A stretch of DNA of 64,000 nucleotides from an uncultured Pelagibacteraceae bacterium. GTDB lineage: Bacteria; Pseudomonadota; Alphaproteobacteria; Pelagibacterales; Pelagibacteraceae. The position numbers were made by a program, and so were the translations under genes. Below, piece by piece: positions 1 through 64,000 of the stretch; position 1 is the first letter of the stretch, and each line of letters starts with the position of its first letter. The stretch is from positions 245,108 to 309,107 of the forward strand of contig CACBGZ010000001.1 in assembly GCA_902538915.1 (NCBI GenBank). Reading direction: 5' to 3'. Under the pieces are notes generated by a model that saw only the letters and a list, made by a program, of their open reading frames with translations, had not been told where the DNA came from and did no database searches.

Positions 1-1
1 A

Positions 2-475
2 GACAAAGGTACAGGTAAAGAACAAAAAATTCAAATCCAGGCTTCTGGCGGTTTAAGTGAAGAAGAGATAGAAAAAATGGTTAAAGATGCTGAGGCTAAC
101 AAAGAAGCTGATAAAAAGAAAAGAGAGTCTGTTGATGTAAGAAATCAAGCAGATACCTTAATTCATTCAACTGAAAAAAATTTGAAAGAACATGGATCTA
201 AAATCTCTGATGCTGAGAAAAAATCAATTGAAGATGCTTCAAACGATCTTAAAGAATCTCTGAAAAGTGAAAACACCGATGATATTAAGAAAAAAACTGA
301 AACACTAGTTCAAGCTTCGATGAAACTTGGTGAGGCTATTTATAAATCACAACAAAGTACAAAACCATCTTCTGATAAAGATGATGGTAAAGACGAAAAG
401 GAAAAAAAAGACGATAATGTTGTTGATGCTGACTTTGAAGAAGTAAAAGACGAGAATAAAGAAAAAAGCGCTTAA
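2..475 (+). CDS. dnaK: Chaperone DnaK (Hsp70), C-terminal part only
   Basis: This is the 3' end of an open frame that enters from the left edge of the window, so the ATPase domain and most of the substrate-binding domain are missing. The first visible residues, including [18 protein letters not shown], match the end of the Hsp70 substrate-binding beta domain and the start of its helical lid. The remainder is charged and lid-like and ends with an acidic tail containing [10 protein letters not shown], comparable to the EEVK tail of bacterial DnaK. dnaJ follows 28 bp downstream on the same strand, the usual chaperone pair. The methionine at position 77 is internal and is not a start. Confidence 0.96.
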
Positions 476-503
476 CTGACATCTATTTGTCCAGGTTTAA
501 TAC

Positions 504-1640
504 ATGGCTAAAAGAGATTACTATGATGTCCTTGGCGTACGAAAAGATGCAAGCCCTGAGCAACTAAAGTCTGCATACAGAAAATTAGCAGTTAAATATC
601 ATCCAGACAAAAATCCTAACGACAAAACAGCAGAAGAGAAATTTAAAGAAGCAAGTGAAGCTTATGGTGTGCTTTCTGATAAATCGAAAAAAGAAAACTA
701 TGATAATTTTGGTCACGCGGCTTTCGAGAATGGAGGAGGTGGTCAAGGTGGTTTTGGTGGTTTTGGTGGTTTTGGTGGTACCGATTTTTCAGATATCTTT
801 GAAGATTTTTTTGGAGATTTTGGTGGTAGCAGAAGAGGATCTAGGGGAAGAAGTTCTAATAACAGAGGGTCAGATCTAAGATATGATCTATCAATAACTT
901 TAGAAGAAGCATACTCTGGAAAAAAACAAAATATACAATTTTCAACTTCAGAGAAATGTAATGTCTGTAAAGGAAGTGGATCAAAGCCAGGAACAACACC
1001 TGACAGATGTAGTTATTGCGGTGGTAACGGAAGGGTTCGATCAAATCAAGGCTTTTTTACCGTGCAACAAACTTGCCCTCAATGTGCGGGCAGTGGAGAA
1101 GAAATTACAAATCCATGTTCTAATTGCAACGGACAGGGCAATAATCAAATTACAAAAAAAATCTCTGTAACGATACCAAAGGGAGTAGATGATGGTACCA
1201 GAATAAGACTAGCAGGCAAAGGTGAAGCTGGCACTAGGGGAGGTACATCAGGTGATTTATATTTATTTATTAATGTAAAATCTCATGATTTATTCAAAAG
1301 ATCAGATGTAAATTTATTTTTTGAATTCCCAATATCGATTGCAGATGCTGCACTTGGAACTACAATAGAAATTCCAACTATAGATGGAAAAAAAGCGAAA
1401 ATTAAAATACCTGATGGTACTCAAGATGGAAAACAGTTTAGACTCAAAGGAAAAGGAATGCCTTTCATGAGAAGAGGGGACTTTGGAGACCTGTATGTCC
1501 AAGTAAAAACAGAAGTGCCAGTTAACTTAAATAAAGAACAAAAAGAACTATTAGAACAGTTTAGAAAAATAGAAAATGAAAAATCTAACCCAAGTATTAA
1601 AAAATTTTTTGAGAAAGCAAAAGATTTTTGGAAGAGTTAA
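504..1640 (+). CDS. dnaJ: Chaperone protein DnaJ (Hsp40 co-chaperone)
   Basis: DnaJ stimulates the ATPase of DnaK and delivers unfolded proteins to it in the cytoplasm. The 378-residue protein has the full type I layout. It begins with a J domain carrying HPD at residues 33-35. A Gly/Phe-rich linker follows, then four zinc-binding repeats ([32 protein letters not shown]), then C-terminal substrate-binding domains. The length is normal for the family. It lies directly after dnaK and is probably co-transcribed with it. The Gly/Phe linker is encoded by a short DNA tandem repeat. Confidence 0.98.
747..779 (+). repeat. 9-bp tandem repeat in the dnaJ Gly/Phe linker
   Basis: The unit GGTGGTTTT occurs about 3.7 times in a row with no mismatch. 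It encodes repeated Gly-Gly-Phe in the flexible linker of DnaJ. A unit of nine bases keeps the reading frame, so changes in copy number would lengthen or shorten the linker without a frameshift. Confidence 0.85.
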
Positions 1641-1643
1641 AAA

Positions 1644-1811
1644 ATGGGGTTAGATCAAATAATCCCAGTTATCTTTTTAATTGCAGTTTTGTTTCTTGTT
1701 CTTCCAGGCTTTATTGAGACGAATTCAAAATTAAAATTATTTCTCAAAAATTTACTCATTTGGTCTGTAATTGTTTCATCCATTGTGATAGTTACATATT
1801 TAATCTTTTAA
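1644..1811 (+). CDS. Small hypothetical membrane protein (55 aa)
   Basis: An open frame of 55 residues starts 3 bp after the dnaJ stop. Its TAA stop overlaps the ATG of dapB by one base (TAATG), which implies translational coupling. The peptide is almost entirely hydrophobic. Two membrane segments (about residues 5-22 and 35-55) are separated by a short polar turn containing ETNSKLK. I do not recognise a family and see no catalytic motif. Tight packing in the dnaK-dnaJ-dapB run, ordinary codon use and two clean hydrophobic stretches support a real gene. Function unknown. Confidence 0.7.
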   Translation: MGLDQIIPVIFLIAVLFLVLPGFIETNSKLKLFLKNLLIWSVIVSSIVIVTYLIF

Positions 1812-2587
1812 TGAAAAAAATAAATTTAGCAATTGCTGGATGTTTGGGGCGAATGGGTAGTCAAATAATTAAATCAGCCAAAAAAGATAAGAGCTTTAAA
1901 ATAACCGCATTAACAGAAAACAAAAGGATTAATAAGAAAATTAATGGTATCGCTATTGACTTAAATACTTATAAAGTTTTTAAAAAAGCAGATTTAATCA
2001 TAGATTTTACAATTCCTAAATGTACATTTGAAATATTAAAGATTGCCTTAAAATTAAAAAAAAGAGTTGTAATAGGAACTACTGGTTTTTCAAAAAAAGA
2101 GGAGAGATTAATTGAAAAATATTCAAAAAAAATTCCAATTTTAAAAGCTGGAAATATGAGTTTAGGGATAAATCTTTTAATGTATTTGACTGAAATCGCA
2201 TCTGGTTCTTTGGGGAAAAAATTTTTAAGTAAAATTTTCGAAATCCACCATAAGCATAAAAAAGATTTTCCATCTGGAACAGCATTAATGTTAGCAAAAG
2301 GAATAGCTAATGGTAGAAAGAAAAACTTTCATAATATTATTGGAAAAAAATATCTTAATAAAAAAACTTTTCCTTATAGCAATAGAATAAACTTCAATTC
2401 TGTCAGGAAAGGTGAAATTATTGGAGAACATGAAGTAAAATTCTCAAGTGGTAAAGAAATAATCACTCTAAATCATGAAGCTTTTGACAGGGCTTTATAT
2501 TCAGAAGGGGCCTTATCAGCTGCAAAGTGGTTAATGACTAAAAAGCCAGGCCTTTATTCAATGAGAGATCTTATGAATTTCAAATAA
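1811..2587 (+). CDS. dapB: 4-hydroxy-tetrahydrodipicolinate reductase
   Basis: DapB carries out the NAD(P)H-dependent reduction step of the diaminopimelate/lysine pathway. The start is set at the ATG giving MKKINLAIAGCLGRMG. A longer frame from 1760 lacks homology and overlaps the preceding small gene. Visible motifs are the nucleotide-binding GCLGRMG loop near the N-terminus, VIGTTGF, GNMSLGINL and the catalytic segment HHKHKKDFPSGTAL. The length of 258 residues is typical. The stop overlaps the start of nth by one base (TAATG), so translation is probably coupled. Confidence 0.95.
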   Translation: MKKINLAIAGCLGRMGSQIIKSAKKDKSFKITALTENKRINKKINGIAIDLNTYKVFKKADLIIDFTIPKCTFEILKIALKLKKRVVIGTTGFSKKEERLIEKYSKKIPILKAGNMSLGINLLMYLTEIASGSLGKKFLSKIFEIHHKHKKDFPSGTALMLAKGIANGRKKNFHNIIGKKYLNKKTFPYSNRINFNSVRKGEIIGEHEVKFSSGKEIITLNHEAFDRALYSEGALSAAKWLMTKKPGLYSMRDLMNFK

Positions 2588-3240
2588 TGAATGAAATACA
2601 GAGAGCTAAGACAATTCTTAAAATTTTAGATAAGACCTACCCAACAATTAGAGTTCCTTTAAAAAGTAGAAATGTTTTTACACTTCTCATTTCTGTTTTA
2701 TTGTCAGCTCAATGCACTGATATCAATGTAAATAATGTTACAAAAAATATTTACCCCAAATATCACCGACCTGAACATTTTGTAAAGCTAGGACGAAAAA
2801 AAATTGAGAGATTAATAAAAAAAATTGGTATCTTTAGAGTCAAAGCTAAAAGTATTTATAATCTCTCAAAAATACTAATTAATGAATATGGTGGGAAAGT
2901 ACCAAAAACATTCGAAGATTTAGAAAAACTGCCAGGTGTAGGACATAAAACTGCGAGTGTGGTAATGTCTCAGGGATTTGGCTATCCTGCTTTTGCCATA
3001 GATACTCATATTCACCGACTTGCTCAAAGATGGGGTCTCACAAATGGCAAAAGTGTTGTTCAAACTGAAAAGGATTTAAAAAAATTATTTCCCAAAAAAA
3101 ATTGGAATAAATTACATCTACAAATAATTTACTATGGAAGAGAATATTGCAAAGCTAGGGATTGTTATGGATTAACTTGTAAAATTTGCACTACTTGTTA
3201 TCCTAACAGAAAAAAACCAGTCAAAACTTTGAAAGCTTGA
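2587..3240 (+). CDS. nth: Endonuclease III (DNA glycosylase/AP lyase)
   Basis: Nth removes oxidised pyrimidines and nicks abasic sites in base-excision repair. The helix-hairpin-helix is LPGVGHKTA at residues 115-123, with the catalytic lysine at K121. The catalytic aspartate is D139 in AIDTHIHR. The length of 217 residues is normal. The C-terminal iron-sulfur region is odd. Cysteines lie at 188, 193, 198, 201 and 204, not in the classical C-x6-C-x2-C-x5-C spacing. The gene is coupled to dapB upstream and followed one base later by the PfkB-family kinase. Confidence 0.94.
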   Translation: MNEIQRAKTILKILDKTYPTIRVPLKSRNVFTLLISVLLSAQCTDINVNNVTKNIYPKYHRPEHFVKLGRKKIERLIKKIGIFRVKAKSIYNLSKILINEYGGKVPKTFEDLEKLPGVGHKTASVVMSQGFGYPAFAIDTHIHRLAQRWGLTNGKSVVQTEKDLKKLFPKKNWNKLHLQIIYYGREYCKARDCYGLTCKICTTCYPNRKKPVKTLKA

Positions 3241-3241
3241 T

Positions 3242-4171
3242 ATGAAAATTTTAGGTATTGGAAATGCTATAGTTGACGTTATTTGCAAAGTAGAGGAACG
3301 CTTTTTAGATCAAAACGATTTGGTTAAAGGTAACATGAAATTAATATTTGATCAAAATGAGTTCCAAAATTTATTATCAAGTCTAAAAATTGAAAAAACT
3401 ATCTCGGGTGGTTCAGTTGCCAACTCAATAGTTGGGTTGTCTCAACTTAAAAATGAAGTTGGTTTTTTAGGAAAGATATCTGATGATGATCTTGGAGAAA
3501 AATACGAGATAGGACTTAAAAGTGAAAATGTAAATTATATCTATTCTAAAAAAAAAGAGGATTTACCAACTGGCACCTGTTTAATTTTAGTTACACCAGA
3601 CTCAGAAAGAACAATGTGTACTTTTCTCGGAACCGCGGGAAAAATCAACGAGAATGACGTAAATGTTGATGCACTCAAAAAAAGTGAAATGATATTTTTA
3701 GAAGGATATCTGTGGGATGAAGGCGAGCCAAAAAAAGCATTTGATAAAGCAATTAACCATGCAAATAAAGTTGCTATGTCTCTATCTGACAAATTTTGTG
3801 TGGATAGACATAAGTCTCATTTTTTAGATTTAGTAAAAAATAAATTAGATATAGTCTTTGCAAATGAAGAGGAAATTATGTCTTTAATAAACACAAATAA
3901 TTTTGATGAAGTTATTAATTTTGCAAAAGAAGTGCATAAATTAATAATAGTAACTAGAGGAGAAAAGGGAGCTGTTTCAATTAAGGGGAATAGTGTAACT
4001 GAGACCGGAATTAAAAAAAATTTGAATATAGTTGATTTAACTGGTGCCGGAGATCTATTCGCTAGTGGCTATCTTCATGGTTATTTAAATAATTTTTCTC
4101 AAACAGATTGTTTGGAAAAAGGTACAGAAATGTCTTCAAAAATAATTCAGCAAATGGGAGCAAGACTTTAA
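3242..4171 (+). CDS. PfkB-family sugar/nucleoside kinase
   Basis: This is a ribokinase-fold kinase that transfers phosphate from ATP to a sugar or nucleoside hydroxyl. Conserved features are GGSVANS in the substrate-binding N-terminal half and the C-terminal signature DLTGAGDLFASGY, with the catalytic base at D271. The overall look is close to the adenosine-kinase-like branch found in many alphaproteobacteria, but the substrate cannot be read from sequence. The length of 309 residues is normal. Its TAA stop shares the palindrome TTAA with the stop of the convergent small gene on the other strand. Confidence 0.87.
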   Translation: MKILGIGNAIVDVICKVEERFLDQNDLVKGNMKLIFDQNEFQNLLSSLKIEKTISGGSVANSIVGLSQLKNEVGFLGKISDDDLGEKYEIGLKSENVNYIYSKKKEDLPTGTCLILVTPDSERTMCTFLGTAGKINENDVNVDALKKSEMIFLEGYLWDEGEPKKAFDKAINHANKVAMSLSDKFCVDRHKSHFLDLVKNKLDIVFANEEEIMSLINTNNFDEVINFAKEVHKLIIVTRGEKGAVSIKGNSVTETGIKKNLNIVDLTGAGDLFASGYLHGYLNNFSQTDCLEKGTEMSSKIIQQMGARL

Positions 4172-4272
4172 ATTTTTTTTCTCTTAAAACTACCTTTTCC
4201 TTTTTTTGGTTTGATAACCTTTGGTTTATATCTTCTATTTGATAGAGTCTTGGCTACAGGATTTTTTTTCAA
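4168..4272 (-). CDS. ArfA-like ribosome-rescue factor (34 aa)
   Basis: This short minus-strand frame starts at a TTG overlapping the upstream regulator's stop (TTGA) and ends at 4168, sharing TTAA with pfkB. The peptide is strongly basic. Its segment from NPVAKTL through RRYKPKVIKP to KKGKGSFKRKK aligns without gaps to my memory of E. coli ArfA (LFRQRV..., KKGKGSYMRK). In ArfA that basic tail occupies the empty mRNA channel of a stalled ribosome while an upstream part recruits RF2. The residues before NPVA and the region after the basic tail are absent, so the protein is much shorter than E. coli ArfA. No ATG exists in frame. ArfA family membership is inferred from the motif; function is untested. 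Confidence 0.6.
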   Translation of the reverse strand: MKKNPVAKTLSNRRYKPKVIKPKKGKGSFKRKKI

Positions 4273-4829
4273 TTTATTTTGTATCCTTTTTGTGAATTTT
4301 GTATAAATGCATCATCTCCAAATTTATCTTTCATTTTTTTTCTTAGTCTATAAATGTGAGTTTCTACAGTATGAGTTTCTAAATTAGAAGAATATCCCCA
4401 AACATTATTTTGAAGTTCTTTTATAGTTACATTATTGTTTGATTTGATAAAAATTATCATTTCAACCTCTTTTTCTGTTAAACTTAGTCTTAAATTGTCT
4501 AAAATAATTTTTCTAGAATTTAGGTCTAATTTATATTTACCAATTTTTACATCTGACTTTTTGATAAAGCTGGTCTTTAAAAAATTTATATTTATTATTT
4601 GTATCAATTTATCTAATTTCATCGGCAAATTTTCCAAGACAAAACTATTCTTTAAATCATTAAATTTTACTGAACTCACAATTAGATAATTTTCAAAATT
4701 GTCTAATTCTAATTCTTGGAACTTCTTCTTATCAACATACAAAATTTCAAAATTTAAATATTCGTTAATTTCACTTAATATTTTATATAAAATTTGATAT
4801 TCATAAATTATTAAAATTTTTGAAATCAT
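4269..4829 (-). CDS. OmpR/PhoB-type winged-helix regulator with degenerate receiver
   Basis: The 186-residue protein ends in a clear OmpR/PhoB DNA-binding domain (about residues 97-186), including LSLTEKEVEMI, the recognition region THTVETHIYRLRKKM and the final wing QKGYKI. The N-terminal ~90 residues are short for a receiver domain. Where a phospho-acceptor aspartate would be expected, the strand reads NYLIVSSVK. Phosphorylation control is therefore doubtful. No histidine kinase lies nearby, so it is an orphan. Its start is 11 bp from the divergent L,D-transpeptidase, and its stop overlaps the ArfA-like gene. Confidence 0.8.
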   Translation of the reverse strand: MISKILIIYEYQILYKILSEINEYLNFEILYVDKKKFQELELDNFENYLIVSSVKFNDLKNSFVLENLPMKLDKLIQIININFLKTSFIKKSDVKIGKYKLDLNSRKIILDNLRLSLTEKEVEMIIFIKSNNNVTIKELQNNVWGYSSNLETHTVETHIYRLRKKMKDKFGDDAFIQNSQKGYKIN

Positions 4830-4840
4830 TGCTTAAAAAT

Positions 4841-5332
4841 ATGCGAATTATATTAAAAAATAAAGAAACTCTTTTATATGATGATTTTAAATTTAAATGT
4901 TGTATTGGCAAAAATGGCACTACATCCAATAAAATTGAAGGTGACAAAAAAACTCCAAAAGGTATTTTTTCTTTAGGGCCCGTTTTTTATAGAAAGGATA
5001 GAATAAAAAATCTTGTCACAAAATTAAAAAAAAAGGAAATAAATAAACAAATGGGTTGGTGTGATGATGTAAAAAATAAAAATTACAATAGATTAATTAA
5101 AGTAAATAATAAGATTAGACATGAAAAATTATTTCAGAAAAAAACAAACTATGATGTTTTAATACCAATTAAATACAACACTAAAAAACCCAAAAAAAAT
5201 AAAGGTAGTGCAATATTCATTCATTTAACAAAAAATTATAGAAAAACTCTAGGTTGTTTAGCATTGAAAAAAAATGATTTATTAATTTTATTAAAGCTAA
5301 TAAACAAAAAAACAAAAATTCAAATTCTTTAA
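4841..5332 (+). CDS. L,D-transpeptidase (YkuD family)
   Basis: YkuD enzymes form 3-3 peptidoglycan cross-links or attach proteins to peptidoglycan through a catalytic cysteine. The signature is HLTKNYRKTLGCLAL, with H128, G138 and C139 in the 163-residue product, and EGDKKTPKGIF gives the usual upstream motif. The ATG at 4841 begins with MRIILKN, close to family N-termini. A further ATG at 4820 would overlap the divergent regulator. No signal peptide is visible, which is unusual for an enzyme expected to act in the periplasm. Confidence 0.85.
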   Translation: MRIILKNKETLLYDDFKFKCCIGKNGTTSNKIEGDKKTPKGIFSLGPVFYRKDRIKNLVTKLKKKEINKQMGWCDDVKNKNYNRLIKVNNKIRHEKLFQKKTNYDVLIPIKYNTKKPKKNKGSAIFIHLTKNYRKTLGCLALKKNDLLILLKLINKKTKIQIL

Positions 5333-5982
5333 GATCGCTCTCCAAAAATTTTTGAACCAATTCTTACATAAGTAGCACCGTGGGATATCGCTTCTAAATA
5401 ATCTGATGACATGCCCATACTTAATTCGTTAAGACCAATAGATTTGTTTAAGTCATTCATCAATTTAAAATATTTATTTTTATTCCCTTGTAAGGGTGGA
5501 ATGCACATTAAACCAACTATATCTAAACTAAAATCATTAATACACTTTTTATAAAAATTCATAACTTCATTTTGATGAATACCACTTTTTTTATCTTCAT
5601 TGCCAATGTTTACTTGAATGAAAATTTTTAGTTTTTTATTATTTTTTTTTTGTTCTAAAGAAATTTTTTGAGCTAATTTTAAATTGTCTAAAGAATGAAT
5701 ATAATCAAATAATGGAACTACAAACTTAACTTTATTAGTCTGGAGTTTGCCAATCATATGAAGTTTAATATTCTTAACCTCTTTTTTTATTTCATTCCAC
5801 TTTTCCAGAGCTTCTTGAACTTTATTTTCACCGTAATGTAGATGGCCATGATCAATTAGTGGTTTAATTTCGTTTATAGGAAAAGTTTTAGTTACTGCTA
5901 TTATTTTGGTTTTCAAATCTTTTATATTTCCAGACTTGAGTTCATTTTCTATAGACACTAAATTAGATATAGTTTTATGCAA
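5329..5982 (-). CDS. YggS-family PLP homeostasis protein
   Basis: This family (YggS/PROSC/PLPHP) binds pyridoxal phosphate and balances vitamin B6 and amino-acid pools, with no known catalytic activity. The PLP lysine is K32 in IIAVTKTFP. Further family motifs are HYGENKVQEAL, LHMIGKLQTNK, SMGMSSDYLEAI and the end VRIGSKIFG. The length of 217 residues is usual. Translation appears to begin at a TTG, since no ATG is available in frame. That start codon abuts the ATG of the divergent TenI-like gene within a 6-bp overlap. Confidence 0.92.
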   Translation of the reverse strand: MHKTISNLVSIENELKSGNIKDLKTKIIAVTKTFPINEIKPLIDHGHLHYGENKVQEALEKWNEIKKEVKNIKLHMIGKLQTNKVKFVVPLFDYIHSLDNLKLAQKISLEQKKNNKKLKIFIQVNIGNEDKKSGIHQNEVMNFYKKCINDFSLDIVGLMCIPPLQGNKNKYFKLMNDLNKSIGLNELSMGMSSDYLEAISHGATYVRIGSKIFGERS

Positions 5983-6552
5983 AGAAAAAATCCGTATATA
6001 TTTTATTTTATAGATAGATATAACATAGATGAATTAACAAATTTAGAAAAAAATATAGATCTAATATTTCGAAACTATAATAAAAAATTAAAAATAGATG
6101 AAATAAAGTCAATTCATAAATTTTGTAAAACCGAAAAGAGAAATTTATATTTGTCTAATGATATTAAATTAGCGCTAAAACTAGGTCTTAGTGGTGTATA
6201 TATCCCCTCTTTCAATAAAAGTCTCAATTTTTCCTCTAAACATTCTTTGCCAGATAGATTTGAAATAATAGGTTCAGCTCATAATGTGAATGAAATTAGA
6301 ATAAAAAAATTACAAAAATGTTCTAAAATTTTCTTATCACCTATATTTAAATCAAAAAAAAATCAAAAGTTTCTTTCAACAGTAAAATTTAACCTTACAG
6401 CTTTATCTGAAGATATTAATTTCATAGCCTTGGGTGGAATTGATAAAAATAATTATAAAAAGCTTAGGCTCACTAAAGTTGTTGGCTTTGCAGGAATATC
6501 TTGGATAAAAAAAAACGGCCTAAGAAAACTTAGGCCGTTTTTAAAAATTTAA
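5977..6552 (+). CDS. ThiE/TenI-like thiamine phosphate synthase family protein
   Basis: The 191-residue protein has the TIM-barrel pattern of thiamine phosphate synthase and TenI: LGLSGVYIPS, IGSAHNVNEI, LSPIFKSKKN and a phosphate-binding end FIALGGIDKNNY...GFAGISWI. ThiE joins HMP-PP with the thiazole phosphate, and TenI is a thiazole aromatase relative. The usual ThiE acceptor motif is only partly kept, so I cannot choose between them. No other thiamine gene is nearby. The last ~14 codons are also a perfect bidirectional terminator hairpin. Confidence 0.7.
   Translation: MQRKNPYIFYFIDRYNIDELTNLEKNIDLIFRNYNKKLKIDEIKSIHKFCKTEKRNLYLSNDIKLALKLGLSGVYIPSFNKSLNFSSKHSLPDRFEIIGSAHNVNEIRIKKLQKCSKIFLSPIFKSKKNQKFLSTVKFNLTALSEDINFIALGGIDKNNYKKLRLTKVVGFAGISWIKKNGLRKLRPFLKI
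6511..6542. terminator. Bidirectional intrinsic terminator inside the TenI-like gene's 3' end
   Basis: A perfect 14-bp inverted repeat (6511-6524 and 6529-6542) with an AAAA loop has a core of CGGCCTAAG/CTTAGGCCG. The outer arms are A runs on one side and T runs on the other, so it reads as a Rho-independent terminator on both strands. It separates the convergent TenI-like and porin genes. It also encodes part of the TenI-like C-terminus (KNGLRKLRPF). Confidence 0.9.
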
Positions 6553-6564
6553 ACTAAACTAAAC

Positions 6565-7644
6565 TTAGAATGCTAATCCTAAAGCGATTTCATTCTTAGT
6601 TATAGTAGCTGCATCTTCATCAAAGTTAGGGTTAGTAATCTCTGTTGTGTATGCTTTAATTGACATAGCACCCATTGAATACGCCGCTTGTAATGACTCA
6701 TGCTTCTCATCTACATCAGCACGCTGAGCTGATGAACTAGCAACATTCATTTGCGAGTCGTGAGTAGCTGTCATTTCAGAGTAAGATATTGATAGATCAT
6801 CATTTACGTTAAACGCAACTGAGAACATATCTCCATCAAATATACCTGATGATGTTCCAACAGTTTTAGCAGATGTAGTTGTACCAGCTTCAGTTGTGTT
6901 ATTTAAACCTGAACCAATGTAAAACTCAGAGTATCCTAGTGATACTGGACCTGCTGAATATTTAACATTCCATGAACCAGTAAACTCATCTTCAACTGTT
7001 GTTAAAGCAGCTGGGTTTTTGTTTTCTCTTTCAGAAACAAAAGCACCTACTGATAGTGCATCATAAGCTACAGTTAAACCTAGACCATAAGCATTGCCCC
7101 AAGTATTACTTCTAGCTACTGCTCCACCATCGTTTGGTGAATCACTTCCACCTTGGAAAGAATAATCAAGACCACCTGTAATAGTAGCACCCATCATTTC
7201 CATAGCCGGGAACTTGTAAGTTATACCGTTACCATCAGCGTATGAACCAACGTAGTTAGCTGCACCTTGTCCACCAGCATCTGAGTTTTCCTCATATGCA
7301 GTTGGGATAGCTTCATCGTATGCACCGTTAATATTAGTTCCACCACCAGAACCTACACCAATCGAACCTAAAGATCCCATTGTCATTACAGTTGCTGTTG
7401 ATGATACTGTGAAGTCATCTTTTGTTAAAGTGTGGATAGCAAATGTCCAACCATTGTCTAACTCACCACTTCCTGAGAATTTAACGTCTTTATCGTGTCC
7501 TAAAGATTGTGCAGTGTTGTCACCACTTTTAGTAACGTAAGTTACGTTCGCGCTACCAGTTACTGATAGTTCTCCCGCGTGAGCCGTTACTGCTGCTAGC
7601 GAACCTGCTAGTGCTGTAAGACCTACTTTTCTTAAGTTAATCAT
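6565..7644 (-). CDS. Outer-membrane porin
   Basis: The 359-residue protein begins with a clear signal peptide (MINLRKVGLTALAGSLAAVTAHA, shown here only as residues 1-23), probably cleaved after AHA. It ends in the terminal phenylalanine (ALGLAF) typical of beta-barrel outer-membrane proteins. The mature part is Gly-, Ser- and Thr-rich with alternating hydrophobic strands and few lysines, unlike its neighbours. It resembles the major alphaproteobacterial porin group. Codon choice and G+C look higher than nearby, consistent with strong expression. A good Shine-Dalgarno and a dedicated terminator frame it. The solute is unknown. Confidence 0.88.
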   Translation of the reverse strand: MINLRKVGLTALAGSLAAVTAHAGELSVTGSANVTYVTKSGDNTAQSLGHDKDVKFSGSGELDNGWTFAIHTLTKDDFTVSSTATVMTMGSLGSIGVGSGGGTNINGAYDEAIPTAYEENSDAGGQGAANYVGSYADGNGITYKFPAMEMMGATITGGLDYSFQGGSDSPNDGGAVARSNTWGNAYGLGLTVAYDALSVGAFVSERENKNPAALTTVEDEFTGSWNVKYSAGPVSLGYSEFYIGSGLNNTTEAGTTTSAKTVGTSSGIFDGDMFSVAFNVNDDLSISYSEMTATHDSQMNVASSSAQRADVDEKHESLQAAYSMGAMSIKAYTTEITNPNFDEDAATITKNEIALGLAF

Positions 7645-7650
7645 ATTGAT

Positions 7651-7655
7651 CTCCT
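7651..7655 (-). promoter_or_regulatory. Shine-Dalgarno site of the porin gene
   Basis: AGGAG is read on the minus strand six bases before the porin ATG. Most genes in this window lack so clear a site, so this marks a strongly translated mRNA. Confidence 0.8.
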
Positions 7656-7706
7656 ATTGTTATTCATATGAATGTTGGTTTCTTAGCAGTTTTAAGATCA
7701 GAATTT

Positions 7707-7737
7707 AAAAAAAATGACCTATTTAAGGTCTTTTTTT
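7707..7737. promoter_or_regulatory. A/T-flanked hairpin in the porin leader region
   Basis: GACCT (7716-7720) and AGGTC (7726-7730) form a short stem around ATTTA. Eight As precede it and seven Ts follow. On the minus strand it reads as a stem followed by a T8 run, which resembles an intrinsic terminator. It sits about 65-90 bp upstream of the porin ATG. It may be a leader attenuator, an mRNA-stabilising 5' hairpin or a protein-binding palindrome. No recognised riboswitch is visible. Confidence 0.45.
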
Positions 7738-7825
7738 AACATATGTGATATTTTTACAACAAAATAATGCATATTTTTATTGATATTTTAGAGTACTAGT
7801 GGTTTTAAATCAAATCAGTAATTTT

Positions 7826-8401
7826 ATGAATAATTTCACAAAATTTATTCTATTAATATCTACCCTTATCTTAATAAGTGGTTGCACTGGTTTTTTTAAA
7901 AGATCAGACGTTAAAGATAATCCGGTAAATGTTCAAGATAGAGTCAGGAAAAATATAGAGGAAGGAAAAGGTGTTCGTTTTAATATAGGAAAAAGAAAAG
8001 GAGGGGTTTTTGATTTTGCGTCAGCTAATGAATTATGGAGAGCATCAGTTGAAACTCTAGATTTCGTTCCTTTGGTAAATGCTAGTTACTCAGGAGGAAT
8101 TATAATAACTGACTGGTTTAATGGTGGAAAAAATAATAACAGAGATTTAAAGATAACAGTACGTTTCTTATCTAATGAAATAAGATCTGATGCGCTTAAA
8201 GTTATAGTTCATGAAAGGATTTGTACCAACAACAATTGCGTTACAAACTTAATAGACTCTAAGATTTCAGGTGAAATTCAATTAGCAATACTAAAAAGAG
8301 CAACTTTAATGGAAAAAAAATCTATCGAAAAACTTGTTGAAGAAAGACGAAAAAAAGATCCTCGTGGTGGGGATAATGCGATCCCACAAGATCAACGATA
8401 A
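7826..8401 (+). CDS. DUF3576-family lipoprotein
   Basis: The chosen ATG gives a lipoprotein signal sequence (MNNFTKFILLISTLILISGC) with the lipobox LISGC and the lipidated cysteine at residue 20. An upstream GTG at 7799 would only add nine residues ahead of it. The body contains FDFASANELWRASVETLDF and a second conserved stretch around GGIIITDWF, which I recognise as the DUF3576 family of alphaproteobacteria. No enzymatic motif is visible. The protein is probably anchored in the cell envelope. It is followed 20 bp later by leuS, a common alphaproteobacterial pairing that also precedes lptE. Confidence 0.82.
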   Translation: MNNFTKFILLISTLILISGCTGFFKRSDVKDNPVNVQDRVRKNIEEGKGVRFNIGKRKGGVFDFASANELWRASVETLDFVPLVNASYSGGIIITDWFNGGKNNNRDLKITVRFLSNEIRSDALKVIVHERICTNNNCVTNLIDSKISGEIQLAILKRATLMEKKSIEKLVEERRKKDPRGGDNAIPQDQR

Positions 8402-8421
8402 CTTAAAGCTTAAGGTAATTT

Positions 8422-10959
8422 GTGGAACGATATAACTTCAAAGTAATTGAAAAAAAGTGGCAAACTTTTTGGGAGAAAAATCAAACATTTAATTCTTCAG
8501 TAAAAAAAGATAAAAAAAAATTCTACTGTTTAGAAATGTTTCCTTATCCCTCAGGCAAAATACACATGGGACATGTTAGAAATTATACTATAGGAGATGT
8601 TCTCGCCAGGTACAAATCTATGCAAGGATTTAACGTTTTACACCCTATGGGATGGGACTCGTTTGGTATGCCAGCTGAAAATGCGGCTAGACAAAATAAA
8701 CTTGACCCGAAAACATGGACTGAAAAAAATATTCAAACTATGAAAAGTCAACTAAAACAACTTGGGTTATCTATTGACTGGAACAGAGAAATTTCAACCT
8801 GCACAGAGGACTATTACAAACATCAACAATCCTTTTTTTTAGACTTAATGGATAAAGGACTTGTTTATAGAAAAGAAAACTACGTAAATTGGGATCCAGT
8901 TGATGAAACAGTTCTTGCTAACGAACAAGTGATTGATGGAAAAGGTTGGAGATCTGGTGCTGTTGTTGAAAGAAAAAAACTTAACCAATGGTTTTTTAAT
9001 ATAACTAAGTTCTCATCTGACCTGCTTGATGGTCTAGACAAACTAAATAAATGGCCAAATAAAGTGAAAGTAATGCAAAAAAACTGGATTGGTAAATCTT
9101 TTGGGTGTGAAGTTAATTTTAAAATTAATTCAAATTTACCAGTAAAGGAAATTAAATGTTTCACTACAAGGCCTGATACTTTATTTGGATTTTCATTTTT
9201 AGCTTTATCAATAGACCACCCGCTGTCGGATTTTTTTAAAAAGGATGAGAATTTCATTAAATTCAAAAATGAATGTGCCAAAACAGGTACAACAGAGGAA
9301 TCGATAGCGAATGCTGAAAAAATTGGCTTTAAAACTGAAATAAAAGCTGTAAATCCCCTAGATGAGTCTAAAGAAGTTCCTGTCTATTTTGCAAATTTCG
9401 TTTTAATGGATTATGGTTTTGGAGCTGTGTTCGGTTGTCCTGCTCACGATCAAAGAGACTTAGATTTTGCTTTAAAATATAAATTAAAAGTTTTACCTGT
9501 AGTTTGCCCGCCAGGAGAAAATGAAAATTTTAAAATTGATAAAGAGGCTTATACAGGGCCAGGTAAAATTTTTAATTCTCAGTTCCTCAATGGTCTTAAT
9601 TGTCCAGATGAATCTATTTTAAAAACTATAGAAATATTAGAAAAAAAAAATATTGGAAAACGTAAAATTAATTTTAGGCTTAAAGATTGGGGTGTCTCAA
9701 GACAAAGATATTGGGGATGTCCTATTCCTGTTGCTTATAATATTAAAGGAGAAGTAATTAAAATACCCAAAAAAGATCTTCCAGTAAAACTTCCTGAAAA
9801 TGTAAAACTCGATGTAAAAGGAAACCCTTTAGAGTACCAAAAAAGTTGGAGAGAAATTACTTTAAATGGTGAAAAGTGTTTTAGAGAAACAGATACTTTA
9901 GATACCTTCGTTGACTCTTCATGGTATTTTTTAAGATTTTGTTCAGCTGATAAGGCTAAAGAGGGTTTTAATTTAGATGATGTAAAATACTGGATGCCTG
10001 TTGATCAGTATATTGGTGGAGTTGAACATGCTATTTTACATCTTTTATACTCCAGATTTTTTATGCGTGCCTTGGGTCACAATCAAATAGATTTTGTAGA
10101 TTTAGAACCTTTTGATGGATTATTTACTCAAGGAATGGTGTGTCATGAAACTTATAGAGATAGTAATAACAACTGGCTATCTCCAGAAGAGGTTGAAACT
10201 AAAGACGGCAAGATTTTTTATAAAAAAGGTAAACCATCTGAAAAAGTAGAGGTTGGCTCAAGTGAATCAATGTCTAAATCTAAAAAGAACACTATAGATC
10301 CAGAAAATATAATAAATAATTATGGTGCAGATGCAGTCAGGTTCTTTATTCTTTCCGATAGTCCTCCAGAAAAGGATATTCAATGGTCAGAGCAAGGTAT
10401 GATTTCATCATATAAATTTGTACAAAAGTTTTGGTCTTTGCATAAAATGCTTATAAATCTAAAATTAAAAGATGATAATCATCAATCGATTGACATTAAT
10501 ATTTTTACAAATCAAATCATCGAAAAAATTACTAAAAATTTAGAAAACTTTCATTACAATGTTTTAATAGCAAACTTACATGAAATTTATAATTATTTAT
10601 CAAAAAATTTAAAAAAATTTAAAGATAAAAAAAATCTTTTGTCAAACTATGAGAAGATATTAAAGGTAATCTTACCAGTGATGCCTCACCTAATGAATGA
10701 GTGTTTGGAAGAATTAAAAGTCAAAGATAAAAATGAATGGCCAAAAGTAAACGAAAAATATTTAAAAAATGAAAATTTTAATGTTGTTATTCAAATTAAT
10801 GGAAAAAAAAGAGGTCTAATGAACTTTGATAAAGAAATTAGTGAAAAAGATTTATTATTTGAGATAAAAAATAACGAAAAAACAGGTAAATTTTTAAAAG
10901 ATAAGAATATAAAAAAAAGTATCTATATTAAAAATAAGTTAATAAATTTAATTATATGA
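8422..10959 (+). CDS. leuS: Leucyl-tRNA synthetase
   Basis: LeuS charges tRNA-Leu. The 845-residue class I enzyme starts at a GTG and has the HIGH motif as HMGH (residues 48-51), preceded by PYPSGKI. The CP1 editing domain follows with [12 protein letters not shown], then [14 protein letters not shown]. The KMSKS loop reads SMSKS (616-620), so the first lysine of the motif is serine. The following KKNTIDP is normal. Its TGA overlaps the ATG of lptE (ATGA). Confidence 0.98.
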
Positions 10960-11411
10960 AAAATAATTTTATCTTCTTATTAGTTATATCTTTTTTAATT
11001 TTATCTAGCTGTGGTTACCAGCCAATTTACTCTACAAAAAATTTGAATTTTACAATAGGTAATATTGAAAAAGAAAATACTTCTTTGAACAATAAATTTG
11101 AAAAAAAAATTAATGCTTTAAAAAATAAAAAGATAGACAAAAAAATAGATATCAAAATCAAAGCTGATAGAAAAGTTACAATTAAATCTAAAGACTCAAA
11201 AGGCAATGTGTTAGTGTTTGAACTTGAAATAAATTTAAAATTTTCAAGTCCTAATCTAGATAATGAATCTGAAAAATCATTATCAGAAAAGATAACTTAT
11301 AATAATTCTGATGATAAATTTAAGTTAAAGCAATATGAAAATGAATTAGAAGAAATTATAATTACCAAAATTGTGGAAGATTTAATTAATTATTTATCAA
11401 ACCTAGAATGA
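10956..11411 (+). CDS. lptE: LPS-assembly lipoprotein LptE
   Basis: LptE plugs LptD and helps move lipopolysaccharide into the outer membrane. The 151-residue protein begins with a hydrophobic signal and the lipobox LSSC, followed directly by GYQPIYS, the usual LptE start (C-G-Y/F-x-P-L/I-Y). The position between leuS and holA is the standard one in Proteobacteria. It overlaps both neighbours by 4 bp (ATGA). The rest is low-complexity and Lys/Asn-rich, so the call depends mainly on the N-terminus and context. Confidence 0.88.
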
Positions 11412-12394
11412 TATTAAAAACGTATAATTTAAATGAAAATATAGATGCTAAGATCTTCTTATTTCACGGTGTAAACGATGGTCAAAAAGAGGAGCTTGTA
11501 GAGAATAAATTTAAACCAATGTTTGGAGACAATGTATTTAAATATTATGAGAAAGAAATATTTAATGATGTCGAAAATTTTTATAATCAAATCTTATCTA
11601 GATCTTTTTTTGAGAAAAATAAACTTATAATAATTAAAGATGCTAGTGAAAAAATTAAAGATCACATCGAAATTTTAAAAGAAAAAATATTTGATGACAT
11701 TAAAATTATTCTTATTTCCAATATTTTAGATAAAAAATCTAAATTAAGAAATCTATTTGAGAAAGATGATGATTTAGTTTCAATCGCATTTTATAACGAT
11801 AACAATCAAACTCTGTCCTCTATTTCAAAATCTTTTTTTTTAAAAAAAAAAATATCGATTTCACAAGAATCAATTAATCTATTAGTTAATAGAGCTTGTG
11901 GTGAAAGAAAAAGTCTTAATAATGAATTACAAAAGATTGAAAGTTTTTTATTAAATAAAAACAAAATATCTATTGAAGATATCCATGCTCTTACTAATTT
12001 ATCAGAAAATTATAGTATTAATGAACTTGTAGATAACTGTTTAGCAAAAAACAGGGCTAAAACCATTTACATTTTAAATGAAAATAATTTTTCTTTTGAG
12101 GATGCAATAATTATTATTAGAACATTTTTAATCAAGACCAAAAGATTGATAAAACTGAACCAAAGTTTACAAATAAACAAAAGTATCGATAAAACGATTG
12201 TTAATTTTAAACCACCAATATTTTGGAAAGATAAAGAATTAGTGAAAAATCAAATTAAAAATTGGACATTAGATAAAACCCATAAACTAATTGAAGAAAT
12301 AGATAAAGTTGAATTGAATATTAAGAAAAATTCAATTAATTCTCTTAATATTTTATTTGACTTTATTTTAAATACTTCAAAATCTAATAATTAG
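11408..12394 (+). CDS. holA: DNA polymerase III subunit delta
   Basis: HolA opens the beta sliding clamp as part of the clamp-loader complex. The 328-residue protein shows family features: an N-terminal FLFHGVNDGQKEEL segment, a middle PFDDIKIILISN-like strand, and the C-terminal collar region with VNRACGERKSLNNELQKIE. As usual for delta, there is no functional P-loop. The leuS-lptE-holA order supports the call. Its 3' end overlaps the convergent parB by 11 bp. Confidence 0.9.
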   Translation: MILKTYNLNENIDAKIFLFHGVNDGQKEELVENKFKPMFGDNVFKYYEKEIFNDVENFYNQILSRSFFEKNKLIIIKDASEKIKDHIEILKEKIFDDIKIILISNILDKKSKLRNLFEKDDDLVSIAFYNDNNQTLSSISKSFFLKKKISISQESINLLVNRACGERKSLNNELQKIESFLLNKNKISIEDIHALTNLSENYSINELVDNCLAKNRAKTIYILNENNFSFEDAIIIIRTFLIKTKRLIKLNQSLQINKSIDKTIVNFKPPIFWKDKELVKNQIKNWTLDKTHKLIEEIDKVELNIKKNSINSLNILFDFILNTSKSNN

Positions 12395-13226
12395 ATTTTA
12401 TGACCTCTATAATTTTATTAAGCTGATCATTATCATGATAAGCAAAAGTAATTGTACCTTTATTTTTATTGTTATTTTTAATAAAAACGTAAAGTCCAGT
12501 TTTATCCGTTATTGATTGTTCTAAATCTTTAATATTTGGATCCTTTGATTTATTGGTTAGACCAGGTTTCTTTTTGAAAATTTTTACAAAATTCTCTGCT
12601 TGACGAACTGAAAGTTTTTTTTCGATAATCTTGTTGGCTATAAACTCAGCATTGTTTAATCCAACCAATACTTTTGCGTGCCCTGCAGAGATTTTTTTGT
12701 TTTTAACAAAATTTAATACCTCCTCAGGCAAACTTAGTAATCTTAGTGAATTGGTTATATAGCTCCTGCTTTTTCCAATAAACTTAGAGACTTTTTCCTG
12801 GTCATATGAAAATTCATCGATCAACCTTTTATAACCTAGTGCTTCTTCTAACGGATTAAGATCATGTCGCTGAACATTTTCTACGATTGCAAACTCTAAA
12901 GATTTTAGGTCATCAACGTCTGTTATTATTACAGGAATATCATGAAGTCCAGCTTTTCTCGCTGCTAACCACCTTCTCTCACCTGCTATAATCTCATATT
13001 TAGTTTTTTCTAACTTTGACTTTCTAACTATAATTGGTTGGATTACGCCTCGTTCCTTAATAGAATTTGACAATTCATCTAAGCTATCTTGCTCAAAATT
13101 TTTTCTTGGTTGATATCTGTTAGGGATTATTTCACTCAAAGATAATTTGCTACTACTAGTTTCAACTTTATTTTCTCCGATTAAAGAAGATAGCCCTCTA
13201 CCTAATCCTTTTTTTATTTTATTCAT
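12384..13226 (-). CDS. parB: Chromosome-partitioning protein ParB
   Basis: ParB binds parS, spreads as a CTP-dependent clamp and is moved by ParA. The 280-residue protein starts with the usual GLGRGLSSLIG stretch. It has the CTP-binding/ParB box with IAGERRWLAARKAGL (GERR at 82-85), then the helix-turn-helix around KVSKFIGKSRSYITNSLRLL, and a C-terminal dimerisation part. parA lies immediately upstream with a TAATG overlap. A parS site lies 1.4 kb away in rsmG. Confidence 0.97.
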   Translation of the reverse strand: MNKIKKGLGRGLSSLIGENKVETSSSKLSLSEIIPNRYQPRKNFEQDSLDELSNSIKERGVIQPIIVRKSKLEKTKYEIIAGERRWLAARKAGLHDIPVIITDVDDLKSLEFAIVENVQRHDLNPLEEALGYKRLIDEFSYDQEKVSKFIGKSRSYITNSLRLLSLPEEVLNFVKNKKISAGHAKVLVGLNNAEFIANKIIEKKLSVRQAENFVKIFKKKPGLTNKSKDPNIKDLEQSITDKTGLYVFIKNNNKNKGTITFAYHDNDQLNKIIEVIKSNY

Positions 13227-14020
13227 TATGCTGCGCTCCCAATATTGTTTTCTTGATTAATAAATTCATCTGTGAAATTATAATATGATCTACTGCCTGG
13301 ACAATTTTTGTCATAGATTAATACTGGTACACCATGTGAAGGTGCTTCTGATAATCTTACATTTCTTGGTATTACGGTTTGATAAACTTTATCTTTAAAA
13401 TAATTTCTAGCTTCCTCTTCAACTTGTGAGGATAATTTGTTTCTTCTGTCATACATAGTCAGCAGAATACCTTGAATTTCTAATTTAGGATTCAAATTTA
13501 CTTTAATACGTTCAATCGTTTTGATGAGTTGGGTAAGTCCCTCCAGGGCAAAAAATTCAGTTTGTAACGGAACTAGCAATGAGTTAGAAGATACTAAAGC
13601 CATAACTGTCAACAAACTTAAAGATGGTGGGCAATCTATTAGGACATAATCGTATGATGCTCCAGAATCATTTAAATATGCGGTTAATTTAGTCTTCAAA
13701 ATAAATGCTCTGTCATTGTCACCAGCTGTTTCAACTTCTAAACCTGACAAATCAACATTTGATGTAATTAAATCTAAATTTTCAAATTTGGTCTTTTTAA
13801 TTACTTCTGAAATTGAGACTGTCCCATTGAGAATACCATAAATAGTTTGGTCTGACTGCTCAACATTAGATAATCCTAGACCTGTTGTAGCATTTCCTTG
13901 AGGATCAAGATCAATTACTAAAATTTTTTTATTTTGTTGCGATAAAGCAGAGGCCAAATTAATTACTGTTGTCGTTTTACCTACTCCACCTTTTTGATTT
14001 ATAATCGAAATTATTTTCAC
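13226..14020 (-). CDS. parA: Chromosome-partitioning ATPase ParA
   Basis: ParA forms ATP-dependent gradients on the nucleoid that move ParB-parS complexes. The deviant Walker A is KGGVGKTT (residues 10-17, with K10 and K15), followed by VIDLDPQGNATTG and VLIDCPPSL. The length of 264 residues is normal. It sits between rsmG and parB with 4-bp and 1-bp overlaps, the conserved origin-proximal cluster. Confidence 0.98.
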   Translation of the reverse strand: MKIISIINQKGGVGKTTTVINLASALSQQNKKILVIDLDPQGNATTGLGLSNVEQSDQTIYGILNGTVSISEVIKKTKFENLDLITSNVDLSGLEVETAGDNDRAFILKTKLTAYLNDSGASYDYVLIDCPPSLSLLTVMALVSSNSLLVPLQTEFFALEGLTQLIKTIERIKVNLNPKLEIQGILLTMYDRRNKLSSQVEEEARNYFKDKVYQTVIPRNVRLSEAPSHGVPVLIYDKNCPGSRSYYNFTDEFINQENNIGSAA

Positions 14021-14664
14021 GATAATTTTTTTTTGATTTTTTTTATGTTTAATATAAATGAGCTCTCATTTGTTAAACTTTTTTTTTCCTCATAATCTAA
14101 GTCCCAGTGCTGTAGTGTTTCTTTTAAAACTTTTTTTCCATTTTTGCCCATAAAAAAAATTATATTTTTAAATCTCTTAAAATTATCATTTACCAAATTT
14201 AAAACTAATGGCATTGGTTTAAATGCTCTCGACATTATTGTTCCTGTTTCCAAATTTTTTAATTTAAAAATATCTTTTTGAATAACTTCTGTGTTCAAGT
14301 TTAATTCTTTAGAAACATGTTTTAGAAAAACACATTTATGATAACTTTTTTCAAACAAGCTAACTTTCATATCAATTTTTAAATTTTTCATCACTATTGC
14401 CACCACAATACCTGGCAACCCTGCTCCAGAACCTAAATCATAGGTTGTATTTGCATTTATATCAACAAAATCAATGATTTGTGCTGAATCTATTATATGA
14501 CGTTGTCTAATATCGTCTTTTTTAGAGTTTTTTTTGCTTATTATGTTAATTTCTTCATTTTTTTGTTGAATCAAAGAAATGAAGTTTTCTAACTCATTAC
14601 AAGTTTCACGTGAAACATTAAAATCTGAAATTTTCGAATATGAATTTAAATTTATTTGATCCAT
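14017..14664 (-). CDS. rsmG: 16S rRNA (guanine-527-N7) methyltransferase RsmG
   Basis: RsmG (GidB) methylates G527 of 16S rRNA with S-adenosylmethionine. The SAM-binding motif is YDLGSGAGLPGIV (residues 75-87), after RHIIDS (55-60). The N-terminus contains NVSRET (16-21), whose codons form the parS palindrome. The length of 215 residues is usual. It is coupled to mnmG by a one-base overlap and to parA by ATGA. Confidence 0.96.
   Translation of the reverse strand: MDQINLNSYSKISDFNVSRETCNELENFISLIQQKNEEINIISKKNSKKDDIRQRHIIDSAQIIDFVDINANTTYDLGSGAGLPGIVVAIVMKNLKIDMKVSLFEKSYHKCVFLKHVSKELNLNTEVIQKDIFKLKNLETGTIMSRAFKPMPLVLNLVNDNFKRFKNIIFFMGKNGKKVLKETLQHWDLDYEEKKSLTNESSFILNIKKIKKKLS
14602..14617. 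other. parS centromere site inside rsmG
   Basis: The core GTTTCACGTGAAAC (14603-14616) is a perfect 14-bp palindrome. The 16-mer read on the minus strand, TGTTTCACGTGAAACT, differs from the widely conserved ParB site TGTTTCACGTGAAACA only at the last base. It overlaps the Val-Ser-Arg-Glu-Thr codons of rsmG, lies next to parAB and is about 8 kb from the proposed origin. I saw no second copy in the window. Confidence 0.93.
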
Positions 14665-16535
14665 TAAGCTATATGCTTAATAGACTTTCTTTTTAGATGT
14701 GACAACAAAATATATGCTGCTGCTGGGGTTATTCCGTCAATTCTTAACGCTTGGCCTATTGTTTTTGGTCTAATTTCCTTAAATTTCGACTTCACCTCAT
14801 TAGATAGACCTGAAAACTGATCATAATCAATATTATCTGGAATAGATAAATTCTCATCTCTTTTAAAAGCTAAAATATCAGCTTTTTGCTTCTTCAAGTA
14901 TCCTCTGTAATGAGCATTAATCTCAATTTGGTCATCGATCTCAACTCCATAATCCTTAATTTCAGGCCAAATCTCCCTTATTTTTGTCATATCAACATCT
15001 TTTTGAGTTAAAATCTCCTCAGAAGACCTGAAAACACCATCCTTTGAAATTTTGATTCCAAATTTTGAGGCTTTTGACGGGGATATATTTAAATTTGCCA
15101 TTTGAAATGATATTTTGCTTAATTTTTGAAATTTATCCTCAAAAATTTTCCGTCTATAACCAGAAATCAAACCAATCTTAACTCCTTTTTGTGTTAGTCT
15201 TAAATCAGCATTATCTGATCTTAAGCTCAATCTATACTCAGCACGTGATGTAAACATCCTGTAAGGCTCAGCAACCCCTTTAGTAACAAGATCATCAATC
15301 ATGACACCGATATATGCATCAGATCTATCAAGGATAAAAGGTTCTGAGTTTTTTAATGATAAAGCAGCATTTATCCCGGCTATAAGTCCTTGAGCTGCAG
15401 CTTCCTCATAGCCAGTTGTTCCATTAATCTGACCAGCCAAAAATAAATTTTTGATTTTTTTTGTTTCTAAGGTTAATAATAGTTCTCGGGGATCAATATA
15501 GTCATATTCTATCGCGTATCCTGGCCTAATTACTTTGACATTTTCTAAACCATTGATATTGTTCAGTATTTCGTACTGAACTTCCTCTGGCAGAGATGTT
15601 GAGATGCCATTTGGATATATTGTGTGATCATTTAGACCTTCAGGCTCCAAAAATATTTGATGTCTGTTTTTTTCTGAAAATTTAACTATTTTGTCCTCTA
15701 TGGATGGACAGTATCTTGGTCCTACACCTTGGATGTTACCAGAATACATCGCGCTCTTAGATAGATTTTTTTCAATTATTTTGTGAACCTTTTCGTTTGT
15801 ATAGGTCATTGAACATGAAACTTGTTTATTAAAATTCTCTTTAGTTAAAAATGAAAAAAAATATGGATCTTTGTCTGCATCTTGTTTTTCTAGGATATCG
15901 AAATTTATTGTTCTAGCATCTAATCTAGGGGGTGTACCAGTCTTGAGCCTTCCAATTTTAAATTTGTATTTTGCTAATTGTTCACTTAAACCTGTGCTTG
16001 GTTTTTCATTAAATCTTCCTGCTGGTGTCTTTTTATCACCAATATGAATCAATCCATTTAAAAAAGTACCGGTAGTTAAGATTAACTTTTTACAGATTAC
16101 TTTGTTTCCCTTTAATGTTAAAAAACCACTTATAGAGTTATTTTTAAATATAAATTTAATTACAGGATCTGAAAAAATGCTTAAATTACAGTAGTTTACA
16201 AGTTTTTCTTGCATAAATTTACGATATAATGATCTATCAGACTGAGTTCTCGGTCCTCTAACTGCTGGACCTCTACTTCTATTCAATAACCTAAATTGTA
16301 TTCCTGACTTATCAGCAACCTCACCCATAACACCATCTAGTGCATCTATTTCTCTTACAAGATGACCTTTGCCTAATCCACCTATAGCAGGATTACAGGA
16401 CATTTCTCCTATCGTATTTTTGTTATGCGTAAATAAGGCGGTTTTAACTCCCAAACGGGCAGAAGCAGCAGCAGCTTCACAGCCAGCGTGTCCACCACCA
16501 ATAACAACTACCTCAAACGACAAATCTTTTTTCAT
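14664..16535 (-). CDS. mnmG: tRNA uridine 5-carboxymethylaminomethyl modification enzyme MnmG
   Basis: With MnmE, MnmG (GidA) makes the cmnm5 modification at the wobble uridine of several tRNAs. It starts with the FAD-binding [14 protein letters not shown] (residues 9-22). Further motifs are [21 protein letters not shown] and, later, [16 protein letters not shown] and [18 protein letters not shown], with [12 protein letters not shown] near the C-terminal part. The length of 623 residues is standard. It stands between mnmE and rsmG, as in many bacteria. Confidence 0.98.
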
Positions 16536-16600
16536 CCATTAAATTTATAATCGATTAAAATATTTACAACATTTGAATTAAAATTAAGTAAGTATAGATG

Positions 16601-17932
16601 TTATTTACCAATACAGAAATCGTTGAAAATACTACCTAATATCTCTTCGACATCAACTTTTCCGACAATCATGCCTAAATGTCTTGTGGCTAGCCTAAGA
16701 TCCTCTGCGGCTTTGTCAAAATCCTTTTTATCATTTTTCTGTAAAAAACTTTTTAGGTGATCAGAACACTGCATTAAATGTTGTCTATGCCTTTCCCTGG
16801 TAATTAAAATATCTTCATCAGAAATAAATTTATCTTTCAAATTTTTTTTTATCTCTGAAATTAATCTCTCAATATTCGAATTTTTTTTGAGTGAAATTAA
16901 AACATGTTTAAATTTAGTAATTTGTGAATGCAATTTTTCTTTCAATAAATCAGACTTATTTACAACTAATATTGCATTATCTTTTAATAAATCATTCAAA
17001 AAACCGCTTAAATCAATATTTCTAGCATCAACCACAACAAGCTTTAAATCAGCTTTCTCCGCCTTTTTAAGTGATAACTTGATACCTTTTTTTTCAATCT
17101 CGTCCTTCGACACTCTTATTCCTGCAGTATCAGAAATAACAACTGGATAACCGTCAATATTTAAATGTGTTTCAATTACATCCCTTGTAGTTCCAGCAAT
17201 TTCTGAGACTATTGCCACTTCTCTGTTAGCCAAATTATTTAATAAACTTGATTTTCCTGCGTTTGTTGGACCGACAATAGCAATTTTAAAACCTTCGCGA
17301 ACTATTTCTCCAACTTTTTGATCATTTAAAATTTTTGTAATTTCATATAAAACTTTACTCGAATTATTTCTAATTTGTTTAATTTTGTCTTCAGGTAAAT
17401 CTTCGTCTGGGAAGTCTATTTTAGCCTCTACATAAGATAAGATTTTTATTAATTTCTCTCTCAGTTCGTTAAACTTATCTGAAGACTTTCCTTGCATTAT
17501 CTTAACAGCTTGCAATCTTTGGATTTCGGTTTCTGCAGAAATTAAATCGGCTATGCTTTCAGCTTTTAATAAATTTATTTTACCATTTTGAAAAGCAAGC
17601 TTTGTGAATTCACCTGGTTCTGCCAGTCGACAATTTTCAATTCTAGAAATCTGATTTTGAATAGCTAAAATGACTGCTTTACCACCATGAACATGAAACT
17701 CAGCCATATCTTCACCTGTATAGCTCTCTGGGCCAGGAAACCATATAATTATACCTTCATCAATTAACTCAGACGTGTTGATATTGTTTATTTTTCGAAG
17801 AGTAGCTACTCTAGGAGATGGAAGTTCCTTTCCTGTGAGCAACTTTATTACCCTTTTAACGTTATCGCCAGAAACTCTAATTACAGCCACACCAGAAATC
17901 CCTGATCCAGATGCAAGTGCATATATAGTCAT
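16601..17932 (-). CDS. mnmE: tRNA modification GTPase MnmE
   Basis: MnmE (TrmE) is the GTPase partner of MnmG. The order is an N-terminal tetrahydrofolate-binding domain with ASGSGISGVAVIRVSG and HGGKAV, then a helical domain. The G domain carries the P-loop GPTNAGKSS from residue 221, IAGTTRD, DTAGIR and NKSD, and the C-terminus is CIGK. The length of 443 residues is normal. A short gap of 65 bp separates it from mnmG. Confidence 0.98.
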   Translation of the reverse strand: MTIYALASGSGISGVAVIRVSGDNVKRVIKLLTGKELPSPRVATLRKINNINTSELIDEGIIIWFPGPESYTGEDMAEFHVHGGKAVILAIQNQISRIENCRLAEPGEFTKLAFQNGKINLLKAESIADLISAETEIQRLQAVKIMQGKSSDKFNELREKLIKILSYVEAKIDFPDEDLPEDKIKQIRNNSSKVLYEITKILNDQKVGEIVREGFKIAIVGPTNAGKSSLLNNLANREVAIVSEIAGTTRDVIETHLNIDGYPVVISDTAGIRVSKDEIEKKGIKLSLKKAEKADLKLVVVDARNIDLSGFLNDLLKDNAILVVNKSDLLKEKLHSQITKFKHVLISLKKNSNIERLISEIKKNLKDKFISDEDILITRERHRQHLMQCSDHLKSFLQKNDKKDFDKAAEDLRLATRHLGMIVGKVDVEEILGSIFNDFCIGK

Positions 17933-17979
17933 TAAATTATTATATCGCTAAATTCATTTATGCATATAATTATTTGGTT

Positions 17980-18828
17980 ATGATTATTTGGATAGCTTCG
18001 TACCCTAAATCTGGAAATACTTGGGTTAGAGCATTAATTGCACATTATTTTTTTTCAAAAAATAAAAAATTTTATTTTGAAATATTAAAGAATATTCCGA
18101 ATTTTAATGTAAGTGATTTTATTAGTGAAAAAACTCCCCTTAAATCAAATGACGATGTGATAAAAAACTGGTTACCTGCTCAAAATTTTATTAACAAAAA
18201 ATTTAAAAGGAACTTGTTTTTTAAAACTCATAATGCTTGTATTAAAAAAGATGGAAACGAATTTACAAGTGAAAAGGTTTCGGCAGGATGCATATATGTT
18301 GTTCGAGATCCAAGAAATGTAGTTACCTCTTATAAAAACTTTGAAAATCAAACATATAAAGATGTAGCAAAAAATATGTTTGATACAAAAGGATATCTGT
18401 CATCAAATGAAAGTACTTTTAAAAAGTTTGGAATAAAAGGAATTGAAATAATAAGCTCATGGGCTGAAAACTATAATTCCTGGGTTCACAATAAGTATAA
18501 TATACCTGTTTGTTTAATTAAGTATGAAAACTTATGCATCGACCCTTTTAGAGAGTTCAAAAAAATTTTTGAATTTTTGAAAAAAATAAGTAAAGAAGAA
18601 AAGACCCAAATAGATAACGAAAGACTTAAAAATACGATTGAGGAAACTAGTTTTGAAAATTTAAAAAACCTAGAGAAAAAAGAGGGGTTTTTAGAAAAAC
18701 AAAATAGAAAAGTAAATTTTTTTAATCAAGGAAGGGAAAACAACTGGAAAGAAATTTTACCAAAAGAAATCTCATCAGAAATTGAAAAAAAATTCTCGAA
18801 AGAAATGTTGGAATTAGGCTATTTATAA
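17980..18828 (+). CDS. Sulfotransferase-domain protein
   Basis: The protein (282 residues from the ATG) opens with IIWIASYPKSGNTWVRAL, the PAPS 5'-phosphosulfate loop of cytosolic-type sulfotransferases. It also has YVVRDPRNVVTSY, the 3'-phosphate-binding motif. It would transfer sulfate from PAPS to a hydroxyl or amine, and the acceptor is unknown. It is the only plus-strand gene between holA and the origin, inserted between mnmE and rho. Its stop abuts that of rho without a gap. An insertion into an otherwise conserved block suggests acquisition or local rearrangement, although base composition looks native. Confidence 0.85.
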   Translation: MIIWIASYPKSGNTWVRALIAHYFFSKNKKFYFEILKNIPNFNVSDFISEKTPLKSNDDVIKNWLPAQNFINKKFKRNLFFKTHNACIKKDGNEFTSEKVSAGCIYVVRDPRNVVTSYKNFENQTYKDVAKNMFDTKGYLSSNESTFKKFGIKGIEIISSWAENYNSWVHNKYNIPVCLIKYENLCIDPFREFKKIFEFLKKISKEEKTQIDNERLKNTIEETSFENLKNLEKKEGFLEKQNRKVNFFNQGRENNWKEILPKEISSEIEKKFSKEMLELGYL

Positions 18829-20097
18829 TTAAGCAGGTTTATTCATTGAATTAAAAAACTCTGAATTATTTTTTGTGTCTTTTAATTTCGAACTGATAAA
18901 CTCTATTGCATCCATAGTGCCCATTGGGGCAATTATTCTTCTTAAAACATTCATTTTTTGAAGATCATTTTTATCAAATAATAGTTCTTCTCTTCTTGTA
19001 CCTGATTTGGTGATATCAATAGCTGGGTATATTCTTTTATCTGCAATTTTTCTATCAAGAACAGTTTCACTATTACCAGTTCCCTTAAATTCCTCAAAAA
19101 TTACCTCATCCATTCTACTTCCAGTATCGATTAATGCTGTTGATATAATCGTCAAAGAACCTCCCTCTTCAATATTTCTTGCGGCTCCAAAAAATCTTTT
19201 AGGTCTTTGAAGTGCATTAGCGTCTACACCTCCAGTTAATACTTTACCAGAACTTGGAATTACTGCATTGTAAGCTCTCCCAAGTCTTGTGATAGAATCT
19301 AAAAGTATAACCACATCTTTTTTATGCTCTGTTAATCTTTTTGCTTTCTCTATTACCATTTCTGCAACTGCAACATGACGTTGTGCTGGTTCGTCAAACG
19401 TAGAACTAATCACCTCTCCCTTAACAGTCCGTTGCATATCTGTAACTTCTTCGGGTCTTTCGTCAATTAGTAAAACTATTAAATAACATTCTGGATAATT
19501 TTTTGCTATAGAATTAGCGATACTTTGAAGTATCATAGTTTTTCCAGCTTTTGGTGGTGAAATAATTATTGATCTTTGGCCCTTGCCAATTGGGCTTACT
19601 AAATCAATTAATCGTGGAGTTAGATCTTGTTTTTTTTCAGTTTTCAAAACCTCAACTTCCATTACCAATTGTTTATCTGGATAAAGTGGAGTTAAATTGT
19701 CAAAAGCAATTTTATGACGTGACTTTTCTGGTTCTTCAAAATTTATTTTACTAACTTGTAACAATGCAAAATATCTTTCCCCCTCTTTTGGAGCTCGCAC
19801 AGGTCCCTCAACCGTATCGCCGGTTCTTAAACCAAATTTTCTTATCTGACTTGGGCTTACGTATATATCATCTGGACCAGGTAAATAATTTGACTCCATT
19901 GCTCTTAGAAAACCAAAGCCGTCTTGTAACAATTGCAAAACTCCCGCACCTGTTATTTCCTCTTTTTCGGCGACTTTTTTTAAGATAGCAAAAAGTATTT
20001 CTTGCTTTCTTAAGGTACTGGCATTTTCAATACCAAGCTCTTCTGCTTGTGTAATGAGTTGTTCAGATGATTTAAGTTTTAGTTCCTGTATGTTCAT
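18829..20097 (-). CDS. rho: Transcription termination factor Rho
   Basis: Rho is the hexameric RNA helicase that ends transcription at sites lacking a hairpin. The 422-residue protein has the N-terminal RNA-binding domain ([17 protein letters not shown], then a cold-shock-like fold), the P-loop SPPKAGKT (180-187), [13 protein letters not shown] and the Q/R loops. The length is normal. With so few hairpin terminators visible here, Rho is likely important in this genome. It is part of the hemE-hemH-hemJ-rho run toward mnmE. Confidence 0.98.
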
Positions 20098-20161
20098 GAT
20101 TAAAAATTATTAAGGACTTAATAATGAATTAAATATATATGCTATTTACAAATATTCAACC

Positions 20162-20596
20162 CTAGATAGGCTTAAAAATCACAACAAATATGATTAAAAT
20201 GAGCAATAATGTGGGTATTTCATTTATAAATCGATAAAATTTATGCGAATGCGTATTAAGGTCTAGTTTAAATTGTCCCAAAATTCGTCCAAGATAAAAA
20301 TGATAAATCGTTAGTATAACCACAAATATTAGTTTTAAAATCATCCAAGTTTGGCCAAGTTGTTGAAACCCTATTTCATGAATTAATAATAAACCAAAAA
20401 ACCAAGACAGCGTCATTGCTGGAGTCATGATATAAAAAAAAAGTTTTCTTTCCATAACCTTAAATACATCTGTTACAATTGGCTTGGTACTGTTTTGAGA
20501 ATGATAAACAAAAATTCTTGGTAGATATAATAATCCAGCCATCCAAGAAATTACTGAGATCAAATGTAATGATTTAAACAGTAAATAAGTGCTCAT
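20162..20596 (-). CDS. hemJ: Protoporphyrinogen IX oxidase HemJ
   Basis: HemJ oxidises protoporphyrinogen IX to protoporphyrin IX in the inner membrane, one step before ferrochelatase. The 144-residue protein has about four membrane segments and the family motif FKSLHLISVISWMAGLLYL, with its conserved histidine, followed by PRIFVYH. Family members are of this size. It starts three bases after hemH, so the two act in sequence and are probably co-translated. Confidence 0.93.
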   Translation of the reverse strand: MSTYLLFKSLHLISVISWMAGLLYLPRIFVYHSQNSTKPIVTDVFKVMERKLFFYIMTPAMTLSWFFGLLLIHEIGFQQLGQTWMILKLIFVVILTIYHFYLGRILGQFKLDLNTHSHKFYRFINEIPTLLLILIIFVVIFKPI

Positions 20597-20599
20597 AAA

Positions 20600-21598
20600 C
20601 TAAATATTTTTTTTAATTAAAGATTTTAATAAAATTATATGATCATCATTATCATTTAAGCACGGTACCATATCAAAGTTTTTTCCTCCAGAATCTAAAA
20701 AACTCTCCTTTCCTTGAATTTGGATTTCCTCTAAAGTTTCAACACAATCTGATGAAAATCCTGGGCATATAGCTAAAATATTTTTTTTTCCCTCTTGAGG
20801 TAAACTTTCTAGAGTTTTGTCTGTATAGGGCTGAAGCCATTTTTCAGGACCAAATCTTGATTGGAACGTTGTTTTGATTTCAATCGATGTAAACTTTTCT
20901 GATATCAGTCTAGTAGTTTTGTGGCAATAGCAATGATAGGGGTCACCTTTGTCGAAATATTTTTGAGGTATTCCATGATAAGAAGCTAATATTAAATCTG
21001 GCTTCCAATTAATTTCTTTAATTTTCTTATTTAATGAATTCACAAGTGCTTCTATATATAAAGGATCAGACTCATAATGAGGCACTATTTTAAGTGATGG
21101 TTGCCATCTCATTTTCATAAGGGTTCTATAGACTTCATCACAAACCGTTGCAGTTGTTGCGGCCGCATATTGAGGATAAAGAGGAAGTATTATTAAATTT
21201 TCACAGCCTTTTTCATGAAGACCTGCAATTTTACTCTTTATGCTAGGATTTCCATATCTCATAGCATAATCAATTATCAAATTTTTTTCTGACATTGTGC
21301 TTGAAAGTTTCTCTGCCTGTCTTTGTGTATAATACAAAAGTGGGGAAATATTTTTATCCTTCATCCAAATTTCTTTATAGGCTTTTGCCGTTTTAGATGG
21401 CCTAAAAGTTAATATGAAAACATTTAAAATGATCTGCCAAATTATTGGATTAACTTCAATTACTCTTCTATCCGATAAAAATTCTTTTAAATATTTTCTT
21501 ATATCAAACCAACTTGTTGAATTAGGTGTTCCTAAATTTACAATTAAAATTCCAGTTTTTCCAAATTTTACAGGTGGGTGTTCTGCTTTATTTTCCAT
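20600..21598 (-). CDS. hemH: Ferrochelatase
   Basis: HemH inserts ferrous iron into protoporphyrin IX, the last step of protohaem synthesis. The 332-residue protein opens with KTGILIVNLGTPNS and contains DYAMRYGNPSI, ILPLYPQYAAATTATV, the catalytic region LASYHGIPQKYFDKGDPY and, near the end, CPGFSSDCVETLEEI. The HemH start overlaps the hemE stop by one base (TAATG). Confidence 0.97.
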   Translation of the reverse strand: MENKAEHPPVKFGKTGILIVNLGTPNSTSWFDIRKYLKEFLSDRRVIEVNPIIWQIILNVFILTFRPSKTAKAYKEIWMKDKNISPLLYYTQRQAEKLSSTMSEKNLIIDYAMRYGNPSIKSKIAGLHEKGCENLIILPLYPQYAAATTATVCDEVYRTLMKMRWQPSLKIVPHYESDPLYIEALVNSLNKKIKEINWKPDLILASYHGIPQKYFDKGDPYHCYCHKTTRLISEKFTSIEIKTTFQSRFGPEKWLQPYTDKTLESLPQEGKKNILAICPGFSSDCVETLEEIQIQGKESFLDSGGKNFDMVPCLNDNDDHIILLKSLIKKNI

Positions 21599-22599
21599 TA
21601 ATAATCTTTTACGGTTTTAACTAAGTAATCCATCATACTAGGATCGGTTTCTGGTAAAACACCATGTCCTAAATTAAATACATATGGATGATCTTTGAAT
21701 ATATCTAAATATTTTATTGCCTCTTTTTTTAGTTTTTCTTTATCAGTAAGTAAAATCTTTGGATCCATTCCGCCTTGTACAGGAATTTTTATTTCCTTAT
21801 TAACTTTAACTGGATCAACTTCATAATCAATGCAAATGGCGTCTGGTTTAATAATTTCACAAAAATCTTTATAATTCTTAATACCTCTTGGAAAACAAAT
21901 AACAGGTGTGTTTAAAGATTTAATATAATTAACCAAACTTAATGTTGGCTCATAAATATAGTAAGGTAAATCTTTTTCTTTTAGCAACCCAGCCCAGCTG
22001 TCAAAAATCTGTATTAATTGTGCGCCATTTTTGATCTGATTATTAACGTGTATTTTTAAAAACTTATCTAAAATTTTAAGAACTTTGCTTATTAATAATT
22101 TATTATCGAAAAAATTTTTATTCAGATCTAGTTTTGGTGATTTTTTGTTGATCATGTAAACCAACAAAGTCCATGGTGCCCCGATAAAGCCGATAGTAGT
22201 TTTATTTTTAGTAAACTGAGAACTACTAACTAACCTAATTAATTCATAAATAGGAGAAAGTTTTTTTACAAAATTAACTTCTTCCACAGTCGAAATTTTT
22301 TCTAAATTAAGCTCGTCAAGTAATGGACCTATATTTTTTTTAAACACAACATTTTGATTTAAACCATATGGTAACATGAGAATATCAGAAAAAATTATTG
22401 CAGCATCTAATTCAAATCTTTTTAAAGGTTGTAAAGTAATTTCAGTCGACAATTTTTGATTAAGACATAATTTAATAAAATCAGGATTTTGTTTTCTTAT
22501 TTCTCTAAATTCTGGCAAATATCTTCCAGCTTGTCTCATTATCCAAATAGGATTAATATCACTTTTTTTGTTTATTATTACTTCTTCAATTGGAGACAT
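21598..22599 (-). CDS. hemE: Uroporphyrinogen decarboxylase
   Basis: HemE converts uroporphyrinogen III to coproporphyrinogen III. The 333-residue protein begins with the signature PIWIMRQAGRYLPEFR and has IIFSDILMLPYGL, GFIGAPWTLLVYM, IQIFDSWAG, FPRG, GGMDP and NLGHGVLPETDP. It is the first gene of a leftward haem operon. In Caulobacter and Rickettsia the replication origin lies between hemE and the ppsR homologue, which is exactly the arrangement here. Confidence 0.97.
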   Translation of the reverse strand: MSPIEEVIINKKSDINPIWIMRQAGRYLPEFREIRKQNPDFIKLCLNQKLSTEITLQPLKRFELDAAIIFSDILMLPYGLNQNVVFKKNIGPLLDELNLEKISTVEEVNFVKKLSPIYELIRLVSSSQFTKNKTTIGFIGAPWTLLVYMINKKSPKLDLNKNFFDNKLLISKVLKILDKFLKIHVNNQIKNGAQLIQIFDSWAGLLKEKDLPYYIYEPTLSLVNYIKSLNTPVICFPRGIKNYKDFCEIIKPDAICIDYEVDPVKVNKEIKIPVQGGMDPKILLTDKEKLKKEAIKYLDIFKDHPYVFNLGHGVLPETDPSMMDYLVKTVKDY

Positions 22600-22640
22600 A
22601 ATAATAATTAAATATAATTGATTGTAATATTAGTGTATTC

Positions 22641-22649
22641 TGTGAATAA
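22641..22649 (-). promoter_or_regulatory. DnaA box (TTATTCACA)
   Basis: A perfect match to TTATNCACA on the minus strand, 42 bp from the hemE start, inside the proposed origin. It could also let DnaA act on hemE transcription. Confidence 0.75.
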
Positions 22650-22684
22650 TGGTGATTAAATTTATTGAACATCTTTTAAACAGT

Positions 22685-22693
22685 TTATTAACA
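22685..22693 (+). promoter_or_regulatory. Weak DnaA box (TTATTAACA)
   Basis: One mismatch from TTATNCACA. The same nonamer recurs inverted at 22789-22797. In such AT-rich DNA a single-mismatch site is weak evidence alone. Confidence 0.35.
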
Positions 22694-22788
22694 TTTAGAG
22701 TTTAAATTTTAATAAATATATACGTAAAATTGAAGCTTATTAACTAAATACATTTAATGATTACTAATGATTTTAACATGTTTAATAT

Positions 22789-22797
22789 TGTTAATAA
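22789..22797 (-). promoter_or_regulatory. Weak DnaA box (TTATTAACA, inverted copy)
   Basis: The same nonamer as at 22685-22693, on the opposite strand, giving the origin region a roughly symmetrical set of sites. Confidence 0.35.
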
Positions 22798-22864
22798 AAT
22801 CACTGTTTTACAACATAAATTTAAAAATATGAAAAATATCCAATATGATAAAGATAATACAAAT

Positions 22865-22873
22865 TTATACACA
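22865..22873 (+). promoter_or_regulatory. DnaA box (TTATACACA)
   Basis: A perfect match to TTATNCACA, ending 8 bp before the ppsR ATG. It must overlap the promoter or leader of ppsR. Confidence 0.75.
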
Positions 22874-22881
22874 TATTATAC

Positions 22882-23706
22882 ATGAGTAATTTATATCAAA
22901 TTTATCTTATTTCAGATTCTACTGGCGAGACTTTAGATAGAATTTTTACAGCTATAAAAGTTCAATTTAAGAATATAAAATATAAAATTCACACTTATTC
23001 TTTTACAAGAACAGGAAACCAAATCTTAAAGATTTTGTCTGATGCTGAAAAAAAAACAAATTCAATAATATTATATTCAATAGTAGATAGCAATCTTGCT
23101 AAATATCTTGCAAAAACAAGCAGAGAAAAAGAGATTCCATGTTTTGGTGTGTTAGGTGACTTAATATTAAGTTTTTCTAAACTACTCAACCAGAAGGCAT
23201 CCCATCAACCCAGCGGACAATATGCTCTTAATGATGAATATTATAAAAGGATTGAAGCAATTCAATTTACTATGAACCATGATGATGGTAATTCCATTAA
23301 AGAAATAAAAAAGTCCGATATAATTCTTTTAGGAGTGAGCAGAACAAGCAAAACACCAACCTCAATTTATTTGGCTAACAAAGGATATAAAACATCGAAC
23401 ATTCCACTTATTAATGAAAACTCCATTCCACAAATTTTGAAGGAAAACCCCAAAATTTCTTGTGTGGTCGGTCTTAATACAGAACCTGAAAGATTGGCTG
23501 ACATAAGAAAAAATAGAATGAACTCTTTAAAAGAAACAGAGAACAAATCATATACAGATCTAAGTAATATTAGAAAAGAAGTTGAGAATGCAAAAAACGC
23601 TTTTAAAAAATATAAATGGCCTACAATAGATGTTACAAGAAAATCAGTTGAAGAAACTGCAGCGTCAATAATAAAAATATACGAAATTTATAAACAAAAT
23701 GTTTAA
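22882..23706 (+). CDS. ppsR: Pyruvate-phosphate dikinase / PEP synthase regulatory protein (DUF299)
   Basis: Members are bifunctional kinase/phosphorylases that switch pyruvate,phosphate dikinase or PEP synthase on and off by threonine phosphorylation. The 274-residue protein opens with LYQIYLISDSTGETLD, has HQPSGQYALNDEYYKRIEA and the nucleotide loop GVSRTSKTPTS (151-161). The end has VTRKSVEETAASI. The target dikinase is not in the window. This is the homologue of Rickettsia RP001, which flanks the origin. It overlaps maf by 8 bp. Confidence 0.93.
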   Translation: MSNLYQIYLISDSTGETLDRIFTAIKVQFKNIKYKIHTYSFTRTGNQILKILSDAEKKTNSIILYSIVDSNLAKYLAKTSREKEIPCFGVLGDLILSFSKLLNQKASHQPSGQYALNDEYYKRIEAIQFTMNHDDGNSIKEIKKSDIILLGVSRTSKTPTSIYLANKGYKTSNIPLINENSIPQILKENPKISCVVGLNTEPERLADIRKNRMNSLKETENKSYTDLSNIRKEVENAKNAFKKYKWPTIDVTRKSVEETAASIIKIYEIYKQNV

Positions 23707-24283
23707 ATTAATACTTGCATCCAAAAGCAAAGTAAGGAAAGAAATATTAAATAAACACAATATCAAAGCTAAAGTTGAACCTTCAACTGTTGATGAGGAA
23801 CCCATCAAACAGAGTTTGTTAAAAGAAAGAGTTTCACCTGAAATAATCTCAAAAAATCTTGCTGAAATAAAAGCTAGCCGAGTTAGTCAAAAGAATTTTG
23901 ATATATTAGTTTTAGGTGCTGATAGTGTTATAGACTTAAATGGAGAATTAATATCTAAACCTGATAATCGTGAAGAAGCCCTATCAATTTTAAAAAAACT
24001 TAATGGAAAAGTGCACCAATTAATAAGCTCTGTTTGCATATCAAAAAATGGTTCGATGATCTGGAACTATACCGATATAGCCAAACTTACAATGAGGAAT
24101 TTTTCAAACAAAGAGTTAGAAGAATATTTAAAGAAGATTTCAGATGAAGCACTTTATTCATATAATGTTTATCAAATTGAGGGGGTGGGTAGATCTTTAT
24201 TTTCGAAAATACAAGGAGATGAGAATACAATTATGGGCCTTCCTATTAACAAAATTAAGGAATATTTAAAAAATTATGAATAA
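23699..24283 (+). CDS. maf: Maf-family nucleoside triphosphate pyrophosphatase
   Basis: Maf proteins hydrolyse non-canonical or regular nucleoside triphosphates to monophosphates and are linked to septum control. The 194-residue protein has LASKSKVRKEIL at the start, the central LGADSVIDLNGELISKP and the later DEALYSYNVYQIEGVG region. It resembles the YhdE/YceF types, and the preferred nucleotide is not clear. It overlaps ppsR and aroE by 8 bp each, giving a compact operon. Confidence 0.9.
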   Translation: MFKLILASKSKVRKEILNKHNIKAKVEPSTVDEEPIKQSLLKERVSPEIISKNLAEIKASRVSQKNFDILVLGADSVIDLNGELISKPDNREEALSILKKLNGKVHQLISSVCISKNGSMIWNYTDIAKLTMRNFSNKELEEYLKKISDEALYSYNVYQIEGVGRSLFSKIQGDENTIMGLPINKIKEYLKNYE

Positions 24284-25100
24284 GTATTTAGTAATTGGTA
24301 ATCCTATTGATCATTCTCTGTCTCCAACAATACATAATTATTGGATTAAAAAAAATAATATTAAAGCAATATATGACAAAGAAAGATTAAATAGTGATGA
24401 TTTAAAAAACTTAATAATAAAAATCAGAGAGAAAAATATTATTGGTGTAAATGTTACTGTTCCTTTTAAAAAAGAGGTAATTCCTTATCTTGACAAGCTG
24501 ACATCCGGTGCTGAAGTAACTCAATCGGTTAATACAATTCTATTAACAAATGATAGTAAAATAATCGGCTATAATACTGACATAAGTGGTTTTGAAAATG
24601 CTATTAAATACACAAAATATGATACTTCTGGAAAAAAGATTTTTATTTTAGGTTCTGGTGGAGTTACACCATCAATAATTTTTGCTTTATATAATATGAA
24701 TGTTTCAAGCATTACTCTAACCAATAGAACTAAAGCTAAAGCTGAACAATTACAAAATTTTTACAACAGTAACACTGTAAAAAAAAGGGGATGGAATGAT
24801 ATAAAAGTAGTTGATTGGGGTAAGATCCCCGAGTTTGATATGATTATAAACGCGACCAGTGTCGGTTTAAATAAAGACGATAATTTAGATTTAGATTTTT
24901 CAAAAATTGGTAAAAATAAGTTTTTTTATGATGTTATCTACAATCCCAAGGAAACAAATTTTTTAAAAAAAGGTAAAGATCTGGGAAATAAAACTGAAAA
25001 TGGAAAAAAAATGTTTATTTTTCAAGCAGCAGAAGCTTTTAAAATTTGGCACAATATTCAACCTGAAATTAATGAGGAAGTAAGCAATCTTTTAGACTAA
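24276..25100 (+). CDS. aroE: Shikimate dehydrogenase
   Basis: AroE reduces 3-dehydroshikimate with NADPH in aromatic amino-acid synthesis. The 274-residue protein has the substrate site GNPIDHSLSPTIHNYW, NVTVPFKKEV with the catalytic lysine, and GYNTDISGF with the paired aspartate. The nucleotide loop is ILGSGGVTPSI, where the usual GAGGA reads GSGGV. NRT follows. The stop shares one base with the coaE start. Confidence 0.94.
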   Translation: MNKYLVIGNPIDHSLSPTIHNYWIKKNNIKAIYDKERLNSDDLKNLIIKIREKNIIGVNVTVPFKKEVIPYLDKLTSGAEVTQSVNTILLTNDSKIIGYNTDISGFENAIKYTKYDTSGKKIFILGSGGVTPSIIFALYNMNVSSITLTNRTKAKAEQLQNFYNSNTVKKRGWNDIKVVDWGKIPEFDMIINATSVGLNKDDNLDLDFSKIGKNKFFYDVIYNPKETNFLKKGKDLGNKTENGKKMFIFQAAEAFKIWHNIQPEINEEVSNLLD

Positions 25101-25669
25101 TGAGAAGAATAGGGATTTTAGGAGACATAGGGTCGGGGAAAAGTTATATCGCTAATAGTTTTGGCTATCCAGTTTTCAATGCCGATCAAGAAGTTGGAAA
25201 GATATATAAGAAAAACAAAAGAGTATTTTTTAAGTTAAAAAAAATTTTACCAAAATACATTTATTCGTTTCCAATAAACAAATATGAAATCACAAACGCA
25301 ATATTATCTAATAAAAATAATCTCAAAAAAATTATTAAAATAGTCCATTTTGAAGTAAGAAAAAAATTGAAACTTTTTTTGAGAAAAAATAAAAATAAAA
25401 AATTTATAATTCTAGATATTCCTCTTTTATTAGAAAATAAGATTAATAAAAAGAAAGACATTTTAATATTTATTGATGCAAATAAAAAAGAAATTTTAAA
25501 AAAATTAAAAAAAAGAAAAAATTTTAATTCGAAATTATTTTACAAATTTAAAAAGATTCAACTACCGCTTGCTTATAAAAAACAAAAATCTGATTTTATT
25601 ATTAAGAATAATTTCTCTAAAAAAGGTATAAAAAGAGATATAAATAAAATTTTAGATAAAATTTTATAA
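25100..25669 (+). CDS. coaE: Dephospho-CoA kinase
   Basis: CoaE phosphorylates dephospho-CoA at the ribose 3'-hydroxyl, the last step of coenzyme A synthesis. The P-loop is GILGDIGSGKSYIA near the N-terminus, followed by VFNADQEVGKIY and ILDIPLLLENK. The length of 189 residues is slightly short for the family. The C-terminal half is very lysine-rich with poor conservation. The aroE-coaE-dnaQ order is typical of alphaproteobacteria. Confidence 0.93.
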   Translation: MRRIGILGDIGSGKSYIANSFGYPVFNADQEVGKIYKKNKRVFFKLKKILPKYIYSFPINKYEITNAILSNKNNLKKIIKIVHFEVRKKLKLFLRKNKNKKFIILDIPLLLENKINKKKDILIFIDANKKEILKKLKKRKNFNSKLFYKFKKIQLPLAYKKQKSDFIIKNNFSKKGIKRDINKILDKIL

Positions 25670-26334
25670 TGAGAGAAATTATACTCGATACAGAAACAAC
25701 AGGTCTTTCCACGAAAGAGGGTCACAGAATTGTGGAAATTGGCTGTATAGAATTAGATAATTTAGTTCCAACAAAAAATAGATTTCATTGTTATTTAAAT
25801 CCAGATAGGAAAGTTTCAGAACAAGCTTTCAAGGTTCATGGATATACAGATAAATTTTTATCTAAACAAAAAAGATTTGTTCAAATTGTTGATGAATTTT
25901 TAAATTTTATTAGAGAAAGTAGATTAGTAATTCATAATGCTGAGTTTGATCTGTCTCATCTTAATAATGAAATGAAAATTTTAGGTAAAGAAAAAATTGA
26001 AAATGACGTTGTAGATACTTTAACTTTAGCTAGAAATAAATTTCCAGGATCATCAACTAGTCTGGATGCACTTTGTAAAAGATATAGGATTGATAATTCA
26101 AAGAGAGCAAAACATACAGCTTTAATAGATTGTGATTTATTAGCAAAAGTTTACATAAATCTATTAGATCAAAAAGAACCGACCTTACAATTTCAAAATA
26201 ATGATAAAGAAAACACAAAAAATTTAAATGAAAAAGTTCTTTATTTTAAAAAAGTAATTCATCCTACAGAAAAGGAAATAGAAATGCACAAAAAATATCT
26301 TAAACAAAATCTTAAAAAAAATTTCTTTAATTAA
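25669..26334 (+). CDS. dnaQ: DNA polymerase III subunit epsilon (proofreading exonuclease)
   Basis: DnaQ removes misincorporated bases during replication. The 221-residue protein has all three exonuclease motifs: ILDTETTGL (Exo I), IHNAEFDLSHL (Exo II) and HTALIDCDLLAKVY (Exo III, DEDDh type). The C-terminus has a lysine-rich tail expected to contact the alpha subunit. It ends the ppsR-maf-aroE-coaE-dnaQ run. The 3' end overlaps convergent secB by 8 bp. Confidence 0.96.
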   Translation: MREIILDTETTGLSTKEGHRIVEIGCIELDNLVPTKNRFHCYLNPDRKVSEQAFKVHGYTDKFLSKQKRFVQIVDEFLNFIRESRLVIHNAEFDLSHLNNEMKILGKEKIENDVVDTLTLARNKFPGSSTSLDALCKRYRIDNSKRAKHTALIDCDLLAKVYINLLDQKEPTLQFQNNDKENTKNLNEKVLYFKKVIHPTEKEIEMHKKYLKQNLKKNFFN

Positions 26335-26755
26335 ACTTCTCGTTATAAAGTTTCTCAAAATCTATTTTTTTTTCAAATCTAACTTCGGGAAAACCTGAAT
26401 TATGTATTAAGTCCAAAAGTGCTTTCTCAATTTTTGGATAAATTAACACTTGAACATCGCAAAGGATTATTTTTTGTAAATCGTTTTTTTCTTTCAATTC
26501 ACTATCGACATTTATAATAGTAGCGTAGATAATTTCAAAGTAAGATTTTTTTTCGTTCCCCCCCTTATCTTCAAATTTTAAAGTAGTATTAATTTCGACT
26601 AATCTGTTCTTGAGTGGCTTAGAAGTTATATCTATGTTTAAATGATATTTGGAAATATTATCTTTAACAAAAAGATAAGTTTCGACATCACTTGTTTCAC
26701 CCGATATATCTTTTATATATTGAGTTAGGATTTTATATTTTTCTTTCATCGTCAT
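26327..26755 (-). CDS. secB: Protein-export chaperone SecB
   Basis: SecB holds precursor proteins unfolded and passes them to SecA. The 142-residue protein has the small beta-sheet/helix fold pattern of the family: YIKDISGETSD near the start, then VEINTTLKFED, and the C-terminal helix region PKIEKALLDLIHNSGFPEV. It starts inside the end of fxsA. The SecB-fxsA-dnaQ neighbourhood near the origin is common in alphaproteobacteria. Confidence 0.88.
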   Translation of the reverse strand: MTMKEKYKILTQYIKDISGETSDVETYLFVKDNISKYHLNIDITSKPLKNRLVEINTTLKFEDKGGNEKKSYFEIIYATIINVDSELKEKNDLQKIILCDVQVLIYPKIEKALLDLIHNSGFPEVRFEKKIDFEKLYNEKFN

Positions 26756-27158
26756 CTTCTATATCCTCAAACTCACCATCTATAAAATTATTGTTATCTG
26801 GTTCCTTCTTTTTAATTTTTGTAGAAACTTTACCTAAAATTAATTTCCTTGTGATAGGTAAAATTATCAGAAACCCAATAATGTCTGTTGCAAATCCAGG
26901 TATAATCAAAAGTAAAGCTGCGAAAGCAATGGCGGCACCAGAAATTATTTCATATGCAGGTGTTTCTTGTTTGATTATTTGAGAATACGCCGAGCGCAAA
27001 GTATTCAAGCCTTCATATCTGGCATAAATTATTCCGGTAATTGCAGTTATGAAGATTAATAAGATTGTGCTAAAAGCACCAATTTTTGCTCCAATCTTTA
27101 TGAACAGATATATTTCGACAATTGGAACTAAAATAATTGATAAAAGCACTGAGTTCAT
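26733..27158 (-). CDS. fxsA: FxsA-family membrane protein
   Basis: FxsA is a small cytoplasmic membrane protein of unclear role, first linked to F-plasmid exclusion of phage T7. The 141-residue protein starts with SIILVPIVEIYLFIKIGAKIG, the family hallmark. About three hydrophobic segments follow, including AAIAFAALLLIIPGFATDIIG. The tail is acidic (FEDIEDDDE). It precedes and overlaps secB and is divergent from the Tim44-like gene with about 57 bp between starts. Confidence 0.9.
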   Translation of the reverse strand: MNSVLLSIILVPIVEIYLFIKIGAKIGAFSTILLIFITAITGIIYARYEGLNTLRSAYSQIIKQETPAYEIISGAAIAFAALLLIIPGFATDIIGFLIILPITRKLILGKVSTKIKKKEPDNNNFIDGEFEDIEDDDERKI

Positions 27159-27215
27159 TTGTCTTTAATGTAATTGTTGGTTGAAATTATTCAACAGAGT
27201 AATTACTATAATGTG

Positions 27216-27812
27216 ATGAATTATAGTTTTGAATACATAGATATAATATTGCTTGCAATGATTGCCGGGTTTATTTTTTTAAGATTACGTGGCATTTTAG
27301 GAAAAAGAACAGGATTTGAGGGAAAAGCACCTCCGCAATTTGAAGAAATTTTAAAAAATGTTCAATTAGATAAAGACCTAAAAGAACATCAAAGTTTTGA
27401 TGATAAAGCAAAAAAAGAATTTTTAAGCGGTGCTAAAATAGCGTATGAAACAATTATTACAGATTTTAGTGATAACGATAACAAAATAACAACCTCAAAG
27501 CCGCTTTTGAGTAACAAAATTTTTGATCAATTTAACGATGCTCTAAAAGAGAGAAGCGCAAAAGGACATTATGCTGAAATAACTTTTATAGGTGTAAATT
27601 CTGCGATTATTAAAGAACATAAAAAGAATAACAATATTTTACAAGTAACCGTAGATTTTGTGGGAGAGGTAATTACTTGCATAAGAGATAAAGAGAAAAA
27701 AATAATTTCAGGGAACCCAGAAAAAATAAAAAAAATATACGATACTTGGGTCTTTTCAAGAGATATGAAATCAACAAATCCGAATTGGCAACTAGTAGAT
27801 ATACTAACTTAA
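27216..27812 (+). CDS. Tim44/TimA-like membrane-associated protein
   Basis: The protein (198 residues from the ATG MNYSFEYID) has one N-terminal membrane segment (IDIILLAMIAGFIFLRL), then RGILGKRTGFEG. A Tim44-like C-terminal domain follows, with FLSGAKIAYETII, the strand pattern TFIGVNSAII and the end WVFSRDMKSTNPNWQL. In mitochondria Tim44 links the import motor to the inner membrane. The alphaproteobacterial homologues are less understood. An earlier start at 27174 would add 14 residues ahead of the membrane segment and looks unlikely. Placement beside fxsA-secB is conserved. Confidence 0.83.
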   Translation: MNYSFEYIDIILLAMIAGFIFLRLRGILGKRTGFEGKAPPQFEEILKNVQLDKDLKEHQSFDDKAKKEFLSGAKIAYETIITDFSDNDNKITTSKPLLSNKIFDQFNDALKERSAKGHYAEITFIGVNSAIIKEHKKNNNILQVTVDFVGEVITCIRDKEKKIISGNPEKIKKIYDTWVFSRDMKSTNPNWQLVDILT

Positions 27813-28232
27813 TTGAATAGCAAAATCTCAGATAAAGATAAAAAAGATTGGAAAAATTTTTTATCTAGCAATGAAAAATTACCCAATAAAGACGAAAAAC
27901 TCTCTAACAAAAAAAAATTTTCAATAAAATCTTTTGATTTGCATGGTTACTCATTAGATAAAGCAAATAATAAAATAAAAGATTTAATTAAAGATTCTTA
28001 TGAAAAAGGTGTAAAAAAATTAATAATTGTTACTGGAAAGGGATTACATTCGCAGAATGAAAAAGACCCATATATCTCAAAGAACTTAGGCATTCTTAAA
28101 TACTCTGTTCCAGAATATATAAAAAGTAGCGATGAATTAATGAGACTAATTTCTCAAATAAAAGAAGCGGAAAATGAGGATGGAGGAAGTGGAGCTTTTT
28201 ACGTATATCTAAAAAAAAAAACTATAAAATAA
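27813..28232 (+). CDS. Smr-domain protein
   Basis: The 139-residue protein is an isolated Smr (MutS2 C-terminal-like) domain after a charged N-terminal region. The signatures are [12 protein letters not shown] and VTGKGLHSQ, and the end has [13 protein letters not shown]. Stand-alone Smr proteins are putative nucleases, with roles suggested in RNA and DNA processing, but this one's target is unknown. The start is a TTG immediately after the timA-like stop. Its 3' end overlaps hslU by 11 bp. Confidence 0.87.
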
Positions 28233-29592
28233 ATTTCGATAGGTCCGTATCTTTTACTAAATTATCTAGGTTTTTATTTATGTAATCTTTATTGATAACT
28301 ATTTTTTCGCCAGATTTATCTGTTGCTGTAAAGCTAATATCATCAAGAATTTTTTCTATGATGGTATGCAATCTTCTTGCACCAATATTTTCTACTGATG
28401 CATTAACTTCAGATGCGATATTTGCGATTGTTTCTATTCCATCTTCAGAAAACTCAAGATCTACATTTTCAGTTTTTAATAAAGCGATGTATTGTTTAAT
28501 TAAACTGAAGTCAGGCTCTTTTAAAATTCTTTTAAAATCATCGCTAGTTAAAGCTTCAAGCTCTACTCTAATTGGAAGTCTACCTTGTAATTCTGGAAGT
28601 AAATCTGAGGGTTTAGCTAGTTGGAAAGCTCCAGATGCTATAAACAAAATATGATCAGTTTTGATTGGCCCATATTTTGTATTAACTGTAGTACCCTCAA
28701 TTAAAGGTAATAAATCTCTTTGGACTCCTTCTCTTGATACATCACCACCCACTCGGTCTGTTCTTCCAGAGATTTTGTCAATTTCATCCAAAAAAACTAT
28801 TCCGTTGTTTTCTGTCGAAATTTTCGCTGCTTTAATAATCTTATCCTGTTCAATTAGTTTATCTGACTCATCGTTTATTAATATATCATGAGATTCTTTA
28901 ACTGACATTTTCTTCTTTTTTTCTTTTGCTCCCATAGACTTCCCAAGCATCTCACCAATATTAATCATTCCAACATTTGTGCCAGGCATTCCTGGAATTT
29001 CAAATGAAGCACTATTTCCTGTATCACTCACAGCTATTTCAATCTCGTTGTCATCTAAATCACCGTTACGTAATCTTTTTCTAAAACTTTCTCGAGTTGC
29101 TAAGCTTGCTTTTTTACCTACTAAAGCGTCTAAAACTTTTTCTTCTGCTAATTTTTGTGCTTGCGCATAAACTTCTTTTCTTTTTTTTACTTTTTCCATC
29201 GAAATCGCAATTTCGATCAAATCTCGAACTATTTGTTCCACGTCTCTACCTACATATCCAACTTCTGTAAATCTTGTTGCTTCAACCTTTACGAATGGTG
29301 CCTCAGCAAGTTTAGACAGTCTCCTTGAAATTTCGGTTTTCCCAACACCTGTTGGACCAATCATTAAAATATTTTTAGGCAACACTTCATTTTTCATTTC
29401 ACCTTTTAAAGCTTGTCTTCTCCATCTATTTCTTAGAGCGACAGCAACAGCTCTCTTAGCTTTATTTTGACCGACTACAAATCTATCTAATTCAGAAACA
29501 ATTTCTCTAGGTGATAATGAGCTTACTAATGAAGCCTCATCTTTCTGATTTTTATCTTTGGGATGCAATTGAGTTACGTTTGATTTATCCAT
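28222..29592 (-). CDS. hslU: HslU, ATPase subunit of the HslUV protease
   Basis: HslU unfolds substrates and feeds them into the HslV peptidase. The 456-residue protein begins the domain with [20 protein letters not shown]. It has Walker [10 protein letters not shown], the I-domain with [17 protein letters not shown], Walker [11 protein letters not shown] and sensor residues with GRLPIRVEL. The C-terminus ends in LSKFIL, the tail that docks into HslV. The gene starts on the base where hslV ends. Confidence 0.97.
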
Positions 29593-30107
29593 TATATTTT
29601 TTCAACTTTAACATTCTCATTTGTAAACACGCAAATATCGGCCGCAACTTTTATAGCTTTCTTTGCAACTTCTTCTGCTGATATATTGCTTTCCATTAAA
29701 ACTTTCCCTGCAGCTAAAGCATAATTTCCACCAGAGCCAATACCAATTACATCTCCTTCAGGTTCAAGAACATCACCGGTACCAGAAATTATATAACTAT
29801 TTTTTTTATCACCAACTGCCATTAGTGCCTCTAATCTTCTTAAATATTTATCTGTTCTCCAGTCTTTAGCTAATTCAACAGCAGCTCTAGACAAGTTACC
29901 AGCATGTTTTTCTAATTTTCCCTCTAATCTTTCAAACAATGTTAAGGCATCAGCTGTTGATCCAGCAAAACCAGCTACAACATCTCTCTTATCAATTTTT
30001 CTGACTTTTGAGGCAGTGCTTTTTACGACAGTATTACCCATACTCACTTGTCCGTCGCCAGCTACTACTACTTCATCGTTTTTTCTAACTAACACAATCG
30101 TTGTCAT
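29592..30107 (-). CDS. hslV: HslV, peptidase subunit of the HslUV protease
   Basis: HslV is an N-terminal threonine peptidase. After Met removal, Thr2 of [10 protein letters not shown] becomes the nucleophile, and [15 protein letters not shown] follows, as in the family (usual GDGQxxxG). The length of 171 residues is normal. It forms an operon with hslU, with a one-base overlap. The 91-bp gap to divergent hisB should hold promoters for both directions, but I find no convincing -35/-10 pair. Confidence 0.97.
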
Positions 30108-30198
30108 AGCTTATAAATGGATATTAAATTTGATAGTTCAAGCCCAGGTTTAGTATTATTGCCATAATTGAATAATATATGTATACCTGTTTTTAATT

Positions 30199-30789
30199 AT
30201 GAAGCGTAAAGGTAAAATAAGCAGGAAAACAAAAGAAACAAGCATTAGTGTTGATTTAAATATTGATGGCAAAGGTAAATACAAAATTGACACAGGAATA
30301 GGTTTTTTAAACCATATGCTTGAACAATTATCGAAGCATTCTTCGATCGATATGAATATAAAAGCTAAAGGCGATACTCATATTGATTTACACCACACAA
30401 CTGAAGATACAGGAATTGCTGTTGGCGAAGCGTTAAAAAAAGCTTTAAAAAAATCTGTTGGAATTAAAAGATATGCTCATGCGATGATCCCAATGGATGA
30501 AACTTTATCACGTGTAGCAATTGATATATCAAATAGACCTTATTTAATATGGAAAGTAAATCTAAAAGTAGAAAAGCTTGGTGAGATGGACACTGAACTT
30601 TTTAAAGAATGGTTTCAAGCGTTTTCTCAAGCTGCTGGAATTACTCTACACGTTGAAAATATTTATGGTGACAATAGTCACCACATTATTGAATCTTGTT
30701 ATAAAGGACTAGCAAGATCATTAAGAACTGCATTAGAAATAGATCCAAGGAATAAAAAAACAATTCCATCTACAAAAGGTTCTTTATAG
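30199..30789 (+). CDS. hisB: Imidazoleglycerol-phosphate dehydratase
   Basis: HisB dehydrates imidazole glycerol phosphate to imidazole acetol phosphate. The 196-residue form has only the dehydratase domain, without the phosphatase fusion of enterobacteria. Metal-binding histidine motifs are visible in [34 protein letters not shown] and [17 protein letters not shown]. It is the first gene of a compact histidine cluster and follows its own ~90-bp leader. Confidence 0.97.
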
Positions 30790-30794
30790 ATTTA

Positions 30795-31421
30795 ATGAAC
30801 GTTACAATTGTTGATTATAAATCGGGCAATATAAGCTCGGTGATAAACTCTTTTGAGGAAGTTGCTAAAGACAAAGTAAATATCGAGGTTACTTCGGATT
30901 TAAATAAGATAAAATCAAGTGATAAAGTAGTTTTACCTGGCCAGGGCTCTTTTAAAAGTTGTGTAGAAGCCCTTAATAATATTAATGGTCTTACTGATAT
31001 ACTTAATGAATTCGCAATAACTAATAAAAAACCTCTTCTTGGAATTTGTGTAGGCCTTCAAATGTTTGCTGACATCGGTTATGAAGAAACTGAAACAAAA
31101 GGATTGGGTTGGATTGCTGGCAAAGTCTCAAAAATAGATAATCAAAATGGAAAATTTAAGCTTCCACATATCGGATGGAATCAAATCAATATTGTAAAAG
31201 ATAGTAAAATTTTTAAGGAAATAAACAATAATTCTCATATGTATTTTGTTCACAGTTATGAATTTATTCCAGAAGATAAAAACGTGATATCAGCAACAAC
31301 TGATTATTCGTCAAATATTGTTTGTTCTGTTGAAAAAGAAAATATTTTTGGAACCCAATTTCACCCTGAAAAGAGTGACACGATGGGACTTAAAATAATT
31401 GATAATTTTATAAATTTGTAA
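30795..31421 (+). CDS. hisH: Imidazole glycerol phosphate synthase, glutaminase subunit HisH
   Basis: HisH hydrolyses glutamine and passes ammonia to HisF. The class I amidotransferase triad is visible as C85 in LLGICVGLQMF and H190/E192 in GTQFHPEKS. The oxyanion segment is near LPGQGSF. The length of 208 residues is normal. It lies five bases after hisB. Confidence 0.97.
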   Translation: MNVTIVDYKSGNISSVINSFEEVAKDKVNIEVTSDLNKIKSSDKVVLPGQGSFKSCVEALNNINGLTDILNEFAITNKKPLLGICVGLQMFADIGYEETETKGLGWIAGKVSKIDNQNGKFKLPHIGWNQINIVKDSKIFKEINNNSHMYFVHSYEFIPEDKNVISATTDYSSNIVCSVEKENIFGTQFHPEKSDTMGLKIIDNFINL

Positions 31422-31422
31422 A

Positions 31423-32139
31423 ATGAAAATATTTCCTGCAATAGATATTAAAGATAAAAAGTGTGTAAGATTAGTGAAAGGAGATTTCGACAACAAGACT
31501 GAGTATGACATGTCTCCAATTGAGCAAGCAGGAAAATATAATGATCATGGATTTAAAAATTTACACATAGTTGATCTTGATGGGGCTTTAACTGGTGAAA
31601 CAGTAAATTTAGATATTGTTCAGGATATAGTTGGAAAATTTAATTTAAAGATTGAGGTAGGTGGTGGTATTAGAAGTATTGATAGCATTCAAAAATACAT
31701 CGATGCTGGTGTTGAGAAAGTAATTTTGGGGAGTGCTGCTATTAAAGACAAAAATTTTTTAAAAGAATCTTGTGAAAAATTTCAAAATTATATTGCTCTA
31801 GGTTTAGATGCTAAAGACGGGTATTTGTCAGTATCTGGATGGAAAGAAAGCTCTAATCAACTAACTTTAGATTACTTAAAAGAAATTAACGACTATGGTG
31901 TTAGTAGATTAATTTATACTGATATTAATAGAGATGGTATGAAACAAAGTCCAAACTTTAATGAAACAATGAAAGTTGCTGAGGTGTCAAAGTGCCCCGT
32001 AATTATATCAGGTGGTGTTTCATCAATAAGTGATATTAAAAAAGCAAAGAATTTAAAAAATATTGAAGGTATAATAGTTGGTAAAGCTATTTATGATGGT
32101 GATATTAAATTAGAGGAGCTAGTGAAAGAAGATGCTTAA
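31423..32139 (+). CDS. hisA: ProFAR isomerase HisA
   Basis: HisA converts the open 5-ring phosphoribosyl intermediate (ProFAR) to PRFAR by an Amadori rearrangement. The half-barrel repeats show D8 in [24 protein letters not shown], and the second catalytic aspartate in YTDINRDGM. The phosphate-binding end is SGGVSS. The length of 238 residues is normal. The start is one base after the hisH stop, and the 3' end overlaps hisF by 8 bp. Confidence 0.96.
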
Positions 32140-32887
32140 GAATAGAATTATACCTTGTTTAGATGTAAAGAACGGCCGAGTTGTTAAAGGTATTAACTTT
32201 GTTGATCTCAAAGATGCGGGAGATCCAGTTGAGCAAGCTAAAATTTATAGTGATGGAGGCGCTGATGAAATTTGTTTTTTAGACATTACTGCTTCAAATG
32301 AAAATAGAGATACAATTTATGATGTTGTAAAGAAAACTTCAAAAAGATGTTTTGTACCGTTAACCGTAGGAGGTGGTGTTAGAAGTGTTGAGGATATCAA
32401 CAAATTACTAAATTGTGGGGCTGATAAAGTTTCTATTAACACTGCAGCAGTTGAAAATTCAAAAGTTGTCATAGATAGTTCGAAAAAATTTGGATCTCAA
32501 TGTATTGTAGTAGCAATTGACGCTAAAAAGAATGGAGATAAGTGGGAAGTTTTTACTCATGGAGGAAGAAATAATAGTGGTATTGACGCATTGTTGTATG
32601 CAGAAAAAATGGAAAAAAACGGTGCAGGTGAATTATTGGTGACTTCTATGGATAGAGATGGAACTCAAGTTGGTTATGACATTGAATTGATGTCTAAAAT
32701 TTCATCAAGAGTAAATATTCCAGTTATTGCATCTGGTGGTGTAGGTAATTTAGATCATCTAGTAGATGGAATTAAGTTAGGAAAAGCTAGTGCGGTTTTG
32801 GCAGCTTCTATATTTCACTATGGGAAGCACTCTGTAAAAGAAGCTAAGGATTATTTGGATTCAAAAGGAATACCTGTTAGAATTTAG
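32132..32887 (+). CDS. hisF: Imidazole glycerol phosphate synthase, cyclase subunit HisF
   Basis: HisF closes the imidazole ring using ammonia from HisH and releases AICAR, which enters the purine pathway through PurH (encoded at 42016-43551). The catalytic aspartates are D11 in [14 protein letters not shown] and D130 in VVAIDAKK. The phosphate sites are VGGGVRS and ASGGVGN. The length of 251 residues is normal. Confidence 0.98.
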
Positions 32888-32888
32888 T

Positions 32889-33161
32889 ATGCTTAATACT
32901 TTAGAAAGCCTATTTAAACTTGCAAGAAAAAGAAAAAAATCACCTGAAGAAGGCTCTTATACGAATAAATTGCTTAGTGATAAGTCTTTAAGCAAAGACA
33001 AAATATTAGAGGAAATGAATGAACTTATTGAGGCAGTAGACAATAACTCCAACAAAATTCATGAGGCTGCAGACGTTTTTTATCATTTGATAATATATTT
33101 GGAAGCCAACGATATAAATATTGAGGACGTTATGGCTGAATTAGAAAAACGCAAGAAATAA
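32889..33161 (+). CDS. hisE: Phosphoribosyl-ATP pyrophosphatase
   Basis: HisE removes pyrophosphate from phosphoribosyl-ATP, the second step of histidine synthesis. The 90-residue protein is a stand-alone HisE of the all-alpha NTP pyrophosphatase type. It has SYTNKLLSD, EEMNELIEA and the metal-binding EAADVFYHLI. It ends the his cluster. hisG, hisD, hisC and hisI are not in this window. Confidence 0.94.
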   Translation: MLNTLESLFKLARKRKKSPEEGSYTNKLLSDKSLSKDKILEEMNELIEAVDNNSNKIHEAADVFYHLIIYLEANDINIEDVMAELEKRKK

Positions 33162-33250
33162 CTTCATTAATTAAACAATATTTGCTACAAATCTTAAAAA
33201 ATTAGGTTTATTGCGGATTGCCTGATTATAATAAATCTGAAATTTAAACT

Positions 33251-34186
33251 ATGAGCCATAAGTATTATAAACCCGCAAAATCAAGATTACATAGAAGTGA
33301 ATTAGCAGTGCCTGGCTCATCACCAAAAATGTTTGAGAAAGCTCTAAATTCTGCTGCAGATTATGTTTTTTTAGATTTAGAGGATGCAGTTTCTCCAAAT
33401 GATAAAGTACAAGCTAGATCAAATGTAATCAAAGCTCTTAATGAAATAAATTGGAGAGAAAAAGGAAAAACTATTTCTGTCAGAATAAACAGTCTTGATA
33501 CTCATTACATGTATAGAGATTTAGTAGAGATAGTAGAGCAAGCAGGAGAGAATGTTGATACAATACTGGTCCCAAAAGCAGGAACAGAAAGTGATGTTTA
33601 CATGGTTGATTGTATGCTCACACAAATCGAAACAAATAAAAAAATAAAAAATAAAATAGGGATTGAATGTTTAATTGAAACAGCTCTAGGAATGTCTAAT
33701 ATAAAGGAAATTGCTAAGGCAAGTGATAGATTAGAGGCTTTGCATTTCGGTGTTGCTGATTATGCTGCAAGTTTAAGAGCAAGAACAGTCGTTATAGGTG
33801 GATTAAATCCAGACTATCCAGGTGATCAATGGCATCATGGACTTTCAGAATTAGTTATGACCTGCAGGGCTTATGGTTTAAGAGCTATTGATGGACCGTT
33901 TGGTGATTTTAATGATCCTGATGCATACATTTCCGCAGCAAGAAGAGGAGCATCAATTGGTATAGAGGGAAAATGGGCAATACATCCATCACAAATAGAA
34001 TTAGCTAACAAAGTTTTTTCACCACCAGAAGCAGAGGTTAATAAAGCAAAACGAATTTTAGAGGAGCTTGATAAAGCCGCAAAAGAAGGTAAAGGTGCAG
34101 CACAACTTGATGGCCGAATGATCGATGCAGCGTCTGCCAGAATGGCTGAAAATATTGTAAACATAGATAAACTTATTAAAGGATAA
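33251..34186 (+). CDS. L-malyl-CoA/beta-methylmalyl-CoA lyase-type CoA lyase
   Basis: This protein belongs to the HpcH/HpaI-CitE superfamily and probably splits malyl-CoA to acetyl-CoA plus glyoxylate, or the methyl form to propionyl-CoA plus glyoxylate. The 311-residue product has RSELAVPGSSPKMFEKAL, VFLDLEDAVSPNDKV, the metal and substrate site IECLIETALGMSNI, and GVADYAASL. It is followed three bases later by two genes matching malate-CoA ligase, which strengthens the malyl-CoA assignment over citrate lyase. A related (3S)-malyl-CoA thioesterase remains possible. A good TATAAT lies in the leader, but the -35 is weak. Confidence 0.8.
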   Translation: MSHKYYKPAKSRLHRSELAVPGSSPKMFEKALNSAADYVFLDLEDAVSPNDKVQARSNVIKALNEINWREKGKTISVRINSLDTHYMYRDLVEIVEQAGENVDTILVPKAGTESDVYMVDCMLTQIETNKKIKNKIGIECLIETALGMSNIKEIAKASDRLEALHFGVADYAASLRARTVVIGGLNPDYPGDQWHHGLSELVMTCRAYGLRAIDGPFGDFNDPDAYISAARRGASIGIEGKWAIHPSQIELANKVFSPPEAEVNKAKRILEELDKAAKEGKGAAQLDGRMIDAASARMAENIVNIDKLIKG

Positions 34187-34188
34187 TT

Positions 34189-35352
34189 ATGGACATTCAT
34201 GAGTATCAAGCGAAACAAATTCTAGCCAGCTTCGGAGTTTCAATTCCAAGAGGAGGCATCGTTTATAGTCCAGAGACTGCAGAAAATAAAGCAAGAGAGA
34301 TCGGTGGTTTAAAATGGGTGGTAAAAGCACAAATCCATTCTGGAGCAAGAGGAAAAGCTGGAGGAATTATTGTTTGTAACTCTCCATTAGAAGTTGCCCA
34401 AGCGACAGATAAACTTTTAGGAAAAAAATTGGTGACAAACCAAACTGGACCAGGAGGTAAAATAGTTAATAGAATTTATATAGAGGAAGCCACAGATATA
34501 GATAAAGAATTATACCTAGGACTAGTTTTTGATAGAAGCTCAGAAAGTATAATGGTTGTTGCATCTACAGAGGGTGGAATGAGTGTAGAGGAAATCTCAA
34601 AAGATAAACCTGAAACGATCATAAGATCAAAAATTGAGGTTGCTGTGGGCATTCAAAGTTTTCAGGCTAGAGAGTTAGCATTTGGTCTAGGTATAGATTC
34701 AGAATTAATTACAAGAGCTTCGGACACTATCATTGGATGTGCCAAGGCATTTAGTGAATTAGATGCAACGATGGTCGAGGTAAATCCTCTAGTGATTTCA
34801 AAGCAAAAACAAATTTTAGCATTAGATTGTAAGATGAGTTTTGATAATAATGCTATGTTTAGAAGAAATAAAGTTTCAGAATTAAGAGATAAAACACAAG
34901 AAGATGATAAAGAAGTCTACGCTTCTGACAGAGGTTTAAACTATGTGAGCCTAGATGGAAATATTGGAAATATTATAAATGGAGCTGGTTTAGCTATGGC
35001 ATCCATGGATATGATAAAACTAGCTGGCGGAGAACCTGCTAATTTTTTAGATGTGGGTGGAGGAGCAACTCCAGAGAAAATTGTAAAGGCATTTAAATTA
35101 ATTACAATGGATGAAAAAGTCAGAGTGATATTAGTTAATATTTTTGCTGGAATTAACAGATGTGATTGGGTAGCAGAAGGAATAGTACAAGCTCTGAAAA
35201 AAATTGAAATAAAAGTACCGTTGGTAATTAGACTAGCTGGAACTAACGTCGAAAAAGGAAATAAAATTTTAAGAGATAGCAAAATTAAATACATTGAAGC
35301 TAACACCTTGGAGGACGCAGCTAACAAAGCTGTTAAAGCATTAAATAAATAA
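34189..35352 (+). CDS. mtkA: Malate-CoA ligase, beta subunit (MtkA-like)
   Basis: The ADP-forming acyl-CoA synthetase beta subunit has the ATP-grasp start MDIHEYQAKQILASFGV, AQIHSGARGKAGG, NFLDVGGGATPEKI and VNIFAGINRCDWVAEG. The family is shared with succinyl-CoA synthetase SucC. My memory of Methylobacterium MtkA shows INRCDWVAEG and NNAMFRR-like segments that fit better than SucC, where I expect FGGIVRCD. The following gene encodes the alpha partner and the preceding one malyl-CoA lyase. A second SucC role cannot be excluded. The length of 387 residues is normal. Confidence 0.78.
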   Translation: MDIHEYQAKQILASFGVSIPRGGIVYSPETAENKAREIGGLKWVVKAQIHSGARGKAGGIIVCNSPLEVAQATDKLLGKKLVTNQTGPGGKIVNRIYIEEATDIDKELYLGLVFDRSSESIMVVASTEGGMSVEEISKDKPETIIRSKIEVAVGIQSFQARELAFGLGIDSELITRASDTIIGCAKAFSELDATMVEVNPLVISKQKQILALDCKMSFDNNAMFRRNKVSELRDKTQEDDKEVYASDRGLNYVSLDGNIGNIINGAGLAMASMDMIKLAGGEPANFLDVGGGATPEKIVKAFKLITMDEKVRVILVNIFAGINRCDWVAEGIVQALKKIEIKVPLVIRLAGTNVEKGNKILRDSKIKYIEANTLEDAANKAVKALNK

Positions 35353-35353
35353 T

Positions 35354-36241
35354 ATGGCTGTTATAATCGAAAAAAATACTAAAATTATTATTCAAGGTTT
35401 CACTGGAAAAATGGGAACTTTTCACGCTGATGAAATGATAAAATATGGCTCAAACGTAGTTGGTGGTGTGACACCTGGAAAAGGAGGTCAAAAACATTTA
35501 GATAGACCTGTGTTTAATACTGTAAAAGATGCGGTGAAACATACTGGGGCGACTGCTTCAATTTTATTTGTACCTCCAGCTTTTGCTGCAGACTCAGCAA
35601 TGGAAGCGGCAGATGCTGGGATTAAAACCTGTGTTGCAATAGTAGATGGTATTCCATCTCATGACATGATTAGAATAAAAAGATATATGAGGAGATATTC
35701 TAAGGAAGATAAAATGACTTTGGTAGGACCTAATTGTGCTGGAATTATAAGTCCTGGAAAATCAATGTTGGGAATAATGCCAGGCCATATTTATAAAGAA
35801 GGCAGAGTAGGTATTATAAGTAGATCAGGAACCTTGGGATACGAAGCAGCACAACAGATGAAAAATTTGAACATTGGAGTTTCAACAAGCGTTGGTATTG
35901 GAGGTGACCCAATCAATGGTAGTTCTTTTAGGGATATAATTGAAAAGTTTGAAACAGATGATGAGACAGATGCAATTTTGATGATTGGTGAAATTGGAGG
36001 ACCTCAAGAAGTTGCTGCTGCGGAATTTGTTAAAGCAAATATGAAAAAACCTGTGATTGGCTATATAGCTGGTTTAACCGCTCCAAAGGGTAGGGTTATG
36101 GGGCATGCAGGAGCTATTGTTTCAGCTTACGGTGAAAGTGCAATAGAAAAAGTTGAAATATTGAGAGAATGTGGGGTTGTTATATCTAAAAATCCATCTG
36201 TAATGGGCGATACAGTAAAGTCGGTACTTGAAAAAATTTGA
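35354..36241 (+). CDS. mtkB: Malate-CoA ligase, alpha subunit (MtkB-like)
   Basis: The alpha subunit carries the CoA-binding Rossmann domain and the phosphohistidine. Visible motifs are GFTGKMGTFHADEM, YGSNVVGGVTPGKGG, GPNCAGIISPGKSMLGIMPGH and RSGTLGYEA. The active-site histidine lies in RVMGHAGAIVS. The middle segment RIKRYMRRY is, from memory, typical of MtkB and not of SucD. It is 295 residues long and pairs with the preceding beta subunit, separated by one base. Confidence 0.78.
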   Translation: MAVIIEKNTKIIIQGFTGKMGTFHADEMIKYGSNVVGGVTPGKGGQKHLDRPVFNTVKDAVKHTGATASILFVPPAFAADSAMEAADAGIKTCVAIVDGIPSHDMIRIKRYMRRYSKEDKMTLVGPNCAGIISPGKSMLGIMPGHIYKEGRVGIISRSGTLGYEAAQQMKNLNIGVSTSVGIGGDPINGSSFRDIIEKFETDDETDAILMIGEIGGPQEVAAAEFVKANMKKPVIGYIAGLTAPKGRVMGHAGAIVSAYGESAIEKVEILRECGVVISKNPSVMGDTVKSVLEKI

Positions 36242-36242
36242 G

Positions 36243-36608
36243 ATGAAATATGATGATGAAAACATATTTGCTAAAATATTAAAAGGTGAAATTCCTTGTA
36301 AAAAAATTTATGAGGATGATTTCGTTTTATCATTTTATGATATAAATCCGCAAAAAAAAATTCATGCATTAGTAATACCAAAAGGAAAGTATATTGACCT
36401 TGATGATTTTAGTCAAAATGCCTCTCCAGATGAAATGGTTGGTTTATTAAAAGGTATTAACATTGTAGCTAAAAAGCTTGGGATTTCTGTAGATACAGGT
36501 AAAGGATATAGGGCTCTGTCAAATATAAGTGAACATGGAGGTCAAGAAGTACCCCATTTACATTTTCATTTGTTCGGTGGAGAAAGAGTCGGTAAGATGG
36601 TTGAGTGA
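36243..36608 (+). CDS. HIT-family protein (histidine triad)
   Basis: The protein (121 residues from ATG 36243) has the N-terminal NIFAKILKGEIPCKKIYEDD and the triad HLHFHLFGG, as in HinT-type purine nucleoside phosphoramidases. A TTG at 36228 lies inside mtkB and is less likely. Such proteins cleave AMP-lysine or AMP-phosphoramidate, but the natural substrate is unknown. It follows mtkB by one base, perhaps only because of operon packing, and overlaps the GNAT gene by 4 bp. Confidence 0.9.
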   Translation: MKYDDENIFAKILKGEIPCKKIYEDDFVLSFYDINPQKKIHALVIPKGKYIDLDDFSQNASPDEMVGLLKGINIVAKKLGISVDTGKGYRALSNISEHGGQEVPHLHFHLFGGERVGKMVE

Positions 36609-37108
36609 GTAAAAAAGTTGAAAGAAATTATCTAGAAATTAATTCGATTGAAGAATTGAATGAGCCTAACAGTTTATTACCTGACTTTATTATTGAATTC
36701 GTTGAACCAGATGATTTTAAGCTTAACAAATTCTTTTATAAAAATATTGGCAAAAGTCATCATTGGGTAGATCGTTTAGTTTGGACCGATAAACAATGGA
36801 TAGATTATACATCTGATAGAAGTGTTAAAACGTTTGTTTTAAAGAAAAAGGATGATTTAGCGGGATATTTTGAGCTTATTATACATAAAGATAAAAAAGA
36901 AGTTGAAATAGCTTATCTTGGATTACTCGAGGAATATCATAATCAAAAACTAGGCTCATTTCTTTTATCTTCAGCAATTAGAAATTCATTTAAGGAAAAA
37001 ACGAATAGAGTTTGGGTCCATACTTGTTCTTTAGATCATAAAAACGCTCTTAAAAACTATTTATCTAGAGGAATGAAAATTTTCAAAAAGGAAACAATAT
37101 CAATTTAG
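36605..37108 (+). CDS. GNAT-family acetyltransferase
   Basis: The 167-residue protein starts at a GTG overlapping the HIT stop. It has the acetyl-CoA-binding region EVEIAYLGLLEEYHNQKLGSFLLSSAI (positions about 115-140), where the usual Q/RxxGxG/A loop reads NQKLGSF, and later HTCSLDHKNALKNYLSRGM, typical of GNAT enzymes. The N-terminal half (HHWVDRLVWTDKQW) resembles a group often seen in alphaproteobacteria. The substrate is unknown. The 3' end overlaps lolA by 4 bp. Confidence 0.83.
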   Translation: MSKKVERNYLEINSIEELNEPNSLLPDFIIEFVEPDDFKLNKFFYKNIGKSHHWVDRLVWTDKQWIDYTSDRSVKTFVLKKKDDLAGYFELIIHKDKKEVEIAYLGLLEEYHNQKLGSFLLSSAIRNSFKEKTNRVWVHTCSLDHKNALKNYLSRGMKIFKKETISI

Positions 37109-37653
37109 TTTCGATCAGGTAGCTTAAACAACCTCCTTTTCAAATTCTTATTAATAGAAAGTGAGCTCAGGTAAGTGATACTTAGGTTTTGGTAAATATC
37201 TAAAGTTTGCCAACCTAATAAACTAAAATTTTTTATATCAAAAAAAACATTTATTTCATTTTCATCTTCAGTAAATTTAAAATTTATGAATTTCTTTTGA
37301 ACTATTCTAGCATTTGACTCATTTATCTTTTTTATTAAAAATTCTTTATCCAAAAGATAATTTAAGGGAGTTTTATCTAGAGAGTATTTATAGTAACTAG
37401 CAGTTGTTTTGATTATTAATGATTTTCCATCAGAAACTAAAATTTTTTGATTTCCTAAATTATATTTACAGAATATCTTTTTTGGATATTGAATTGTGCA
37501 ATTTCCATTTTCAATTTTTCCATTAATATTTTGCTCAAAATTAAAATTGATATTTTCAATATTTTTTAGATTTAAAATTATATTTTCTTTTATGTTGGCT
37601 GAAGTTTTGGATGCTAACAAGATTAATAGTAATATATAAATATATACTTTCAT
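37105..37653 (-). CDS. lolA: Outer-membrane lipoprotein carrier LolA-like protein
   Basis: LolA carries lipoproteins across the periplasm. The 182-residue protein has a signal peptide (cleavage probably after SANI or nearby residues 18-20). The mature protein has the LolA pattern: NINFNFEQNI, then GKIENGNCTIQYPKKIFCKYN, and SDGKSLIIKTT. Compared with the family it is divergent and very lysine/asparagine-rich. It sits directly after ftsK, the usual alphaproteobacterial order, which strengthens the call. Confidence 0.82.
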   Translation of the reverse strand: MKVYIYILLLILLASKTSANIKENIILNLKNIENINFNFEQNINGKIENGNCTIQYPKKIFCKYNLGNQKILVSDGKSLIIKTTASYYKYSLDKTPLNYLLDKEFLIKKINESNARIVQKKFINFKFTEDENEINVFFDIKNFSLLGWQTLDIYQNLSITYLSSLSINKNLKRRLFKLPDRN

Positions 37654-39773
37654 TAAAGGACATCACGTTTGCCAACATGATTTGCTTTACTAACTATTCC
37701 CTCTGCTTCCATCATATCTATAATTCTTGCAGCACGATTATATCCAATTTGTAGTTTTCTCTGTAGAAAAGAGGTTGATGCTTTACCCTCCGATTTAATA
37801 ATTTCAATAGCAGTTTGATAAAGATCGTCTTTATCTCCCTGATTTTTAGAGTTATCAGCAATTTCTTTCTCATCTGCAAAATTTAGAATTTCATCAACAT
37901 AATCTGGCTCTGCTTGAGATCTTAAAAAATTGTTAATTTTTTCTATCTCATTATCTGACACAAATGGCGCGTGGATCCTTATAATTCTATTTGCTGAAGA
38001 CATGTAAAGCATATCACCTTTGCCTAATAATTGTTCGGCCCCTTGCTCACCCAAAATTGTTCTACTATCAATTTTTGATGAAACTTGAAATGATATTCGA
38101 GTTGGAAAATTGGCTTTTATAGTCCCAGTAATAACATCTACACTTGGTCTTTGAGTAGCCATGATTATATGAATCCCAGCAGCTCTAGCCATTTGAGATA
38201 ATTTTTGAATATAATTTTCAATTTCTTTACCCGCTACTAACATGAGATCAGACATTTCATCAACAACTACGACTATATAAGGCATAGGAAGTTGGTGTTT
38301 TGCGTTGTAGCCATCTATATTTCTAACTCCTTCTTTGGTCATTAATCGATATCGACTTTCCATTTCTTTAACGACCCAACCTAGAACTGAAGCGGCTTTT
38401 TTTGCTTCTGTAATGACTGGACATAATAAATGTGGAACACCTTCGTATGTTGAAAGTTCTAACATTTTAGGATCAATCAAAATAAACTTACATCTATCTG
38501 GAGTATGTTTAAATAGTAGAGAGAGTATAATTGTATTTATACAGACTGATTTACCCGAGCCAGTTGTACCAGCTATTAATAAATGTGGCATCAAACTTAA
38601 ATCACCTATTATTGGAACCCCTGATATATTCTTACCCAATGCTATTGGAAGATTGATGTCTTTCTTTTTAAAGTCGGAGTTATTTAGTATTTCACTTAAA
38701 TATACATTCTCCCTTGAAGCTTTGGGTAATTCAATACCAACAGTATTACTTCCAGGTATTGTAGAAATACGCGCAGACTCTGAACTAGTGTTTCTTGCTA
38801 TATCATCTGAGAGATTTATAATTTTTGAGACCTTAACACCAGCCGCAGGTTCAAATTCATTTAAAGTTACAACAGGTCCGTGGCTAACTTTTTTGATACT
38901 TCCACTCACTCCAAAATCCAAAAGAATTTTTTCAAGAAAGTTTGGATCATTATTTTCATTATTATTTGTTTTTTTCATCTCATTTTTTGTTGGGATATTC
39001 AATAAATCAATTGATGGGATTTTAAATTTTGATTTAACTGGTTGATTTGCGTCAGCTTTGATAAAAGGCAAATCTTCTTGTATTAAATTTTTAATTTCAT
39101 CCTGTGGAATATATTCATTTATAATTTCATTTTTATTAGTATAATTTTTTTTATTTCTTTTAAAAATTAATATAAAAATATTTCTTATAGATAAAAAAAA
39201 TTTTTTTGGATTAAAGTTGAAACTTAAAAGAAAAAACAAAACTATAAATAAACAAAAGATATAATAAAAAATATTTTCATAAGGAATTGTGTCTGACTTA
39301 ATAAATATTTGACTTAAATAAGATCCTACAAATCCTCCATTTCCGTTTATGTATAGGTAAAAAGCATCTTTGTAGAAATAGGTGAAGAATAAAGCACCTA
39401 AAATTGAGTAAATAATAGTATAAAAAGTATTTTCAATTAAGAAAAAAATTTTCTTTTCTTTTACAACTTTTATCCCAGATAAAAAATAAGTTAAAGGAAT
39501 TAGAAAAGAGATAATTCCAAAAGCTTGAAAAAAAAAATCTGATATATAGCTCCCTTGAAATCCTAAAAAGTTTTTAATTTCTGTGTTATCACTAAATATA
39601 AAATTTGGATCTGATGGGGAGTATGAAAGTAAGGCAATTAATAGTAAAATTCCAAATATAGAGACTAATATACCCATAATTTCAATTATTTTATTGGTAA
39701 TAAAAATTAATAATGAATTAGCTATTTTTTTTATATTCATATTTGGTGAATCAAATTTACCACTTTGTATCAT
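37653..39773 (-). CDS. ftsK: DNA translocase FtsK
   Basis: FtsK pumps chromosome ends and couples division to segregation. The 706-residue protein has four or so N-terminal membrane segments (within about 1-205), a short linker, then the motor with Walker A GTTGSGKSV from residue 402, VVVDEMSDLMLV (Walker B) and DPKMLELSTYEG. The C-terminal gamma winged-helix includes SFLQRKLQIGYNRAARIIDMME. The linker is short compared with E. coli. The start could also be the ATG at 39740. The gene overlaps lolA by one base. Confidence 0.96.
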   Translation of the reverse strand: MIQSGKFDSPNMNIKKIANSLLIFITNKIIEIMGILVSIFGILLLIALLSYSPSDPNFIFSDNTEIKNFLGFQGSYISDFFFQAFGIISFLIPLTYFLSGIKVVKEKKIFFLIENTFYTIIYSILGALFFTYFYKDAFYLYINGNGGFVGSYLSQIFIKSDTIPYENIFYYIFCLFIVLFFLLSFNFNPKKFFLSIRNIFILIFKRNKKNYTNKNEIINEYIPQDEIKNLIQEDLPFIKADANQPVKSKFKIPSIDLLNIPTKNEMKKTNNNENNDPNFLEKILLDFGVSGSIKKVSHGPVVTLNEFEPAAGVKVSKIINLSDDIARNTSSESARISTIPGSNTVGIELPKASRENVYLSEILNNSDFKKKDINLPIALGKNISGVPIIGDLSLMPHLLIAGTTGSGKSVCINTIILSLLFKHTPDRCKFILIDPKMLELSTYEGVPHLLCPVITEAKKAASVLGWVVKEMESRYRLMTKEGVRNIDGYNAKHQLPMPYIVVVVDEMSDLMLVAGKEIENYIQKLSQMARAAGIHIIMATQRPSVDVITGTIKANFPTRISFQVSSKIDSRTILGEQGAEQLLGKGDMLYMSSANRIIRIHAPFVSDNEIEKINNFLRSQAEPDYVDEILNFADEKEIADNSKNQGDKDDLYQTAIEIIKSEGKASTSFLQRKLQIGYNRAARIIDMMEAEGIVSKANHVGKRDVL

Positions 39774-39803
39774 CTAATTTTTATTGTTAAAATTAAAATT
39801 ATT

Positions 39804-40874
39804 ATGAAAGTTTGTATTTTAGGAGATGGCTTAACCAGCTTAGCTTTGGCAAAAGCTTTGGTTAACAAAGGTATATCAACAGATGTATTTTTAAGTAATA
39901 ATAATAAAAAAAAAGATAAATCTCGAACAATAGGAATATCAAAAAGCAACATAGAATTTTTTAATAAGAATATACTGAATATAGAAAAATTCCTTTGGAA
40001 CATAAATAAAATTGAGATTTACAGTGAAAATTTAAATAATAGAAAAATTATAGATTTTAATGATAAAAAAAGGTTATTTTCTATTATCAAAAATCACGAA
40101 CTAAATACATATTTAGTAAAACAATTAAAGAAGAGTAAATTTTTTAGATTTAAAAAAAGGGTAGATAATTATGAGATAATTAAAAAAAATTATCAATTAA
40201 TTGTAAATTGTGAGGCAAATAATAAAATAACAAAAAAATTTTTTTTTAGAAAATTTAAAAAAGATTATAAAAGTTATGCTTATACGACAATTATTGAACA
40301 CAAAAAAATATTAAATAACAACGTTGCTACGCAAACATTTACCAAAAAGGGCCCCATCGCCTTTTTGCCAATTTCTAAAAAAGAAACATCTGTTGTTTAC
40401 TCAATTAAAGGAGATAGAAAAATTGAAATTGCTGAATTAATTAGAAAATTTAATATCAAATATAAAATTGATAAAATAAATAAAATTAATTGTTTTAAGT
40501 TACAATCAAGTAATTTGCGATCTTATTATTATAAAAACATTTTAGCTTTTGGAGATTTACTCCATAGAATTCATCCTCTTGCAGGTCAAGGATTTAATAT
40601 GTCAATTAGAGATATAAAATCTTTGATAAAAATCATAGAATATAAAATTAGCCTTGGTCTAAACTTAGACAGTTCAATTGGTAAAGAATTTGAAAGCAAG
40701 AGCAAGCATACAAATTATATCTTTTCAAATGGAATTGATTTTGTGTATGAATTTTTCAATATTGAAAATGATATCTATAGTAACATATCCTCTAAATTCA
40801 TTAAATTTTTTGCAAATAATAAAACATCAAATAAATTTTTTACTAAATTGGCAGATAAAGGATTAGTAATTTAA
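39804..40874 (+). CDS. UbiH/COQ6-type FAD monooxygenase
   Basis: Members hydroxylate the ubiquinone precursor ring. The protein (356 residues from the ATG at 39804) has the N-terminal FAD loop MKVCILGDGLTSLALAKAL, with GDGLTS replacing the usual GxGxxG ending, and the second FAD motif FGDLLHRIHPLAGQGFNMSIRD, which is very typical of the UbiH/UbiF/VisC family. Which ring position it acts on cannot be read. An upstream ATG at 39765 would add 13 residues but overlaps ftsK's first codons. It diverges from ftsK over roughly 30 bp. Confidence 0.85.
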   Translation: MKVCILGDGLTSLALAKALVNKGISTDVFLSNNNKKKDKSRTIGISKSNIEFFNKNILNIEKFLWNINKIEIYSENLNNRKIIDFNDKKRLFSIIKNHELNTYLVKQLKKSKFFRFKKRVDNYEIIKKNYQLIVNCEANNKITKKFFFRKFKKDYKSYAYTTIIEHKKILNNNVATQTFTKKGPIAFLPISKKETSVVYSIKGDRKIEIAELIRKFNIKYKIDKINKINCFKLQSSNLRSYYYKNILAFGDLLHRIHPLAGQGFNMSIRDIKSLIKIIEYKISLGLNLDSSIGKEFESKSKHTNYIFSNGIDFVYEFFNIENDIYSNISSKFIKFFANNKTSNKFFTKLADKGLVI

Positions 40875-40883
40875 TATATAACT

Positions 40884-41531
40884 TTATTGAACTGTTGTGT
40901 TATTATATTGATCGAAAGTGTAAGTAGTTAAAATTTCAGAAATTTTATTTTTTCTTGTATCAAGATTTTTTGCTTCCAATAAAACTTGTTTCTCCTCTAA
41001 AGTAAAAGGAGAGGCCATAGCTAGGGCATTAATTGTTTCGTCTAAACTTTGTTTCTCTAAAGCTTTCCAGTTTATTATAAATCCTCTCTTTTCGAATAAC
41101 GATTTAAGGTCTTTAAAAATTAGTTCTAAATCAGAAAATTTAATATTTTCTTTTCCATCATTAAGATCATCAAAAAAATTTTCAAAATTTACATTAAATT
41201 CCCTGTATTTTTTTTCTGAGGTAACCTCCTCTTTTGTCTTAAATCTAATTAAACCCTTTAATTCAATAAGATACCTTCCATCCTCAGTTTCTTTAAAACT
41301 GATAATTTTTCCTAAACAACCAATCTCGTAAAGTTTTGGGTTAAAATTACCTCCATCTTTTGAGTTTTTTGGCTGTATCATACCAATAAGTTTATTTGAT
41401 CTCATTGTGTCATTAATCATGTCTATATATCTAGGCTCAAAAATATTTAATGGAACAGTAGTTTTTGGAAAAATAATAAAGTTACTTAATGGAAAAACTG
41501 CAATTTTTTTTGGTAAGTCTTCAATTTTCAT
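40884..41531 (-). CDS. LON-domain (Lon N-terminal-like) protein
   Basis: The 215-residue protein is the stand-alone LON substrate-binding domain without ATPase or peptidase parts. Characteristic features are VFPLSNFIIFPKTTVPLNIFEPRY near the start (residues 12-35), the segment LIGMIQPK, and YEIGCLGKII. Function in bacteria is unclear, and a role in protein quality control is only suggested. It ends 9 bp from the UbiH-like gene and starts 68 bp before tRNA-Gly on the other strand. Confidence 0.85.
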   Translation of the reverse strand: MKIEDLPKKIAVFPLSNFIIFPKTTVPLNIFEPRYIDMINDTMRSNKLIGMIQPKNSKDGGNFNPKLYEIGCLGKIISFKETEDGRYLIELKGLIRFKTKEEVTSEKKYREFNVNFENFFDDLNDGKENIKFSDLELIFKDLKSLFEKRGFIINWKALEKQSLDETINALAMASPFTLEEKQVLLEAKNLDTRKNKISEILTTYTFDQYNNTTVQ

Positions 41532-41561
41532 AAAGAGTTAGCATATCACATTTAATATTAC

Positions 41562-41590
41562 TTGAATTAAAAAAAATGACTAATTATAAT
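41562..41590 (+). promoter_or_regulatory. Promoter of the tRNA-Gly gene
   Basis: TTGAAT (41562-41567) and TATAAT (41585-41590) are separated by 17 bp, close to the sigma-70 consensus. The tRNA begins 10 bases after the -10 element, leaving room for a very short leader. This is the best promoter I can see in the window. Confidence 0.8.
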
Positions 41591-41599
41591 AATATTATT

Positions 41600-41674
41600 G
41601 CGGGCATAGCTCAGTGGTAGAGCGTCTCGTTGCCAACGAGAAGGTCGAGGGTTCGACCCCCTTTGCCCGCTCCA
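41600..41674 (+). tRNA. tRNA-Gly (anticodon GCC)
   Basis: A full cloverleaf can be drawn: acceptor stem GCGGGCA/TGCCCGC, D arm GCTC...GAGC, anticodon stem TCTCG/CGAGA with loop TTGCCAA (anticodon GCC), then the variable loop AGGTC and T arm with TTCGACC. The discriminator is T, followed by an encoded CCA. The pterin dehydratase gene starts 8 bp downstream, so the two may share a transcript. Confidence 0.97.
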
Positions 41675-41681
41675 ATTATTT

Positions 41682-42026
41682 ATGAATGATTTGACAGATA
41701 AAAAATGTGTTCCATGTGAGGGAGGAGTAGTGCCGTTTGATATCTCAGAAATTCATAAGTATCAAAAAAAGGTTGATGGTTGGGAGGTTGTAAAGGGTGA
41801 AAAAAATATCTACTTTCTAGAAAAAAAATTTAATTTTAAAAATTTCCTAGAAAGTCAAAATTTTGTAAACCAAGTTGGAAAAATATCAGAAAAGGAAGGA
41901 CATCATCCAGAAATTCTTTTTGGATGGGGCTATGCTAAGATTAGTATAACAACCCACGCGATTGAGGGTCTATCTGAAAATGATTTTATATTAGCTGCTA
42001 AAATTGATAAAGAAATTAGTGTCTAA
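41682..42026 (+). CDS. phhB: Pterin-4a-carbinolamine dehydratase family protein
   Basis: PCD/DCoH proteins recycle the pterin cofactor of aromatic amino-acid hydroxylases. The 114-residue protein has the active-site motif EGHHPEILFGWGYAKISITTH, here split as EGHHPEI and the later THAIEGLSENDF, and WEVV in the N-terminal part. No phenylalanine hydroxylase gene is in the window, so its role could instead be in molybdopterin or folate metabolism. It directly follows tRNA-Gly. The 3' end overlaps purH by 11 bp. Confidence 0.88.
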   Translation: MNDLTDKKCVPCEGGVVPFDISEIHKYQKKVDGWEVVKGEKNIYFLEKKFNFKNFLESQNFVNQVGKISEKEGHHPEILFGWGYAKISITTHAIEGLSENDFILAAKIDKEISV

Positions 42027-43551
42027 AGTGTCTAGTTTTGGAAAAAACCAAAATAGTGTCCGTTGAATTAGCAAATTGGATGATTTCCTTATCTCTTATT
42101 GAGCCTGCAGGCTGAATTACAGCTGAAACACCGGATTGAACAAGTTTCTCAATACCATCTATAAATGGAAAAAAAGCATCTGAGGCTGCAACAATATCAT
42201 CTTCAGTATTAATAAATTTGCTCATTTTATCTATTGCTATTTGACAGCTATCAACTCTACTAGGTTGACCAGATCCAATACCTACAGTTGATTTATTACT
42301 AGCTAGCACGATTGCATTAGATTTTACAAATCTACAGATGTTAAATGCAAATATCAAATTTTCGAATTGTAATTTACTTGGCTTCTTTTTTGAGACTACT
42401 CGAAAATTTTTCTTTTGAAAAATTTTATTATCTTCTGATTGAATGAGAACTGAAGTATTAGTTGAATTAAATCTAAGATTTGTATCTAGAGAAAATTTAG
42501 ATGCATCAATTAATCTAAGATTTTTTTTTGTTTTAAGAATTTTAACTGCATTTTTTTCAAATCCATTACCAATTATTACTTCAAAAAAAATTTTATTTAA
42601 TTCCATTGCTATAGATTTAGAAACTTTAAAATTACACGAAACAACTCCACCATAAGCACTTAAAGGATCACATGCTAATGCAGATTCATAACTTCTTAAT
42701 TTATCTTTTAGAATGGATACACCACAAGGATTTGCATGTTTAATTATTACAGTTCCTACATTTTTAGGAAAGCTTTTAGTAATTGATAGCGCTGAAAAGA
42801 CATCATTATAATTATTATAACTTAATGTTTTTCCGTGTAATTTTATTAAGCCAAGATTATCTTTTTGAGAATAAATAGCGCTCTGCTGATGAGCATTTTC
42901 GCCATACCTTAATTTTTCAATGAGATTTGCATGTATGATCTTTTTTTTTGGAAATTGCGTATTAGTAATTTCATTAAAATAGTTTGATATAACAGAGTCG
43001 TAAAAAGCTGTTTCAGAAAAAGCTAATCTAGACATTTTTTCTCTAAATTTAAAAGAGGTATATCCTTTGTTGATCGTCAACTCATGTATCAATTCTGAGT
43101 ATTGTTCGGTCGAGGAAATAACAGTAACATCGTTATAATTTTTTGCTGCCGCCCGGACTAAAGTTGGGCCACCTATATCAATATACTCAATAATTTTATT
43201 GACGCTTTTTGTTTTTGCTAGAGCTTTTTCAAATTGGTAAAAATTTACAACCACAAGGTCAATATTTTCAAAATTTTCTAATTTCATCTCTTTCAAATGG
43301 GTTTTATTTTTTCTTTTATTCAAGACTCCAGCATATATTTTTGGGTGTAAGGTTTTAACTCTTCCACTTAGAATTTCTTTTGTACCTGTGAAATCTGAGA
43401 CGTCTAAACATTTATATTTAAGTTTTTTTATTGCTTTGTATGTACCACCTGAACTAATTAATTTAATTTTATTTTTTTTTAAAATTTTTAGTAGAGGTTC
43501 TAAATTTGATTTGTCTGATACAGAAATTAAAGCAGATTTTATTTTTTTCAT
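42016..43551 (-). CDS. purH: Bifunctional AICAR formyltransferase / IMP cyclohydrolase
   Basis: PurH performs the last two steps of IMP synthesis and uses AICAR also released by HisF. The 511-residue protein from the ATG at 43551 has the cyclohydrolase (MGS-like) domain, with ALISVSDKSNLE, SGGTYKAIK and SGRVKTLHPKIYAGVL, then the transferase domain with ENAHQ and IIKHANPCGVSI. The end includes FPFIDGIEKLVQSGVSAVIQPAGSIRD. A longer frame from 43572 is less likely since this ATG overlaps the preceding stop as TAATG. Confidence 0.97.
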   Translation of the reverse strand: MKKIKSALISVSDKSNLEPLLKILKKNKIKLISSGGTYKAIKKLKYKCLDVSDFTGTKEILSGRVKTLHPKIYAGVLNKRKNKTHLKEMKLENFENIDLVVVNFYQFEKALAKTKSVNKIIEYIDIGGPTLVRAAAKNYNDVTVISSTEQYSELIHELTINKGYTSFKFREKMSRLAFSETAFYDSVISNYFNEITNTQFPKKKIIHANLIEKLRYGENAHQQSAIYSQKDNLGLIKLHGKTLSYNNYNDVFSALSITKSFPKNVGTVIIKHANPCGVSILKDKLRSYESALACDPLSAYGGVVSCNFKVSKSIAMELNKIFFEVIIGNGFEKNAVKILKTKKNLRLIDASKFSLDTNLRFNSTNTSVLIQSEDNKIFQKKNFRVVSKKKPSKLQFENLIFAFNICRFVKSNAIVLASNKSTVGIGSGQPSRVDSCQIAIDKMSKFINTEDDIVAASDAFFPFIDGIEKLVQSGVSAVIQPAGSIRDKEIIQFANSTDTILVFSKTRHFRH

Positions 43552-45158
43552 TATATTTGTTTGATTTCCCACTTTATATTATCTATTAAGTTATTAGAAA
43601 TTCCTGAGATAAAAATATTTTGATTTTCACTATATAAATTTTTATTACCAAAATATAATCCATTATCTATATTTATATCATAATTATCACATGTAAACTT
43701 CCATCCCTCATCTTCTAATTCTATTAATATTGTTTTATTATCTTGAGTTTTCATTAATTTAACATTTGGTTCAATATGAAATCTAATATCAAATTTATAA
43801 TTATGATTTATTTTTTTTTTAATTATCTTATCTATTCCAATAAAAGTCATCTTATTTGGATAAAATTCAATTTGTCTTTCATGAATAGAATTATAATTTT
43901 TTAAGTATCCATCATGTGAAAAATTAACTTTCCAATAATCCTTTTCAAAAACGATTTTTTTTTTTAAAATCTTTATACTTTTTTTTAACATCAATGATTT
44001 GTTAATTTTTATAAACTTACATGAGGAACTATCATCAATTATTAATGTACTTTGAGTAGCTGAAGATTTTGACAACCTATTAAGTTTGATATCTTTTTTA
44101 TAGTAGCCACAATTACTGATTAATTTTTTTCCATTAGAAACTATTTCAAACGATAAAGCTCCAGACTGGTAATCTTTTGAGAATTCATATTCAGGGGAGG
44201 GTCCAGAATCAATTATTAAACAAGTTTTTTTATTCTTTAAAATTGTGTATCCTCCTAATTCTTGATCATCATTATTAAATTTATAACCGAATTTTTTTAA
44301 ATAATTATCGAAATCATTGTTGTTTGATAAATTATTACCATTAAACAAAAAATCAGAACGTGTATTTTGCCAAATAAAAGAATACCCTTGACCAAGGTGA
44401 TAAATTGTTTCATCAACATGCTCAGGCACATTATTTTGTGACTCCTTGAACCATTCTCTAATTAAAATAAAATATTTTAAGTAAAAAATTAACTGCTTTA
44501 TATTTCTAGATTTTGGAAATCCCGAATTTTCTAAAGATAATTTTGTTATCTTTTTTAGAAGAGATATTCCAAAAGAAAGATATTTTTTTTCCTCCTGATA
44601 ACAAAGACCAACTAAAATAATTGAGGCACAACAAATTAATTTATCATCAAGCGTTTTGGATTTATTGACTTCATTTACAAGATGGTTTGTTTGTTTGAGA
44701 ATTATCTTGTTGAAATTGCTTTTATAATCTTGATCACTTCCGTCATAAGATAAATTATGATTTGATAGCCAAGAGATGATTCTTTTTGCTATAAGATCAT
44801 AATTCCAACATTTATCATTGTAGCTATAATTTTTTTTAATCCAATTTGAAATAACTGATTGCACTTCTTGTTTTGAAGACTTTAGATCCAAACTAAAAAA
44901 CCAATAAAAATTATTTAATTTTTTAAATTCTTTATCGTTAATATTATCATTATTCCAAATTTCTTTTAATGAGAAATCCTCGATTTTGAATTTTTTCTTA
45001 TCGTATTTAATAATTGATGAAATTAAGTGTGGGCTAGGTTTATAAGCTAAATCTTTGGTATCAAACTTTGAAATTTTTTTGTCATAAATTTTACTATTTA
45101 AGTAAAATTTTCTTAATTGATTATAAAAACCAAAAAAAAATCGATTTATATAAATCAT
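43551..45158 (-). CDS. Heparinase II/III-family protein
   Basis: The 535-residue protein has a helical N-terminal half and a C-terminal beta region like that of heparinase II/III lyases, with SGALSFEIVSNGKKLISNCGYY followed by SKSSATQSTLIID. It lacks a signal peptide, so it may work on cytosolic sugars or envelope precursors. In alphaproteobacteria this family often sits next to purH, as here, with rpe upstream. The protein is Lys/Asn-rich, as are neighbours, and the lyase active site cannot be verified from sequence alone. Confidence 0.78.
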   Translation of the reverse strand: MIYINRFFFGFYNQLRKFYLNSKIYDKKISKFDTKDLAYKPSPHLISSIIKYDKKKFKIEDFSLKEIWNNDNINDKEFKKLNNFYWFFSLDLKSSKQEVQSVISNWIKKNYSYNDKCWNYDLIAKRIISWLSNHNLSYDGSDQDYKSNFNKIILKQTNHLVNEVNKSKTLDDKLICCASIILVGLCYQEEKKYLSFGISLLKKITKLSLENSGFPKSRNIKQLIFYLKYFILIREWFKESQNNVPEHVDETIYHLGQGYSFIWQNTRSDFLFNGNNLSNNNDFDNYLKKFGYKFNNDDQELGGYTILKNKKTCLIIDSGPSPEYEFSKDYQSGALSFEIVSNGKKLISNCGYYKKDIKLNRLSKSSATQSTLIIDDSSSCKFIKINKSLMLKKSIKILKKKIVFEKDYWKVNFSHDGYLKNYNSIHERQIEFYPNKMTFIGIDKIIKKKINHNYKFDIRFHIEPNVKLMKTQDNKTILIELEDEGWKFTCDNYDINIDNGLYFGNKNLYSENQNIFISGISNNLIDNIKWEIKQI

Positions 45159-45162
45159 GAAT

Positions 45163-45822
45163 CTATTTTGATTTTAATAATTCAATATTTTTCTTAATAT
45201 CTCCATTATTACTTTTAAAAATTGTAGTACCCGAAACTAGAATATTTGCTCCCGCTCGGATCGCCATTTTTGAGTTCTCAAAATTTATTCCACCATCTAT
45301 TTCAATATCAAAATCTAAATCTTTTGCCGTTCTTAGATTTTTAAGTTCTTCAACTTTAGATAAAACTTCTGGCATAAATTTTTGACCTCCAAAACCTGGA
45401 TTTACACTCATTATTAAAACTAAATCAATTTTATCTAGATGTTCAATAATAATATCTACTTTAGTTTCTGGGTTAAGAGAAACCCCAACTTTTTTATTTA
45501 ATTCTTTTATTAGTGAGATTGATGAATTAATATCATTAGTTGCTTCAGGGTGAATTGTAATTATATCTGCTCCTGCATCAGCATAAGCTTTTATATATTT
45601 ATGTACTGGTGAGATCATTAAATGTACGTCAAATAGAATTGATGAATGTTTCTTCAATGACTTGATTACAGGTGGACCTATTGTTAAATTAGGAACAAAA
45701 TGGCCATCCATAACATCTACATGTATCATATCAGCACCTCCATTTTCTAATCTCTTTATTTCATTTGCTAATTGGCTAAAATCAGCTGATAAAATTGAGG
45801 GTGAAATTTGTATTTTTTTCAT
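45163..45822 (-). CDS. rpe: Ribulose-phosphate 3-epimerase
   Basis: Rpe interconverts ribulose-5-phosphate and xylulose-5-phosphate in the pentose phosphate pathway. From the ATG at 45822 the 219-residue protein begins MKKIQISPSILSADFSQL. It has HVDVMDGHFVPNLTIGP with metal-binding residues, DVHLMI, MSVNPGFGGQKF, and the second aspartate in IDGGIN. An upstream ATG at 45846 would add eight residues not seen in relatives. Confidence 0.96.
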   Translation of the reverse strand: MKKIQISPSILSADFSQLANEIKRLENGGADMIHVDVMDGHFVPNLTIGPPVIKSLKKHSSILFDVHLMISPVHKYIKAYADAGADIITIHPEATNDINSSISLIKELNKKVGVSLNPETKVDIIIEHLDKIDLVLIMSVNPGFGGQKFMPEVLSKVEELKNLRTAKDLDFDIEIDGGINFENSKMAIRAGANILVSGTTIFKSNNGDIKKNIELLKSK

Positions 45823-45860
45823 TGGAACCAGTTTAATTAGTATCAATTTTTTAAAATTAT

Positions 45861-46205
45861 TTAATTAAAAAATTGGTAAATTTGTCTAGAAATTTCACTT
45901 TCCAGAGGGAAAGACAACATGCCCATAACAGAATATCCTAAAACCCAGGGCATTAGATAAAATCTTATCATAAAGAAAAACCATGCGACATACAATGGTA
46001 CTAGCGGTTGAATAATAAACACAGGGGTTAATGGTTTAAAAAGTCTTAGTAATGGATTAGTAAATTTAACAAAAACTTTCATAAAAAAAAATTGAGAATC
46101 TTCCCTTTGAAAAATATTCATTGCGACTCTTCCAATTAATGTCCACATAATAACACCAAGAATGTAATCAATTATGTAAACTAAAGGATGAAAGTTTGCA
46201 GACAT
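45861..46205 (-). CDS. YggT-like small integral membrane protein
   Basis: The 114-residue protein has about three membrane segments (YIIDYILGVIMWTLIGRVAM, PLVPLYVAWFFFMIRF and a further hydrophobic stretch) and the phrase FVKFTNPLLRLFKPLTPV, which resembles the YggT family (FxxxTxPxLxPxRxxxP). It is a separate gene from the shorter YggT homologue at 57514-57804. Function is unknown. It lies between rpe and the symporter operon. Confidence 0.7.
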   Translation of the reverse strand: MSANFHPLVYIIDYILGVIMWTLIGRVAMNIFQREDSQFFFMKVFVKFTNPLLRLFKPLTPVFIIQPLVPLYVAWFFFMIRFYLMPWVLGYSVMGMLSFPLESEISRQIYQFFN

Positions 46206-46234
46206 CTAAAATTTGTATTGATAAAAGCAAATTA

Positions 46235-46260
46235 AAAGGGGCGAAATTAATCGCCCCTTT
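46235..46260 (-). terminator. Intrinsic terminator after the symporter gene
   Basis: AAAGGGGCGA (46235-46244) and TCGCCCCTTT (46251-46260) form a perfect 10-bp stem around a 6-base loop. On the minus strand it is followed by a T-rich stretch, fitting termination of the symporter transcript, which ends 15 bp before it. It lies 30 bp before the next minus-strand gene's start, so it also separates the two transcripts. Confidence 0.85.
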
Positions 46261-46274
46261 GAATATCTTATTAG

Positions 46275-48077
46275 TTAGATAACAGATTTACCAGCAGGTA
46301 CTCTGACGTTATCAACCATTTTTTGTGTAGCAGCACTTGGTGCTTGAGTCATTAAACTCACTACAACCATAGCTACTAAACTTACTGCAGAACCGAAGAT
46401 ACCAAACGTTAACTGTGTAATACCTAAGAATCCACTTCCGCCTGATCTTACCCAAATCAGGTAAGCAGCACCAGAAACTAATCCTAAGAACATACCAGCT
46501 ATAGCACCTTCTTTGTTAGCTCTCTTCCACCATACACCAAGTACAAGTGGGAAGAATAAACCTGACATCGCAAAGTCAAAAGCCCAGATTACTGAACCTA
46601 AGATACCTTGGATTTCAAGAGCAGCGATTGTTGCTCCTGCAAAACCAATTACCACAAGTAATACCCTTGCAACAACTAGTCTCTTCGCAGTCTCAGCTTT
46701 TGGATCGATGATCTTATAGTAAACATCGTGTGAGATTGCGTTTGCAATTGCTAAAATCAAACCATCGGCTGTGGACATGGCAGCGGCCATACCTCCAGCA
46801 GCAACCAGACCTGAGATTACATATGGTAATCCAGCAATTTCTGGAGTAGCTAACACAACGGCTTTACCACCCATGAAAAACTCGTTTAATTCAAGAGTTC
46901 CATTTCCGTTAAAGTCGCTTACAAACATTAAGTTTGCTTGGTTCCAGTTTTGATACCAATCTATCGCTTGAACTTCTGCAATTGATTTACCAATAATACC
47001 AGTTGGTAATGATGGATCAATCAATGACAATTTAGATAGTGTCGCTAACATTGGTGCAGAAGAATAAAGTAGGAAGATAAAAAATAACGACCAACCTACT
47101 GATTTTCTTGCTGCTTTTACACTTGGAGTAGTGAAATATCTCATCATCACGTGAGGTAATGATGCTGTTCCCATCATCATCGCTAATGCTAATGAAATAA
47201 ATGCCCAAGGTGTAGCGTTAACTGCTGAGTGGGCTTTAGTTATTCCAGCTAATCCTTTTGGTACAGTTTTTAGATCAGCAGCTGCGTTTTTTACAAAACC
47301 ATACTGTTGTTCTAATTCACCAATTCTAGCTACTTCATCAGCTAACATAAAGTGAGGGAAGAAACCTGCACCCATTTTGTTACTGATCCAGAATACCGGA
47401 AGTAAGTAAGCTATAATTAGGACTATATATTGTGCAACTTGTGTCCAAGTTACTCCTCTCATACCACCTAACATTGAACATAATAAGATACTTATTAATC
47501 CAACGTATACAGCGTATTGAAATGGAATATCAAGGGCAACAGATGCAATTGTACCTGTAGCGTTAATTTGTGCAGTCACATAAGTAAATGAAGCAACAGT
47601 TAAAACCACCACTGCCATAAATCTACTTAAATTACCACCGTATCTTGTACCAATAAAATCTGGAACTGTGTAACAGCCAAATTTTCTTAAGTATGGTGCT
47701 AATAAAGATGCGACTAATACATATCCACCAGTCCAACCTACAAGAAGCGCCATATAGCCATAGCCTTTGAAGTAAATACCACCTGCCATCGCAACGAATG
47801 ATGCACCAGACATCCAGTCTGCTGCAGTCGCCATTCCATTGAATACGGTTGGTACTTGTCTTCCAGCTACGTAGTAAGCATCTGCTTGAGCTGTTCGTGA
47901 TAGATAACCAATAATAGCATAGATGGCTACTGTGAAAGCAACGAAACAAATTCCAATTGTTTTCGCAGTCATACCCATCTGCTCTGCAATCGACATAATG
48001 ATTATGAAAGCTAAAAAACCACCTGTATAGATTCCATAAACTTTAGGTAAATTGTCTATAAAATTACCTTTAATCAT
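46275..48077 (-). CDS. Sodium:solute symporter (acetate-permease-like) with EF-hand loop
   Basis: This is an SSS-family transporter with about 13 membrane segments in 600 residues. Its conserved start includes YYVAGRQVPTVFNGMATAADWMSGASF, and YTVPDFIGTRYGG follows. It most resembles ActP-type cation/acetate symporters, but the substrate may be another small acid. A loop between membrane segments has DFNGNGTLELNE (residues 388-399), a canonical EF-hand calcium loop. The DUF4212 small subunit lies upstream with a one-base overlap, the acs gene is about 1 kb away, and a terminator follows. Base composition is higher in G+C than neighbours, hinting at strong expression. Confidence 0.9.
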   Translation of the reverse strand: MIKGNFIDNLPKVYGIYTGGFLAFIIIMSIAEQMGMTAKTIGICFVAFTVAIYAIIGYLSRTAQADAYYVAGRQVPTVFNGMATAADWMSGASFVAMAGGIYFKGYGYMALLVGWTGGYVLVASLLAPYLRKFGCYTVPDFIGTRYGGNLSRFMAVVVLTVASFTYVTAQINATGTIASVALDIPFQYAVYVGLISILLCSMLGGMRGVTWTQVAQYIVLIIAYLLPVFWISNKMGAGFFPHFMLADEVARIGELEQQYGFVKNAAADLKTVPKGLAGITKAHSAVNATPWAFISLALAMMMGTASLPHVMMRYFTTPSVKAARKSVGWSLFFIFLLYSSAPMLATLSKLSLIDPSLPTGIIGKSIAEVQAIDWYQNWNQANLMFVSDFNGNGTLELNEFFMGGKAVVLATPEIAGLPYVISGLVAAGGMAAAMSTADGLILAIANAISHDVYYKIIDPKAETAKRLVVARVLLVVIGFAGATIAALEIQGILGSVIWAFDFAMSGLFFPLVLGVWWKRANKEGAIAGMFLGLVSGAAYLIWVRSGGSGFLGITQLTFGIFGSAVSLVAMVVVSLMTQAPSAATQKMVDNVRVPAGKSVI

Positions 48078-48337
48078 TAGTCATCTCCTCTTTCTGAAAA
48101 GCCGAACTCTTCATCAATTTTTTCTTGTCTATTCGCAAACCAGAAAATTAGAATTACGAAAATTCCAAGAGAACCCTGACAAGTGAACCAATAAGTTAGC
48201 GGATAACCAAATGGTCCCCCAACTTCGTTCATTTCAGCTCCAAATAAGAAGATGCCAATTGAGAATACAAACCAGATCGCTAAAGTCATAAATAGCAAAC
48301 CTCTGGTTTTTTCCCAGTGTTGTTCTTGTTTTGACAT
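48077..48337 (-). CDS. Symporter small subunit (DUF4212 family)
   Basis: The 86-residue membrane protein with two hydrophobic helices matches the DUF4212 family that accompanies SSS transporters. It has the start QEQHWEKTRGLLFMTLAIWF and GGPFGYPLTYWFTCQGSLGIF. It probably assembles with the following symporter, whose first codon overlaps its stop. A Shine-Dalgarno AGGGAG lies 7 bases upstream of the ATG. Confidence 0.88.
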   Translation of the reverse strand: MSKQEQHWEKTRGLLFMTLAIWFVFSIGIFLFGAEMNEVGGPFGYPLTYWFTCQGSLGIFVILIFWFANRQEKIDEEFGFSERGDD

Positions 48338-48344
48338 TATACTT

Positions 48345-48350
48345 CTCCCT
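48345..48350 (-). promoter_or_regulatory. Shine-Dalgarno site of the symporter small subunit
   Basis: AGGGAG on the minus strand, seven bases before the ATG. Like the porin site it is much better than the average site here, pointing to high expression of the transporter operon. Confidence 0.72.
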
Positions 48351-48460
48351 TTTTAGTTATAACTGCCGAAAACCATAACGATTATAAAGAAGATTTAAAG
48401 TGTTAAAATTGCTCATATTAGGGGGATTTTTAGGTTATAAATCAAGAAAATACTGATTTT

Positions 48461-49084
48461 ATGGGAAAATATAAACTCACGTGGAGAGATCTCTCTTGGA
48501 ATGATTTCAAAGTCTATTTATTTGCACTTTTCAAAGCCTTCATACCTAAGAAAAAAATTAGCAATTTAGACGAGCTTGAGAATTTTATACAGACAAAGTC
48601 TGCCTGGGTAACTCAAGTAACCCTTTATGGATATTTAAAAACAAGAATGGGCACAAGATACGTTCTGCATTTTGAAAATGATGAATTTATGGGATCGGTT
48701 AACTTAGCTAAATGGAATATCTATTCTGTTGCTCTTCAAGATCTAACCTTTTTCACTTTTTCAAAATTGAAAGCAGATTTTAATTATAAAGAGATGAAAA
48801 ATGCGGAGGAAATTTTTTTTAAAATTTTAGATGATGAAACTTCAAATAAAATGCCCCAAGATATCATAGACGAAGCCAAAAGAAATTTTGTTGAAAGAAT
48901 GAAAGGTATAAATTGGGATACATATCACAATGATCTACCTTTTAATCCAAGCGCTTTATCGTTATATAAGTGGGCTCCAATAGCAGAAGAACTAAAAAAT
49001 TTAGATAGAAAGATTGTTTTAAATTCAGTAATTCTAAAATGGAATGTTGTAAAAAAAGAATTTGATGAGAGAATTAAATTTTAA
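48461..49084 (+). CDS. Conserved hypothetical protein
   Basis: The 207-residue protein is soluble-looking, with many aromatic residues. Notable phrases are [21 protein letters not shown] near the start (residues 6-26) and [36 protein letters not shown], here about residues 58-94. I have a weak memory of alphaproteobacterial homologues next to acs, but no function. No cofactor motif or signal peptide is visible. It sits between the symporter operon (divergent) and acs (convergent, 4-bp stop overlap). Confidence 0.75.
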
Positions 49085-51168
49085 ATATTTTTTCTATTCT
49101 CAACTAAACTGTCAACGACACTTGGATCAGCGAGTGTTGTAGTGTCCCCAAGTTGGTCATGATCATTGGCAGCGATTTTTCTTAAAATTCTTCTCATGAT
49201 TTTCCCTGATCTTGTTTTAGGTAAGCCAGGTGAAAAATGAATAATATCTGGAGTAGCTAGAGGTCCAATTTGTTTCCTCACCCAAAGTTTTAAATCTCTT
49301 TCGAGCTCACCATTTTCTTGTTCTCCAGCATTTAAAGTTACATAGCAATATAAACCATTACCTTTGATGTCATGCGGATAACCAACTACGGCTGCTTCAG
49401 CTACTTTGGGATGGGCAACAAAAGCACTCTCAATTTCAGCAGTTCCCAAATTATGACCAGAAACTATAATTACATCATCTACTCTACCCGTAATCCAATA
49501 GTAACCATCTTTATCTCTTCTACACCCATCTCCTGTAAAATATTTCCCATCAAATTGTGAAAAATAAGTATCAATAAATCTTTGATGATCACCATATACA
49601 GTTCTCATTTGACCTGGCCAAGATTGAGCAATACAGAGCCTTCCTTCTCCTGCTCCCTTAATTTCGTTACCATTTTTATCAACTAAAATGGGTTTGATAC
49701 CATAAAATGGCTTTGTTGCAGAACCAGGTTTTAAGTTTATGGCTCCTGTTTGAGGTGCAATCATAATACCACCAGTTTCAGTTTGCCACCAAGTATCTAC
49801 AATCGGAGATTTTGAATTTCCGACAACATTGAAATACCACATCCAAGCCTCTGGGTTAATTGGCTCACCTACAGTTCCTAATAGTTTTAAAGATTTTCTA
49901 GATGTTTTTTTGACTGGCTCATCTCCTTCTCTCATAAGAGCCCTAATTGCTGTTGGAGCAGTGTAGAAAATATTTACCTTGTATTTATCAACGATTTGCC
50001 ACCATCTGGAACTATCAGGATACGTAGGAATACCCTCAAACATTACAGTTGTTGCACCATTTGCTAATGGACCATAAATTATATAACTATGTCCTGTAAC
50101 CCAACCTATATCTGCAGTACACCAGTAAATGTCTTTTGGTTTATAATTAAAAATATATTGATGTGTCATAGAAGCATAAACCATGTACCCACCAGTTGTA
50201 TGTAAAACACCTTTTGGTTTACCAGTAGATCCAGAGGTATAAAGAATAAACAAGGGATCTTCCGCTCCCATTTCTTCAGGTTCACAAAAATTCGAAACAT
50301 CTTTAATTAAACTGTGATACCAAACATCTCTACCACTATTCCAATTTATTGAATTACCAGTTCTTTTAACAACAATACACTTTCTAACATTAGGACAACT
50401 TAACAAGGCTTCATCTGTAATTTCTTTCAGAGGAATTATCTTTCCTCCTCTTACACCTTCGTCAGCTGTAATTATATATTCAGACTCACAATCATTAACT
50501 CGTCCTGCAATCGAGTCAGCAGAGAAACCTCCAAAAATAATTGAATGAACAGCACCAATTCTTGCACATGCTAGCATTAAAATAGCAAGCTCTGGTATCA
50601 TTGTTAAATAAATTGTTACTCGATCACCCTTTTTAATTCCTAATTTTTTAAGTCCATTTGCAGCTTTAGAAACTTTTTGATGAAGTTGCTTATAAGTAAT
50701 TTTTTGAGTATCTTTTGGATTATCACCTACCCAAATGATAGCTGTTTTATCTTTTTTATCCGCTAAATGTCTGTCTATACAATTCGCTGAAGCATTAAGA
50801 GTACCATCTTCAAACCATTTAATTTTAACATCGTTGTTGCTATATTTTACGTCTTTAATTTTCTTATATGGTTTTATCCAAGTAATTCTCTTTCCTTCTT
50901 TTTTCCAAAATTCATTGTTATTTTTAATAGAGTCTTTATATTTTTTAGCATACTGTGATTTATTAGCTAAACTACTTTTTACCCAGTTAGGCCTAGTTTT
51001 AATAATAAGCTCTTGATTTTCTTGAATTTTATTTGAAGACTTTTTAACTAATTTACCTTTTTTAGTCTTAGATCTTTTACTTTTTACTCGTTTTCTTTTT
51101 TTAATTTTTGTTTTTTTCTTTTTAACTGATTTTTTATTCTTAATTCTTGATTTTTTCTTTTTTGGCAT
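49081..51168 (-). CDS. acs: Acetyl-CoA synthetase with lysine-rich N-terminal extension
   Basis: Acs activates acetate with ATP and CoA. The core has [15 protein letters not shown] (P-loop), [21 protein letters not shown] and the end [11 protein letters not shown] with the regulatory lysine. From ATG 51168 the protein is 695 residues, longer than the usual ~650. The extra part is an N-terminal stretch in which 27 of the first 44 residues are Lys or Arg. The TTG at 51174 would add two residues. It lies close to the symporter and 2 bp after the EVE gene. Confidence 0.95.
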
Positions 51169-51170
51169 GC

Positions 51171-51584
51171 TCAAATTTTACCCATCTTATTCAAGATTTT
51201 CCAGCTTTTAGAGTCTATTGGCATCACTGATAAACGACTTTGTTTTATAAGTGATAAATGGCCTAATTCCTTGTTTTTTTTAATTTCTTCAAGCTTTATT
51301 GGTTTATTTAATTTTTTTAAAAATTTTACAGTTACAGCAACAAACCGACCAGATTTATCAGTTTTGTCTAAATAATGTTCTTTTATAACCTCAACCACTC
51401 CAACAATTTCTTTTCCAATATTAGAATGATAAAAAAAACACTGATCACCTTTTTTCATATTTTTCAAATTCTTTGCTGCCTGGTAATTTCGTACGCCATC
51501 CCATGGGGCGCCTTTGCTACCAGCTTTTTTTTGTTGATCGACAGACCAAACATCAGGTTCGGATTTTAGTAACCAGTATTTCAT
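51171..51584 (-). CDS. EVE-domain protein
   Basis: EVE domains have a PUA-like fold and bind modified bases in DNA or RNA. The 137-residue protein begins [16 protein letters not shown], a family hallmark (YWL.KSEP), and has [20 protein letters not shown] and [16 protein letters not shown]. It is the first gene in a run with acs and ends two bases before the acs ATG. The modified base it might read is unknown. Confidence 0.93.
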
Positions 51585-51707
51585 TCAGTTATATGACCTA
51601 TCGTTTATATTTAATTAGCATTAGTAAAACTTGCGTAATAACTAATATTTACAATTATTAAATATGTTTAAGAAATAAAATATTTTGAATATATTGACAA
51701 TATAATT

Positions 51708-53687
51708 ATGGACAATCCATTATCAAAATTACTTAGTTTTTATAAAAGTAGAAATTTTATTCGAGCTGAAAAAGAATATTTAAATATTGCTAAAAAAATA
51801 AAACCAAATCATGAATTACTAAACTTATATGGTGTGATTTTATTTGAGTTAAAAAAATATGATCAAGCTGTCATTCAATTAAAAAAATCTATTGAAATTA
51901 ATCCTAATTACTATCAGGGCTATAACAGTTTAGGAAATATTTTTTTTAAAAAGAATGACTTCAATGAAGCTCTAGAGGCCTATCAAAAGGCCATTGATTT
52001 AAAATTTGATTATTATGAGAGTTATCACAACAAAGGAAATGTATATTTAAAATTGAAACAAATTGATAAAGCTTTAGAAAATTACAATTTATCGACTAAA
52101 TTTAATTCAAGTTATCTTCCGGCTATTAAAAGTAAAATTGATATTCATTATAATTTTAAGAATCATAAACTTGCCCTAGAAGAAATACAAAATTTTTTAA
52201 GTATAGAACCAAATAATGCATCAATGTATCACCGAAGAGGTGATATATATGCGGAAATTAATGATTTAGGTTTAGCTTTGCAAAGTTATGAAAAAGCCCA
52301 AATATTAAATCCAGACAAAGCTTTTTTATTAGGGAGTATACAATTTACAAAAAATAAAATGTGTATATGGAGTGATTTTTTTGAGATCATAAAACAAATT
52401 GAAGATAAAATAAAAAAGCATGAAAAAGTTTCGCCTCCATATTTAGTCACCACAATGTATGACTCTCCAAAAATTCAATTTGAATGTGCTAAAGTTTGGG
52501 AAAATGAATATAAATTAAAATATAATCAAAACTTAACTTTTTCTTTTAAAAAAAAAACTTCAAAGAAAATTAAGTTAGGTTTTTTTTCAGCTGATTTTAG
52601 AGTTCATGCAATGGGTCACTTGATGGTAGGAATGCTTGAAAGACATGATAAATCACAATTTGAGTTATATGGTTTCTACTTTGGTCCAAAAATAAAATCA
52701 AATGATAAATTACACAATAGAATTTTTAAATGTTTCGATAAATTTATAGATATTAGTTTTATGTCAGATCTTGAGGCTTTAAATTTGTGTCGAGAATTAG
52801 AAATCGATATTGCGATAGACTTAATGTGTCATACGGGTGACTACAATCGTTTTAACTTATTTTTAAAAAGATTAGCACCAATACAGATTAATTTTTTGGG
52901 TTATCCAGGTACCTCAGGATCTAATAGCTTGGATTATATAGTAGCAGATAAAATTTTGATAGAACCAGATGAGCAAAAATTCTATTCTGAAAAAATTATT
53001 TACCTTCCTGATACTTATCAACCAAATGAAAATGATAAAAAAATTTCTAATAGTATAATTAAAAAAGAAAACTTTGGTCTTCCAGAGGATAAATTCGTTT
53101 TTTGTTGCTTTAACAGTCATCAAAAAATAAATCCTACAATCTTTGACGCCTGGGTATATATCTTAAAAAATACTGAAAGTAGTGTTTTATGGCTTCTAAA
53201 AGATAATAACTTTTCACAAGATAATCTTAAATTGTTAATAGAAAAAAATGGAATTGATCCAAGTAGATTAATATTTGCTGAAAATTTAAAAATAGAAGAT
53301 CATCTTCAAAGAATTAAATTTGCAGACTTATTTCTAGATACTTTCCCTTATAACGCTCATACTACTTGTAGCGATGCATTGCGGGTTGGTACACCAGTTT
53401 TGACTCTCAAAGGAAATACATTTGCAAGTAGAGTAGCTGCTAGTCTACTTAATACAATTAACTTAAATGAACTTATAGTAAACAATATTGAAGATTATAA
53501 AAAATTAGCAATAAAAATTTATAATGAAAAAAGTTATTTAGATAACATTAAAAAGAAAATTGCTATCAATAAAAAAAAATCAAATTTATTTAAAGTTGAA
53601 ATTTATACAAAAAATATTGAAAGAGCTTATAAAAAAGTATATCAAAATTACCTTGAAGGAATAAAACCCCAAAATTTAGAACTATAA
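51708..53687 (+). CDS. TPR protein with O-GlcNAc-transferase-like domain
   Basis: The 659-residue protein has an N-terminal array of about six TPR repeats (roughly residues 10-225, for example NPNYYQGYNSLGNIFFKK). A C-terminal glycosyltransferase 41 domain, related to SPINDLY and OGT, follows, with LGFFSADFRVHAMGHLM, FLGYPGTSGS, YLPDTYQPN and DTFPYNAHTTCSDALRVGTP. It likely transfers a sugar to protein or lipid, but donor and acceptor are unknown. It stands alone, convergent with tsaD over 6 bp. Confidence 0.87.
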   Translation: MDNPLSKLLSFYKSRNFIRAEKEYLNIAKKIKPNHELLNLYGVILFELKKYDQAVIQLKKSIEINPNYYQGYNSLGNIFFKKNDFNEALEAYQKAIDLKFDYYESYHNKGNVYLKLKQIDKALENYNLSTKFNSSYLPAIKSKIDIHYNFKNHKLALEEIQNFLSIEPNNASMYHRRGDIYAEINDLGLALQSYEKAQILNPDKAFLLGSIQFTKNKMCIWSDFFEIIKQIEDKIKKHEKVSPPYLVTTMYDSPKIQFECAKVWENEYKLKYNQNLTFSFKKKTSKKIKLGFFSADFRVHAMGHLMVGMLERHDKSQFELYGFYFGPKIKSNDKLHNRIFKCFDKFIDISFMSDLEALNLCRELEIDIAIDLMCHTGDYNRFNLFLKRLAPIQINFLGYPGTSGSNSLDYIVADKILIEPDEQKFYSEKIIYLPDTYQPNENDKKISNSIIKKENFGLPEDKFVFCCFNSHQKINPTIFDAWVYILKNTESSVLWLLKDNNFSQDNLKLLIEKNGIDPSRLIFAENLKIEDHLQRIKFADLFLDTFPYNAHTTCSDALRVGTPVLTLKGNTFASRVAASLLNTINLNELIVNNIEDYKKLAIKIYNEKSYLDNIKKKIAINKKKSNLFKVEIYTKNIERAYKKVYQNYLEGIKPQNLEL

Positions 53688-54755
53688 CTTTACTCCAGCT
53701 CCCTTAAGAAAGATTGCACTTTCATCCAAGGCCCATCTTGGTTTAGCAGGAAAATCTAATTCATCAAATTTCTTTAATTTGTATTTTTCAAGTCCAACTA
53801 ATCCAATCATTGCAGCGTTGTCACCACACATCTCAATTGGAGGAAAAATACTTTGATAATCTTCATTAGTGCATAAATTTTTGAGCATTGATCTTATATT
53901 TTTATTTGCTGCGACACCGCCAGCAACAACTAATACTTTTTTTTTCAGATTTGAATGTTTTTCATATGCATCAAACGCAACTTTAGTTTTTTTGTATAAT
54001 ATTTGTTCAATTGTTTTTTGAAAAGAGGCTGCAAGATCAAATTTATCTTGTTCGTTTTTGATATTTTTTGATATTTTCAAAACTGCAGTTTTAAGTCCTG
54101 CAAAAGATAAATTACAACCCCCTTTGTTAATTATTGGTTTTGGTAAATCAAATTTATTGGGGTCACCTTTTTGGGCCAAAACCTCAATTTGAGGTCCACC
54201 TGGAAATTCAATTCCTAAAAGCTTTGCTGTTTTATCAAAAGCCTCGCCTAAAGCATCATCTATTGTTGTTCCCAGCCTTATATATTTTCCAAAATTAATG
54301 ACTTTTAAAAATTGTGAATGTCCACCAGAAATTAACAAAAGCAAATAAGGATAATCTAATTGTGAGCTAATTTTTGGACTCAGCGCATGACCCTCAAGAT
54401 GGTTGACTGCAATAAATGGTTTATCTAATGATTTTGCTAGAGCTTTGCCAAAACTTAAACCCACCGAAAGACAAACAACTAGCCCTGGCCCAGCTGTTGA
54501 AGCAACGGCGTCAATTTCATCAATTTTTTTTTTACCCTCATCAATTGCTTTCTTTACAATCCAATCTATTTTTTCAATATGAGATCGAGCAGCTAGCTCT
54601 GGCACTACACCCCCAAATTCTTTATGTACGTCAATTTGGCTTGATACTATATTTGATAAAACTACAGGTTTTCCATCATCATTTTCAGTAATCAAAGATG
54701 CAGCTGTTTCATCACAGCTGGATTCTATTCCAAGAATTAAGGGTTTTTTATTCAT
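53682..54755 (-). CDS. tsaD: tRNA N6-threonylcarbamoyladenosine transferase TsaD
   Basis: TsaD completes the t6A modification on tRNAs that read ANN codons. The 357-residue protein starts LILGIESSCDETAASL, has the metal-binding NHLEGHALSP (H119, H123), LLLLISGGHSQFL and VVAGGVAANKNIRS, with a conserved C-terminal DNAAMIG. The length is normal. The other t6A genes are not in the window. Confidence 0.97.
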   Translation of the reverse strand: MNKKPLILGIESSCDETAASLITENDDGKPVVLSNIVSSQIDVHKEFGGVVPELAARSHIEKIDWIVKKAIDEGKKKIDEIDAVASTAGPGLVVCLSVGLSFGKALAKSLDKPFIAVNHLEGHALSPKISSQLDYPYLLLLISGGHSQFLKVINFGKYIRLGTTIDDALGEAFDKTAKLLGIEFPGGPQIEVLAQKGDPNKFDLPKPIINKGGCNLSFAGLKTAVLKISKNIKNEQDKFDLAASFQKTIEQILYKKTKVAFDAYEKHSNLKKKVLVVAGGVAANKNIRSMLKNLCTNEDYQSIFPPIEMCGDNAAMIGLVGLEKYKLKKFDELDFPAKPRWALDESAIFLKGAGVKL

Positions 54756-54811
54756 TCAAATAGTTTCTATTAATTGTACAATCCTAATACAAGAAAGAAA
54801 TAAATTTATTC

Positions 54812-55729
54812 ATGAGTAAAGAAATTATAATCGGCTCCAGAGGCAGCAAACTTGCATTACTTTATGCTCAAATGGCCAAAGATAAAATAATCAAGAAAAC
54901 TAATCTAAAAGATGAGGATATTATAATTAAACCAATAACCACAAAAGGTGATTTAGTAAAAGACAAAAGACTATCTGAGTTTGGAGGTAAAGGTTTATTT
55001 TCAAGCAATATAGAAAAAGAATTATTGAATAAAAATATTGATATAGCTATTCACGCACTTAAAGATATGCCAGCATTAGAGTCAAAAGGACTTATGACTG
55101 AGACGTTTTTAGAACGAAATGATCCAAGAGAAATTCTGTTATCTGTTGATAAGAAAAAATTTAGTGAGTTAAATTTGAAATCAATTATAGGAACTTCATC
55201 ATTTAGAAGAGAATTTCAAATAAAAAAAATGAGACCTGATATTGTTTGTAAGCTCATAAGAGGAAACATTGATACAAGGATTAAAAAACTCAAAGAAGGT
55301 ACATATGATGCAATTGTTCTATCTTATGCTGGAATTAAATTTTTGAATTTAGACAATGAAATTTCCGAAATTTTTTCTATTGATAAGATTATACCAAGTG
55401 CAGGCCAAGGAATAATAGCTTTACAGTGTAGAGAAAAAGATAACAAAATTATTTCAATTTTAAAAAAGATTAATCATAGTGAAACTTATAAAAGGGCTCA
55501 TGCTGAAAGAAATATTTTAAAAGTTTTAGAGGGTGATTGTGAAACTGCAGTAGGGGCTCATGCTATAATTGATAAAGACAAGATTATTTTAGAGGCAGAA
55601 TTATTTTCCTTAGATGGCACAGTCAGATTTTATGAAAAAAAAACAAGTACCATAGATAAATTTAAACAACTTGGTATCGAAGTAGGTAAAAGTTTGAAAA
55701 GTAAATCGAATAACTCTTATAAAAAATAG
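54812..55729 (+). CDS. hemC: Hydroxymethylbilane synthase (porphobilinogen deaminase)
   Basis: HemC polymerises four porphobilinogens. The 305-residue protein has IGSRGSKLALLYAQ, the catalytic aspartate region IAIHALKDMPA, FRREFQIKK, and the dipyrromethane cofactor cysteine C243 in EGDCETAVGAHA. Together with hemD (one base downstream) and the hemE-hemH-hemJ group near the origin it covers much of the later haem pathway. Confidence 0.97.
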   Translation: MSKEIIIGSRGSKLALLYAQMAKDKIIKKTNLKDEDIIIKPITTKGDLVKDKRLSEFGGKGLFSSNIEKELLNKNIDIAIHALKDMPALESKGLMTETFLERNDPREILLSVDKKKFSELNLKSIIGTSSFRREFQIKKMRPDIVCKLIRGNIDTRIKKLKEGTYDAIVLSYAGIKFLNLDNEISEIFSIDKIIPSAGQGIIALQCREKDNKIISILKKINHSETYKRAHAERNILKVLEGDCETAVGAHAIIDKDKIILEAELFSLDGTVRFYEKKTSTIDKFKQLGIEVGKSLKSKSNNSYKK

Positions 55730-55730
55730 T

Positions 55731-56429
55731 ATGCACATTTTATTAACTAGACCACTAGAAGATTGTTCAGAGATGATAGTAAGATTTAAATTGTTGGGGC
55801 ATCAAGTTTCCCATCTCCCATTATTAAATGTTGAGAAAATAAATTTTGGTGAGATAAATTTCTCAGAATTTAAAGGTATTATTTTTACTAGTGCTAATGC
55901 GGTCAAATTACTAGATACAAAAAAAATTGATAAAAAAACATTATGTTTTTGTGTAGGAAATGCGACTGAAAAAAAAACAAGAAGTTTGGGTTTTCAAAAC
56001 GTTATATCTGCTAGCGGTAGTGTTGAAAATTTAAGAGAATTAATTTTACAAAATTTTGATAAAAAAAATGGAAAACTAATTTACTTTAGTGGGGAAATTA
56101 TATCAGCAAACCTTGATCGACAATTAATAAATGAGGGTTACGACATTAAAAGAGTGGTTAATTATCGAACAAATCACATTCGAAAATTTGATAAAAAATT
56201 TGTTGATGATTTAAAACTTAATATTCCTGAAATAGTTTATATTTATTCACAGAATAGTGCATCTAGTTTTCTAAATTTTATAAAAGTTCATCAATTAGAT
56301 GGTGAGTGGATGAATACTAATTTAATGTGTATTGGTGAAAAAACCTCATCAATATTGAACGAAATTAAGTGGAAAAAGATTTTTCTTTTTAACCCTGGAG
56401 AAGAGGAGTTTTTGTTATATAAAATTTGA
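55731..56429 (+). CDS. hemD: Uroporphyrinogen-III synthase
   Basis: HemD closes hydroxymethylbilane with inversion of ring D. The 232-residue protein is weakly conserved, as is typical, with ILLTRPLEDC at the start, IIFTSANAVKLL, CVGNATEKKTRSLGF and YIYSQNSASSFLNFI in the second half. Position directly after hemC supports the call. Confidence 0.9.
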   Translation: MHILLTRPLEDCSEMIVRFKLLGHQVSHLPLLNVEKINFGEINFSEFKGIIFTSANAVKLLDTKKIDKKTLCFCVGNATEKKTRSLGFQNVISASGSVENLRELILQNFDKKNGKLIYFSGEIISANLDRQLINEGYDIKRVVNYRTNHIRKFDKKFVDDLKLNIPEIVYIYSQNSASSFLNFIKVHQLDGEWMNTNLMCIGEKTSSILNEIKWKKIFLFNPGEEEFLLYKI

Positions 56430-56431
56430 TT

Positions 56432-57517
56432 ATGGAAATAATTAATAATTTTTCTGATATTTTTATGTCTGTTTGGAACAAAGGCATTTTAGGTGTTGAT
56501 ATTTTTCAAATATTAATTGGAATTGGAATTTTTTTAATATTTCTTATTTTTAGGGGATTAATTAGTAAACTTATAATAAAAAAACTAGAGGTCATCTCAA
56601 AAAGAACAACAAACAAGTTGGATGATACTTTTGTTTCAGCGCTAGATGGACCAGCTAGATTTACTCCAATAGTTATAGGATTTTTTATTGCAAGTTATTA
56701 TATGACTTTTTCTATAGAAGGTAGAGAAGTTGTGGATACCATAAACAGAACCTTAATCACCATTCTTATTTTTTGGGTAATTCATCAAATCATTGAACCA
56801 GTTTCTTATATTTTAAGTGGTCTAGATAAACTTTTAACAAAAGAATTAATTGGATGGATTATAAAATCATTAAAAATACTGATATTCATTTTAGGACTAG
56901 CTGCAGTTTTAGAATTATGGGGAATTAAAATAGGCCCTATTATTGCAGGATTAGGTTTATTTGGTGTGGCAGTAGCTTTAGGTGCTCAAGATTTATTTAA
57001 AAATTTAATTTCAGGGATTTTAGTTCTTGTGGAAAAAAGATTTAAAATAGGCGACTGGATTTCTGTAGATGGAATTATCGAGGGTATAGTTGAAAAAATT
57101 GGCTTTAGATCAACAACAATAAGAAAATTTGATAAATCATTAGCGATTATTCCGAATTTTCAATTTGCTGAAAATGCAGTTGTAAATGTAAGTGAAACAT
57201 CTAATTGGTTGATAAGTTGGATAATCACTCTGCAATATGACACTACTGTTGATCAGTTAAAAACAATTAGAAATCAAATAGAAGATCATATTAATAAAAG
57301 TGATGATTTCGATGTAAATATAGGAATTGCTGTAAGAGTGAATAAATTTTCGGATAGCTCAATTGATATGTATGTTCGTTGTTTCACAAAAACAAATAGC
57401 TGGAATGAGTGGCTTTCAGTAAAAGAGCGGCTAGCTATAGCAATCAAACAAATTGTAGAGAATAACAAAGCATCATTCGCGTTTCCAAGCTCCTCAATTT
57501 ATATTGAAAAAAAATGA
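56432..57517 (+). CDS. MscS-family mechanosensitive channel
   Basis: Opening of such channels releases solutes under membrane tension. From the ATG at 56432 the 361-residue protein has about four N-terminal membrane segments and the pore-lining region GPIIAGLGLFGVAVALGAQDLFKN, with the MscS Gly/Ala pattern. The beta domain has LVEKRFKIGDWISVDGIIEGIVEKIGFRSTTIR. It overlaps the small YggT gene by 4 bp (ATGA). Confidence 0.93.
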   Translation: MEIINNFSDIFMSVWNKGILGVDIFQILIGIGIFLIFLIFRGLISKLIIKKLEVISKRTTNKLDDTFVSALDGPARFTPIVIGFFIASYYMTFSIEGREVVDTINRTLITILIFWVIHQIIEPVSYILSGLDKLLTKELIGWIIKSLKILIFILGLAAVLELWGIKIGPIIAGLGLFGVAVALGAQDLFKNLISGILVLVEKRFKIGDWISVDGIIEGIVEKIGFRSTTIRKFDKSLAIIPNFQFAENAVVNVSETSNWLISWIITLQYDTTVDQLKTIRNQIEDHINKSDDFDVNIGIAVRVNKFSDSSIDMYVRCFTKTNSWNEWLSVKERLAIAIKQIVENNKASFAFPSSSIYIEKK

Positions 57518-57804
57518 TTGCAATTTTTTATTTGGTTTTACAAATACTTAAACTTTACTCATATGTCGTTATAGCTAATGTAATAATTAGTTGGTTAATT
57601 GCATTTAATATTTTGAATACACAAAATAGGTTTGTTTATTCAATTTTAGAGTTTACCTATCGTCTTACAGACCCAATTTTAAATAAAATTAGACGTTTTT
57701 TACCCAATTTAGGTTCTTTAGATATTTCTCCAATCATTTTACTTTTATTGATTTGGTTTATAGAAATGTGTATGAAGCTCTACATTGCACCTATAATTTT
57801 TTAA
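57514..57804 (+). CDS. YggT-family membrane protein
   Basis: The 96-residue protein has two membrane segments (YSYVVIANVIISWLIAF-like near residues 13-30 and a C-terminal PIILLLLIWFIEM) and the family segment YRLTDPILNKIRRFLPNLGSLDISP. The family is linked to osmotic or cell-division phenotypes in other bacteria, without a settled role. It lies between mscS and folD. Confidence 0.88.
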   Translation: MIAIFYLVLQILKLYSYVVIANVIISWLIAFNILNTQNRFVYSILEFTYRLTDPILNKIRRFLPNLGSLDISPIILLLLIWFIEMCMKLYIAPIIF

Positions 57805-57807
57805 ATT

Positions 57808-58653
57808 ATGATTTTAATTGACGGAAAGAAAATTGCTGCGGAACTTAGAGAGGAACTTAAAAAAGAAGTCTCTGACTTAAAAGCTAAATACAATAAAGTT
57901 CCAGGCTTAACGGTAATCTTAATAGGTGACTTAACACCTAGTCAAATTTATGTAAGAAACAAAGAGAAGTCTGCAAATGAAGTTGGATTAAAATCAGATG
58001 TGGTCAAGTATCCAGACTCTGTAGAGGAAAAAGTTATATTAGATAAGATTCAAGAGCTAAATAATGACGAAACAGTCTCAGGCATTTTAGTTCAGCTACC
58101 TTTACCAAAACATATTGATAAAAAAAAGGTAATAGAAACGATTGTTCCCTCAAAAGATGTTGATGGTTTTCACCCAATGAATGTAGGAAATCTCTCATCT
58201 GGTTATGAAAGTTCAGTGCCATGTACTCCTTTAGGATGTTATTTGCTTATTAAAAAGATTGAACCAAATTTAAGTGGAAAAAAGGCAGTTATCATTGGTA
58301 GGTCAAATTTAAATGGCAAACCAATGGCTCAGCTTCTTTTGAAAGAAAATTGCACAGTAACAATTACTCATTCAAAAACAAAAGATTTAAAAGCTGAATG
58401 TTTAGAGGCAGATATTATTGTTGCAGCAGTGGGTATCCCAGAACTTGTTAAGGGAGATTGGGTAAAAAAAGATACAATTGTTATTGATGTAGGTATTAAT
58501 AAAACAGATAAAGGAATAGTTGGAGATGTAGCGTTTGAAGAAGTTTCAAAAAATGCAAAGGCATTAACTCCAGTGCCAGGTGGTGTTGGACCTATGACTA
58601 TTGCTTGTTTATTGAAGAATACGATAACTTGTTTTAGAAGATTCCAGAAATAG
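57808..58653 (+). CDS. folD: Bifunctional methylenetetrahydrofolate dehydrogenase/cyclohydrolase
   Basis: FolD interconverts methylene- and formyl-tetrahydrofolate, supplying C1 units for purines (PurH) and other uses. The 281-residue protein has the catalytic lysine K54 in YVRNKEKSANEVG, GILVQLPLPKHI, PSKDVDGFHPMNVG, the NADP loop VIIGRSNLNGKPMAQLL and the end PVPGGVGPMTIACLL. It completes the mscS-yggT-folD run. Confidence 0.98.
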   Translation: MILIDGKKIAAELREELKKEVSDLKAKYNKVPGLTVILIGDLTPSQIYVRNKEKSANEVGLKSDVVKYPDSVEEKVILDKIQELNNDETVSGILVQLPLPKHIDKKKVIETIVPSKDVDGFHPMNVGNLSSGYESSVPCTPLGCYLLIKKIEPNLSGKKAVIIGRSNLNGKPMAQLLLKENCTVTITHSKTKDLKAECLEADIIVAAVGIPELVKGDWVKKDTIVIDVGINKTDKGIVGDVAFEEVSKNAKALTPVPGGVGPMTIACLLKNTITCFRRFQK

Positions 58654-58754
58654 TAAAATATCAAAAAAGCGACAATAAAGTATTAAACATTAAATCTGTT
58701 TAAAATTAAACTTTTGTAATTGTTTATTTTTTTAAAAAAAATTAAAATAATTTA

Positions 58755-58958
58755 ATGAAAAAACCAAAATACCCTTACCGAATAGCAATTTTAATGATGA
58801 TACTTACCGTTCCGCCTATAGGAGCAACTCAACTAGGTTGGTATTTATATGACCGACAAACCGGATATGATTATGGTATGATAGTTGGCACATTTTCAGT
58901 TATATACGCAGCTTGGTTAATGTATGAAAAAAATTGGCGTGAGGAAGATGAGGATTAA
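58755..58958 (+). CDS. Small hypothetical membrane protein (67 aa)
   Basis: A 67-residue open frame with two hydrophobic segments (about 9-30 and 40-56) and a charged tail KNWREEDED. The phrase QTGYDYGMIVGTFSVIYAAWLMY is the most conserved-looking part (residues 35-57). I do not recognise a family. It is followed three bases later by a SHOCT-like protein, so the two may work as a pair in the membrane. The 101-bp AT-rich leader behind folD may contain a promoter, though I see no convincing consensus. Confidence 0.7.
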   Translation: MKKPKYPYRIAILMMILTVPPIGATQLGWYLYDRQTGYDYGMIVGTFSVIYAAWLMYEKNWREEDED

Positions 58959-58961
58959 TAT

Positions 58962-59225
58962 ATGGAAAAAATAATTTTTTTTACTTTAGTGATACCAATT
59001 CTTGGTTTTGTCTTATATTTGGGTGCTACAGCCATTATGAAAGGTTTTAGTGCTAAAAGTGCAAATAAAACAAATGAAAATATTGAGACTGAAAAAATTG
59101 AGGAGACCTTGAATGAGGAAAATAAACTAAGTGATGAAATTCAAAAACTAGACCAACTTTTAAAAGATGGGGTTTTAACACAAGAAGAATTTGAAAAAGC
59201 AAAAAAAAAATTATTAGATAATTAA
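58962..59225 (+). CDS. Membrane-anchored SHOCT-domain protein (87 aa)
   Basis: The protein has one N-terminal membrane segment (IIFFTLVIPILGFVLYLGAT) and a charged linker. A C-terminal SHOCT motif follows: QKLDQLLKDGVLTQEEFEKAKKKLL (residues about 61-85). SHOCT domains are thought to help multimer formation or anchor partners. It forms a pair with the preceding small membrane gene and overlaps the convergent MBL gene by 4 bp. Confidence 0.85.
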   Translation: MEKIIFFTLVIPILGFVLYLGATAIMKGFSAKSANKTNENIETEKIEETLNEENKLSDEIQKLDQLLKDGVLTQEEFEKAKKKLLDN

Positions 59226-60226
59226 TTATAATTAAGCAGTGTCTTTAATAAGCCAAACTCACCTATTTTATAAATAATAGCATCTTCTTTTTTAAAACCA
59301 TATTTTTCTGCACTAGCTTTAAATCTTACTGGTGGTTCCATTATAGGTTCTAAAGATAAAACAAAAGTACCCCAATGCATTCCAATTACTTTTTTACTCT
59401 TTAAATTTTTCGCAACTTCTAAAGCTTCTTCAGGATTAGTATGATAAACAGATTTATCTTTATAAGGCATAATTGGAAAAAAATTGTATGCACCAATATT
59501 AATAAATGTAAGATCAATTGGACCGTATTTGTTACCTATGTCTTTATAGATATTTCCAACCCCTGTATCACAACCAAATAATAATTTTTTACTTTTATAT
59601 TCAATCAAAAAACTTCCCCATAAGGTTTTGTTTGTGTCTGCAAGACTTCTTTTTGACCAATGAACAGCTGGCAAAAGAGTAATCTTTAAATTTTTGTTTA
59701 TTTCGATTTCATCATACCAGTCCATTTCATTTACATCCTCATAACCATTTTTTTTAAAATACTTTCCAAGTTTTAGTGGAAGTAAAACTTTAACTTTTTT
59801 AAAAGGAAATCTTCTTATCGTCATCATATCCTGGTGGTCATAATGATTGTGAGTAAGTAAAAAAACATCTGTCTTAGGAATTTCATTTAGCTCAAGTGCT
59901 GGTTCTGTAAATCTTTTTGGGCCAAAAATAAGTGGCCCAGCGTTTTTAGAGAACACAGGGTCTGTGATTATTGTAGTTTGACCAAGTTTTATTAAAAACG
60001 TTGCATGCCCAATCCAAGCCACATAATCATCTTTTTGATATTTTTTCAGATCTGATAAAACTTTTTTTTTTTCAATTACATGTTCTTTAGGAACTGTCAT
60101 ATCTAGTTTCTTTTTTTCTTTATTAAAAATTTTGAAGGACCATCTAATGTTAGGGTCAGCTTTTGGTGAACCCTCAGGATTTCTGAAAGTACCGTCTACT
60201 AAATGGTGATAAGGTTTTCTTTGCAT
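59222..60226 (-). CDS. MBL-fold hydrolase, NAPE-PLD-like
   Basis: The 334-residue protein has metallo-beta-lactamase metal ligands: LLTHNHYDHQDM, a later HWSKRSLADTNKTLWG, GCDTG and MHWGTF. The segment WIGHATFLIKLGQTTIITDPVFS and the HWS block are typical of the NAPE-PLD/UlaG-like group acting on phospholipids or related phosphodiesters in some members. The substrate is not known. No signal peptide is visible. It ends in the SHOCT gene by a 4-bp stop overlap and lies 5 bp after the GDSL esterase's stop on the same strand, so they are probably one transcript. Confidence 0.87.
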   Translation of the reverse strand: MQRKPYHHLVDGTFRNPEGSPKADPNIRWSFKIFNKEKKKLDMTVPKEHVIEKKKVLSDLKKYQKDDYVAWIGHATFLIKLGQTTIITDPVFSKNAGPLIFGPKRFTEPALELNEIPKTDVFLLTHNHYDHQDMMTIRRFPFKKVKVLLPLKLGKYFKKNGYEDVNEMDWYDEIEINKNLKITLLPAVHWSKRSLADTNKTLWGSFLIEYKSKKLLFGCDTGVGNIYKDIGNKYGPIDLTFINIGAYNFFPIMPYKDKSVYHTNPEEALEVAKNLKSKKVIGMHWGTFVLSLEPIMEPPVRFKASAEKYGFKKEDAIIYKIGEFGLLKTLLNYN

Positions 60227-60231
60227 TTTGA

Positions 60232-60852
60232 CTAATTTTTTTTATTTTGAGTTTTTATTATTATCTCTTCTAAGGTTCTACTAATTATTATTGTCCCCTT
60301 CTCGTTTGGATGTATGCCATCACTTTGATTGAATTCAGGCTTCATGGCTACTCCCTCTAGTAAAAAAGGAATAAGCTCAATTTTGAATTCTTTGGCTAAA
60401 TCAGGAAAAATTTTGTCAAACTTTTTTTTGTAAGTAAAACCATGTGAGGTTGGCGCAATCATTCCAGCTAGAATAATTTCAATATTTTTATCTTGAGCAA
60501 TTTTTATTATTTTTTCTAAATTGCCTTTTGTTTCTTTTGGCTCGATACCTCTTAACATGTCATTGGCGCCTAAACATAAAATTATCAGATCTATATCTGG
60601 CTCAGTTAAAGTCCAATCAGCTCTATTTAAACCACCTGAAGATGTGCTACCAGAAACACTGCCATTGACAATCTCAATATTATAACCCTTTGCCTCTAAA
60701 TTCTCTTCTAAAACGACTGGTAAACTATCGGCATCAGATAAACCATAACCCGCCATCAAACTATCACCAAATAACACAACCTTTTCGAGTGCATATGCAT
60801 TAATGGTTAGTAGACAGATAATAATTATTTTAATAATAAAACTTTTGTTCAT
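60232..60852 (-). CDS. GDSL esterase/lipase (TesA-like), exported
   Basis: From the ATG at 60852 the 206-residue protein has a signal peptide ([21 protein letters not shown], residues 1-21) and a GDSL hydrolase: VVLFGDSLMAGYGL with nucleophile S31, SVSGSTSSGG, LCLGANDML and the C-terminal DGIHPNEKG. It resembles periplasmic arylesterase/thioesterase I. A longer frame starting at 61059 overlaps the ABC gene and is rejected. Its ATG overlaps the ATG of the divergent ABC ATPase by two bases, a pairing conserved in many Proteobacteria though not usually this tight. Confidence 0.9.
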   Translation of the reverse strand: MNKSFIIKIIIICLLTINAYALEKVVLFGDSLMAGYGLSDADSLPVVLEENLEAKGYNIEIVNGSVSGSTSSGGLNRADWTLTEPDIDLIILCLGANDMLRGIEPKETKGNLEKIIKIAQDKNIEIILAGMIAPTSHGFTYKKKFDKIFPDLAKEFKIELIPFLLEGVAMKPEFNQSDGIHPNEKGTIIISRTLEEIIIKTQNKKN

Positions 60853-61516
60853 GAACACTCTTCTTAAATTAAAAAAAATAAATCTTAAATACCAAACTGG
60901 TAAAGATAATATTAGCGTTTTGAAAGACATAAATTTGACCACAAAAAAAAAAGAGACTATTTCAATAGTAGGTGAAAGCGGTTCAGGCAAAACAAGTTTA
61001 ATCATGTTAATTGGTGGTTTAGAGCGTCCAACTTCAGGCAAGATATACTTTCTAGACAAAGAAATTACAAAATTGAGTGAAGACGAAGTATCAAAAATCA
61101 GAAAAAAAAATATTGGTATAATTTTTCAGTCTTTTTATCTAATCCCCAATTATACAGCCCTAGAAAATGTAACCTTAATTCTTGAATTAAATAAATTCAA
61201 AAATCCTGAGAAAGAAGCAAAATCTCTTTTAGATAGATTTGGACTAAAACATCGACTTAACAATTTACCTAGCCAGTTATCTGGAGGAGAACAACAACGT
61301 GTTGCTATCGCGAGAGCTATTGCTATGAAGCCAGAGCTAATTTTAGCTGATGAACCTACAGGAAATTTAGATACAGAAAATTCCGATATGATTTCTAAAA
61401 TTTTATTTAGTTATGTTAAAGAGGAAAGTTCCTCATTAATTATGGTAACACACGACCCGAAACTTGCTAACCGTGCAAGCAGAAAAATTAAAATTAAAGA
61501 TGGAAAAATTAAATAA
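60851..61516 (+). CDS. ABC transporter ATPase (YbbA-like)
   Basis: From the ATG at 60851 the 221-residue ATPase has Walker [10 protein letters not shown] (41-49), the Q-loop [16 protein letters not shown], signature [14 protein letters not shown], Walker [13 protein letters not shown] and the H-loop MVTHDP. It belongs to the LolD/MacB/YbbA type that works with FtsX-like permeases. The partner gene begins inside its end at 61500. With the divergent GDSL esterase it forms the common tesA/ybbA/ybbP arrangement. The longer frame from 60803 is antisense to the esterase start and rejected. Confidence 0.93.
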
Positions 61517-64000
61517 ATTTTATCAATACAAGTTTATCTTAATATATGCTCTGAGAGATTTAAAAAGAAACTATAAAAAAATCTCAAGTATAATCATCAC
61601 CCTGTTCATAAGTCTTTTTATATTAAGTGCAATATTTACTATTGAGGATAGTTTGAAAAAAGAACTCAAAGAAAATGCCAAAGAGCTTTTAGGTGGAGAC
61701 TTGGAAATTGATTATAATAGAAATCAAGGAAATATAGATTTATTAAATAAAGTTGAAGAGTTTACAATTATTTCAGAGATGGTTGAATTTAGCACAATGC
61801 TCTCAACAACAAATCGAAAGAAAAATAAATCTTTGTTCACTAGAATAAAAACTGTTGATCAAAAATATCCTTTATATGGTGAGGTAACTTATGAACCTGC
61901 TGGTGCTTATGAAAGAATGCAAAATGAACCTTATACAATTTTAATTAATGAGAGTTTATCAAAAACCTTAAATATCAAGACAAATGAAATTGTAAAAATT
62001 CAAGATCAAGAATTTCTAGTTATTGGTAAGGTAAGATCTGTTCCAGATGTAAGTGGATTTGTGACTTTTGGAGATTGGGTTTTAACAGGTAAACAAACTT
62101 TGGATATCTTAAAACTTAATGGAATAGGAAATTTTTTAAATTACGAATACAAAGTAAAATTTAATAATAATGATGACCCAGAAATAATCATAAAAAAAAT
62201 CGAAAATATTTTTAAAGACGATCAAAAGGTAAAAATTAGATATCCAGAAAATGCAGCAAGTGGATTAAAAAGAGTAATTGGTAACTTTTCTCAATTTTTA
62301 TCCCTTGTCTCAATAAGTGCGATGCTAATTGCTGGTATTGGAATTGCTAATACTCTTCTGTCATTTATAAATCAAAATAACTTGTCTATAGCAGTAAGAA
62401 AGGCTTTAGGTTTCTATTCTGGTAATATTAAAAAACTTTATTATCTTCAATTAGTAATACTATTATTTATAATTACTATTTTGGCGTATTTCAGTAGTTT
62501 ACTAATTGTGCCATTAGCAGACAAATATTTGTCAAGTAGCTTTGGACTTAAGATAAATTTATTTTTTTCTTTTTTTAATTTTTTTAAAATATTTTTAATA
62601 GGTTTGTTAGTTTTGGTAATTTTTTCGATTCCTACAATTAGTTCTATTGATCAAGTCAAAGCATCAAGTTTATTTAGAAATGTTTTCCAAAATTTACAAT
62701 TTTATTATTCAAAGAAATTAATTTTTATGAGTATTTTCATGTTATCAATTTTGATTTTAATATTTACCTATAGATCAGAAAATCTTACTTATAGTCTTGG
62801 GTATTTTGGGGCATTTTTTATTTGTTTGATTATATTTTTTCTACTTTCAAAATTAATCATATTTTCATTAAAAAAGATTAAATTCAATTCGAGCACCACT
62901 TTAAAAGTATCTATTAAAAATATTACACAATCAAAAAGTATCACACCTATAACAATTATGTCTTTAGGCCTAGGTGTTACATTACTTTTGACTTTGGCAT
63001 TAGTTGGAACTAATTTTAAAAGAGAAATAGCAAAATCAATCCCCGACATCGCTCCTGATTATTTTTTTGTGGGTATTCAAAATGGAGAGCGTGGAAAGTT
63101 TGAACAAATAATTTTATCAATGGATCCTGCTGCTAATATTGAAATTGTGCCAATGGTTTCTTCAGGAATAGTAAGGATTAATGGTATAAACCCAAATACA
63201 TATATTACACCTGAAAATGACAGTTATTGGGTTATAGGTAGTGAACGGAGATCATCTTGGATAAAAGAAGTTCCTGACGATAATCTAATTATTGATGGTA
63301 AATGGTGGGATTTGTCTAAACCAAACCAACTTCAGATATCATTAGACGCTAAGGTTGCAAAAGATTTTAACATTAAATTAGGGGATATATTTACTTTAAA
63401 TATCTATGGTAGAGAAGTTGATGGTGAAATAGTCAACTTTAGACAAGTTGATTATAGAGATCTTAATATAAATTTTGCAATGTTGTTTAATCCTGACTTT
63501 GCAAAAAATATTCCTCACGAATATTTAGCGACTACAAAGTTCTTTAATTTAAATAAATTTAATGAAACAAAAATGCTTGAAATTTTCCCTAGTTTATCAA
63601 TGATTAAAATTGCAGATTATTTAAATAAAGTCACAAATGTTTTAAATAAAGTTTTCATAGCAGTTATTGTAATTTCAACAGTCACAATTGTTATTGGCTT
63701 AATAGTAATATCAAGTGCGATTATGGTTCAAGGAAAAGTAAGGGAATATCAAAATTTAGTTTTTAAAATTTTAGGGTTTTCAAGAAAAGAGATTATCTTT
63801 TCTTCATTAATTGAATTTATGATCATTTTTATATCAGTAATAATGATTGCAATTTTTTTTGCTGTAATTGGTTCCAAATTTATAATTGAAAATATTTTTG
63901 AGTTATCTTGGAAGTTTAATCTTGAAGTCTTAATTTACCTTGGACTATCTATTGGTTTTGTAACTTTAGTTCTGATATTATTAACTAACATCAAGTATTT
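61500..64000 (+). CDS. FtsX-like ABC permease (YbbP-like), 3' end cut by window
   Basis: An open frame from ATG 61500, overlapping the ATPase end by 17 bp, runs off the right edge after 833 codons. It opens YKFILIYALRDLKRNYKKI, then a membrane segment and LKENAKELLGGDLEIDY, as in YbbP-type permeases. A first FtsX-like block lies around residues 250-340 (SAMLIAGIGIANTLLSF, AVRKALGFYSGNI) and a second block near the end (VVISSAIMVQGKVREYQ, FKILGFSRKEI). Such transporters move lipids or lipoproteins or act mechanically on envelope hydrolases. Substrate unknown. Confidence 0.9.
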   Translation, partial: MEKLNKFYQYKFILIYALRDLKRNYKKISSIIITLFISLFILSAIFTIEDSLKKELKENAKELLGGDLEIDYNRNQGNIDLLNKVEEFTIISEMVEFSTMLSTTNRKKNKSLFTRIKTVDQKYPLYGEVTYEPAGAYERMQNEPYTILINESLSKTLNIKTNEIVKIQDQEFLVIGKVRSVPDVSGFVTFGDWVLTGKQTLDILKLNGIGNFLNYEYKVKFNNNDDPEIIIKKIENIFKDDQKVKIRYPENAASGLKRVIGNFSQFLSLVSISAMLIAGIGIANTLLSFINQNNLSIAVRKALGFYSGNIKKLYYLQLVILLFIITILAYFSSLLIVPLADKYLSSSFGLKINLFFSFFNFFKIFLIGLLVLVIFSIPTISSIDQVKASSLFRNVFQNLQFYYSKKLIFMSIFMLSILILIFTYRSENLTYSLGYFGAFFICLIIFFLLSKLIIFSLKKIKFNSSTTLKVSIKNITQSKSITPITIMSLGLGVTLLLTLALVGTNFKREIAKSIPDIAPDYFFVGIQNGERGKFEQIILSMDPAANIEIVPMVSSGIVRINGINPNTYITPENDSYWVIGSERRSSWIKEVPDDNLIIDGKWWDLSKPNQLQISLDAKVAKDFNIKLGDIFTLNIYGREVDGEIVNFRQVDYRDLNINFAMLFNPDFAKNIPHEYLATTKFFNLNKFNETKMLEIFPSLSMIKIADYLNKVTNVLNKVFIAVIVISTVTIVIGLIVISSAIMVQGKVREYQNLVFKILGFSRKEIIFSSLIEFMIIFISVIMIAIFFAVIGSKFIIENIFELSWKFNLEVLIYLGLSIGFVTLVLILLTNIKY

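Follow-up and report, generated by a model that had tools for sequence, protein, structure and literature searches.

Does a 34-codon reading frame between a regulator gene and a carbohydrate kinase gene of an uncultured Pelagibacteraceae bacterium encode a member of ArfA, the family that frees ribosomes stuck on broken mRNAs, and could so short a peptide still do that work? Within the window, by which we mean the whole stretch of 64,000 nucleotides that was analysed, a sequence-only reading had claimed a frame of 34 residues at 4168-4272 without giving its strand; the frame is present at exactly those coordinates and lies on the minus strand, where it is read from 4272 to 4168, the plus strand not being open there. 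It runs from a TTG start to a TAA stop and encodes MKKNPVAKTLSNRRYKPKVIKPKKGKGSFKRKKI. The TTG (4272-4270) overlaps the stop codon of the preceding regulator gene (TGA, 4271-4269), as had been claimed, in the sequence TTGA (4269..4272, minus strand); start and stop overlap or abut in nearly all relatives, and the overlap probably reflects termination-reinitiation coupling of arfA to the regulator gene. Eleven nucleotides 5' of the TTG, AGGA (4284..4287, minus strand) is a candidate ribosome-binding site by consensus only. The upstream gene (4269..4829, minus strand) encodes a winged-helix (Trans_reg_C) regulator of 186 aa according to Pfam, which gave no match to a receiver domain in this protein. 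At the other end lies a convergent pfkB-family carbohydrate kinase gene (Pfam; 3242..4171, plus strand). The claim that arfA and pfkB have a stop in common holds as an overlap through TTAA (4168..4171), but not literally as one stop: the two TAA codons are convergent, that of arfA at 4170-4168 on the minus strand and that of pfkB at 4169-4171. In the window the frame thus overlaps each neighbour by 4 nt. Directly past the pfkB stop, the strand opposite arfA carries a run of eight T (4172-4179), which stems from the lysine-rich end of arfA and could serve pfkB transcription termination.

A search with the Pfam ArfA model (PF03889) had been proposed as a check, and the window peptide passed it at 27.0 bits (E 3.1e-6), against a curated cut-off of 25.5; in six-frame mode it scored 22.8 bits, just below the cut-off, as did some relatives. 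None of nine composition-matched shuffles of the peptide gave an ArfA match, and all 30 relatives of the first alignment matched PF03889. When a profile of these 30 relatives was searched against 177,635 distinct PDB sequences, the only matches at E<=1 were chains of E. coli ArfA (best E 3.4e-6), aligned gaplessly across residues ~12-44; the set holds many lysine-rich ribosomal proteins, none of which was matched at this threshold. Since this alignment spans residues ~12-44, it covers the RF2-binding middle region besides the tail. Comparison of the SAR11 family with full E. coli ArfA by hhalign gave a probability of 91% (E 1e-6) over residues 11-44. The sequence-only reading was therefore right about a gap-free alignment to ArfA but too narrow in restricting it to the tail, as the whole peptide aligns (E. 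coli ~11-44), middle region included. No NCBIfam model matched any family member.

The gene is the rule in Pelagibacteraceae and is not unique to this genome. PF03889 matches were found in 36 of 61 relatives' genomes, mostly of the same genus, and a family-specific profile matched 220 of 297 Pelagibacterales genomes (119 of the 150 near-complete ones), nearly always in single copy; the named contigs that carry the gene belong to Pelagibacteraceae and Candidatus Pelagibacter. The gene order regulator-arfA-pfkB-nth-dapB is kept and the location is nearly always the same, with the arfA stop a few bases from the pfkB stop in most relatives. Selection was assessed on 142 loci, which comprised 131 distinct DNA sequences and 100 distinct peptides; for this, 65 disjoint pairs were compared. 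They show 696 differences in all, of which 118, 99 and 479 are at codon positions 1, 2 and 3. These differences change 188 amino acids, whereas random placement of the substitutions would change 467±10; this deficit amounts to 27 standard deviations, and in both other forward frames change is in excess. The frame is firmly placed under purifying selection at the protein level, and the proposed check of conservation and protein-level constraint across SAR11 has thereby been passed. Eight residues (N4, L10, K23, K24, G25, G27, S28 and R31) are invariant in the 131 sequences, whose start codons are ATG in 112, TTG in 14 and GTG in 5; peptide lengths in relatives range from 34 to 45 residues, and the ends of the gene are also under control. 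Taken with the profile matches, we regard it as firm that the frame is real and, judged by its sequence, a member of the ArfA family.

These data bear on two explanations that do without a functional ArfA protein. The frame is short, AT-rich and lysine-rich and begins with TTG, and the window holds many chance ORFs of this size, so that a chance frame, or one conserved merely through its neighbours' overlap or as RNA, might be suspected; however, the third-position pattern and the amino-acid change in the 65 pairs refute chance, the overlaps of 4 nt per end run against conservation through the neighbours, and where members of the genus lack the gene, pfkB and the regulator gene mostly meet in a clean junction. 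We consider this explanation negligible. Could the gene act mainly as an antisense RNA to the convergent pfkB transcript? The stops overlap or nearly touch in most relatives, and there is a precedent in E. coli, in which arfA is convergent with mscL and acts on it as antisense RNA, along with further tail-to-tail arfA pairs (PMC10070815). Strong selection on the protein argues against such a main role, as does the ~600 bp that separates arfA from the end of pfkB in some relatives, where antisense pairing would not always be possible. A mainly antisense gene is therefore hardly credible, although an effect on pfkB could be an added role.

Related peptides occur beyond the syntenic SAR11 gene. 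With a profile that includes more distant relatives, matches were obtained in 36 of the 385 alphaproteobacterial genomes sampled; 314 of the sampled genomes are near-complete, and 25 of these matched. A few of the matching genomes are SAR11. In many of these alphaproteobacterial relatives the tail is three residues shorter (KKxYSRK versus KKGKGSYxRK); one short-tail member matches Pfam DUF7230 (PF23876) strongly, the sole PDB matches of a short-tail profile at E<1 were to ArfA, and hhalign of the KxxYSRK-type peptides against the SAR11 family gave E 2e-11. DUF7230-type peptides differ from the SAR11 peptide in lacking the three tail residues GKG, and they are not annotated as rescue factors; in several of them a KH pair follows. 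From these alignments, DUF7230 (loci L271, L276, L285 and others) looks like a family of ArfA type whose tail is shorter. SAR11 genomes without the syntenic copy (type 1) often carry an ArfA-like copy elsewhere (type 2), MSKKRKKLKKKNPMAKLLSSPMLRNKIVKNKKKIYNRKKFKLENE. The type-2 copies (NPMAKLLSSPMLRNKIVKNKKKIYNRKK; loci L300-L331, for example L300 at ~1501-1608, minus strand) are unlinked to the syntenic site and retain the E. coli-like hydrophobic patch; they occur in 22 genomes of the genus and in none of the 156 with type 1. Such a distribution suggests replacement. Mutual exclusion as proof of their equivalence was rejected, because the pfkB tree needs few label changes and so few events do not prove replacement.

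The ArfA module is also found in many marine viral contigs, alone or fused. In one arrangement it is fused to phrog_17747, a conserved domain at the C-terminus (STVNKAGNYTKP...GQWSARKAQMLA; L168:3637-4086, L170, L176, L177, L180, L187, L206, L209 and L217). In another, a conserved KWDGRSRxxxDxYRxxFxxIF segment precedes the phage module (L190, L211, L223, L226, L237, L241 and L243, and L332:15768-15944, which is gp30 of pelagiphage HTVC027P). This gp30 (QGZ17811.1) has been described as ArfA (PMC12753301), and a phage of the alphaproteobacterium Citromicrobium has been reported to encode ArfA (PMC8953757). At its core, NPVAKEVRTPKYKSQIIKPKKGRGSFKR, gp30 has the module seen in the SAR11 gene, but it is phage-encoded, is 58 aa long with an N-terminal KWDGRSR extension and reaches only 20 bits against PF03889, short of the cut-off. 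A tblastn search with the window peptide found no match in 50,697 phage records, although these include HTVC027P, whose gp30 carries the module; the low-complexity filter, which probably removes the lysine-rich query, is the likely cause.

In the gapless alignment M1 of the peptide corresponds to E. coli ArfA residue 11 and I34 to residue 44. Codons 3-15 (KNPVAKTLSNRRY; 4228..4266, minus strand; E. coli 13-25) would by homology form the helix and RF2-contact patch; they include the invariant N4 and L10, and residue 15 (E. coli 25) is aromatic in all relatives. Codons 16-21 (KPKVIK; 4210..4227, minus strand; E. coli 26-31) are predicted to form a strand extending the RF2 domain-2 beta-sheet. 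Codons 21-34 (KPKKGKGSFKRKKI; 4171..4212, minus strand; E. coli 31-44) make up the basic tail predicted to occupy the empty mRNA channel, with residues invariant in the 131 sequences; the tail motif KKGKGS[YF]xRK is present, and the portion past E. coli residue 44 is missing. In E. coli, ArfA residues 31-48 occupy the mRNA channel, residues 25-29 pair with RF2 213-217, and Leu19, Leu24 and Phe25 bind RF2 near Trp319, Val198 and Phe217 (PMC5378476). In this contact region the SAR11 family has an invariant equivalent of Leu20 and keeps the aromatic residue at 25 and Val/Ile at 29; in place of Leu19 and Leu24, nearly all of the 131 sequences have polar or charged residues, and position 18, at which the substitution A18T blocks RF2 activation in E. 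coli (PMC8012679), is Lys. The RF2 of eight Pelagibacterales keeps SPF, the RHTSF strand (E. coli 213-217, including Phe217) and the switch-loop IGWG (Trp319), so that the partner looks ready for ArfA. E. coli residues 1-10 and everything past ~44 have no equivalent in the window peptide. Residues 1-14 of E. coli ArfA become ordered upon RF2 opening (PMC8012679), and the protein still works when cut at Asn47, shorter truncations being inactive (PMC5378476). The peptide had been called minimal and devoid of residues past the basic tail, an apt description: spanning E. coli 11-44, it falls below the shortest active truncation and is smaller than any ArfA that we found shown to work. On its own, a basic peptide of 34 residues would be expected to lack order.

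As for the rescue routes available to these cells, the sequence-only reading had expected ArfB or tmRNA in this clade; tmRNA was found, and ArfB was absent. Alpha-type tmRNA is present in 52 of the 61 genomes and in 18 of 18 near-complete ones, with 224 bits in this genome. SmpB gave no match in this genome's 79%-complete assembly, though tmRNA is present there; the absence is probably due to incompleteness. Complete genomes hold two full-length class-I release factors (RF1 and RF2) by PF00472, with at most two per genome, and one of the 61 genomes has an extra PF00472 fragment. An ArfB-like third release factor was not found with PF00472 in the 61 + 16 genomes, and without a third full-length class-I release factor there is no ArfB; the 34-aa window peptide has no GGQ itself, PF00472 matching only RF1 and RF2. 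In E. coli, a hairpin within arfA gives rise to non-stop mRNA (PMC8012679). A similar element in the SAR11 gene found no support: the ORF contains no terminator-like site, and no consistent fold above shuffles was seen (mean z -0.5 over 60 relatives). Expression from non-stop mRNA concerns the way in which arfA is regulated in E. coli and is not a criterion for the sequence family; with no hairpin element seen, SAR11 arfA may be free of tmRNA silencing.

We propose, with a probability of roughly 0.8, that the product of the gene is a minimal ArfA which brings RF2 to non-stop ribosomes and in this way backs up tmRNA. That the frame is translated, that its peptide recruits RF2 and leads to peptide release, and that it serves as a back-up we infer from homology and from the conservation of the contact residues in RF2. 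Translation would be coupled to the upstream regulator mRNA. On a ribosome that has read a broken mRNA to its end and run off it, the basic tail would enter the mRNA channel, while the middle segment (LSNRRYKPKVIK) would sit in the empty A site and contribute a strand to RF2 domain 2. RF2, thereby held without a stop codon, would open, and its GGQ loop would free the peptide. With ArfB missing, this minimal ArfA would be the sole known back-up to trans-translation in these cells. Several observations count against an active factor: the peptide ends at 44, before the point at which E. coli truncations become inactive (47; PMC5378476); it contains no His, so the Lys-His pair of ArfA and BrfA (PMC6881298) is not kept; two of the three hydrophobic patch residues (Leu19 and Leu24) are replaced, leaving only the aromatic residue at 25; position 18, the A18T site, is Lys; and some complete genomes of the genus have no recognisable copy.

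The changed patch raises the question of whether an ArfA descendant on non-stop ribosomes might recruit RF1, or RF1 and RF2 like ArfT, which can use either factor (PMC6881298). The polar or charged equivalents of Leu19 and Leu24 and the Lys at 18 fit this idea, and type-2 SAR11 copies keep the patch (LLSSPML), so that type 1 differs from its own cousins. We nevertheless consider a change of partner unlikely: the aromatic residue at 25 and the strand at 26-31 are kept, the contacted Phe217 and Trp319 are conserved in SAR11 RF2, and nothing points specifically to RF1 or to another partner. The strongly basic composition, the short tail and the loss of E. coli residues 1-10, which lie in the segment ordered when RF2 opens (PMC8012679), could also describe an ArfA-derived ribosome- or RNA-binding peptide that no longer activates release, such as an inhibitor or a hibernation-like factor. 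Yet constraint is as strong on N4, L10 and the aromatic residue 15, which belong to the helix and RF2-contact side, as it is on the tail; this speaks against a pure channel plug that would not need them, and no ArfB is present to cover a lost ArfA function; this we judge very unlikely.

A minimal ArfA acting through RF2 thus remains our preferred reading. We also advance a more far-reaching proposal, tentatively and with the odds somewhat against it: SAR11, having neither ArfB nor full-length ArfA, may depend on an ArfA of 34-45 residues, which would be the shortest of the natural rescue factors that recruit a release factor. This ArfA would activate RF2 without the E. coli N-terminal segment and tail, and it would not be made from non-stop mRNA and hence would not be silenced by tmRNA. 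Hosts and marine phages would exchange it, or one copy would displace another, as with types 1 and 2 and the phage copies. Published work has reported ArfA in 0 of 2,376 Alphaproteobacteria (PMC11633108) and as 'not present' in this class (PMC10070815), and reviews and surveys restrict it to beta- and gammaproteobacteria (PMC8012679; PMC6881298). What is new, as read from the sequence, is therefore a minimal ArfA in a class that published surveys call ArfA-free; the family itself is known, and the gene is too short for usual annotation. Should the gene function as its sequence implies, SAR11, which ranks among the most abundant bacterial groups of the ocean, would possess a second rescue system that has gone unannotated. 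ArfA would then be much older, or much more mobile, than has been assumed, and the minimal parts for RF2 activation without a stop codon would shrink to ~34 residues. The same module in marine phages suggests that non-stop ribosomes are worth rescuing during infection.

Among known rescue factors, ArfB (YaeJ) is likewise a back-up release route, but it has its own GGQ domain and is absent from the SAR11 genomes searched. BrfA of Bacillus subtilis is, like the SAR11 peptide as we picture it, a small factor that brings RF2 to non-stop ribosomes (PMC6881298); it differs in being made from non-stop mRNA and in having a Lys-His motif, which the window peptide lacks, and PDB searches with the family profiles gave ArfA chains only at E<=1, with no match to BrfA. 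The closest likeness is to E. coli ArfA (YhdL), a protein of 72 aa with an aggregation-prone hydrophobic C-terminus that the SAR11 peptide, at 34 aa, does without. The SAR11 peptide further differs in its lack of residues 1-10, its end at residue 44, its reduced hydrophobic patch, the absence of a detectable hairpin in its ORF, its coupling to an upstream regulator gene and its alphaproteobacterial host. The two share a gapless alignment over ~11-44, the invariant KKGKGS[FY]xR tail, the aromatic residue at 25, the strand region 26-31, a PF03889 score above the cut-off and a tail-to-tail convergent neighbour (PMC10070815), a layout in which the SAR11 gene parallels the arfA-mscL antisense pair of E. 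coli.

Follow-up and report, generated by a model that had tools for sequence, protein, structure and literature searches.

The replication origins of Caulobacter crescentus (Cori) and Rickettsia prowazekii are both flanked by hemE and a gene of COG1806, also termed DUF299 (PMC1914354). The available part of the same source also lists hemE/COG1806 origins without CtrA sites, so that CtrA does not define this kind of origin, and it places the origin of Wolbachia with hemE after the hemE/COG1806 pair split (PMC1914354). In Bacillus subtilis and other bacteria, the element termed BUS consists of a DnaA box, a spacer and trios located 5′ of the box on their strand. It is recognized by a box carrying no more than two mismatches and, no farther than 16 nt away, three or more NAN triplets (PMC8287927). 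The oriC of HTCC1062 has been described, in the part of the source available, as “manually identified” (PMC4033161). No description of a SAR11 origin sequence or trio run was found in the literature covered; the DoriC/Ori-Finder tables may list the site.

The window analyzed here, a stretch of 64,000 nucleotides (C1:245108-309107 of a draft genome of 947,620 bases in 24 contigs), contains the same gene pair. The COG1806/DUF299 member, which we take to be PpsR, is 78–95% identical to its nearest named matches, which are from Pelagibacteraceae, mostly single-cell genomes. It is very probable from the sequence evidence that the gap between hemE and ppsR is the chromosomal replication origin of this Pelagibacteraceae (SAR11) bacterium, and that it is of the hemE-ppsR kind found in Caulobacter and Rickettsia. 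An earlier sequence-only reading had named the gap a probable origin and had pointed to its boundary as the origin site in those two genera. The flanks are indeed the ones given in the available part of PMC1914354, and the proposal is strengthened by the gap length, the boxes and their phasing, a trio run, the strand switch in relatives and the retention of boxes and trio-like runs where hemE has left. The putative origin is compact, of an already known type, and has no CtrA site in the gap. The features of the locus are as follows.

12384–13226, minus strand: parB-like gene (TIGR00180, 200.7 bits, above the cut-off of 58.45)
13226–14020, minus strand: parA-like gene (below-cut-off TIGR03453 match only)
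14602–14617, plus strand: parS-like palindrome AGTTTCACGTGAAACA, one mismatch to the parS consensus
21598–22599, minus strand: hemE, left flank (TIGR01464, 306 bits against a cut-off of 302.95)
22600–22881, no strand: whole hemE-ppsR gap, proposed oriC (282 bp, GC 0.160)
22600–22640, no strand: hemE end of the gap, proposed as the duplex unwinding element, AT-rich and containing the trio run beside box 1 (melting predicted)
22625–22633, plus strand: DnaA-trio-like run TAA TAT TAG (3′ to 5′ from the box, GAT TAT AAT), made up of three TA-N triplets, with 7 nt between it and box 1
22634–22636, plus strand: degenerate fourth triplet TGT, continuing the trio run
22641–22649, minus strand: DnaA box 1, TTATTCACA, facing hemE and the trio run; perfect TTATNCACA box, with G22642 and T22643 in 64/64 gaps
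22651–22659, minus strand: candidate DnaA box, weak and in tandem with box 1 at a distance of 10 bp (putative assignment; G22651 in 48/64, T22656 in 61/64)
22663–22693, plus strand: three DnaA-like boxes in 11-bp steps (phased array), with conserved columns C22670, T22675, T22677 and A22680
22663–22671, plus strand: DnaA-like box TATTGAACA of the array, two mismatches
22674–22682, plus strand: DnaA-like box TTTTAAACA of the array
22685–22693, plus strand: DnaA-like box TTATTAACA of the array, one mismatch
22789–22797, minus strand: DnaA-like box TTATTAACA, one mismatch (G22790 in 48/64)
22798–22810, plus strand: weak IHF-like match AATCACTGTTTTA (family total 32, compared to 21.2 shuffled, sd 3.9)
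22865–22873, plus strand: DnaA box TTATACACA, facing ppsR, whose start codon follows after 8 bp; perfect TTATNCACA box, with A22871 in 64/64 and C22872 in 62/64
22882–23706, plus strand: ppsR (COG1806/DUF299), right flank (NF003742, 304.2 bits against a cut-off of 225)

Like Cori and the R. prowazekii oriC, the gap has the same two flanks, DnaA boxes, a high AT content and a strand switch (PMC1914354). Its GC content compares with 0.294 for the window, in which 319 of 63,718 spans of the same length, at about four other places, are equally AT-rich. The AT-richness of the gap is extreme, without being unique in the window. It had also been called the longest non-coding gap, which is plausible; the other long gaps contain ORFs of 67–87 amino acids that are possibly genes. 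ORFs of 20–42 amino acids that overlap the gap were dismissed as genes, and an Rfam search found no match to an RNA gene inside it.

Leftward beside the gap run hemE, hemH, hemJ and rho, with rho lying beyond the other three, and rightward run ppsR, maf, aroE, coaE and dnaQ. The assertion that gene direction mostly switches here holds for the genes adjoining the gap, but not farther left, where orientation is mixed: in the sampled contig of the draft genome, the far left has mostly reverse genes and 320–420 kb has forward genes, while C1:200–220 kb and 240–260 kb run opposite and are mostly forward. The parAB/parS genes and site that had been placed about 8 kb away were recovered as the parB-like and parA-like genes (12384–14020) and the parS-like palindrome. 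A weak parS-like match within maf (window positions 23830–23845), with three mismatches, is probably due to chance.

The arrangement is strongly conserved. Of 147 genomes searched for the family, 118 have ppsR, and the region upstream of it was taken for 70 of them. hemE adjoins ppsR in 64 of these 70 relatives, with a gap of 261–294 bp (median 278), and the six remaining loci all belong to genus g9. Among named Pelagibacteraceae, hemE is present in 80/80 loci (the best 80 of 460 confirmed) with gaps of 266–288 bp, a set that overlaps partly with the 70 relatives. Gap length is held within the range of 261–294 bp over 12 genera, with ppsR identity down to about 50%. The observation that the gap is notably small for an origin agrees with the 384 bp given for R. 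prowazekii in the table of PMC1914354, compared to 282 bp here, and small size is a fixed trait of the family.

The earlier reading had listed two perfect DnaA boxes (22641–22649, minus; 22865–22873, plus) and two one-mismatch copies, and all four were found again at the same positions. When the gap was shuffled 2000 times, at least two perfect TTATNCACA boxes arose in 2 cases. One-mismatch boxes show no enrichment in the window as a whole (73, compared to 102 in shuffles), so that only their clustering in the gap matters. The gap has four TTATN[CA]ACA sites, the most that any 282-bp span of the window contains. In 2,298,000 sampled bases from six genomes, a sample that excludes the hemE-ppsR gaps of relatives G026, G043, G040 and G017, four such sites were reached only by the window's gap and the hemE-ppsR gap of relative G003. 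A second cluster in G003, of three DnaA-like boxes, lies 15 kb from the origin (L047:15489, about 82 kb).

The most fixed columns in the alignment of 64 gaps (G22642, T22643, A22871 and C22872) form the core of the outermost box at either end, and each of these boxes faces outward to its own gene. Box 1 is TTATTAACA in 12 gaps and TTATTCACA in 9. Family gaps contain 7.77 DnaA-like boxes each, compared to 2.90 shuffled; TTATNNACA occurs in 169 copies in the 64 gaps, compared to 21.3 shuffled. Unlike in Cori and the R. prowazekii oriC, TTATNAACA (126) is commoner than TTATNCACA (28). DnaA is encoded in 12/12 genomes. An altered DnaA recognition motif was considered as the cause of the TTATNAACA boxes and was rejected, the RDHTT motif of domain IV being kept in the three examined. 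Elsewhere in the gap, TGAAGCTTA (22731–22739) and GTTTTACA (22805–22812) are well conserved in close relatives only. GANTC sites, the target of CcrM, are rarer than chance in family gaps (3, compared to 9.7) and commoner in gaps of the alphaproteobacterial class (75, compared to 58.6).

The boxes are also phased. Same-strand box pairs in family gaps are spaced 11 bp apart 40 times (compared to 0.7), 10 bp apart 20 times (0.5) and 22 bp apart 21 times (0.7), and 29 of the 64 gaps contain an 11-bp pair, where 1.1 would be expected. Such helical phasing may reflect the requirement of a DnaA oligomer assembled on one face of the DNA. The oriC of E. coli contains arrays of low-affinity DnaA sites; it resembles the gap in that the site starts repeat at about 11 bp beside the unwinding element, and it differs in its flanks and sequence.

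Next to box 1 lies the trio run, which together with the 11-bp phasing is anatomy beyond that in the sequence-only reading. In the window itself, the strict TA[GT] rule gives two triplets in a row and the TA-N rule gives three, while the BUS rule recovers TAATATTAG, 7 nt from TTATTCACA. The strand order agrees with that published, the trios being on the 5′ tail of the box duplex. Thus the locus resembles the BUS in its order of box, spacer and trios 5′ of the box on their strand. It differs in its triplets, which in SAR11 are TA[G/T], i.e. 3′-[G/T]AT-5′, compared to mostly 3′-GAT-5′ in the BUS as given in the available text (PMC8287927), and in the phased array of the SAR11 gap, which lies across the box from the trios; unwinding at this locus is predicted.

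The generic rule of three NAN triplets is weak in such AT-rich DNA, finding runs in 49/64 gaps compared to 38.9 shuffled. By the stricter rule, runs of at least three TA[GT] triplets occur within 16 nt of box 1 in 38/64 gaps, while shuffles average 6.2 with a maximum of 11, and such a run is present in 6 of 535 control windows placed at other points of these gaps and hence of the same phylogeny. In 25 of these 38 gaps, 4 nt separate run and box. These runs are found in 11 of 12 genera, with 0/8 in g2 and 1/6 in g4. The family as a whole, under the TA[GT] rule, has trio runs beyond chance, for which the window alone would be insufficient. An exact composite pattern of trio run and box matched 25 of 147 genomes, with one match each (reversed-pattern control, 8), and had no match in the window's own genome. 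By coordinates, 22 of the 25 matches are in the hemE-ppsR gap, one is inside ppsR (G008) and two are elsewhere (G030 and G051).

Unlike in Caulobacter, there is no TTAA-N7-TTAA sequence in the window's gap, and CtrA sites were ruled out as a part of its design. This agrees with the reported absence of a ctrA ortholog from Pelagibacter, as stated in the available part of PMC2877005. Family gaps contain 24 such sequences, compared to 16.0 shuffled (sd 3.6). In the wider alphaproteobacterial class, the ppsR family is present in 78 of 114 genomes, and hemE lies within 1.5 kb in 27 of the best 30 loci. Runs of at least four GT[AGT] triplets, a pattern picked after viewing the sequences, occur in 10/27 of these loci on the hemE-to-ppsR strand, and in 0/27 on the other strand, with 0.0 in shuffles; they often directly precede TGTG-like boxes. 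By this pattern, the trio-box end may be older than SAR11. Two other class-wide searches were set aside: T[AG][GT] triplets with a box of up to two mismatches were found in only 2/27 loci, and the NAN rule, with 9/27, gave 9 on the other strand too and did not discriminate.

In genus g9, the start of rho adjoins ppsR in 6/6 loci, as judged from translated frames. The rho-ppsR gap is 346–353 bp long and contains 5–10 DnaA-like boxes, and trio-like runs such as TTATTATTAG can be seen by eye; their distance from ppsR, measured automatically, is uneven (69–238 bp). Searches of 8 g9 genomes gave a hemE match in 7, and six of these matches score under the family cut-off. The match in G009 is at 718 kb, close to the point opposite ppsR, which is at 141 kb. 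This divergent hemE suggests a replacement instead of a simple move. In three g9 loci (L258, L259 and L260), the divergent below-cut-off hemE follows a frame recognized as the end of hemB. Since boxes and trio-like runs stay beside ppsR though hemE is gone, the module of this genus goes with the site and not with hemE.

A complementary case may be present in genome G066, in which an origin-like gap with a TAG TTG TAG TAG run and DnaA-like boxes (L256, contig 2, 2480–3000) lies between hemE and an apparent coaE/dnaQ, with no ppsR within the locus. The G066 hemE match, the seventh of those counted for g9, is above the cut-off and 31% identical to the window's hemE; the genome has 3% contamination, and the hemE contig may be a contaminant from another organism. 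Together, the g9, G066 and Wolbachia cases imply that the module can survive the loss of either neighbor.

Because the window's genome is in 24 contigs, the strand switch was measured in five complete relatives, using twenty 18–20 kb stretches per genome and assuming a terminus opposite the origin. For gene direction, the gap was beaten by 0 of 131 grid positions in G026, 0/133 in G017, 1/129 in G040, 6/138 in G043 and 6/120 in G003; the values for GC skew are the same except in G003 (12/120). The gap lies at or next to the optimum in G026, G017 and G040, and the optimum is only near the gap in G043 and G003. At four-fold sites, the leading arm of 5/5 relatives has a negative T/A skew (z −2.8 to −7.8) and is A-rich, not T-rich. 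Four-fold GC skew has its usual sign in 2/5 (z +2.8, +0.9, −2.3, −2.4 and −2.3), and this strand-neutral measure was rejected as an origin marker for its inconsistent sign. A search for a dif site that would mark the terminus, using the consensus with two mismatches, gave 1–8 matches per genome, about equal to the reversed control. Among strand-polar 7- and 8-mers in G003, there was no strong polar word at the gap, and the top scores were at other rotations. The data show the anatomy of the gap, how well it is conserved, how its boxes are phased and that it lies at the strand switch.

The same measurements bear on whether the origin might instead be at or near dnaA, from which SAR11 genome maps are usually begun; this is very unlikely. 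dnaA lies about 63 kb from the gap and, as obtained by subtraction, 61–73 kb from ppsR in 12/12 genomes. It is on the hemE side of the gap in 9 of the 12 genomes and on the ppsR side, at a nearly equal distance (71–73 kb), in G005, G009 and G022, a layout that an inversion centered on the origin would give. Genes between gap and dnaA are mixed in direction (forward fraction 0.51–0.60), and in G043 the gene direction optimum is at +0.03 to +0.06 of the genome, a range that includes dnaA. When arm models were built from the same genomes outside this interval, with the gap as center, the interval belonged to the hemE-side arm in four of five relatives, with log-likelihood ratios of +39.8 (G026), +10.8 (G040), +7.9 (G003) and +6.6 (G017), and to the other arm in G043 (−4.1); these models compare the gap with dnaA, not with all places. 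In G026, the arm likelihood flips sign at the gap. Moreover, the dnaA-bearing 20-kb stretches of G003 and G026 contain three TTATN[CA]ACA sites each, unclustered.

Two other explanations concern the gap itself. Divergent genes need promoters, and 11 promoter-like matches are found at 22500–23000, compared to 6.2 in shuffles, so that the gap might be a mere promoter region for hemE and ppsR with boxes that arise incidentally from AT-rich DNA or from transcription regulated by DnaA. This is highly improbable: shuffles that keep composition do not yield the boxes, a promoter region would account neither for the 11-bp phasing nor for the strand switch at the gap, and in g9 the box and trio module stays by ppsR with rho replacing hemE and a divergent hemE elsewhere. 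The abundance of DnaA-like boxes in family gaps would also suit a site close to the true origin that titrates DnaA or has a regulatory role; the fixed place of the trio run by box 1 and the coincidence with the strand switch would then be left unexplained, and there is almost no likelihood that this is the right account. The suggestion made earlier that initiation is coupled to ppsR expression fits the conserved box before ppsR, which is compatible with such coupling without showing it.

For the gap as origin, we infer the binding of DnaA, the place of melting, the loading of the helicase and the sequence of these steps as follows. DnaA would bind box 1 (22641–22649) and the phased boxes alongside (22663–22693), and a DnaA filament would extend from box 1 along the trio run (22625–22633) on its upper strand. 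The filament would stretch the trio run and open the AT-rich end beside hemE, where the helicase would be loaded. The boxes at 22789 and 22865 would bind additional DnaA, possibly bending or looping this short origin. The filament from box 1 to the trios, with melting beside hemE, is the best-supported proposal, suggested by pattern and by precedent.

More tentatively, and with somewhat less than even confidence, the locus may represent a stripped-down alphaproteobacterial origin without CtrA, in which about 280 bp accommodate a trio run, a single invariant box and an array of weak TTATNAACA boxes phased at 11 bp. Its trio-box end would be class-wide, appearing in high-GC relatives as GT-rich triplet runs, often with G or T for the middle A, and a different base in the middle of the trio may be compatible with function.

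These features have practical consequences for SAR11 biology. In situ growth can be estimated from the ratio of read depth at origin and terminus, and one tool puts dnaA contigs at the origin, according to the available part of PMC7852909; SAR11 genome alignments likewise start at dnaA, as described in the accessible text of PMC12421898. With the origin placed 61–73 kb from dnaA in 12/12 genomes, the hemE-ppsR gap would be the better anchor. In addition, the gap is small enough to test DnaA-only firing of an origin without a CtrA site.
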